Source of the DNA: an uncultured Candidatus Poseidoniales archaeon
Lineage (GTDB): Archaea > Thermoplasmatota > Poseidoniia > Poseidoniales > Thalassarchaeaceae
Assembly: GCA_902514485.1 (NCBI GenBank)
Contig: CABXQY010000004.1
Location: 1 to 38,558 of the forward strand
Reading direction: 5' to 3'
Length of the DNA stretch: 38,558 bases
A program made the position numbers and the translations under genes. Below, one piece after another: positions 1 to 38,558 of this stretch (position 1 is its first letter; the number at the start of each line of letters is the position of its first letter). Below the pieces are notes generated by a model, which saw only the letters and a program-made list of their open reading frames with translations, did no database searches and was not told the origin of the DNA.

Positions 1-2
1 AT

Positions 3-176
3 TCAGGATGGGCTGGAGTTGAATGTATATACGAGATTAGTGGGGATGCAGATTTAGTTGCTATTGTCCATGTAGATGACACAGTGTCACTAAGAAATTT
101 ACTAGACCGTATGTGGCTAGCAGCACCAGGAGAAATAACGTCCACACAAACAGAATTGGTGCTGGAACAATATTAA
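3..176 (+). CDS. 3' end of an Lrp/AsnC-family regulator (ligand-binding/RAM domain), truncated by window start
   Basis: Frame from position 3 to TAA 174-176 translates SGWAGVECIYEISGDADLVAIVHVDDTVSLRNLLDRMWLAAPGEITSTQTELVLEQY, typical of the AsnC ligand-binding domain (G-D-D-L-V-A ... P-G-x-x-x-T-x-T). Confidence 0.6.
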   Translation, partial: SGWAGVECIYEISGDADLVAIVHVDDTVSLRNLLDRMWLAAPGEITSTQTELVLEQY

Positions 177-1013
177 TTACTTTACCATTTGATAGCAAAA
201 ATACTTTAGTTTTTGATTTTTAAATGCCTCATAAACAGGTGTACCTTCTATTCCTGCAAATGTTTCAAAACTACGACGGATTGTTTTGGGAACTAATTCT
301 CCTATCCGTTCTTTCTTCGCGTCATTAATTAAATCTAGGGCTTGTAAAACTTCTTCCGTTACTTCTCGTTTAGAAATTATTTTAAATCCGCTATCTAAAA
401 ACAACTGATTTGTTAATTTCATAGTTTTATCATCACGAAAATCTGTCCAGCAAAAGTTACCCCCGGGCCTTAACACCCGGAATGTCTCGTCTATGAATTT
501 GGACATATTCCCATAGCAATGTGATGATTCAACATTGTAAACAATATCAAAACTAGAATCCGGAAACGGTAAATCTTCAGCGTTTCCTTCGATGAAATTT
601 AGATTTTCTTGTTTGTTGTACCACTCATTAGAAAGCGATACTGCCTCACCAGAAAAATCGACTCCGATTAGAGATGAGGGGTTCATTGATCTGGCTATCC
701 AACTAGCACCTCCTCCTCTCCCAGAACCAACTTCGAGGACTTTTTTATCATGCAACTCAACATTTCTAATATTCATTTCATATAATTGTATAAAAATACG
801 ATATGGTTCATCAAAAGATTCTAAAGAGGGAGGATTTGAATCGATATATCCATAATTCATAAATCTGAAATCTTTTTTATTATGAGCTTTTGATAATTTC
901 TGATACCACCATTTCCATAATTTGTTTTGTACAGGTGAGGGTGAAACTTTTAGCAGAATTGCAAAAATTCTAGCGGGAACACCCATCTTCATTTTTACAC
1001 CTAAATTTTCCAT
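177..1013 (-). CDS. SAM-dependent class I methyltransferase
   Basis: VLEVGSGRGGGASWIAR motif I, NAEDLPFPDSSFDIVYNVESSHCYG, FRVLRPGGNFCWTDF. Confidence 0.85.
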   Translation of the reverse strand: MENLGVKMKMGVPARIFAILLKVSPSPVQNKLWKWWYQKLSKAHNKKDFRFMNYGYIDSNPPSLESFDEPYRIFIQLYEMNIRNVELHDKKVLEVGSGRGGGASWIARSMNPSSLIGVDFSGEAVSLSNEWYNKQENLNFIEGNAEDLPFPDSSFDIVYNVESSHCYGNMSKFIDETFRVLRPGGNFCWTDFRDDKTMKLTNQLFLDSGFKIISKREVTEEVLQALDLINDAKKERIGELVPKTIRRSFETFAGIEGTPVYEAFKNQKLKYFCYQMVK

Positions 1014-1555
1014 TTAACAGAACAACCAATACTTTCAGTTCTATTTTGTATAATTGGTTTCCCTGCGACAAGTAAGTCGATTGCATCAGAAAGTTCGGAC
1101 GTAGTGGCGTGAGAGGGGTCTCTCGGAGAATCATCAAGACGGCCTCTATAAACCACAATTCCTGATGAATTGATTAGATAAAACTCTGGGGTGCGTTCAG
1201 CACCGTAAACTGTAGCAATTGACTGATCTGAATCATGTAGATAAGCGTAAGACATGCCTTTGGAAGCTCTTTTCATCATGTTGGCCCAAGAATCTGATTC
1301 ATATTTGATTGGATCATTAGAGTTGATTCCTATGAAGCCAATTTTATTATTTCGTGCCTTTTCAGCAATCTTTTCAATTCTAGATTCTGAACCAACAACA
1401 TAAGGGCAGTGGTTACAGGTGAATAAGACAATTGCTCCATTTTCACCCATTGATGCAGAGAGAGATAAATTTTCGACACCTAACTTTTGATTAGCGTTGG
1501 GCAATTCAAATGAAGGGGCTTTTTGATTTGGTTCAATCCCACTGGAAGCAGACAT
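1001..1555 (-). CDS. Thioredoxin-fold redoxin (AhpC/TSA-like, alkyl hydroperoxide reductase family)
   Basis: GAIVLFTCNHCPYVVGSESRIEKIAEKA and AERTPEFYLINSSGIVVYRGRLDDSP, typical of redoxin-family proteins with the CNHCPYV motif. Confidence 0.75.
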   Translation of the reverse strand: MSASSGIEPNQKAPSFELPNANQKLGVENLSLSASMGENGAIVLFTCNHCPYVVGSESRIEKIAEKARNNKIGFIGINSNDPIKYESDSWANMMKRASKGMSYAYLHDSDQSIATVYGAERTPEFYLINSSGIVVYRGRLDDSPRDPSHATTSELSDAIDLLVAGKPIIQNRTESIGCSVKWKI

Positions 1556-1580
1556 ATCTGAGGCTAAAGGGGGTTAGTGT

Positions 1581-3881
1581 TCAATCCTTTGGGGGCGACC
1601 TTACCTCGAGGACTTTCTGACGATCAGAAGATTCCTGTAGCCTCCTTCTAGCTAATCTGTGTTCTGGATCAATATCAAGTACTTTTCTCCATGCAGTAAC
1701 TGCAGCATTAGCATCTTCACCTTCATGTAAAATAGCGGCAATTCTCAAACGTGCGTCTATATGTTTAGGATCGTGCCTAGATGCTGCCTCAAAGTCTGAT
1801 TTAGCTTCTTCGATCCTACCAAAGTCCAGATAAAGTAAGCCTCGTTGATACCAAGCATCCGAATGCTTAGGGTCGTATCTTATCGCATCATTTAGTGGTT
1901 TTTCTGCTTGCTCTGCTTTACCCATAGCTATCATACATGTACCTAGATGAACTAATCCTATGATATGTTCTGGTTGGTTAGAAAGAAGTGCCCTTAGTTC
2001 AATTTCAGCTGCTTCCCAATCTCCAAGATTCATGAGAATCTCTGAGCGTCTTTGCCTAGCTAAATTTAATTCGGGTACATTTTCTACAAGATAGTTCGCA
2101 TCATCAAGAGCTGTCGGTAAATCATTCGCTAATAGTGCTGCTGAACATCTATTTAATCTTGCACGGATATGGTTTTCTTGAATTAAAAGAACCTTCGAGA
2201 AAAAGGTTTGGGCTTCAATAAATCTTCCTTGTCTGGCAGCAATAATTCCTCTTATGAAAGGTATCGAAGAATGGTTTTGAAGATTCGTAGATGCCTCCGA
2301 AACTAAAGCATTCGCCTGATCTAATTTACCTGTTTCTAAACACAAATGAGCTTCTTCTAAAGAAATTGAAGGATGGTCTGGTATTAATCTTCTAGCCCTT
2401 ACTAAAGCAACTTCCGCCTCTTTCAACGACCCTTGGTACCTCAAAGCACGAGAACGCCCTAACCATGCAAGGCCAGATTCTCTATCTTTTTCTATCGCTG
2501 AATCAAAAGAAATTGTTGCATCAAGTAAAATAATATGATCATGATTTCCAGTTCTATCCCTATACTCATCGGCGGCTAATAGGTGTAGCCTTCCTTCCAT
2601 GACGTGCAATGAGGCGTTCTCCCAGGCCTCTGCGGGTGCTTCATGGAGTACTTTAGTAGCCCAATCGATTGCTCCTGCGCGAAATAAAACTAAACTCAAA
2701 CGACCTCGCGCTTCCGCATCAGAAGGAGTTTTTTCTAACCATTCTTCTAATACCGCTCTAGCAGAATCTAACTTTCTATCATTTTCAAGAATTTCACTTT
2801 CTAGTAAAACTGTGTATTCTCCTAAAGCAGACGCCCGACGGACTGCTTGGAGGGCTTCCTTTGTTCTATCATCACCTGCTGCGAGTAGTTTTGCTTTCAA
2901 TAACCACGCTTCAGGATTTGTTGGATTGAGATATAGTGATTTTTCAATAGACTCGAGCGCTGTACCTATTTCCCCTAAAAGAAATAACTTTGCTGATTTT
3001 GCAACCCATCCCTCGGATGTCGAAGGCTCTTTCAAATGAGGATTTATGATGCTTTGTACATCGCTTGCACGTCCCGAAATATTATTCAAACTCATTTGAT
3101 CTGCAGACATTTCAAAATCCTCACCCAATGCTTCTAATCTTCTTGTATTACGATTCAATCGTATATCTTCGCTTCCAGATAATAAAATAGCTTGTTCCTT
3201 CAATACCTCAATATCATCAGGATCTATAGCTAAAAGACGCTCTAAAGTTCGATCTAGTGTGTCCAAATCTCCTTCATCTCTCTGGATAGATGCTAAGGAA
3301 TAGAGTACAGAAGAACCTTCCGGAGACAGTGTGTGAGCCCTACGATAGAAATCCGCTGCTCTAGATGATTTTCCTGCTTCGTGAAACAATTCGCCGAGAC
3401 ATCTCTGTTCTTCTCCATTCAATTCTAAATCTTCGGATTTCATCTCCGCTTCTGTGAGTATCGCATCTAATCGCTGTACAAGTGGTATAATGCCTGGAAG
3501 AATATTTTCTCGACCTTTGTTTTCAGAATCACTTTGATAATTAGAAAGAATCGAGCGGGCAGCATGAGTAGCAATAGCGCAGGATTCACTAGAACTGATA
3601 GTTACATCTTGTTCAAATAATAAAGATTCAGCAGATTCTAATGATTTGTGAACCGCAAGTAACTCATGGACTTCGGGGGTCTCACCGAGTATTGTATCAA
3701 CGCCTCTAGAAAGTAAATCTAAGCGATTAGATGTGTTAGCCAAATTACCTTGTAAATTACCTAGGTAAATCTGCATTTGTTCTCTTTGTTTAAGCACTGA
3801 TTGATGCCTTAACCATAATGTCGCTAATGCAATACCAAATAGTCCGTACAACGCAAGAATTGTTAGCGTCGACTGCTCCAT
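1581..3881 (-). CDS. Large TPR-repeat protein with N-terminal membrane anchor
   Basis: N-terminal hydrophobic helix (LTILALYGLFGIALATLWL) then many TPR-like units (e.g. SDAWYQRGLLYLDFGRIEEAKSDFEAASRHDPKH). Confidence 0.8.
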   Translation of the reverse strand: MEQSTLTILALYGLFGIALATLWLRHQSVLKQREQMQIYLGNLQGNLANTSNRLDLLSRGVDTILGETPEVHELLAVHKSLESAESLLFEQDVTISSSESCAIATHAARSILSNYQSDSENKGRENILPGIIPLVQRLDAILTEAEMKSEDLELNGEEQRCLGELFHEAGKSSRAADFYRRAHTLSPEGSSVLYSLASIQRDEGDLDTLDRTLERLLAIDPDDIEVLKEQAILLSGSEDIRLNRNTRRLEALGEDFEMSADQMSLNNISGRASDVQSIINPHLKEPSTSEGWVAKSAKLFLLGEIGTALESIEKSLYLNPTNPEAWLLKAKLLAAGDDRTKEALQAVRRASALGEYTVLLESEILENDRKLDSARAVLEEWLEKTPSDAEARGRLSLVLFRAGAIDWATKVLHEAPAEAWENASLHVMEGRLHLLAADEYRDRTGNHDHIILLDATISFDSAIEKDRESGLAWLGRSRALRYQGSLKEAEVALVRARRLIPDHPSISLEEAHLCLETGKLDQANALVSEASTNLQNHSSIPFIRGIIAARQGRFIEAQTFFSKVLLIQENHIRARLNRCSAALLANDLPTALDDANYLVENVPELNLARQRRSEILMNLGDWEAAEIELRALLSNQPEHIIGLVHLGTCMIAMGKAEQAEKPLNDAIRYDPKHSDAWYQRGLLYLDFGRIEEAKSDFEAASRHDPKHIDARLRIAAILHEGEDANAAVTAWRKVLDIDPEHRLARRRLQESSDRQKVLEVRSPPKD

Positions 3882-3995
3882 CCGTATGTAGCGGGAATGA
3901 GAGACTTTTGATGGCTTCTACTGTTAACGTGGCTTACGCTATGATTTACTATGAGAAAAAAAAAAGCCAACATTAATCTAAATTCTTAAATTCAT

Positions 3996-5165
3996 TTAAA
4001 GATTAGATGCAGAATAAGCCTGTACGCCTGATTTTCTAGTTACTTTCCCAACGGACGTACCCATTACATTTTCAATTCCTGCACCTGAAGCTAAATCAAA
4101 AATTCTATCATTAACTTTTCCAGAGAATACTAGGCCTATTGCGCCCTCAGATTCAGATAATTTATCTTCTAGTTTTGCTGCACCAATTGGTTCACTTCCT
4201 GAACCATCAGCATTAACAATTATTGCTTGATTGCGTTTCAATCCGTCGAGCATTCCTGCCCATTCTTTGACTTCTTCTGGAGCCTCTAATGATTCTGTGC
4301 CCCTTCCAACTGCTGCATCGTCTTCTTTAGCTAATTCTGCTTGGAGGCGAGATACTATTTTGTTAGCTACTTCTTTCTGACTCAGACATTTTGTAATTAC
4401 TTTGCCTTCAAGGTGTTCTACTTCTCTACTTTGAGGCGCAAGGGCTACGTGAGTCAACGACTTTCCTAATTTACCACTAAGCTCCATTAGTAAAAGACGT
4501 CCTCCTCGGTCACCATCTACGAATGCTATTACTGTAGTTTTTGACTTAGCTAGAGTTACTAACTCATCTTGAATTCCTGAACCCATTGTTGCTATTGCGT
4601 TTTTAATTCCAAATTTTAATAAATTTCTAACATCATTTCTTCCTTCTACGATAATTATTGCATCACTATCTGCAACACTAGGCCCAGCAGTCATACCAGA
4701 AATGTCTTTCTCAGTATCTAACGTTAAAACCGCTCTTACCTCATCTAAGATATTCTTAGAATCGTCTTGGCCGGAATTAACCATATTCAAAAGTAGAGTT
4801 TTAGCACGATCGATAACATTATCTCTCTTAGCTGAGCGAATATTTTCAATTGCCTTTACTTTGATTACTGCTTTACAAGGACCTATACGATCAATTGTTT
4901 CTAGTGCTGCACCGATAACTGCGGTACTCACTTGATCAATTGAAGACGATAGAGATATTTCTCCTTGCACTTTTCCTTTATTCTGATTTAGCGTGACATC
5001 GACATGGCCTATACGACCTGTGCGTTGTAGTTTTCTTAGTTGTAACTGATCTCCAAGAAGACCTTCGGTTTGGCCAAAAATGGCTCCCACGACGTCTTTT
5101 CTGGCGACGGTGCCGTCACAACGTATTGTTGCGTGTATGATATATTTTCCTTCTGTTGTTGACAT
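3996..5165 (-). CDS. dnaG: Archaeal DnaG-type primase/exosome-associated protein (Toprim domain)
   Basis: MSTTEGKYIIHATIRCDGTVARKDVVGAIFGQTEGLLG..LRKLQRTGRIGHVDV; Toprim IIVEGRNDVRNLLKFGIKNAIATMGSG and VIAFVDGDRGG. ORF track starts at 5207, but the internal ATG at 5165 follows a GGAAAGG and matches the family N-terminus. Confidence 0.93.
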   Translation of the reverse strand: MSTTEGKYIIHATIRCDGTVARKDVVGAIFGQTEGLLGDQLQLRKLQRTGRIGHVDVTLNQNKGKVQGEISLSSSIDQVSTAVIGAALETIDRIGPCKAVIKVKAIENIRSAKRDNVIDRAKTLLLNMVNSGQDDSKNILDEVRAVLTLDTEKDISGMTAGPSVADSDAIIIVEGRNDVRNLLKFGIKNAIATMGSGIQDELVTLAKSKTTVIAFVDGDRGGRLLLMELSGKLGKSLTHVALAPQSREVEHLEGKVITKCLSQKEVANKIVSRLQAELAKEDDAAVGRGTESLEAPEEVKEWAGMLDGLKRNQAIIVNADGSGSEPIGAAKLEDKLSESEGAIGLVFSGKVNDRIFDLASGAGIENVMGTSVGKVTRKSGVQAYSASNL

Positions 5166-5198
5166 ATTAATTCCTTTCCGGTTTTCGGCCCAACTAGA

Positions 5199-5309
5199 GG
5201 GCTTCACTCCCTATTTGCCTTGTTGGCGTTTGGGTTGGATGGGCGCAAAACGCCCGCGAGTGTGGCTGATTACCAAGCCTAACGGATAGTTAGGCCCTTC
5301 ATGAAGCCT
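5199..5309 (-). ncRNA. Candidate structured RNA / 5' leader of dnaG (strand uncertain)
   Basis: GC-rich island in an AT-rich intergenic region. Closing stem GGGCTTC (5199-5205) / GAAGCCT (5303-5309); hairpins GCC-TTGTT-GGC (5217-5227), GGGCG-CAAAA-CGCCC (5241-5255), GCCTAAC-GGATA-GTTAGGC (5277-5295). Confidence 0.4.
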
Positions 5310-5409
5310 CCTATTGATTCAAATCGACTTTAGAGGTTTTATTACCCCAATTACTGACTCGTAGATAAACAAGGATAGAGATTAAGGCATAGGGCTATCA
5401 ACGAAGCAC

Positions 5410-5877
5410 ATGGTTGAACCTTCCTCCGATAGGCGAGCAGTGTTTAGAGGAGTTGTTAGTTTAGCACTTCATGATGGGAACTTGAGTTTTGGAGAAAAGA
5501 GATTGATTACAAAATTAGCCATGGCTTTGAGATTAAATGATGATGAACCAAAAATTATCTATGATTCAATTATAGAAGAAAAAATACTAGAAAAAGGTCA
5601 ATCTTTGACAATTAGTGAAAAACTTTCAGTGTATGAACAGGTCCTAGAAACTTTTCTAATTAATACTAATAAAACGGATGATGAACTTAGGATGATTGCT
5701 TATTTGAGACGTGTTTTTGAAATTAGTGATTCCGAACACCGGTCGATTTTGAGTAGTTTAGACAGGCAACTTGAAGATATTGTTCATCGTAATGTTAAAC
5801 AAAACATCAGATTTGAACTGAAAGAAGTAAATAAAAGACTGTCTGAAATTCTTGAAAGTGTACGCATTCAAAGATGA
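5410..5877 (+). CDS. TerB-like helical domain protein
   Basis: RRAVFRGVVSLALHDGNLSFGEKRLITKLAMALRLNDDEPKIIYDSI resembles TerB-like repeats (xxDGxxxxxExxxLxxLAxxLGL). Confidence 0.5.
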   Translation: MVEPSSDRRAVFRGVVSLALHDGNLSFGEKRLITKLAMALRLNDDEPKIIYDSIIEEKILEKGQSLTISEKLSVYEQVLETFLINTNKTDDELRMIAYLRRVFEISDSEHRSILSSLDRQLEDIVHRNVKQNIRFELKEVNKRLSEILESVRIQR

Positions 5878-5890
5878 GGAGTTTTTTTAG

Positions 5891-6538
5891 ATGGCATCTA
5901 GAAGTCTTGATGATTTTTTGGATGAGCAAAATTCACGGATACACTTGTCTGATAGAAGATTATCAAATCTAGTAAGAGATGCTTATCCAATTGGAGTTCC
6001 TGCTTTAATCATGAAATCTAGCACAGATAGAATGACCGATTCTTCCGGGTATTCATTCATACTAGGGACTCCTGACGAACTTTTGAGAAATCTTGCATCT
6101 TGGTTAATAACGAATGCAGGGAATACACACAGAGTATTATTGAAATTAATCCGGAGATTATGGAAAAGACATGGTAGAGAAGATATTGCTTTGGCCGCCA
6201 TATTACTATCTAATCTAGACCATAAAGGGATGGGGACAGATCCTTGGTCGATACTCCAGCAATCAATCAATCCAATGGAATCAGTAGATTCTCTGCTATT
6301 GAACATTGAAGAATTATTTCGGGCGAAACGTCAGCCACCTAATGATGAACAAATATTTGATTGGATTAACGGGCGTAAAATTGAGCAACATATGTCTTTG
6401 ATTGTTATTTATTCAGGATTATTGCATGGGCACAAGTTTTCTTCTGAATTAATTGAGAAGATAATGCAAATAAATATACCAGTAGGGGATTCTATTTTAA
6501 CTCGAATAAAGAGTAAAATCTCTTCTTTAGAAGCGTAG
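5891..6538 (+). CDS. Hypothetical protein, helical
   Basis: Full-length ORF 14 nt downstream of the TerB-like gene and co-oriented; no recognised motif. Confidence 0.6.
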   Translation: MASRSLDDFLDEQNSRIHLSDRRLSNLVRDAYPIGVPALIMKSSTDRMTDSSGYSFILGTPDELLRNLASWLITNAGNTHRVLLKLIRRLWKRHGREDIALAAILLSNLDHKGMGTDPWSILQQSINPMESVDSLLLNIEELFRAKRQPPNDEQIFDWINGRKIEQHMSLIVIYSGLLHGHKFSSELIEKIMQINIPVGDSILTRIKSKISSLEA

Positions 6539-6569
6539 TACTGATTGCTGATGGTTGACTCGGGGTGCT

Positions 6570-6779
6570 ATGGTGGAGCGTCTACTACCTTCTGACGACC
6601 CCATTGCTGAAGATGTTCTTGAGTGGACCATTAAACGAGATTCTAAAGATATTAAACAACTAATGAGATGGATGGAGACAACTGAAATAAGAAGAGATAG
6701 GCAGGTTCTACTAAATCGAGCCATGGATTTAATGGATGAAATTCAGTACGCACTCAATCGATTGAGTGAATTAAGGTGA
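6570..6779 (+). CDS. Small hypothetical protein
   Basis: ORF 6555-6779, likely start MVERLLPSDDP at 6570; sits between co-oriented genes and ends just before the mobA-like start at 6784. Confidence 0.5.
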   Translation: MVERLLPSDDPIAEDVLEWTIKRDSKDIKQLMRWMETTEIRRDRQVLLNRAMDLMDEIQYALNRLSELR

Positions 6780-6783
6780 AAGT

Positions 6784-7350
6784 ATGCGTTCTTTGCTTCT
6801 AGCAGGAGGTAGATCATCACGTATGGGGCAAGACAAGGCTCTAATCGAAATAGATGGTTTACCAATGATTACAAGGGTCGTTAATGCATTAGTTGAAGCT
6901 GGCAAAGAACCTATCAGAATAGCGGTTGCAAGTCCTGAAAAAATGGAGGCTTACGCTGCAGTCATTGATTCTAGCCATAATATTGAGTGGGTACTCGATT
7001 CAGTACAGTATGCGGGACCAGTTGATTCAATTATAGAAAATTTAAATGACCCCTTTGCAAAAAAAGAAGAGCATGTACAATTAGCTACAATAGATGTCCC
7101 TTGGATAAATGCAGATGTATTTACTAGCTTAGAAAATTCTATCGCAAGGGATGATGATGCTATTGTTCCGACGGATGGGGAACTTTTACACCCTTTGCTT
7201 TCTTTAGTTAGGCCAGGTCTTTTGATTAATTCGTTGGAGAATTGGGAAGGTGAACCACTTCATGAGATGTTTCTAAAAATACCACACTCATTATTAATCG
7301 TTGAACCGAATCTGATTAAGAACATTAACTCAAAAAAAGATATAGAATAA
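6784..7350 (+). CDS. mobA: MobA-like molybdenum cofactor guanylyltransferase / NTP transferase
   Basis: N-terminal SLLLAGGRSSRMGQDKALIEIDGLPMITRVV, signature of MobA-like NTP transferases. Confidence 0.82.
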   Translation: MRSLLLAGGRSSRMGQDKALIEIDGLPMITRVVNALVEAGKEPIRIAVASPEKMEAYAAVIDSSHNIEWVLDSVQYAGPVDSIIENLNDPFAKKEEHVQLATIDVPWINADVFTSLENSIARDDDAIVPTDGELLHPLLSLVRPGLLINSLENWEGEPLHEMFLKIPHSLLIVEPNLIKNINSKKDIE

Positions 7351-7397
7351 CCAAATGCAGGGTATAAGTTAATATGAGAAAAAGATGACTGCGAGCC

Positions 7398-7811
7398 ATG
7401 ATGGAAGAAAGTCATATGGGAAGACCTGCAGAGATGATGTCGTTTATGGACGCTGTAAAAAGTGGCCTGGGGAGATGGAATGATTTTTCCGGAAGATCTT
7501 CTAGATCTGAATATTGGTTCCTCTATCTATTTGGAATAGTTTTTCAAATAGGAGGTTTTGCTTTAATGTTCATTAGTGAGTATTTTGGATTTGTATTGTT
7601 GATCGGGCTTCTAATGCTTATCGTTCCATTCATAGCTGTAAGCGTTAGAAGACTACATGATGTAGGACAATCAGGATGGATGTTACTGATAGGAATAATC
7701 CCTATTGTGAATCTTGTTGGCGGTTTCGTTCTACTTTACTGGTTTATTTTTGCTGCTGGAGAAGAACAAGCAAATCGATTCGGACCTGTTCCAACAAACA
7801 TGTTAGAATAA
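7398..7811 (+). CDS. DUF805 family membrane protein
   Basis: FSGRSSRSEYWFLYLFGIVF... PFIAVSVRRLHDVGQSGWMLLIGIIPIVNLVGGFVLLYWF. Confidence 0.85.
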   Translation: MMEESHMGRPAEMMSFMDAVKSGLGRWNDFSGRSSRSEYWFLYLFGIVFQIGGFALMFISEYFGFVLLIGLLMLIVPFIAVSVRRLHDVGQSGWMLLIGIIPIVNLVGGFVLLYWFIFAAGEEQANRFGPVPTNMLE

Positions 7812-7815
7812 TTGT

Positions 7816-8619
7816 TTACGATGTATAAACTGATAGGCAAGTAAGAGAACCATCTGCTTGCATTATCGGAGCCATATCAACAGACATTAACTTAAAACCT
7901 TCATTTTGGAGAATGTTCTTTGTCTTAGAGAAACCTGCTGCAATGATTAACCTGTCATTTGAATACCCAATGGTGTTTGAAGCATAGCTTTCATTATTAG
8001 GTATCCAAATAATCTCTTCTGCAAATTTAGAAATCTGATTTTCTTTAAGATGTCCCTCTGCTGCGATTATTGTGCCTTTCCGTGGAGAAGAACATACTGT
8101 AGTTAGATGTAATGTAGAGTTTGGAACCTCGATAAATTCAACATCGTAACCATCTTTATTTACATGAGATGCAAGAAATTCTGCACCTGCTTTGTTAGTC
8201 CGAGTTGAACGTCCAATCAAATATTTATCATCAAAGAATACTACATCTCCGCCGTCGAGATTCGCTCCTTTGGGCATTTGAATAATCTCTGCAAAATTTT
8301 TCATGTGTTCTGACACAGCAATTTGTTCGCCTTCTCTAGAAGGGTGCCCCATATTGGGAATGATTGCTTTGCCATCGATCATTACTGCTGTGTCTTCAAC
8401 GAAACAGCTATCTGGGAAATCTGCTAGTTCAGGCAGTATAGTAACTTCAGTACCGTGTGCTCTCAAAGCAGTGACATATGCTCGGTGAGAGCCGGCTGCT
8501 TCTTCATAAATAGGTGTCTTAGTTCCGAAATAGTTAGAAAGTGCGTTACTGTAATTAGAAGAAATTCCTCTAACAACAGCAGATTTCCTGCTCCTATCAT
8601 ATGCACCTGGCACGGCCAT
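7816..8619 (-). CDS. Dimethylarginine dimethylaminohydrolase-like amidinotransferase-fold hydrolase (DDAH family)
   Basis: ILPELADFPDSCFVEDTAVMIDGKAIIPNMG, GANLDGGDVVFFDDKYLIGRSTRTN, C-terminal ADGSLTCLSVYT. Confidence 0.85.
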   Translation of the reverse strand: MAVPGAYDRSRKSAVVRGISSNYSNALSNYFGTKTPIYEEAAGSHRAYVTALRAHGTEVTILPELADFPDSCFVEDTAVMIDGKAIIPNMGHPSREGEQIAVSEHMKNFAEIIQMPKGANLDGGDVVFFDDKYLIGRSTRTNKAGAEFLASHVNKDGYDVEFIEVPNSTLHLTTVCSSPRKGTIIAAEGHLKENQISKFAEEIIWIPNNESYASNTIGYSNDRLIIAAGFSKTKNILQNEGFKLMSVDMAPIMQADGSLTCLSVYTS

Positions 8620-8755
8620 CCGTCATACCCTCCGTTCATAATGCTTCGGAATACGGAGATGAGATTCCCGAATTAGGAATTTACAACTCTTATAAAATAT
8701 ATTTTTGTGATGTTTTATACCTCTTATTCATGGACTTTCATGATTTCGGGCGTTT

Positions 8756-9178
8756 ATGGAGAACTTAGTTGAAGCTGTAGATAGCGATGGGAAAAAAATC
8801 AGTCCGGTACTGCCATCCGACAAGAAAAATTACTTGATAGATATTGATGGAACTGTTGGAGAAGACATCCCTAATGAGGAGCCAGAAAGAATGGTGACTG
8901 CTGAGGCCTATCCAGATGCTATCGAAACAATAAATCGATGGTTTGACGAAGGCCATCATATTTGTTTCTTTACTGCCAGAACTGAAAATCATCGTATAGT
9001 AACAGAAACTTGGCTAAATGAGAAAGGTTTCAATTATCATTCTCTATTAATGGGTAAGCCACGTGGCGGAAACTATCACTGGATCGATAATCACGTCGTG
9101 AGAGCTACTCGTTACACTTCTAAATTTACAGATTTAGTAAAGCGTAACGTAGAGATTGAAGTATTCGATGACGAATAA
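8756..9178 (+). CDS. HAD-superfamily phosphatase-like protein
   Basis: YLIDIDGTVGEDIPNEEPERM (DxDGT), ICFFTARTENHRIVTETWL, YHWIDNHVVRATRY. Confidence 0.65.
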   Translation: MENLVEAVDSDGKKISPVLPSDKKNYLIDIDGTVGEDIPNEEPERMVTAEAYPDAIETINRWFDEGHHICFFTARTENHRIVTETWLNEKGFNYHSLLMGKPRGGNYHWIDNHVVRATRYTSKFTDLVKRNVEIEVFDDE

Positions 9179-9180
9179 CT

Positions 9181-11490
9181 TCAATCGTCTCTACGTGGCA
9201 ATAGGAACGCTGCCCCTAGCATACTGATAGTCGCAAGAAGTCCGCCAAATCCGGGCATATTCGGAGCATTTACTCCAGATTCTGAAACGTAACTGTCGGA
9301 CCATGAATCATACAAATCAAATTGATAATCGGGGTGCATGCCAGTTAATTCTAGCGTATCTCCAGCGGAAATCATACCATCCATGTCTACATCCGTGTAA
9401 ACATAAGTTGAGTTGCCTATTTGGCCGGTGAGAGAACTAAGACTTGCTTCTCCCTCAACCATACATTCTGATCTTTCATCAGAATTGCATGATAAGAAGT
9501 TGATTGAGAAGTCGCTCAAAGGCGCCTCGAAAGTTTGATTATCAGCTATAGTGAGGAATAAATCCCTAGGCTCTGAAGTTTCATCATGATCATCATGATC
9601 ATCGTCTTCGACAACCCAAATATGCCCTGCTGCTTCGCAGTTGGCTTCGTCTGAATTGTAGTAATTCTCATGGGTTGTTGTATTGTGGCAATATCCTCCG
9701 TCGTGCTCGTCACCACCATCACCAGGTCCACTGTCTGCAGCAGTCCACATCAATCCAGCATATTCACAATCTTCTTGATTTTCATAAGCTTCATTGATAG
9801 TATGGCTATCCATGTCATAGCAAACCATTCCTGAGTCATCTTCATCAGATCCGTCTTCACAGTCTTCCATTCCATCATTGACCCAATCTGCAGGTATCTC
9901 TTCACCATCGTCACACATCCACATTTCTGGCTCATTGTCCCACTCATCGGATCCATCGTAACAGTCTTCTTCACCGTCATTGACATAATCTGCTGGTATT
10001 TCTTCGCCATCGTTGCACATCCACATTTCTGAACCATCGTTATCATCTTCACCCATGTTGCTTATCCATGAAGATAGTTCATTATAATCAAGTAATCCAT
10101 CGCTATTAGAATCTGAATAATTGAAATGTTCTTGACTTTCAGAACGCTCATCTTCGTCTCCCCATCCTCCATCTTCATAAATGATGAATTGGTCAAATTC
10201 ATCCCAACTTACCATTCCATCATTATTGTAATCCATCATATCGAGCATCATTTCAGGAGATATCTCGTCGCCATGATTATCGGAATCCCACGCAGAAATC
10301 GCGAGAGCAAAGCCTTCAAGTTCATTTATATCTAGTAATCCATTCATGTCATAATCTGATTCATTGAAAATATCGTGTAACTCTTCATTATTTTCTGCGT
10401 CACCTTCTTCGGCCCACGAGTCCCAGAATTCTTCGAAACTAATGTAATTGTCCATATTTGTATCAAACCATTCTAGAACCTGTTCTGCAGAAGGCGATCC
10501 ATTGTCGTCGTCATCGTCATCGTCATGCTCATCGTCACCTTCATCATGGTTATGGAAATCTGGTAATCCATCCCAATGGACCGGGATTGCAGTCTTCGGT
10601 AGTGTTTCATCTACCGTTATTACAACTGCATCGCCCCACATAAGTGTGTAAGACATAATTGAGGTTTCACTCGCATTCGATGTTTCGGTGGAATAAGACA
10701 TAAGTTCAGAATTGGCGTCTATCATAACAGACAAATTAATTGTCGTTCCTGTTTCATTGGTGGTCGATAGATCCATGGTTTGGGAATTTGATGATGAATC
10801 AAAAGTTACAGTCATAGTAGCATTTGCCATATCAAAACCATCATTTTCTAAATCCTCAAGCATTGATGGTTCCTCATCTGACATCTCATCTCCCATTGAC
10901 ATAAGGGACCCGAAAGAGCCGCTCATCATCGGGATTACCCATTCCATGACATCAGGTGATGCATCTCTGGTTTGATATGTTTCATCGACACTCTCTCCTG
11001 CCATTTGGCTGGCCATTAATCCACTCATTTCATGATGAACATTTACGACCTCTCCTACTTGTGTCATCGTATTAGTGATCGAGATCATTGGTTCAAGTTC
11101 TAGAGTCAATTGCACATGAGCTGCATTGGCGGATAGATTAACCATTACTACTTCTTCAATGGTCATCATTTCATCGCCTGTATCTCCAAAATCATCACCC
11201 GCTGGGCCGTTCATATACATAGAATAACCAGCAGTAGTTGTATTCTCATCTAACATACTTTCAATACTAATTTCTTGAGTCATTGCTTCCATAAATACAT
11301 TCATAGAAGCAGCATATATGCAGTCCCCAACAAGCTCAGTTGTAGCGTTTTCATCGTAATTTTTAGCCTGTTCATCCATGCAGCCTAATACATCATCGAT
11401 TAAGTCTTCAAGTGTGTCTTCTGTAAGGCATCCTGAGAGCGGGGTTGAAATTAATAATAGGCTAGCAAGTATAACGGTTACACGGTTCAT
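9181..11490 (-). CDS. Large acidic secreted lipoprotein with EF-hand and LDLa-like repeats and PGF-CTERM-like C-terminus
   Basis: Lipobox LSGC; EF-hand loops (DTNMDNYISFEEF, DYDMNGLLDINEL, DYNNDGMVSWDEF, DSNSDGLLDYNEL); two MWMCxDGEEIPADxVNDGxEDCxDGSDE repeats; C-terminus APNMPGFGGLLATISMLGAAFLLPRRDD. Confidence 0.85.
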   Translation of the reverse strand: MNRVTVILASLLLISTPLSGCLTEDTLEDLIDDVLGCMDEQAKNYDENATTELVGDCIYAASMNVFMEAMTQEISIESMLDENTTTAGYSMYMNGPAGDDFGDTGDEMMTIEEVVMVNLSANAAHVQLTLELEPMISITNTMTQVGEVVNVHHEMSGLMASQMAGESVDETYQTRDASPDVMEWVIPMMSGSFGSLMSMGDEMSDEEPSMLEDLENDGFDMANATMTVTFDSSSNSQTMDLSTTNETGTTINLSVMIDANSELMSYSTETSNASETSIMSYTLMWGDAVVITVDETLPKTAIPVHWDGLPDFHNHDEGDDEHDDDDDDDNGSPSAEQVLEWFDTNMDNYISFEEFWDSWAEEGDAENNEELHDIFNESDYDMNGLLDINELEGFALAISAWDSDNHGDEISPEMMLDMMDYNNDGMVSWDEFDQFIIYEDGGWGDEDERSESQEHFNYSDSNSDGLLDYNELSSWISNMGEDDNDGSEMWMCNDGEEIPADYVNDGEEDCYDGSDEWDNEPEMWMCDDGEEIPADWVNDGMEDCEDGSDEDDSGMVCYDMDSHTINEAYENQEDCEYAGLMWTAADSGPGDGGDEHDGGYCHNTTTHENYYNSDEANCEAAGHIWVVEDDDHDDHDETSEPRDLFLTIADNQTFEAPLSDFSINFLSCNSDERSECMVEGEASLSSLTGQIGNSTYVYTDVDMDGMISAGDTLELTGMHPDYQFDLYDSWSDSYVSESGVNAPNMPGFGGLLATISMLGAAFLLPRRDD

Positions 11491-11618
11491 ATCTTAATGC
11501 GGTGAAAAACCCTTTATGAATAAACCGCCGGATATATCGAATAAGTAAATATATAATTAAAATATTAATTTGAACGAAGAAAGGAAAGGATAACATAACT
11601 CTGTGAAATGGGAAGGAT

Positions 11619-13100
11619 ATGAGTACTCGTATCACTGCTGCTCTTGTTAGCCTAATGATGTGCGCAGTGATGCTTTCAGGATGCTTACAGGCGGATGATG
11701 AAAATAAAATTATTAGCGAGGAATTAGATTCAAATAATGGAGTATTTGTAACCGGAGCAAACGGTCAATCAATCGATATCCCTCCTTTACCTCTAAATTT
11801 TGTTTTTAGTAATGTAGGTGAGGATGGTCCAGAGCCAAGTATTGGAATAACTTCGAGTGGATGTATATTCTTTATTGCAATGGAAAAACCAATGCGTTCA
11901 TGTGATCATGGAGTCACTTGGGAAAATTCGCGTGATTTCACTCAAGCGCCATTCACTAGTGACCCTTACGGCTGGGTAGACCCAGTTACTGATCGTGTAT
12001 TTAATATTCATATGATGGGATTGGAATCTACTTGGATTGGCTGGTCAGATGATGATGGAGAAAGTTGGTTAGGTAATCCTCATGATTCAGGCACTACTCC
12101 TTTGAATGACCATATTAAACTCGCAACGGGACCTTGGGTCAGCGACGGATATGGAATTCCTGGCTCATTATCTCCAATTTATGAAGAGGCAGTATATTTT
12201 TGTTACAATAAAGGATTGGGGATTTTCTGTTTCACTAGTTTTGATGGCGGGGCTACTTTCGAATTAGGGGGTCAGATATTCGGACTAGCCACTGACGATG
12301 GAGGCTTGCATGGAGCGATTACGACCGCTCCGGATGGAACTGTTTACGTTACACCAAGGGTTGAGACTCCCGCAGTAATTTTCTCAAAAGATAATGGTTA
12401 CTCTTGGGAGACTCGAACAATGGGTGAAGATGTCAGTACCCCTAATCCTAGAAAAAATAGTGAGGTTGCGACCGATACAGATTCTAATGCATATCATATA
12501 TGGTCTGGGGCTGATTTTGGAGTATATATGTCGAGAAGTACTGATTCAGGAGAATCTTGGGAAAAAGACAGCATTAGAATAAGTCCAATAGAAGTAATTT
12601 CAACGACTTTTCCTCAAATTGATGCAGGTGACCCAGGGCGGATCGCAATAACATACCTAGGGAGTGAAAATGAGAGTGAATTAGGCGCATTAGATATTGA
12701 TGAAGTTAATTGGACAGGAAATCCTCACTTTGCCAATAATAACGTACACTATCATTTGTATATCACTTACAGCTTAAATGCATTAGACGAAAATCCAATA
12801 TTTCATACGGTAAGAGTTTCTGATGACCCTGTACAAATTGGAAGTATTTGTCTTAACAGTGGGGACTGTAGAGATATAGGCGGATCTAATAGGAATTTAC
12901 TTGACTTCAACGATTTACATATCGATAGAGATGGCCGGGTTTATGTCGCGTTTGCAGATGGTTGTACTGGAACCTGCGCGAGTGGAAATAATTCACAGCC
13001 TGAAGATTCACGCAGTAAAACTGGTGGAGTTTACTATCTTGAAAATGGCCCAAGTCTATACGAATCCGTTGGTGACTTAGTAGAATTGATTATGGAATGA
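11619..13100 (+). CDS. Secreted lipoprotein with BNR/sialidase-like repeats
   Basis: Lipobox MLSGC; repeated SxDGGxTW-like Asp-box motifs (SDDDGESWLGN, SFDGGATFELG, SKDNGYSWETR, STDSGESWEKD). Confidence 0.75.
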   Translation: MSTRITAALVSLMMCAVMLSGCLQADDENKIISEELDSNNGVFVTGANGQSIDIPPLPLNFVFSNVGEDGPEPSIGITSSGCIFFIAMEKPMRSCDHGVTWENSRDFTQAPFTSDPYGWVDPVTDRVFNIHMMGLESTWIGWSDDDGESWLGNPHDSGTTPLNDHIKLATGPWVSDGYGIPGSLSPIYEEAVYFCYNKGLGIFCFTSFDGGATFELGGQIFGLATDDGGLHGAITTAPDGTVYVTPRVETPAVIFSKDNGYSWETRTMGEDVSTPNPRKNSEVATDTDSNAYHIWSGADFGVYMSRSTDSGESWEKDSIRISPIEVISTTFPQIDAGDPGRIAITYLGSENESELGALDIDEVNWTGNPHFANNNVHYHLYITYSLNALDENPIFHTVRVSDDPVQIGSICLNSGDCRDIGGSNRNLLDFNDLHIDRDGRVYVAFADGCTGTCASGNNSQPEDSRSKTGGVYYLENGPSLYESVGDLVELIME

Positions 13101-13103
13101 TTT

Positions 13104-13871
13104 ATGAAAATAAGACTTCATCAATTTCTCTCTAAATGTGGGATTTTCGAATCAAAAAACGATGTAAAGAAAGCTATTTGGTCCGGTGAAATTGAAGTTA
13201 ATGGATCAATAATGAAAGATATGAAATTTGAGTTTAATACAAATAAGAAATCTGTAACTTATAGAGGTAAAATTCTCAAATTACCCACAAAAAATTATTA
13301 TTTTATAGTAAACAAACCAACTGGGTATATTTGTTCAAGATTAAGTAGCCAAGAAAAAATATTAGGAAAGAAATCTATCTTTGAAATTTTTAAAAATAAT
13401 CTTTCAAAGAGTGTATACCAATCATTAGTAACGGTAGGAAGACTTGATGAAGATACAACCGGGCTTCTATTAGTAACCACTGATGGAAAGTTAGTAGATC
13501 GAATTACAAACCCTAATAATCACGTACCAAAAAAATATCTTGTTGATACGGAATTGGATATTATTGAAGAAGAAGTTTCTGCAATCAGAAAGGGCGTAGA
13601 TATCAAAATTATAGAGGAAAACTTTACTGAAAAATATACTTCAAGGCCTGCAAAAATAATTCTGCAAGATAAAAATCAAGCAATTTTGATTATTGATGAA
13701 GGGAAGAAAAGACAAATTAGACGTATGTTTGACTCGATGGGAAACTATGTAGTCTCTATACATAGATTGGCTATAGGAAATATGAACCTAGATGATTTTA
13801 ATATCAACCAAGGTGAGTTTGAAGAAATTACTCTAGAAAAAATCAATAAAACTATTATTATGCAAAAATGA
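13104..13871 (+). CDS. RsuA/RluB/RluE-type pseudouridine synthase (S4 domain)
   Basis: S4-like N-terminus IRLHQFLSKCGIFESKNDVKKAIWSGEIEVNG; catalytic motif VGRLDEDTTGLLLVTTDG; EGKKRQIRRMFDSMG. Confidence 0.88.
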   Translation: MKIRLHQFLSKCGIFESKNDVKKAIWSGEIEVNGSIMKDMKFEFNTNKKSVTYRGKILKLPTKNYYFIVNKPTGYICSRLSSQEKILGKKSIFEIFKNNLSKSVYQSLVTVGRLDEDTTGLLLVTTDGKLVDRITNPNNHVPKKYLVDTELDIIEEEVSAIRKGVDIKIIEENFTEKYTSRPAKIILQDKNQAILIIDEGKKRQIRRMFDSMGNYVVSIHRLAIGNMNLDDFNINQGEFEEITLEKINKTIIMQK

Positions 13872-13889
13872 CAAAAACACTATGGAAAT

Positions 13890-14636
13890 CTACTGTTCGT
13901 CATACTTAATCTCGAGTAAGTCTCTTTCAATTTCTTGTGCCTTTGTAAATAATACATGATTCTCTTTATGTATATGAGCAAAAGTATCCTTTTCAAATAG
14001 TGCTAATTCTCCAAAAAGAGCTCTGTATGTATTACAAGCATGTGCAGGAGGAGTGAAAGAATTTGTTAATTCTCTTAATTTGGCTAAAGCTTGGCCAGCA
14101 GTATAATGTTCGATAAACATTGCACGTATTGGATTTCGAACACTTCCACAATGACTATTAGAATATGTTTTTGAAGCATCAAGTTGCCTTATCAACGGAA
14201 ATAATATTTGCTCTTCTTTCAACATATGAGGTTCTAATTCGTTCCGGAGCTGTTGAAACACCAATGCGACCTCTTTCAAATGGGGCTCTCTTTCCCCATG
14301 GACCCTAGCAACTTTATCGGCATGCTGATTTATTATTGCTAAATTTTGCTTAAGGAAGACATGGTGCGTGTTTTCAATATGATCGCATAATTCTGTGGCA
14401 CTCATTTTATCAAATTCTCCCCGGACTGACTTACTATTCATTAAATCAACATGCCTAATTTCAGAAATGACTTTATCGATTTGAATATCTTTTTCTTCAC
14501 ATGTTTTGGAAAGAGTTTCTCTTCCTCCACAACAGAAATCAATACCAAATTTTGAAAGAACTATTCCCCTAACCGGTAATTCTGTGACAATATCGCATAC
14601 TCTTGTTTCAGCTAAACTAATTTTCTGAGTTCTCAT
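13890..14636 (-). CDS. RIC-family (YtfE/ScdA) di-iron iron-sulfur cluster repair protein
   Basis: ScdA_N-type VCDIVTELPVRGIVLSKFGIDFCCGGRETLSKTCEEK followed by hemerythrin-like region with HIENTHHVFLKQNL, EPHMLKEEQILFPLI, EHYTAGQAL, HIHKENHVLF. ORF track start 14663; internal ATG 14636 preferred. Confidence 0.88.
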   Translation of the reverse strand: MRTQKISLAETRVCDIVTELPVRGIVLSKFGIDFCCGGRETLSKTCEEKDIQIDKVISEIRHVDLMNSKSVRGEFDKMSATELCDHIENTHHVFLKQNLAIINQHADKVARVHGEREPHLKEVALVFQQLRNELEPHMLKEEQILFPLIRQLDASKTYSNSHCGSVRNPIRAMFIEHYTAGQALAKLRELTNSFTPPAHACNTYRALFGELALFEKDTFAHIHKENHVLFTKAQEIERDLLEIKYDEQ

Positions 14637-14673
14637 GTTATTTCCACTAGCCAAATAGAACAAGATTACTTTT

Positions 14674-14687
14674 ACGAATATGTTCGG
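14674..14687 (-). promoter_or_regulatory. Candidate operator CCGAACATATTCGT upstream of the RIC gene
   Basis: Minus strand reads CCGAACATATTCGT-AAAAG-TAATCTTG, ending about 38 nt before the 14636 start; 12-bp core identical to the cox-operon site at 22455-22466. Confidence 0.5.
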
Positions 14688-15176
14688 CTAATTATCAATT
14701 CTTGATACAAATAAAATACCATTTCTGGAATTACCTGTTTCTCCACAATATATTGAACAATCAACCGAAACTTCGCCTACGCCGGGTATGTTGACTATAC
14801 ATGATCCTTGGCTTGAGTATGAAAAATTACCTACGATGCTAGCTAAAAAGTCAACATTATTAACTCGTTTATTAGATAATTTCTTTGATATGTTATACCC
14901 TTCAAGATCAAAAGTATCTGGTATATAATGACCGAATGATGATGAATTAAAGCTCAGTCGAATATATTCTCCTTGTGATACTTCGAAAGTATCATTCGAT
15001 TGAAAGTCCATCTCAATAATAGTCCATTGACCGATCACACATTCTTCTTCAAAAAGAATTTCTTTCTCCTCACATGACTGAAGGGCGGGGTATGAGAGGC
15101 ACCCCCCTAATAATGGAATAAATAAAGTTCCAATTAATAGGAGAGCCCCTCCTTTCAGACTTCTTATTCTATTCAT
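14688..15176 (-). CDS. Hypothetical lipoprotein
   Basis: N-terminus LLIGTLFIPLLGGCLSYP lipobox; overlaps the end of the nirK-like gene. Confidence 0.65.
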   Translation of the reverse strand: MNRIRSLKGGALLLIGTLFIPLLGGCLSYPALQSCEEKEILFEEECVIGQWTIIEMDFQSNDTFEVSQGEYIRLSFNSSSFGHYIPDTFDLEGYNISKKLSNKRVNNVDFLASIVGNFSYSSQGSCIVNIPGVGEVSVDCSIYCGETGNSRNGILFVSRIDN

Positions 15177-16618
15177 AAGTCATCATTAATGACAGTCTCA
15201 TTATTAGATCCTGTGACACTGATAATTCCAACTGCACCCTTATGGAATGCCCTAGTCAAAGCATGATCAACTAGTACGTAATTCGCAGGTACATCAAACG
15301 TCACATCGACTACTACGGCTCCACCTGGATTCACCGAAACTGTCTGAACACTTTTCATTGGAGGAGTCACTAAATCTCCTAAATTGTATACATTATCAAA
15401 AATTTCACCTATCAGATGGAATGATGAAATTGTATTGGGGCCACCTACTCCAAAGTATATTCTCATTGTATCTCCAACTTCAGCATTTATTGTGTTTTCT
15501 CCTGTAAATGTTGCAAATTTACCGTTAAATACCACATAAGTCGGCCTTTCTTCAAATAAAGCATTATCATCAAATTCTTGGTGTCCTTCGGTTCCGGGCC
15601 TCCATTTAGTGTAGATATCTCCTTGCATCAAATAAAGTTCTACATCAACCTCTGGAAGAGCTACTTCGGGTTCGATTAAGATCATTCCATACATTCCCTT
15701 ACTGATATGTGTAGGGATATCTGGGGTGGCACAATGGTACACAAACAATCCAGGATGCATTGCTTGGAATGAAAATACAGATGTCGTGCCTGGTGCTGCT
15801 TCTGTAGCTGCGGCTCCTCCACCTTGCCCGGTTACTGAGTGAAAGTCAACATTGTGATGCATCATATTATCTTCTAAATTAGTAAAATGAACAAAAACAG
15901 TATCTCCAACTCTTGCTCGAAACATCGGGCCGGGAACTGTTCCGTTGTAAGTCCAGTAAGTGAATGTGGTTCCATCTTGGATTTCAGCTACTAGTTCAAC
16001 CGCTTCCATGTATATGTGTACATCTGCTGCTTCATCTCTTCCTGTGGGTTCTGGGACATCTAGCGGATCACGGGCGATATTGTCTGTATCGACTTCTAGG
16101 GCTGTCCCTATTTGCTCTGTAGGTCCAACACCATTACCAATCCCTGACCCGACGATGATTTTACCTTCCATGCCGCCTACTCGGTGACCTGATATGCTGC
16201 AATAATAGAAAAATGTGCCTTCATCTGTAGCAATAAATGATAATGTATCAACTGAATTTTCTGTTACTAATTGTTCAGTTGAAACATCATAGAATTCTAT
16301 AGTAATGTCGTGAAGATTCGCTTCACCCATAATTAGAGTTATACTAACTTTATCATTTAAATCTACATTTAAATCAGGATTATCAATACCGTCAATTTCT
16401 CCACCCGAACCAATATACTTCATGTTCTTTCCAACTAATGTGAAAGATACCTCAGATGCCTCTTCGTATATTACACACTGGTTGGTTGCGGTGTCAAGAG
16501 TGGTTCCTGCACCACAAAATATGTCATTTCCGGCACACCCACTCAAAGCAGTTGTACCAATCAATAACAAAGTCATAGCTAAAGCTTTCATTCTCTTTCT
16601 TTTATTTATATTCAACAT
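15173..16618 (-). CDS. nirK: Copper-containing nitrite reductase (NirK family) lipoprotein with additional N-terminal cupredoxin domain
   Basis: HNVDFHSVTG (T1/T2 His and catalytic Asp), VYHCATPDIPTHISKGM (His-Cys, His, Met), SFHLIGEIFDNV (catalytic His), VDHALTRAFHKGAVG (T2 His). N-terminal extension has a second cupredoxin with FFYYCSISGHRVGGM. Lipobox ALSGC. Confidence 0.88.
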   Translation of the reverse strand: MLNINKRKRMKALAMTLLLIGTTALSGCAGNDIFCGAGTTLDTATNQCVIYEEASEVSFTLVGKNMKYIGSGGEIDGIDNPDLNVDLNDKVSITLIMGEANLHDITIEFYDVSTEQLVTENSVDTLSFIATDEGTFFYYCSISGHRVGGMEGKIIVGSGIGNGVGPTEQIGTALEVDTDNIARDPLDVPEPTGRDEAADVHIYMEAVELVAEIQDGTTFTYWTYNGTVPGPMFRARVGDTVFVHFTNLEDNMMHHNVDFHSVTGQGGGAAATEAAPGTTSVFSFQAMHPGLFVYHCATPDIPTHISKGMYGMILIEPEVALPEVDVELYLMQGDIYTKWRPGTEGHQEFDDNALFEERPTYVVFNGKFATFTGENTINAEVGDTMRIYFGVGGPNTISSFHLIGEIFDNVYNLGDLVTPPMKSVQTVSVNPGGAVVVDVTFDVPANYVLVDHALTRAFHKGAVGIISVTGSNNETVINDDL

Positions 16619-16670
16619 TTAGGTTATTCCCCTGATTCGAGGCTGAGGGGATTAGAACAATAACTGACTC

Positions 16671-16684
16671 CCGAACATGGAAGG
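16671..16684 (-). promoter_or_regulatory. Candidate degenerate operator CCTTCCATGTTCGG upstream of nirK
   Basis: 11/14 match to CCGAACATGTTCGG; minus strand continues GAGTCAG-TTATTGTT; about 53 nt before the nirK start. Confidence 0.35.
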
Positions 16685-16695
16685 ATTTGAAAGAA

Positions 16696-17826
16696 TCAAT
16701 CCCGATATTGTATCCATTCTTGCTGCATGTATACATTCACTAGTTTATCTTCATCTTCTAAAGTTGGGATGGTTGAATTGATATATTCTTTCCACTCTTT
16801 AGAGTCTCCTTCAAAGGCCTTTCCTTCTGTAGTAAATCTCTTACCTGCATATTTTCCTATTTTTCGATTAAATTTGTTTGAAGGAATTATTATTTCATCT
16901 TGATCTGCTGCCCTAAATTTTGAAATGCTTCTCATTTGATTTTTTATCTCTTCAAAGTATAAATTTCTACTATATTCATTGAGATGGTTTCTGTCTGCTT
17001 CTCCCTCGGAATTGCGCTCATCAAAACGACCCTTGATTCCATAGACATAAGCCCAATGTGCACTAGAAGAATCGTCCGTACCAAAAAGGTCTAATGCAGT
17101 ACTGACCCATTTATTGATATATTTCTGTAAAATACGGCATGGAATTATTCCTTGTTTTACAATTCTGCGTAATCCGTTAGCTCCGGTTCCTAAATGAAAG
17201 GATTCTTCTTTCAACATAGGTCCCATGGATGCAGCTAGGGGTTGGAATGAAGATGTACTCAACATATTTAGTTGATATTTGCCATCTCTATCAATGAAAT
17301 TAGTATAACAAAAGAAGTCTAGCCAATGTTCAATTGGAGTATTAAATGTACCCAAAATACGTGTACCTTCGCTCGCATTTCTTTCCAAGAGTTTGGAGGC
17401 TTCTCGGACTCCCTGTGTGTCAAAATAGGTACATAAAATGTATGCCATTTGCCACCCATGCCTCTGTTCTTCACACATCACCCGAAGTGCGGATTTACGA
17501 TCATATTCTGTTGGTGCCGATTTTAATAAATGGCTTTGTTGCTCGACACTAGCGAATTCTGTATCTCCTTGAACAGTAATCATACTAATGATCGCATCTC
17601 GGATATTCTGCTGAGGAATTTGTGCCCTGCGTTTCCATTTAGGCATCTCTTTAAAATCCCCATATTCGATTAATTCCCCTGCAGAATCCCAATCAAATTT
17701 TATATCAAATTTGTAATCTCCAAGCCAAGAAGGATCAAATCCAATTCTCCGTTGCCAATCTTGGAAATCTTTAATCCAAACTTCAAAGCTAGGAAGGTAG
17801 TCATCAACTTTACTTTCTTTTACCAT
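16696..17826 (-). CDS. Ferritin-like diiron protein related to PaaA/PaaC/BoxB-type oxygenase subunits
   Basis: Diiron-like spacing: ...TEFASVEQQSHLL...MCEEQRHGWQM...PIEHWLDFF...MLKEESFHLGTG (two ExxH motifs, EEQRH and EESFH). Confidence 0.65.
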   Translation of the reverse strand: MVKESKVDDYLPSFEVWIKDFQDWQRRIGFDPSWLGDYKFDIKFDWDSAGELIEYGDFKEMPKWKRRAQIPQQNIRDAIISMITVQGDTEFASVEQQSHLLKSAPTEYDRKSALRVMCEEQRHGWQMAYILCTYFDTQGVREASKLLERNASEGTRILGTFNTPIEHWLDFFCYTNFIDRDGKYQLNMLSTSSFQPLAASMGPMLKEESFHLGTGANGLRRIVKQGIIPCRILQKYINKWVSTALDLFGTDDSSSAHWAYVYGIKGRFDERNSEGEADRNHLNEYSRNLYFEEIKNQMRSISKFRAADQDEIIIPSNKFNRKIGKYAGKRFTTEGKAFEGDSKEWKEYINSTIPTLEDEDKLVNVYMQQEWIQYRD

Positions 17827-17845
17827 ATTTTCACAACATTAAATA

Positions 17846-18547
17846 TTAATTTTTAGGCGATTGGCGCCTTACAGAATCTGCAAACTCTTCGATAATATGC
17901 CTTTCAATTAAATGTATTATTTCACATATAGTTGATTTGGAAATACCTGCTACCTTTGCTAAATCAGTAAGAGTGATTCGCCTAGGAGTCTCATAATATC
18001 CTTTTGAAACAGCCAAATCAAAGATTTCACGTTGACGAATTGTCAATAGTCGAGACTCATTTTCTTTGAACAGGGAGTGTACTCGATGAGGCATGTCTGA
18101 ATTTTTCAACGAGTTGACAAGATCTTTTACACGATTATGATCTGTGATAAATTCCCATTCTACCCAACCATCCCTTACCATAAATGGAGTTTGGGGAATA
18201 ACCTCGGCTTTCATTAGAGGTTTCAGAAACCCTCCACCTCTTCGAGCTATTTTTAGTGTCATTTCAACACTATTTTCTTTTTTATCGGTAACATTAACTT
18301 CATCGATGCTAGAATGAACATTTAGATATTCGAGAAACTCATCTATATTAGAAACTGAAGATTGACTTGATGCAACAACTGTACTCAATCCTTTTCCACT
18401 AGGTAAAGGCATGTGTTCGTCCACGCGAATTGTAACATCATGGCGTTCCCTAGTAATATCGCCCGCCCAGTGCCCATTTGGCAATCTTATCGATATTAGT
18501 AAATGTTGCATCTCAGTATTTTTATAATCCATTATTACAATCTCCAA
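17846..18547 (-). CDS. HTH-10 / bacterioopsin-activator (Bat)-like transcriptional regulator
   Basis: C-terminal LLTIRQREIFDLAVSKGYYETPRRITLTDLAKVAGISKSTICEIIHLIERHIIEEF is the canonical HTH-10 arrangement. Confidence 0.88.
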   Translation of the reverse strand: MEIVIMDYKNTEMQHLLISIRLPNGHWAGDITRERHDVTIRVDEHMPLPSGKGLSTVVASSQSSVSNIDEFLEYLNVHSSIDEVNVTDKKENSVEMTLKIARRGGGFLKPLMKAEVIPQTPFMVRDGWVEWEFITDHNRVKDLVNSLKNSDMPHRVHSLFKENESRLLTIRQREIFDLAVSKGYYETPRRITLTDLAKVAGISKSTICEIIHLIERHIIEEFADSVRRQSPKN

Positions 18548-18675
18548 TTAACATTACTTATGCGAATTAATGTAGGCGGAGGGTTTGAGAAAATAATAAT
18601 GATGACATTAAAACCCAACTGCGAATATCGTTCTCAAACGGTCCTCCAAAACTAGCAGAGAAGATGTAACCAATA

Positions 18676-20880
18676 TTACTCTTCCCGAACATGTTCGGTT
18701 TTAATATCTGATTTGGAAGATTTAGCAGGAGCCACGATAGGCAGTTCTGTCCAATTGCTGCGAGGGGGCGGAGATGTAGTGAGCCACTCAAAAGTATGCC
18801 CATTCCAAGGGTTATTTCCTGCTTTCTCGCCATTTTTCATACTTCGAACAAAGTTCCAGAAGAATATCATCTGACCTAAAAATACTATCAATGAGCCAAG
18901 CGTAGCCAGTAATTGTTGATCGGCCCAACCAGCCGATTCTTGATACACGTAAATCCTTCTTGGCATATCCCAAAGGCCGAATAATGGAATGAATGTCAAG
19001 TTAATCCCTACAAAAGTAAACCAAAAATGCCACCAGCCTAATTTTTCATCCAATAGCCGGCCGAATATTTTAGGATACCAATAGTAAATACCGCCCAAAG
19101 TCATTACAGCAACTGATCCTAAAGTATAATGGAAATGTGCGACTAAAAAGTAGGTTCCACGAAGTTGGATATCCATTGCTACACTGGAGAGATATACTCC
19201 TGTAATGCCTCCAACTAGGAAAATCCCTATCGCACCCATGACAAAAACAAGTGGAAGCTTCGTAAAGTCTGGCTTTGATTTGTAGAATGTTGCAATTAAA
19301 CTCAAATAAATTAATGCGAAAGGCACTGATATAAGTTCTGTACCTATTGACTCTATTTTTCTGAATGTAGGATCAATTCCTGTAATAAACATATGATGTG
19401 CCCAAACAAGTACGCTGAGTAATGAAGCGACCATAAGGGCATAAAGAATCGTATTACGACCATATAAATGCCTCCTAACAAATGTAGGAACTACTTCCAT
19501 TGCCATCCCAAGCCCAGGTAACAGAACAACATATACTTCAGGGTGTCCGAAAAACCAAAAGATATGCAGCCACCATGTTGTTCCATCTATACTAGGGTCG
19601 AAGAACATAGTAGAAAATACTCTATCTCCGACAAGCATCAGTACTGCAGATAATAATGCAGGGAAGACCGCTAACATCAGTATAACGGTAAACAACATAT
19701 TCCATGTATACATTGGCATATCCCACATTTTCATACTTGAAATGCGATGATTTCCTATCGTAACTAAGAAATTGATGGTCGAAACCGTAACTGATATGAT
19801 TAGTAATACTAAGCCTGCACCAGCGAGAGAGATACCGGACCCTGGGCTATATTCAATGCTAGTTAATGGAGAATAAAATGTCCAACCTGCGTCAGCAGCG
19901 CCATCAAAGAAGAAACCTGAAGCAGCGGTTAACCCACCGAGAACCAAGGTCCAGAATGAAAGTGCATTGAGACGAGGGAATGCCATATCTCTCGCACCTA
20001 TTTGCAGAGGTACTATGTAATTAGCAAAAGCAAATGACATTGGAGAAACAGCGAATAGTACCATTACTGCTCCATGCATTGTAACTGCTTGATTGAATAA
20101 ATCACCCGTCATAAAATCATTATCAGGAATGGCCAATTGTAATCTTACGAGTAAGGAAAGTAATAAACCAATTAGTGCAAAAAATATCGTAGCCCATAAG
20201 TAAAGAATTCCAATGTCTTTATGGTTTGTCGTCGTTAACCAATAAGTCAATTCTTTTTTTCCAAAATTTTCATCTCTGTATAATATCAGAATAATATATG
20301 CTAATATCGCAAATATCGAACCGACAATTATTATCCAAGCAGGTTCATCTATGTCGATGACTGAGCCCGAACCAGCATTTTGACCTTTTATTGAAAATAT
20401 CTCTTTGTTCCACATGTCTCCAGAAGAAGAGCCATCACCATTCACTGAGTTAACTAATAGAGTGAAGTCCGTAGAAACTTTATCTGATTCCGGTGCAACC
20501 CATTGTACTAACCATATTCTCTGATTATTTCCTTGATCTGTATGAGTTGCTGCGTTATCAATAATTTGGACGGTTTCTGCCAGAGATATTAGAGTACCTC
20601 GATCTGATTTTAAATTGAAACCTCCAAAGTTTTCTCCGCTTTCTTCGGGCCCTCCAGTAAAACTGATTGTGAAATTATATGACTCGGATGCTATGAATTC
20701 ATTTGGTATTCCTTCGATTGAAATAATTACTTCGTCACTAGCCACAGGACCATGGCAGTTACATCCTGAAGTAACTGCTGCTCCTGAAATACCGGATGGT
20801 AAAGCAGTTAGTTGAGGCGTTATTGCAATTAATAGGCCTATTACGAAAATTACAGCGACAATTTTTCTACTCTTTATCAT
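18676..20880 (-). CDS. coxA: Heme-copper oxidase subunit I with N-terminal Reeler/choice-of-anchor-V-like extracellular domain
   Basis: TTNHKDIGILYLW, FWFFGHPEVYVVLLPGLG, AHHMFITG, GTYFLVAHFHYTL; N-terminal ~190 aa has TSGCNCHG, GGFNLKSDRGTL, VNGDGSSSGD. Confidence 0.95.
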   Translation of the reverse strand: MIKSRKIVAVIFVIGLLIAITPQLTALPSGISGAAVTSGCNCHGPVASDEVIISIEGIPNEFIASESYNFTISFTGGPEESGENFGGFNLKSDRGTLISLAETVQIIDNAATHTDQGNNQRIWLVQWVAPESDKVSTDFTLLVNSVNGDGSSSGDMWNKEIFSIKGQNAGSGSVIDIDEPAWIIIVGSIFAILAYIILILYRDENFGKKELTYWLTTTNHKDIGILYLWATIFFALIGLLLSLLVRLQLAIPDNDFMTGDLFNQAVTMHGAVMVLFAVSPMSFAFANYIVPLQIGARDMAFPRLNALSFWTLVLGGLTAASGFFFDGAADAGWTFYSPLTSIEYSPGSGISLAGAGLVLLIISVTVSTINFLVTIGNHRISSMKMWDMPMYTWNMLFTVILMLAVFPALLSAVLMLVGDRVFSTMFFDPSIDGTTWWLHIFWFFGHPEVYVVLLPGLGMAMEVVPTFVRRHLYGRNTILYALMVASLLSVLVWAHHMFITGIDPTFRKIESIGTELISVPFALIYLSLIATFYKSKPDFTKLPLVFVMGAIGIFLVGGITGVYLSSVAMDIQLRGTYFLVAHFHYTLGSVAVMTLGGIYYWYPKIFGRLLDEKLGWWHFWFTFVGINLTFIPLFGLWDMPRRIYVYQESAGWADQQLLATLGSLIVFLGQMIFFWNFVRSMKNGEKAGNNPWNGHTFEWLTTSPPPRSNWTELPIVAPAKSSKSDIKTEHVREE
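18686..18699. promoter_or_regulatory. Candidate operator, perfect 14-bp palindrome CCGAACATGTTCGG, inside the coxA 3' end and upstream of the HTH-10 gene
   Basis: Minus strand reads CCGAACATGTTCGG-GAAGAG-TAATATTG, the same layout as the RIC, nirK and cox sites; about 140 nt upstream of the regulator start. Confidence 0.45.
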
Positions 20881-21617
20881 AAGTTTTCCTCCGAATTATA
20901 CCAATTACTGAAATCTTCGAGAGACATTACTTCAACCTCACTCATCATTATTGCATGTTCATCGCCGCATAGCTCCGCGCAACGAATTGGAAAAATACCG
21001 ACATCATCCGCTAATATCCAACCATCATTTACTCGACCTGGGATGGCATCAATTTTTATTCGATGATCAGGAAGTGCAAAGGAGTGGAAAACATCACCAG
21101 ATGTGACCTCAAAGATAACCGACACATTTACAGGGATTTTCATCGATTCGCCTGTTGCGCTATTGATAGATGCCCCATTGGGATATTCGTAAATCCAATA
21201 ATATTGGTACCCTGTTACTTCAATTGTGAATGAATCATCGGTAGTTTCAGGATCTTCGAAGAAATTTATTGAATCAAAGGTTGATTCGGAGAGAATTAGT
21301 AAAAATAATGTGACAACGATTGTTATTGCTCCGGCTACTTTTTTATTATCCCTGATTACTGGCAATTCTCCTATCTCCATAGATTCTTCTAAATTATCCT
21401 CAGGAGAAGTTGTAAGAAGGTAAAGGAAGTAAAGATATACAGCGCCACCGATTATTGTTCCTAGTGTCCAATAGAGTGTGAATAAATCATCGTATTTATC
21501 TGCATGTGCACCGGTCCCACCAAGTCCTTGGAACCAATTAAAAATAGAGGCAAATGTTGTCATTAAGAGAATTATTGATATAATAATTAGTCTAAATTGA
21601 TGCTTTTCTACACTCAT
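20877..21617 (-). CDS. coxB: Cytochrome c oxidase subunit II (CuA)
   Basis: YQYYWIYEYPNG, DVFHSFALPDHRIKIDAIPGR, CAELCGDEHAIMM CuA motif. Start likely the internal ATG at 21617 overlapping the coxC stop. Confidence 0.93.
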   Translation of the reverse strand: MSVEKHQFRLIIISIILLMTTFASIFNWFQGLGGTGAHADKYDDLFTLYWTLGTIIGGAVYLYFLYLLTTSPEDNLEESMEIGELPVIRDNKKVAGAITIVVTLFLLILSESTFDSINFFEDPETTDDSFTIEVTGYQYYWIYEYPNGASINSATGESMKIPVNVSVIFEVTSGDVFHSFALPDHRIKIDAIPGRVNDGWILADDVGIFPIRCAELCGDEHAIMMSEVEVMSLEDFSNWYNSEENL

Positions 21618-22414
21618 TAAATTGCCTCCAAGTAAACAATGAAAAACAAAAGTATCCATACCGCATCAACAAAATGCCAATACATTGTAATCGCACGAAA
21701 ACTATCATACCTAGGCCTGTCGTAAAATCCTTTTTTCATAAGTAAAAATACTACACTGAACATTATTATTCCAATCATTACGTGCAAACCATGTAAACCA
21801 GTAAGAGAAAAAAATGCAGTACCATAAGGATGATCTGACCAAATAAATCCTGCGTTATAGTATTCATACATTTGAATTAATAAGAATGATAACCCTAAAC
21901 ATATAGTGGCTAATAGTAACCTCTTAGACATATCATAATCTTCTTCTAAGTGTTTTTCAAGAGATTTATGTGCTGTAAATCCAGATAACAATAGAATCAC
22001 TGTATTAATTGAGACTAATGTCAAATCGTGTTCAACCTCAGGAGGTGGCCAAGATCCACCTACTGCTTCTGACCAGCTGACTGTATGCCAACGTGTCCAG
22101 AACCAATATGCGAAAAAACTCGCAAATATTATTGCTTCAGTAATAATAATCCACAACATAGCCCAAGAAGAATCGTTCCAGGACTCGAAATCATTCTCCT
22201 CTTCCCTATAATTCCAGAGAATCGTTTCTTCATACGTCCATCTATAAATTGCATAAATTAACACGGGCAACCCAATAATTACTAATGGCCAAACTAGTAA
22301 ACCACCTAAACAGAGAGTGATTGCTAATGAAAGAATAATTGGGGCGCTACTATTATGAATCTCTCCTTTACTATTGATATGATCTTCTATCTTCTCAACT
22401 TCCAATCTTTCCAC
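21617..22414 (-). CDS. coxC: Cytochrome c oxidase subunit III
   Basis: ITEAIIFASFFAYWFWTRWH, GLHGLHVMIGIIMF, YWHFVDAVWILLFFIVYL; GTG start at 22414. Confidence 0.93.
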   Translation of the reverse strand: MERLEVEKIEDHINSKGEIHNSSAPIILSLAITLCLGGLLVWPLVIIGLPVLIYAIYRWTYEETILWNYREEENDFESWNDSSWAMLWIIITEAIIFASFFAYWFWTRWHTVSWSEAVGGSWPPPEVEHDLTLVSINTVILLLSGFTAHKSLEKHLEEDYDMSKRLLLATICLGLSFLLIQMYEYYNAGFIWSDHPYGTAFFSLTGLHGLHVMIGIIMFSVVFLLMKKGFYDRPRYDSFRAITMYWHFVDAVWILLFFIVYLEAI

Positions 22415-22453
22415 CTGAGTAAATGGGTTTGAATATACACAATTAATTGAAGC

Positions 22454-22467
22454 ACGAACATATTCGG
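22454..22467 (-). promoter_or_regulatory. Candidate operator CCGAATATGTTCGT upstream of the cox operon
   Basis: Minus strand reads CCGAATATGTTCGT-GCTTC-AATTAATTG, about 40 nt before the coxC start; a second partial site CCGAATATGTATGC lies at 22497-22510. Confidence 0.5.
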
Positions 22468-22506
22468 TGTCAAATGCATTACCTTAAACTAAGCCCCCGA
22501 ATATGT

Positions 22507-23097
22507 ATGCGTTGGCTTGATTTTCGGATTATTGTCCCTTTGGCATCTATATCTCTGGCTCTACTGCTGGCGATATCGCCACTCTTTCTACTTGGTGAAG
22601 CCGATAAACAAATAGATATTACTTCTAGGGATTTGACTGAAGAGCAGATTTTTGAACTTCAAGAACTTGAACTTGCTCGTAACGAAGCAGAGGCTAGGAT
22701 GGGGTTTACAACTATTACTGGGGCTTTTTTATTCGAAGGAGAGTTATATGTCGCCGGTACTTGGGAATCTAAAGGAGTGAAGTTCGGAAGTAAACAAAAT
22801 TATGGAGTAAGAGATTGTTTTGTTGGCAAGATTTCTTTGAATGGAACATTTACTATTATCGAGGTCTTTGGATCGATGGGGAGGGATTCTATTATTGATT
22901 TTGAGCCTATAGATGGGGGATTTCTTGTGAGAGGCTTCTTTCATGGAGACGGGGAATTTAATGAAATGAAAATAGTTTCAGAAAAAGATGAAACTGTATA
23001 TGAAGCTCATTGGCGTGATGGGGAGTGGGATGGCGTATGGGAAATTGAAGAGGAACAATTACAACGAAAATCGAAAAAGATTTGGTGTGGATTTTAA
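22507..23097 (+). CDS. Hypothetical membrane-anchored/secreted protein
   Basis: Divergent from the cox operon. N-terminal signal/TM (FRIIVPLASISLALLLAISPLFLL); likely start at 22507 rather than the track start 22447. Confidence 0.6.
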   Translation: MRWLDFRIIVPLASISLALLLAISPLFLLGEADKQIDITSRDLTEEQIFELQELELARNEAEARMGFTTITGAFLFEGELYVAGTWESKGVKFGSKQNYGVRDCFVGKISLNGTFTIIEVFGSMGRDSIIDFEPIDGGFLVRGFFHGDGEFNEMKIVSEKDETVYEAHWRDGEWDGVWEIEEEQLQRKSKKIWCGF

Positions 23098-23468
23098 GAA
23101 TTTTCAACAATTTCTGCATTACGCATAGAAATTAGGACTGCAAAAGAATGCGCCGCTAACATCATTGCAAGAGGGATATGGGCCCACCCATAAGACCAAT
23201 TGTCCGTCATCAAAAACATTCCAATAACAAGTTCAATTGAAGCTATTCCTGCTACTGCAAAAGAATTTCCAAGTACCGTTTTTTCTTTGATTTCAGATTT
23301 TATCACTACGACAGGTAGTATCAATGCGGCAAAAAATAATAAATATGCTGTGTGCTTATGACCGTAATCATTGCCCATAACCAATTCCCAACCTGCTACT
23401 CCTTGGAAGAGGGTCAAAAAAAGTATTGTTCCTGCTAAAGGTCTGATCAATCTGTACATAATTATCAT
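23094..23468 (-). CDS. Small integral membrane protein, about four TM helices
   Basis: Strongly hydrophobic segments with conserved-looking His/Trp (DYGHKHTAYLLFFAALILP, WAHIPLAMMLAAHSFAVLI). Confidence 0.6.
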   Translation of the reverse strand: MIIMYRLIRPLAGTILFLTLFQGVAGWELVMGNDYGHKHTAYLLFFAALILPVVVIKSEIKEKTVLGNSFAVAGIASIELVIGMFLMTDNWSYGWAHIPLAMMLAAHSFAVLISMRNAEIVENS

Positions 23469-23502
23469 TACTGGCTCTTGATATATATATATCTCTGGAC
23501 TC

Positions 23503-24123
23503 TTAAGAACAGAAATCGTCTAAGACTTTCGGGTATAATTGATGTTCGATTCTTTTGACTCTTTCTTGTAGTTTTTCAACTGTATCTCCTTCGAGAATAG
23601 GTACTTCTTCTTGTGCAATTATTTCTCCCGTGTCTACGCCCTCATCAACTAAATGTACTGTGCAACCAGTTATTTCGGCCCCATCTGCTAATGCATCGCG
23701 ATGTGCGTGCGCTCCAGGATATTTTGGTAACAATGAAGGATGAATATTGATAATTCTTCCTTTCCATTTCTTAACAAAAACTGAGGTTAAAATTCTCATA
23801 TAGCCACTCAAGACTATTAATTCTATTTTTGAATTAATCAATTTTTCATGAATTAAATTTTCGTGTAGCGTTCTTTGTTGGTTTTTATCACTAGAACGAG
23901 GGAGTGGTATTGCTGCAGTCGAAATTTCAAAAATTCCACCATGGTGTAATCCGCCTGCATTTACATTATCTGAAATTATTAATTTTGTAACATGGGGGCA
24001 TTGATTGGATTGCTGATGTTTAAGCAAAGAGAGTAACCCTGAACCACTACCAGAAATTAAAACTGCTATTCTCAAAGGGTCGTCGATTGAGCCTTTTCGA
24101 GGATATGTGTATGGCTCACTCAT
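23503..24123 (-). CDS. purN: Phosphoribosylglycinamide formyltransferase
   Basis: IAVLISGSGSGLLSLL, LSGYMRILTSVFVKKWKGRIINIHPSLLPKYPGAHAHRDALADGAEITGCTVHLVDEGVDTGEIIAQEEVPI. Confidence 0.95.
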   Translation of the reverse strand: MSEPYTYPRKGSIDDPLRIAVLISGSGSGLLSLLKHQQSNQCPHVTKLIISDNVNAGGLHHGGIFEISTAAIPLPRSSDKNQQRTLHENLIHEKLINSKIELIVLSGYMRILTSVFVKKWKGRIINIHPSLLPKYPGAHAHRDALADGAEITGCTVHLVDEGVDTGEIIAQEEVPILEGDTVEKLQERVKRIEHQLYPKVLDDFCS

Positions 24124-24147
24124 ATATATCCGAAAGGGCTAAGTCGC

Positions 24148-24702
24148 TTGAGAGTTTGCTATTATTGTATAGTGTACGACATATTGGTTTATGTCTTAAT
24201 GATATCTCGCAGTTTTGTGGACCGGTTAGAAACCATAGATGAGGTAGTTGAAAAATACTGTGTTTCCAGTAGTCGGTTCAAAAGTAAAATGTATATTGGA
24301 ATCGGGACATTATTTATTATTTTTGCAATAATTGGAGTCTGGATTCCTGGTTGGCCAACTGTTTCTTGGGCGGTCCCTGCAGCATTTTTATTCTCACTAT
24401 CTAGTGAAAACTTGTTTAGAAAAACTTTGACCAATAAATATTTTGGAAAGGCAATTTTCGATTATTATGCAACTGGAAAAACAATACCTAAACATGTAAA
24501 ATATATTATATTCATTATGATTATGTGTATGTCAACCATTTCATCTTATTTTGTTTGGTTTGTTTCCACAAAGGGAGATGGGGCGTGGAGTGATCCCTCA
24601 TCATGGAATGGAGCAGATCCTGGTTTTGGAGCTTTGACCATACTTTTCGTAGGGCTAATTGGACTTTGGTACGTCGGAGTTAAAGTCGATACTAGAGAGT
24701 GA
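24148..24702 (+). CDS. DUF454/YbaN-like membrane protein
   Basis: GIGTLFIIFAIIGVWIPGWPTVSWAVPAAFLFSLSSENLFRKTLTNKYFG. Confidence 0.7.
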   Translation: MRVCYYCIVYDILVYVLMISRSFVDRLETIDEVVEKYCVSSSRFKSKMYIGIGTLFIIFAIIGVWIPGWPTVSWAVPAAFLFSLSSENLFRKTLTNKYFGKAIFDYYATGKTIPKHVKYIIFIMIMCMSTISSYFVWFVSTKGDGAWSDPSSWNGADPGFGALTILFVGLIGLWYVGVKVDTRE

Positions 24703-24757
24703 ATATTCATTTACTCTGTAAACATGACTTCATACGTTAATCAAACTCTGTAACATC

Positions 24758-25273
24758 ATGAAGTTCGTGAAGTTTTACACCTTGGGTCTGGTGTTTCCAT
24801 TGATTGTGTTCTCATTATTAGGAACAAATGTGATTTCTGAAGAGAGTGGAAATGCGATCCAAGAAGAGGAAATTATTATCTCGGTAGATAGCACAAATCT
24901 ACGTTTTTCTCCGGCGGAAGTAACTATTTCTGAAGGAGATACTGTTAGGTTTTTTTGGGATGGGGAATTACTAGCGCACAATGCAGTTGAAGAAAATAAT
25001 CTTTTTGACTCGGGGGAGCCGGAGAGGAATGTAGACTACTCATTCACATTTGAAAAAGGAATGAATGGGACATATGAATTCGTATGCGAACCTCATGAAT
25101 CTGCAAATATGATCGGAAGGATTATCGTAACTCCTGCACCAGTTATTGAAGATAATACGACTGAAGAAGATAATGTGAAGGAAAACTCTGTACCCGGTTT
25201 TTCAGCACTCACATTGATTGGTGCTTTAGTGATTAGTGGTTTGGCGACTAGAGGGGAAATGGGGCGTGTATGA
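24758..25273 (+). CDS. Secreted cupredoxin (plastocyanin/azurin-like) with C-terminal anchor
   Basis: LRFSPAEVTISEGDTVRFFWDGELLAHNAVEE...YEFVCEPHESANMIGRIIV (Cu ligands H, C, H, M); C-terminal SVPGFSALTLIGALVISGL tail. Confidence 0.85.
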   Translation: MKFVKFYTLGLVFPLIVFSLLGTNVISEESGNAIQEEEIIISVDSTNLRFSPAEVTISEGDTVRFFWDGELLAHNAVEENNLFDSGEPERNVDYSFTFEKGMNGTYEFVCEPHESANMIGRIIVTPAPVIEDNTTEEDNVKENSVPGFSALTLIGALVISGLATRGEMGRV

Positions 25274-26042
25274 TGTGGAAGTGCTGAAATTAGACGCCAT
25301 CCCCTCACTAAAAGAAGGACAAATGATCGTGCCTCTATTCACTCTCGATTCACTTCTCTTACCAGGGGATCAAATGATAATGAGAGTTTTTGAGCCGAGA
25401 TATAAACAGATGTTAGATGATATTACACTCAACGATTTGCCTTATGGTCATGTAATGTCAAATCTTTCAATGCCTGAAATAAACGGATGGTCGGTACCAT
25501 ATGATGTAGGCACCCTAGTAGATATTAATGACCTGCAAGAACAGGGCACTAATCTGCTTTATACCGCTAATGGAGGGAAACGCTTTCGTATTCTATCTCT
25601 AATAGAGCCCGCACTAAAACCAGAATCTTTTGATGAAATTTTTCCCTCTGTCGATGAGCTTGTCCAACAGTATGTTGATTCCGCCCCTTCTGGTAAACTC
25701 TACGTTAGAGGGTTGATAGAAATTATTCCAAAATTAGAAGGGGCTATTGAATCGTCTGAGTGGAGTAATTTACTAATGCTGTGGGTATCTTATATCAAAA
25801 ATATTGCTGAAATGAATGAAATGGAAATCAATGAATTTGATATTGATAATGAAGTTAAAAATATGTTTTCGACCCAAGATGATGAATCACTCTGGAAATT
25901 AGCGTCGTTGATTATTGACTCTATAGATACACAAATCAAAGCATTAAATGCAACACATGTAAATGAGCTCTTGAGCATTATAGAATCAAGTATTCAGAAA
26001 AAATTGAATGTGATACGTTCTTTCCGGCAATCAAATGAATAG
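25236..26042 (+). CDS. LON substrate-binding domain-like protein
   Basis: MIVPLFTLDSLLLPGDQMIMRVFEPRYKQMLDDI...YGHVMSN resembles the Lon N-domain (PLFPLxxVLFPGxxxxLxIFEPRYxxM). True start probably within 25266-25323. Confidence 0.7.
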   Translation: MVWRLEGKWGVYDVEVLKLDAIPSLKEGQMIVPLFTLDSLLLPGDQMIMRVFEPRYKQMLDDITLNDLPYGHVMSNLSMPEINGWSVPYDVGTLVDINDLQEQGTNLLYTANGGKRFRILSLIEPALKPESFDEIFPSVDELVQQYVDSAPSGKLYVRGLIEIIPKLEGAIESSEWSNLLMLWVSYIKNIAEMNEMEINEFDIDNEVKNMFSTQDDESLWKLASLIIDSIDTQIKALNATHVNELLSIIESSIQKKLNVIRSFRQSNE

Positions 26043-26254
26043 TGATAATGATGAAATCTAATCCTAAAGATTTAGAAAACATAGAAGTATGTTCTAATTG
26101 TTTTAGTCCACGTATTGTTCCTTACATGGGTTATGAAACTGGGAAACGTTTCATTTGTCAAGACTGTGAACACATAAGTGTAGTGACTATACTTTTTGAA
26201 AATCTAGATTCTCTCGTTAAATTCCTAAGAGAAAAAAGAGATTCTGAGAATTAA
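26042..26254 (+). CDS. Small zinc-ribbon-like protein
   Basis: VCSNCFSPRIVPYMGYETGKRFICQDCEHISVV: CxxC...CxxC. Confidence 0.6.
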   Translation: MIMMKSNPKDLENIEVCSNCFSPRIVPYMGYETGKRFICQDCEHISVVTILFENLDSLVKFLREKRDSEN

Positions 26255-27861
26255 TGTAAAAATAATCTCTGATTGGTGAAAAGCATCGACATCCCATGTT
26301 CATCTGCCGCATCTATGCTTTCTTGATCCCTCATAGAGCCGCCTGGTTGAACAACGGTAGTGACCCCTATTTCATTGGCAGTATCGATGCCATCGCGGAA
26401 TGGGAAAAACGCATCGGACACCATCATAGATCCAACTGCTCGACTACCGGCTCTTCTAGCGGCTATACGCACAGCTTCAACGCGACTTGTTTGCCCCGGA
26501 CCGACTCCAACGGTTGCAAAACCTGTTTCCGTAGCAGTAACCAATACTATTGAATTAGATTTAACTTCGGAAAGGACCGTTGAACCGAATTTAGCCAGTG
26601 CAACTAAGTCCTCATCACCAACTACTTTTGTAACACATTTGACATTACTCCAGTCTATACTTGGCGGACCCTGTACTTGCGCTACCCAACCACCATCTAA
26701 TTGACGCACTCTAACTTCTTCTTCTCTCGGTAAAAATTCAGACATTGTTAACATTCTTCTGTTTTTCTTCTGAGAAAGGATTTCTAATGCTTCAGGCGTA
26801 TATCCTGGTGCAATTATGCATTCTAAGAAATGCCCCCCTATTGATTCAGCAGTCTCTTTTTCAACTTCTGAAGTAAAGGCAACTACACATCCAAATGCAC
26901 TTTCTGGATCGCTTGCTAATGCATTTTTCCAAGCATTACTTTGAGAAGTGTCGATTGCAGCGCCACATGGGTTTGTATGCTTAATTACAACACATCCTTG
27001 GTTTCGAATTTCATCCATATCTCTCAACAAACCTCGAGCTATTCTTAGTGCACCGTCTAAATCAAGATAATTATTGAAAGAGAGAGCTTTGCCTCCATGT
27101 TGTACCGCTGCAGCCAAACCTTTGGCGCCCGATGATGAAGAAGCAGGGTAAAATGAAGCCGGCTGATGCGGATTTTCACCATAACGAAGAGGGACGCCTT
27201 TCTCTGAAGAAATATGAATTCGGTTTGGTACTGGTCCGCCTATAAATCTCTTTTCTAGTTCATTACTTACAGCTGCATCATATGCTGCTGTGCATTGATA
27301 TGCCGCAAGAGAAAGTTGTTGTTTTATTTCTAAACTAATTTGAGAAATATTTCCGTTTACGTCTTCTAGAGCTTGAATAATCGATTGATACTGGCTTTCA
27401 TCCGTTAGTACTAACACATCTTTATGATTTTTAGCAGCGGAACGTATCATTGTCGGCCCTCCTATGTCAATCATTTCAATTAATTCAGCATTAGATACTG
27501 GTGGTTGCTTTGCTGCAACTGCTTCAAATGGATACAAATTTACACACACTAGATCAATTGTAGCATAATCTAATTCCGCAAGTGTGCTCATGTCGTCTTC
27601 TCTATCACGCCTTACGAGTATCCCTCCGTGTATGGCAGGATGAAGAGTTTTGACGCGCCCATCAAAACATTCGGGGTGTCCTGTTGCATCACTTACATCG
27701 ATTACTGGGATTCCAGCTTCTCTTAGTTTACGAGAAGTCCCTCCTGTTGAAAGAATCTCCCAGCCCATTTTGGATAATGCATTTCCAAGTTCTATGATCC
27801 CGGACTTTTCCCAAACACTCAGCAACGCTCGGCGTGTTGTCATATTAATGCGTGGAAGCAT
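26251..27861 (-). CDS. purH: Bifunctional AICAR transformylase/IMP cyclohydrolase
   Basis: RALLSVWEKSGIIELGNALSKMGWEILSTGGTSRKLREAGIPVIDVSDATGHPECFDGRVKTLHPAIHGGIL; VIKHTNPCGAA; SDAFFPFRDGIDTANEIGVTTVVQPGGSMRDQESIDAADEHG. Start is likely 27861 or 27843, because the track start overlaps the thermosome gene. Confidence 0.95.
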   Translation of the reverse strand: MLPRINMTTRRALLSVWEKSGIIELGNALSKMGWEILSTGGTSRKLREAGIPVIDVSDATGHPECFDGRVKTLHPAIHGGILVRRDREDDMSTLAELDYATIDLVCVNLYPFEAVAAKQPPVSNAELIEMIDIGGPTMIRSAAKNHKDVLVLTDESQYQSIIQALEDVNGNISQISLEIKQQLSLAAYQCTAAYDAAVSNELEKRFIGGPVPNRIHISSEKGVPLRYGENPHQPASFYPASSSSGAKGLAAAVQHGGKALSFNNYLDLDGALRIARGLLRDMDEIRNQGCVVIKHTNPCGAAIDTSQSNAWKNALASDPESAFGCVVAFTSEVEKETAESIGGHFLECIIAPGYTPEALEILSQKKNRRMLTMSEFLPREEEVRVRQLDGGWVAQVQGPPSIDWSNVKCVTKVVGDEDLVALAKFGSTVLSEVKSNSIVLVTATETGFATVGVGPGQTSRVEAVRIAARRAGSRAVGSMMVSDAFFPFRDGIDTANEIGVTTVVQPGGSMRDQESIDAADEHGMSMLFTNQRLFLH

Positions 27862-27890
27862 GAGTCTTGAAGTGTTTGTAACTCGTTCTT

Positions 27891-29462
27891 TCAATCTCCA
27901 CGAGATGAAATTACTTGATCTATACGGAGCATTCCAATACTTGTTTCGCATGCTGATTGTAATGACTCTTGAATAATTGATCTTGGGTGCCATACTCTTT
28001 CGATTGTGGAAACTTGTCCTTCGATATTTATGCCATTAAAATCCTCTGTATTTCTAGTTGCTGCACGTAATTCGAGTACTCCATCTAAAGGGTCGTTCCC
28101 CGAATTCTCAACTAGAGTCCCTGGTATTGTTTCCATTGCTCTAGCGAACGCATCCATTGCGAGTCTGGAACGCCCCGGTTCTGATTCTGAAGCCGTTCTA
28201 ACCGATTGAGCAATTCGGATATGTATTGAACCTCCGCCTGGCAATACTTCTTCATCTTCCATTGCCAAAGATACCGCTCTTAATCCATCATGTAATCCAC
28301 GAATAATTTCTTCTGTCGCTATTTCACCCGCTCCACCAACTTCAATTGTGACCAGCCCCGGATTAGTACAACCATCGATTTTAACGATGTCTTCCACCAT
28401 ATCGCTGGCTTCGTTTCGTTCCCAAACAACACTTCCACAGAGACCCAAATCATGAACCTCTATATCTAGGATTGAATCTATGACATTGGCCCCTGTTGCA
28501 GCAGCAGTATTTTCAATTTCTGAAGAGTCTAATTCACCTATTGCAAGAATATTCTCGTCGGATAAATGGTGTAATATGTCTCTATCAATTTCTCCGCCAC
28601 ATAATACAAGTTTCGCACCACTATTTATTATTGATTGTGCGAGTCTGTTTTTTCGAGTTTTTTCGGCATCAACGAATGCTTCTAACTGATCTGCCGATGT
28701 AATCTGTATCTCAGCAGTTCTAGTCATTTTTCTAATTTTGATGTCGCCAGATATTACAGCCACCTTTGCTTTCGATAATTTATTGGGTAAACTGTCCATT
28801 AAAACTCTACGACGAAATGCTACTCCAGATATTATTCTTGAGTCGTTAATACTGCCGCTTTTTGACTTAAACATAGCAATGTTTTCTGCTTTCGGTTGCT
28901 CCTGTGTTTTAGAAATTGAAATGAGTGCTTCAACTATTATAGATGAAAATAAACCTAAGGCACCATCTGTTCCTTTCCCTGTAAGCGCTGTTTCTGCAAC
29001 ACCCAATAACCTCTCCTGATTAATTTCTTGTGAGTCTTGATCCATCTGTACTTCAGCAACTTCGAGAGCTTTTCGAAAACCTTCGACTAGTGTCAAAGGA
29101 TGAAGCCCCTTCCTTAGTAAATGGTCAGCTTCTTGAAGAAGTGCTCCACAAAGAAGCATTGTTGTAGTTACGCCATCGCCACAGTTTTCCTCTTGTGTGT
29201 TGGCCATAGATACCATCATTTTGGCCGCTGGATGTTTCACTAACAACTCAGCTACTATTTTAGCACCGTCGTTAGTTACTGCGGTTGTCCCGTTAGTTTT
29301 GTAAAGCATCTTATCCAGCCCTCTAGGGCCAAATGTAGGCTTTAATAAATCAGAAAAAACTCTAGCCGCAGTTATTAATTTCTCTTGAACCGCAGTTCCA
29401 CTTGTGATTGATGTTTGTTCGGGAACTATCACTACTGGAGGTTGCCCCGCCCCATCGCTCAT
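27891..29462 (-). CDS. Thermosome / group II chaperonin subunit
   Basis: LKPTFGPRGLDKMLYKTNGTTAVTNDGAKIVAELLVKHPAAKMMVSMANTQEENCGDGVTTTMLLCGALL, DEEVLPGGGSIHIRIA. Confidence 0.95.
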   Translation of the reverse strand: MSDGAGQPPVVIVPEQTSITSGTAVQEKLITAARVFSDLLKPTFGPRGLDKMLYKTNGTTAVTNDGAKIVAELLVKHPAAKMMVSMANTQEENCGDGVTTTMLLCGALLQEADHLLRKGLHPLTLVEGFRKALEVAEVQMDQDSQEINQERLLGVAETALTGKGTDGALGLFSSIIVEALISISKTQEQPKAENIAMFKSKSGSINDSRIISGVAFRRRVLMDSLPNKLSKAKVAVISGDIKIRKMTRTAEIQITSADQLEAFVDAEKTRKNRLAQSIINSGAKLVLCGGEIDRDILHHLSDENILAIGELDSSEIENTAAATGANVIDSILDIEVHDLGLCGSVVWERNEASDMVEDIVKIDGCTNPGLVTIEVGGAGEIATEEIIRGLHDGLRAVSLAMEDEEVLPGGGSIHIRIAQSVRTASESEPGRSRLAMDAFARAMETIPGTLVENSGNDPLDGVLELRAATRNTEDFNGINIEGQVSTIERVWHPRSIIQESLQSACETSIGMLRIDQVISSRGD

Positions 29463-29570
29463 ATTCTAATCGGGAGTAAGTGCTGTCATGAATCCTTTGA
29501 ATCGAGTTTTAATCAAAAAATGATTTTTATTGGCAATAATTCTATTCATGAACGTTGACTCGGGCGTAAT

Positions 29571-30524
29571 ATGTCGAGAGTTGCTAGCGTCATTTGTATG
29601 ATGCTAGTTTCAGCAATGATGTTTGGCTTTATCTCACCGGCTTCTGCGCAAATTGCTCCGGAGGTGACTCTTGAGTGTGAAGATCAGGTAGAAATTAACC
29701 CGGGACCAAGTTCAACCAGAACAGCCATTGTAAACTGTATTGTAGAAAATCCTTCAGCGTTCTCGGAAACTATTGATATTACTGTGGATTCGGGTATTTT
29801 AGATAATGCAGCACCAGGGACATTGACTATCGCAGCAGGAGGAAGTACTGATTTTGAAGTAGTGTTTAAATCGGATTTAGCTGAATCTCCAGGTGAGGTT
29901 TTAACTAATGTGACGGCGACTATTTCTCAGGTGAATGGTGTGCCATATCCTGTTGGTACTTCAGAAAGTGAAGAAGTTTCTGTCACAATAATCGAATATC
30001 TTTCGTGCGAAGCAGAGTTTGGACAAGGCGGAGGAACGTTTGATTCAGGGGATGAAATTTCTATTTCGGCGGCAATAATTTGTGAAAGTAATGAAGAAGG
30101 CGATAAAACCTATCAAATTCATTTAATTGAAAAAAATATGGGCTCCTCTTCGTGGCCAAATGGATTTCAAAATATAGATGGAGATTGTAAGGTAGAAATC
30201 GAGGCTGGAGACTCTGGAGAGAATTGCAATTTCAGAATAGGAACTCCAAGTGATTTAGAAAAGGATTGGGAAGGATGTGTAGTTATTATTGAAAAGGGCG
30301 AAATAAGGCCGAATTCATGCCCCAATACCAATAAAATAGATTTAAAAATTAATAAAAAGAAATCGGGATTAGGCATTGAATTAGGAGGTAATGGTTCTGT
30401 TTTGGAACAGTTGGGGATTAATGAAGAACAGGTGCCAGTTATTGCTGGCTCTGTTGGAATCTTGATATTGATAATCGGAGGATTTTTCTATTATCGAAGA
30501 AAAGGGCGAGAATATGAGGAATAA
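29571..30524 (+). CDS. Secreted protein with signal peptide and C-terminal TM anchor (Ig-like/NEW3-type repeats)
   Basis: Signal MSRVASVICMMLVSAMMFGFISPASAQ; C-terminal VPVIAGSVGILILIIGGFFYYRRKGREYEE. Confidence 0.75.
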   Translation: MSRVASVICMMLVSAMMFGFISPASAQIAPEVTLECEDQVEINPGPSSTRTAIVNCIVENPSAFSETIDITVDSGILDNAAPGTLTIAAGGSTDFEVVFKSDLAESPGEVLTNVTATISQVNGVPYPVGTSESEEVSVTIIEYLSCEAEFGQGGGTFDSGDEISISAAIICESNEEGDKTYQIHLIEKNMGSSSWPNGFQNIDGDCKVEIEAGDSGENCNFRIGTPSDLEKDWEGCVVIIEKGEIRPNSCPNTNKIDLKINKKKSGLGIELGGNGSVLEQLGINEEQVPVIAGSVGILILIIGGFFYYRRKGREYEE

Positions 30525-30531
30525 AACCTCA

Positions 30532-30858
30532 TTATTCGAGGACAAGTATGTGCCATCTCAATGACATTGTAACAAACAAACTAACACCTAATGACGCTTC
30601 TACAGGAAATTCAAGTAAACTTACATAAATAAGATATTGAATTCCAGTTAATATTAATATTAGAGATATGTCTTGAAGATTTGAATACCCCCATCCCGAT
30701 TCATTTAGAATATGATTCCGATTTTGTGCGGCCCACAAGACAGACATCAGTAATAGTAAAACTATGATGTGTCCAATAATCCAACCAAAAGTGTCTCCAA
30801 AGGCTGCAACCATTGTATCTTGAAAAGACCCTAATACAAGTGAAGCGACATCAATCAT
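30532..30858 (-). CDS. Small membrane protein
   Basis: Three hydrophobic segments (IIGHIIVLLLLMSVLWAA; ISLILILTGIQYLIYVSLL; LGVSLFVTMSLRWHILVLE). Confidence 0.5.
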   Translation of the reverse strand: MIDVASLVLGSFQDTMVAAFGDTFGWIIGHIIVLLLLMSVLWAAQNRNHILNESGWGYSNLQDISLILILTGIQYLIYVSLLEFPVEASLGVSLFVTMSLRWHILVLE

Positions 30859-30971
30859 GATTTTGTCGAAATGGTACTTGCTATTGAAGTAAATGCTTTA
30901 TTAGTCTTTGATTATTTGGTAATTTTATCGGTAAGGAAACAGATAAAAAACTACTAAGAGAAATAGAAACG

Positions 30972-31187
30972 ATGGTGGATTATAGTCGCGCTTTTGCATA
31001 TAAGCAAAATGAAGAATTGTCCGTATTTGCACAAGAGAATAAATCAATATTGGAAAGATTGGCTATTCAGCATGATTTTATTCATATGCGGCGATTTATC
31101 TCATCACACCAGATTTCGACGTTGAAACCTGTGAGTTTTTGTAATATTTCTAATTCCTCGATTAGCTCCTCGCCACAAATTTTGTAA
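30972..31187 (+). other. Possible gene fragment/remnant ORF
   Basis: MVDYSRAFAYKQNEELSVFAQENKSILERLAIQHDFIH looks coding before it runs antisense into the sulfotransferase gene at 31082. Confidence 0.25.
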
Positions 31188-31963
31188 TGTGTATCCTCTA
31201 GTTTATGTGAAATTCCCCTCTTACTTAGTATTGGCAAATTATAGATGTTAAAATCTCTTTTCTGTAACATTTTAACAATTGGAAGTTTTATTATATCGGG
31301 AATAATTGAGAATATTACTCGGGCTGATTTTCCTAAAAATGTGATAGGCCTTCGGGAGGCGGCACTGTTAGAATGTCTGGATTCATCGAGATTATATTCA
31401 TGGTTTTGGATTTCAAGAAAGTTCTCAATTTCTCTTAAAGCACTAATTGGATTTGATTTTAGTCGATCACTATCTATAATCACAAACTTATCTAAATCAA
31501 ATTCTTTCAACCACCTATTCATTGATGACCCATACAAAGAATCATCAGATAAACGCGCGTCTTTCCAAGCTTTTTCAAAGGTACTCCAATCAACGTCACT
31601 ATCTACTGACTCTCTGGTGTTCTGAATCATATTCCAATGACTAAATGTCCTAGAAACTGGTTCTCTAAGGCAGAGAATAAATTTTGCTTCTGGAAGTTTC
31701 TTTTTGATTCTTGATGGAGAATATGGGCAGGCAAATGCATGTATTGAGGCATCTAATTTAAGTCCTTTTCCAGAGAAGAGTGTATGAAATTTTTCCCAAT
31801 TTGGTTCTTCGTTACTACGAACAAACGTACCACGATGTGAAGCAATTATATTCGGCTCTTTTGGATCTGAAAGAGTTATTGAGTGATGTTGATCAAGAGT
31901 ATATGCAAGCCAAGTTGTTCCCGCTTTAGGCACTCCAATTAGGAATACATCAACCTCTGGCAA
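31082..31963 (-). CDS. Sulfotransferase
   Basis: VFLIGVPKAGTTWLAYTLDQHHSITLSDPKEPN (5'-PSB loop) and AKFILCLREPVSRTFSHWNMI (3'-PB motif). Confidence 0.88.
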   Translation of the reverse strand: MPEVDVFLIGVPKAGTTWLAYTLDQHHSITLSDPKEPNIIASHRGTFVRSNEEPNWEKFHTLFSGKGLKLDASIHAFACPYSPSRIKKKLPEAKFILCLREPVSRTFSHWNMIQNTRESVDSDVDWSTFEKAWKDARLSDDSLYGSSMNRWLKEFDLDKFVIIDSDRLKSNPISALREIENFLEIQNHEYNLDESRHSNSAASRRPITFLGKSARVIFSIIPDIIKLPIVKMLQKRDFNIYNLPILSKRGISHKLEDTHYKICGEELIEELEILQKLTGFNVEIWCDEINRRI

Positions 31964-32104
31964 CTACAACAACTCATATTGTCCACTGCATGCATCATAT
32001 TTCACCTTCTTCGTATACGAAATTTCTTTTTCAGTAATAATTATGTTTAGAAATAACCGTGTTGTTCAAGGGTAAAACCTTCTACGAGTAACCGGAGATA
32101 GATA

Positions 32105-33031
32105 ATGCACAGATACAATCAAACTCCAAATCTATTACTAATTGGTGGTCCTAAAACTGGTACTACGTCTCTTATGAAATGGTTAAAATCTCATCAGTCA
32201 ATATATCATCCGTGGTCGAATGAGAGCCATTTTCTAATGGCTGGAGCTGCTGAATTTCCTACAGCACCAATATATCCTAAAGGTGCAATGATTGTTGCGC
32301 CAGAACCCTCATTTGAAAAATATAAAAATGAGCCTTGGATTATGGATAAATCTGCATTCCATCTCTATTCTAAACGTGCACTCAAAGCTGTTCAACAGGA
32401 TATGCCTGAAGCTAAAATTATCATTACATTACGTAATCCTATTGACTTAATGCTAAGTATGCATCAAGAACATTCAAAACGACTAATGGATTATAATATA
32501 AGTCAAGAGGAAATGCTTATGAAATCAAAAAATATTGATTTTAAAGCTAATATTGACGACCCAGAAACATGGAGTTATCTTGAATTTCCTCGTATGAAAT
32601 CTTATACTTTGAAGTGGGTTGAACAATTAGGAGATCAGGTTAGAATTGTGCCTCTCGATTCTATCAAGAATGATTCAGTTGCTACACTGAATGATATCTT
32701 ATTTTGGCTAGATTTAGACATGTTTCCTGATGATGTTAATTTACCACGGCAAAATGAGGGAGGAGATATTAATAAAGCAAAATGGGCAAAATTCTTGCGG
32801 CAGCCGCCTAGATTTATTATCGATTTAGTTAAGTTTTTGATACCATCTCAAAAACTAAGAAAAATGATTTTTGAACCATTGAGAAAACCTGGCTTTAATC
32901 CAAAAAAAGCCTCTCGTCCGAAATTAGACGAGGGGGTGCGAACGTCACTAGAAATTGCATTTGAGGAGGAGATTGAGTTCCTTGAAAATCTTGAATCTTA
33001 TGTTAACCCAGACTTATTGATCATTCACTGA
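32105..33031 (+). CDS. Sulfotransferase
   Basis: LLLIGGPKTGTTSLMKWLKSHQSIY and AKIIITLRNPIDLMLSMHQEH. Confidence 0.86.
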   Translation: MHRYNQTPNLLLIGGPKTGTTSLMKWLKSHQSIYHPWSNESHFLMAGAAEFPTAPIYPKGAMIVAPEPSFEKYKNEPWIMDKSAFHLYSKRALKAVQQDMPEAKIIITLRNPIDLMLSMHQEHSKRLMDYNISQEEMLMKSKNIDFKANIDDPETWSYLEFPRMKSYTLKWVEQLGDQVRIVPLDSIKNDSVATLNDILFWLDLDMFPDDVNLPRQNEGGDINKAKWAKFLRQPPRFIIDLVKFLIPSQKLRKMIFEPLRKPGFNPKKASRPKLDEGVRTSLEIAFEEEIEFLENLESYVNPDLLIIH

Positions 33032-33104
33032 TTTATTTTAATAATCAAATATTGTGCAAACTATTTACCGATGAGAACTTAGAGTATTAACTAGTCGCAT
33101 ATAT

Positions 33105-34331
33105 GTGAGTGACCCGAAGATGCGGCTATTGGTTGTCAAAGCGGCAATGACTGTTAATGGAGGAGCAGCAAGAGATTTACTTAGGAATTTATCTGCAATA
33201 TCAGAAAAATTTGAAGTAAGATTTTTGTGTTTGAATTTACTACAAGAACAATTGATTAGACTTCAAACATTAGGAATTGAAACAATATGTCCGGATGAAC
33301 AATGGGAGCCTGTTGGAGGGTTGTGGAATGAAATTACTGCGGGCCAAGAACGTAGTGCTTTGTCCGCATGGAAATCGGTTAATGGTGTTCGAGAAGCCAT
33401 TGATTGGGCAGAAGCTATCCACCTTACAGGAGGAAATGGTTCGATGGAATTTCTCAAACTGGTCCCTAAAGAAAAATTGTTACATTTACATTTCTTGGAA
33501 GCAAAACCCGGTATACATGAAGGAATTAATCATCTGAAGCCGGACGGTACGGGAACTTGGCGCCCACATATCTTACATTTTTTACAAAAATTTCAAAGGA
33601 GGAGAATTGAGAAATCTTTTCAATCGTTTATTGATAATGAAAACTGGATTATTAGTGCAAACTCTAATTTTTCAGCCTCAAAATTAGAAAGTATATACAA
33701 AATAAGTGGAGGAGTTTTATACCCCTCTGTAGATCTTTCAGAGTTCCCTAAAGATGGGGGAATTGGTGAAGAAGAAGTTTTCAAAAAAATAATACAATAT
33801 CCCAAACATAGTTATGTCGTAACAATTGGACGAATTTCGCGTTTCAAAGGTACCTACGAAGTAGTAGATCACGTCAAAGGAAGTGGCCTCAATTTAGTTG
33901 TAATCGGAGGTAGTTCAATTGAGGAAAGAAAATCTCTAAACGACTATGGAGAGAAATACGATATAGAAGTTAGAGTACTTTCCAGACTATCCTCCGAAGA
34001 AATGTGTTCTGTGATGCGAAATGCTGCGGCTATAGTAGGATTGGCACATGGAGAAGCATTCGGATTAACTCCAATTGAAGCCATGGCTCTTGGAGTTCCG
34101 CCGATTTTTGTGAATGAAGGAGGATTTTGTGAAACAATTATTGATGGTGAAAATGGTCGATTAATAGATAGAGGCGAATATGATCTGTGGAATGAAGCTC
34201 TAGTACAGGCTAAAAATATAGATATTAGAGAGAAATGGGCGCGATCTGGTATTGAAAGAATAGAACAATTAGGATTAACTCCAGAAAATCATTCTATTAG
34301 ACTATATGAGGAGATTATGAGAATTTATTAA
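33105..34331 (+). CDS. Glycosyltransferase family 4 (GT-B)
   Basis: YVVTIGRISRFKGTYEVVDHVKGSGLNLVVIGG, AAIVGLAHGEAFGLTPIEAMALGVPPIFVNEGGFCETIIDGENGRLID. Confidence 0.9.
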   Translation: MSDPKMRLLVVKAAMTVNGGAARDLLRNLSAISEKFEVRFLCLNLLQEQLIRLQTLGIETICPDEQWEPVGGLWNEITAGQERSALSAWKSVNGVREAIDWAEAIHLTGGNGSMEFLKLVPKEKLLHLHFLEAKPGIHEGINHLKPDGTGTWRPHILHFLQKFQRRRIEKSFQSFIDNENWIISANSNFSASKLESIYKISGGVLYPSVDLSEFPKDGGIGEEEVFKKIIQYPKHSYVVTIGRISRFKGTYEVVDHVKGSGLNLVVIGGSSIEERKSLNDYGEKYDIEVRVLSRLSSEEMCSVMRNAAAIVGLAHGEAFGLTPIEAMALGVPPIFVNEGGFCETIIDGENGRLIDRGEYDLWNEALVQAKNIDIREKWARSGIERIEQLGLTPENHSIRLYEEIMRIY

Positions 34332-34346
34332 AATGAGGAGGGGTAT

Positions 34347-34805
34347 ATGGCAAAAATTTTCACAATAAATATTAATCCACAAGGTGGTGTACCAAAATAT
34401 CCGGTCAATTCTGCTTTTTTTGGCAAGGATAACGTGCAGGGGGATAAACAAAATGATCTGAAATATCATGGAGGCCCGACTAGAGCGGTTTGTTTATTCT
34501 CTTTAGAGAGAATACTAGCTTTACAAAAGGAAGGGCACTCAATTAGTCCTGGAAGTACTGGAGAAAACCTCACTATTCAGGGACTAGATTGGGAATTAAT
34601 GAAAGTCGGAGCTAGATTCAAGATTGGCCCTGTGGAAATTGAATTAACTGGCCCTGCGCCCCCTTGTAAAACTATATCAGAATCTTTTAATGGCGAGGGA
34701 TTTGTTAGAATTTCAGAAAAAAAATATCCTGGTTGGTCAAGATGGTATGCATTAGTGAATAAAGAAGGTTTGATTTCTAAAAACGATGAAATATTGAAAC
34801 TATAA
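34347..34805 (+). CDS. MOSC domain protein
   Basis: GDKQNDLKYHGGPTRAVCLFSLERI, SPGSTGENLTIQGLDWELMKVGARFKIGPVEIELTGPAPPCKTI. Confidence 0.88.
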   Translation: MAKIFTININPQGGVPKYPVNSAFFGKDNVQGDKQNDLKYHGGPTRAVCLFSLERILALQKEGHSISPGSTGENLTIQGLDWELMKVGARFKIGPVEIELTGPAPPCKTISESFNGEGFVRISEKKYPGWSRWYALVNKEGLISKNDEILKL

Positions 34806-34857
34806 TGAGATATGCCGTAGAAGTATTAAAAAATTAATTAAATTCAGAGTTTATTTT

Positions 34858-35751
34858 ATGGATACTCATGGGCTTGCATCTTCAAGGGAGATATATGGAA
34901 GTGGAAAGTTTGGATTGATGAATCGAATAAAAAGAGGGTTCAGAATTACGAAACTCGGCATTCATGTTGTAAAAGCGGATCCTGAATTGATGGTTTATCT
35001 TTTATTTTCTGGAATTATGTCAGTTTTGAGTTTTGGAGTAGTTCTGACTTTTACTGGAGGGCTCGGTTTCGTCATTGGTAATGATGAAGGTTTTGAAGGA
35101 GGAGTTGCGGTTGGCACTTTCATTAGTTACTTCATCGTGTCCGTAATTACTGTTTTTTGGAACGCGGCTATAATTGCTAGTGCTTACGAGAGGATGACTA
35201 CCGGCAGGAATCCTAGTTTCTCTTACGGAATTAAACAGGCGATGAAATGCTTTCCACAAATATTAATCTGGGGGCTTATTTCAGGTACAGTTGGAGTTAT
35301 AATAGGCTTCTTTGAAGCAATGGCTGAGTCGGATAACATAGTAGTCGCCATAATAGGACATATTATTTCTTTTATGATTTCGTTTGCTTGGTGGATGACA
35401 ACTTTCTTTGTCGTTCCAATGATTGTTTTAGAGAACAGTGGAGTGTTTGAAAGCATGAAAAAAGGTCCAAAATTATTCGATGAAACTTGGGGTGAAAATA
35501 TTGTTGCTAGTGTAGGTACAGGAATAATTAATTTTATCGTAATATTGACTATTATTGTCGTTTGTTTGCCACTCTTTGTTTTTGGAGAAATTGGCGCGGC
35601 ATTAGCTTTCATCTTAATCGTAATAGGTATAGCAATATCCAGTCTTTTCTTCACTGCTTGTGATGCTGTAAATAAAGCCTCACTGTACTATTATGCAAAG
35701 ACAGGAGAGGAAGTCCCTCTGGCGCAAAAGTATGGTTTAGATACTTACTAA
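34858..35751 (+). CDS. Polytopic membrane protein (DUF6159-like)
   Basis: GFRITKLGIHVVKADPELMVYLLFSGIMSVLSFGVVL plus several TM helices; FVVPMIVLENSGVFESMKKGPKLFDETWGENIVAS. Confidence 0.7.
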   Translation: MDTHGLASSREIYGSGKFGLMNRIKRGFRITKLGIHVVKADPELMVYLLFSGIMSVLSFGVVLTFTGGLGFVIGNDEGFEGGVAVGTFISYFIVSVITVFWNAAIIASAYERMTTGRNPSFSYGIKQAMKCFPQILIWGLISGTVGVIIGFFEAMAESDNIVVAIIGHIISFMISFAWWMTTFFVVPMIVLENSGVFESMKKGPKLFDETWGENIVASVGTGIINFIVILTIIVVCLPLFVFGEIGAALAFILIVIGIAISSLFFTACDAVNKASLYYYAKTGEEVPLAQKYGLDTY

Positions 35752-35807
35752 TACTTACTGTCTGTTTCGCCATTCTGATATATGTAAGGCATTTGGGTAA
35801 TTGTAAG

Positions 35808-35892
35808 GCAGAGGTACCCGAGTGGTCAAAGGGGCTGGGATGAGGTCCCAGTGCGTAGTGCTTCGCAGGTTCAAATCCTGTCCTCTGCACCA
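35808..35892 (+). tRNA. tRNA-Leu(GAG), 3' CCA encoded
   Basis: Acceptor GCAGAGG/CCTCTGC, anticodon arm CTGGG-ATGAGGT-CCCAG (anticodon GAG), long class II variable arm, T-arm GCAGG-TTCAAAT-CCTGT, discriminator A then CCA. Confidence 0.93.
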
Positions 35893-35901
35893 GAATAAAA
35901 A

Positions 35902-36816
35902 TCAGTATATTGTTCCGGTATTAACTACAGGTGTAGTATCTGTTTCAGAACAAAGAACAACCAATAAATTACTCACCATAGTTGCTTTTTTATCTTCGTC
36001 AAGTTCGATTATTTTCTTCTCACTGAGTTGTTCTAATGCCTCTTCGACCATTCCAACTGCACCTCTAACGATTTCGCTTCTTGCTGCCACTACTGCGCTA
36101 GCTTGCTGACGGCGGAGCATGGCTTGTGCGATTTCTTGGGAATAAGCAAGATGGCTTATTCTCGCCTCAAGAACTTCTATGCCTGCTTGCTTTAGGCGAT
36201 CTTCTACTGATGCTTGTAGTAATTCAGCAATTTCTTCTTGATGGCTGGATAATGATATTCCGCCTACGTCCTTATCTTCAATTATATCATATGGATATGC
36301 TGTTGCCATTGCCCGAAGCGCCGCTTCACTTTGAATCTGCACATAATGATCATAGTGATCGACTTCGAAAAGAGCTTCTGCTGCATCAAATACTCTCCAA
36401 ACTACTACTGCTCCGATATCAATAGGGTTGGCATTTACATCATTTACCTTTAATCTAGCAGATTCAAAATTTCTTATACGCAAAGAAATTTTTTGCTTAT
36501 GATATAATGGATTTATGAAGAAGTGGAAGCCTTCTTTGTTCACAGTTCCAGCATATTTACCAAAGAACTGTACTGCTACAGCAGTATTTGGACCAATGGT
36601 GACGTAACTATTCCAATAACAAAGCCATAAAGGCCCTGTAATTAATAAAACAAGGAATGAGATTGCCCCGAGGATTGGATGTGCGCCACCAACAATAATT
36701 AGGAATAAATTAAAAATTCCAAAAATTATGTGTAGAAATAAACCAACAAAACCATTCACCGTTGTCTTTTCAAAATCTTGCGTAATTGCTTCCTTTCTTC
36801 TCACTACATCGCTCAT
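35902..36816 (-). CDS. SPFH/Band 7 (stomatin/prohibitin-like) membrane protein
   Basis: N-terminal TM pair, VAVQFFGKYAGTVNKEGFHFFINPLY, VDHYDHYVQIQSEAALRAMATAYPYD, GIEVLEARISHLAYSQEIAQAMLRRQQASAVVAARSEIVRGAVGMVEEAL. Confidence 0.88.
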   Translation of the reverse strand: MSDVVRRKEAITQDFEKTTVNGFVGLFLHIIFGIFNLFLIIVGGAHPILGAISFLVLLITGPLWLCYWNSYVTIGPNTAVAVQFFGKYAGTVNKEGFHFFINPLYHKQKISLRIRNFESARLKVNDVNANPIDIGAVVVWRVFDAAEALFEVDHYDHYVQIQSEAALRAMATAYPYDIIEDKDVGGISLSSHQEEIAELLQASVEDRLKQAGIEVLEARISHLAYSQEIAQAMLRRQQASAVVAARSEIVRGAVGMVEEALEQLSEKKIIELDEDKKATMVSNLLVVLCSETDTTPVVNTGTIY

Positions 36817-36925
36817 AAACAGTCAACCTATGTCAATACGGTACGCTTAGAAGTAAATAATTGTATCATCGGTTAAAAACCATTAAATCTTTTTAGCCTG
36901 AGGCATATATAGAAGGTAGTTAAAT

Positions 36926-37141
36926 ATGGATTTGTTAATATTAAACCAAAGTAAATTAGATCGTGGAATAAGATTATTTGTTGCTTTATTCTTACTAATT
37001 ATTGCCTATCCTTTTGAAAATCTAACTCCTATAGAGTTTGCATTTATTTTTATTGCGGGCGTTTTGATATTCAACACGTTATCTGGTAACTGTTACATTT
37101 ATCGGGCGTTTGGTATTAACACATGCCCCGTTAAAGAGTAA
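36926..37141 (+). CDS. DUF2892/YgaP-like small membrane protein
   Basis: KLDRGIRLFVALFLLIIAY...FIFIAGVLIFNTLSGNCYIYRAFGINTCP. Confidence 0.8.
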   Translation: MDLLILNQSKLDRGIRLFVALFLLIIAYPFENLTPIEFAFIFIAGVLIFNTLSGNCYIYRAFGINTCPVKE

Positions 37142-37195
37142 ATAAGTTGCGAATATTTGAATTAAATTAAATATCGGCCCCTTCGTAGTAGGTAC

Positions 37196-37876
37196 ATGCA
37201 CCCCGCAAGTAAAATATTCTTGGCACTTGGATTGGTGATAACTCTGGCTGGGATAGCTATGGCTATTGGCGGAGGGAGTCAACTCAAAGATGTAGGTCAA
37301 TGGGATGTAGAAAGGAACTCCAATTGGAATAATTTAGACGGCAGTACTGATTATGATTTTTCAGAGGATGTTATGGTAATGGTTAGAGATAATGTTCGAT
37401 GCGATACATTCACCTTAACTATGGAAAATAGCACTGAAGAGAATCGGTACGAGAATGATGAATGTACCGAAGAGGGGGACAAACCAAGGGGTTACGAAGA
37501 TGACCCTGATGGTTGGTACCATATGGGTACAATCAGCATCTGGGAGTACAGGGAAGGAGATTATACAATTAATTCTAGTGCTGATGTTTATCTTGTACCG
37601 TGGGGGGCTATATTAGCGGAGGAAGTAGGAGAATTAGGAACGGGGATTTTGGGGGCTTTCGGTGGAAGCGTGTTTGCTTGCTGCGGAATTTTGTTCCTGT
37701 TGCTTGGAGGAATTTTTGCTCTAACACTAAAATCTTCTGAAAAAACCACGAAAATATCACAAGGTGCTTCGTCGTTCACAACCACTGCCCCTCTGGTTTC
37801 TGGTAATGAATTAATCAATAATGCTGATGAGTCAAAAGATCCGGAATGGTGGAGTGGAAAAAACGAATCGAATTAA
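37196..37876 (+). CDS. Hypothetical membrane protein, two TM helices
   Basis: N-terminal TM FLALGLVITLAGIAMAIGGGS and C-proximal TM GTGILGAFGGSVFACCGILFLLLGGIFAL. Confidence 0.65.
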   Translation: MHPASKIFLALGLVITLAGIAMAIGGGSQLKDVGQWDVERNSNWNNLDGSTDYDFSEDVMVMVRDNVRCDTFTLTMENSTEENRYENDECTEEGDKPRGYEDDPDGWYHMGTISIWEYREGDYTINSSADVYLVPWGAILAEEVGELGTGILGAFGGSVFACCGILFLLLGGIFALTLKSSEKTTKISQGASSFTTTAPLVSGNELINNADESKDPEWWSGKNESN

Positions 37877-37921
37877 CTAACGACCGTTTAGTTCAACAAT
37901 AATATCCTTTTCGATAATAGC

Positions 37922-38558
37922 ATGGGTCGCACGAATATCGCAACATTGCTTGTTCTTCTTATGATATCTGCGCCCCTTACTGGATGTTTTTCTTCTTCAG
38001 ATAGTAAGCTCAACGAAGGAGACTTGGATGTTGGGATAACTACTTTAGAGGGCGGTTTTTTTCAGAATGTAGAATTATCTGCTTCTAGTTCTATGTCAGT
38101 TTTCATTCCCTACTTAATTATCGAAAATAGTAACGATTATGTTCAAAACTCTACGGTTATTGATTTAGAAAAAGGTGACTCACATACTTTGTCAATATTA
38201 GCACCGCCAAGAACCGAAAACATGATTTTTATGATCGGAGAGTTTGGACGGAATTTCTGGCCGATTCGTGATCAGGGAGAATCTTGGATGACTTGGTTGG
38301 AGAGAGGAGGGGATAGAGAGAATTCGAATAATGGAATTGAGAGAGTTCCAGCTACTGGGAATAATACATACGATACTGTAAATCATAGTTCAAAAACAGG
38401 AGATTCGGTAATTACCAAGATCATATCAATCGATAGGTCAATGTCTCTATCTAAAGATGAAGGTGGAGTTCATTCAACTGGAATCGTTGATGGTAGAAGT
38501 GTGTATAATCGATTGTATGAAATGACTGATCCTACGGATTCTTTTGACATTATAGATG
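37922..38558 (+). CDS. Hypothetical lipoprotein, truncated at window end
   Basis: Open frame from ATG 37922: MGRTNIATLLVLLMISAPLTGCFSSSDSKLNEGDLDVG..., lipobox LTGC. Absent from the ORF track because no stop falls in the window. Confidence 0.7.
   Translation, partial: MGRTNIATLLVLLMISAPLTGCFSSSDSKLNEGDLDVGITTLEGGFFQNVELSASSSMSVFIPYLIIENSNDYVQNSTVIDLEKGDSHTLSILAPPRTENMIFMIGEFGRNFWPIRDQGESWMTWLERGGDRENSNNGIERVPATGNNTYDTVNHSSKTGDSVITKIISIDRSMSLSKDEGGVHSTGIVDGRSVYNRLYEMTDPTDSFDIID

Follow-up and report, generated by a model that had tools for sequence, protein, structure and literature searches.

The 38,558-nucleotide stretch of DNA analysed here (the window), located on contig C4 of a Candidatus Poseidoniales genome (Marine Group II, MGII; family Thalassarchaeaceae), carries a copper nitrite reductase gene among neighbours that we read as a probable low-oxygen nitrite-reduction module of this order, comprising NirK, a small partner protein, the RIC repair protein and an operator regulon of an HTH_10 regulator (Table 1). 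In surface waters no archaea are more abundant than Marine Group II, whose members are generally regarded as aerobic heterotrophs. The host genome is 909 kb in size and 52.7% complete, and its archaeal identity, proposed in a first-pass annotation of the window, was supported by its related genomes, which include named Ca. Thalassarchaeaceae MAGs of the same family.

Table 1 Coordinates of the module genes, protein segments and operator-like sites within the window
Feature	Position	Strand	Basis or remark
RIC (ScdA/YtfE) di-iron Fe-S cluster repair protein	13890..14663	-	TIGR03652, co-occurrence; probable ATG at 14636
Operator-like palindrome CGAATATGTTCG	14675..14686	.	39-50 nt upstream of probable RIC ATG
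Small secreted lipoprotein-like partner, 162 aa, cupredoxin-like fold	14688..15176	-	Pairing with nirK, Foldseek, profile search
nirK, N-terminal cupredoxin-tethered copper nitrite reductase, 481 aa	15173..16618	-	TIGR02376 and 2dv6 alignment
NirK two-domain CuNIR core, ~residues 179-478	15185..16084	-	TIGR02376, 2dv6, homologue alignment
NirK N-terminal cupredoxin domain, ~residues 55-158	16145..16456	-	2dv6 alignment; ligands invariant
NirK signal segment, lipobox-like L-S-G-C ending at C28	16535..16618	-	Sequence; G27 and C28 invariant in 11 homologues
Half-site CATGTTCG	16672..16679	-	-61 from nirK ATG
BoxB/PaaA-like di-iron protein, 77 nt upstream of nirK	16696..17826	-	PF05138; TIGR03225 200.5 bits, below cut-off 499
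HTH_10 regulator (Bat/NarO-type DNA-binding domain), candidate palindrome binder	17846..18547	-	PF04967 56.7 bits
Operator-like palindrome CGAACATGTTCG, exact	18686..18697	.	Upstream of HTH_10 gene, within last COX1 codons
Cytochrome oxidase subunit I (COX1), N-terminal choice-of-anchor V domain	18676..20880	-	PF00115 418 bits; NF041895
Cytochrome oxidase subunit II (COX2)	20877..21659	-	PF00116
Cytochrome oxidase subunit III (COX3)	21617..22414	-	PF00510
Operator-like palindrome CGAACATATTCG	22455..22466	.	Upstream of COX3-COX2-COX1 operon

The nirK reading frame is intact, with an ATG start and no internal stops, and its product scored 344.2 bits against the NCBIfam equivalog TIGR02376 (Cu_nitrite_red), above the curated cut-off of 296.3. 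The best solved structure was 2dv6 (E = 7.7e-127), to which residues 64-478 could be aligned. All ligands of the core type 1 copper (H255, C296, H304 and M309) and of the type 2 copper (H260, H295 and H452) are present together with the catalytic residues D258 (AspCAT) and H401 (HisCAT), and the N-terminal cupredoxin fused to this core has a blue-copper site of its own formed by H103, C140, H145 and M150. These copper and catalytic residues are all kept in 11 MGII homologues, truncated stretches aside. The first-pass annotation had named a NirK-type reductase with an extra N-terminal cupredoxin and a lipobox, and each of these features was found on closer analysis; the invariant lipobox cysteine indicates that NirK is probably lipid-anchored on the outside of the cell. 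An AlphaFold2 model built from the 11 close homologues, a shallow alignment, was poor (mean pLDDT 52) and was not used, so that the type 2 site rests on residue conservation rather than on a model. Assignment as a laccase-like two-domain multicopper oxidase was rejected, since laccase-type NCBIfam models gave 16-35 bits, far below their cut-offs, and the phylogeny that the annotation had proposed as a check placed the NirK core in a supported CuNIR clade, not with the laccase-like enzymes. We consider the identity of NirK, a further representative of an established enzyme class, to be firm, and we infer its mechanism: judged by its residues, the enzyme should convert nitrite to nitric oxide. 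A role of the N-terminal cupredoxin as a tethered electron donor to the core is plausible but debated, because the tethered type 1 copper lies ~24 Å from the core type 1 copper in the solved Hyphomicrobium enzymes (PMC7201279).

Directly downstream of nirK, overlapping its stop by four bases (ATGA), lies the gene of the small partner protein, for which neither Pfam nor NCBIfam returned a family. Besides the window, eight genomes carry a full-length partner after nirK in differing chromosomal settings, giving 9/12 NirK-positive versus 0/281 NirK-negative genomes (hypergeometric 6e-15, relatedness ignored). A moderate AlphaFold2 model (pLDDT 76) gave weak Foldseek matches of cupredoxin-like fold to the NosZ CuA domain and to nitrosocyanin, and a profile search likewise matched nitrosocyanin weakly (E = 3.6e-5). 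Its invariant residues include H83, C126, C140 and C144. We rejected a CuA assignment: H83 and the C140-x3-C144 loop are invariant, but no conserved His or Met follows. The pairing, fold and residues suggest a copper- or NO-related accessory protein. A second small cupredoxin, a possible electron carrier, is encoded at 24758-25273 of the window (PF00127, 49 bits), ~8 kb from nirK.

Adjacent to the nirK-partner pair, the RIC gene product exceeded the TIGR03652 cut-off (229.6 versus 204.7 bits). RIC was found in 7/293 Poseidoniales genomes, six of which have NirK (p = 8e-9), and NarG in four, three of them NirK-positive (p = 2e-4); these tests, like that for the partner, ignore relatedness, and two of the genomes (G096 and G127) are near-duplicates. 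In another genome (G118), narGHJI and the RIC operon point away from each other, and palindromes lie between them. The annotation had seen no nor or nos gene within the window, which was borne out, and nor, nos and nar were missing from the host genome, weak evidence alone at its completeness. Profile searches of the 12 NirK-positive genomes, all incomplete, detected neither NorB nor NosZ; matches to NosZ were confined to CuA-like or cupredoxin segments within oxidase, NirK and partner proteins. An ODP flavodiiron match above cut-off was obtained in one NirK-positive genome. Because no NO reductase was found in these incomplete genomes, NO is the likely end product of MGII NirK.

Further loci were noticed elsewhere in MGII. 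Divergent COX1-like membrane proteins of 562-611 aa, with few histidines and no family, are encoded at L142:3995-5683 (G000:C22) and L156:3630-5465; the 562-aa protein of L142 was considered as an NO reductase and dismissed, having few histidines, no FeB pair by eye and no family. At L135 (G198:C20), which belongs to an MGII genome (74% complete) in which no NirK was found, a palindrome lies upstream of RIC. Anaerobic benzoyl-CoA degradation genes adjoin RIC or nar at L139:1-6760 (G046:C1) and at L153/L154 (G017:C5, G096:C110), where Had exceeded its cut-off (TIGR03201, 430 bits), Oah fell just under (459.5 versus 464.5) and benzoyl-CoA reductase subunits were best matches yet below cut-off; together with a tryptophanase/tyrosine phenol-lyase, these loci possibly serve nitrate-linked degradation of aromatic amino acids.

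True NirK is patchily distributed, occurring in 12/293 Poseidoniales genomes spread over two families. The related MGII MAGs bear the names ETNP (2), Arabian (1), Guaymas (2), SI053/SI054 (3), SP208, UBA623 and UWMA-0350; we take ETNP and SI to denote the Eastern Tropical North Pacific and Saanich Inlet, and we presume that the majority of these locations are oxygen-poor. In a NirK tree in which one groundwater Nitrososphaerota sequence stood in place of the ammonia-oxidising Nitrososphaerota, MGII NirK formed one clade (100/100) within a Thermoplasmatota group (98/99) adjoining a Hyphomicrobium/Deinococcus/alphaproteobacterial group. The MGII gene tree is at odds with taxonomy: a single clade of the two NirKs of genus g1 was rejected (AU p = 5e-5), and the NirKs of family f2 nest inside those of family f1, with marginal support (p = 0.04). 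This conflict, together with nirK neighbourhoods that vary from genome to genome, fits lateral spread of nirK among MGII genera. A search of viral contigs for NirK returned no relatives.

Upstream of nirK the window encodes a BoxB/PaaA-like protein, an HTH_10 regulator and a terminal oxidase, whose COX1 is the second of two in the host genome. We discarded the COX3-COX2-COX1-HTH_10-BoxB block as part of a nirK unit, since the BoxB-like gene is core in Poseidoniales (249/293 genomes) and nirK lies elsewhere in most genomes. The Bat-domain fragment encoded beside a haloarchaeal nirK, with which the HTH_10 protein was compared, has no HTH. The choice-of-anchor V domain of the window COX1 bears a CNCH motif, and small stand-alone genes similar to this domain precede HTH_10 in other genomes. 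The protein encoded at positions 9181-11490 of the window is large and secreted, contains EF-hand and LDL-receptor class A repeats and terminates in a PGF-CTERM-like sequence.

While nirK upstream regions were being compared, the palindrome CGAACATGTTCG was noticed as recurrent. The pattern CGAAYATRTTCG occurs three times in the host genome, against ~0.26 expected from composition and none for a reversed control pattern, and all three sites are in the nirK cluster, before RIC, the HTH_10 gene and the oxidase operon. Across 13 genomes with NirK or RIC we counted 51 palindrome sites versus 1 control site, and across 12 NirK-negative genomes 15 versus 0. The palindrome adjoins HTH_10/BoxB, COX3 and choice-of-anchor V genes in several genera, sites lying next to the BoxB/PaaA-like gene or its HTH_10 neighbour, and it precedes RIC and the nar operon in other genomes when one or two mismatches are allowed; some further sites have no evident link. 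MGII nirK promoters bear full or half sites: in 9/10 loci the 110 nt preceding nirK contain a half-site or more, versus 5/108 background genes (p = 2e-9, an optimistic value as the motif had been noticed in the same promoters before testing). The nirK of the window has a half-site only; readthrough transcription from the HTH_10-BoxB operon that precedes it could account for its expression instead. In Haloferax larsenii, the motif is found at -92 and -162 of nirK. We predict that the MGII HTH_10 protein binds the palindrome.

The palindrome sites also allow that the motif serves Poseidoniales as a general operator of respiration with no connection to nitrogen oxides, nirK and RIC having simply inserted under oxidase control or come to share it. 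This is a serious possibility, though one we doubt: the sites at HTH_10/BoxB and oxidase genes of NirK-negative genomes agree with it, but it leaves aside the palindromes at unlinked RIC, nar and nirK loci of other genomes and the identical sequence in haloarchaeal denitrification promoters. NirK might also serve nitrite detoxification, copper handling or NO signalling in place of energy-yielding respiration, which we consider unlikely. Nine of the 12 NirK-positive genomes have no NarG match above cut-off and none has NorB or NosZ, and ammonia oxidisers likewise possess nirK without nor, its role there being debated (PMC10359470), whereas the operator is linked to or shared with the terminal oxidase, nar and RIC, and NarG is full-length in the other three NirK-positive genomes.

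The functional tie of the partner can be questioned in the same way. It is absent at two NirK loci (L024 and L026; a third, L027, is cut), its ligand sets are incomplete for known copper site types and its profile matches are weak, as would be expected of an ordinary lipoprotein that merely sits beside nirK. Against that explanation, which seems to us quite improbable, the full-length protein occurs only with nirK in varied settings, its four histidine and cysteine positions are invariant and it matches cupredoxin-like folds. Mis-binned bacterial DNA, an explanation already largely refuted and now barely credible, would draw on the fragmented host assembly and the rarity of nirK within the order, but the nirK contig also bears a thermosome gene and the oxidase, HTH_10 and core BoxB-like genes, its NirK clusters with other Thermoplasmatota NirK, and nirK is present in independent MAGs of several studies.

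In the low-oxygen nitrite-reduction module that we favour, NirK, anchored outside the cell, would receive electrons via the blue-copper domain at its N terminus and reduce nitrite to NO, while the partner would probably serve it there in electron transfer, copper delivery or NO handling, and RIC would repair Fe-S clusters harmed by the NO produced. The nirK-partner cassette may move laterally between MGII genera and become wired into a pre-existing respiratory regulon. Here the HTH_10 regulator would bind copies of CGAACATGTTCG located in front of its own gene and of the second oxidase operon, as well as of RIC, nirK and, in genomes that have it, nar, and would switch cells toward nitrogen oxides at low oxygen. 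A broader and doubtful extension is that the 12-bp operator and the HTH_10 class are common to haloarchaea and Poseidoniales, that nirK-partner, RIC and nar were repeatedly plugged into an ancestral oxygen-response regulon, and that the partner represents a novel kind of copper protein devoted to serving an enzyme that makes NO. If the module is real, its lateral spread would make some MGII sources of NO in oxygen-deficient seawater, and the DNA word shared with haloarchaeal denitrification promoters would permit a direct test of how nitrogen-oxide respiration is regulated in non-haloarchaeal archaea.

The window NirK has the same three-domain order as the Hyphomicrobium denitrificans CuNIR (2dv6) and all of its copper and catalytic residues; unlike that enzyme, it is archaeal, bears a lipobox and is paired with an extra cupredoxin-like protein. 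Two tethered Hyphomicrobium CuNIRs are hexamers formed as a dimer of trimers, and their N-terminal peptide contains a conserved His27 that anchors substrate (PMC7201279), whereas residues 1-63 of the window NirK hold no histidine. Like nitrosocyanin and the CuA domains of NosZ and COX2, to which it is weakly similar by profile and fold, the partner has a C-x3-C loop; unlike the CuA domains, it has no His and Met after the second Cys.

In Haloferax mediterranei, the nar, nirK, nor and nos promoters carry the same motif, and its mutation lowers nor and nos promoter activity (PMC10062603), while NarO, likened to bacterioopsin activators, activates the denitrification genes of Haloferax volcanii (PMC11218638). 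The MGII arrangement resembles this NarO-type regulon, as the haloarchaeal operator CGAAYATDKTYG recurs as a 12-bp palindrome before nirK (a half-site in the window), nar and linked genes, and an HTH_10 regulator is encoded within the cluster; it differs in that the motif also precedes the terminal oxidase operon and RIC, and neither nor nor nos was found. Thermoplasmatota nirK was reported at phylum level in oxygen-deficient zone MAGs in 2023 (PMC10359470). In 2017, nirK was reported in one MGII bin from the Gulf of Mexico, with transcripts in two suboxic samples (Thrash et al., PMC5596340), and MGII nar genes, inferred to be laterally acquired, were described in 2018 (Rinke et al., PMC6461757); our findings likewise concern nitrogen-oxide respiration genes of low-oxygen MGII. 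Within the part of the literature covered here, we found neither the nirK-partner pair nor the link to RIC nor the operator described for MGII. Thus, nirK in MGII was already known, and the new parts are its paired protein and its proposed wiring into a haloarchaea-like regulon.
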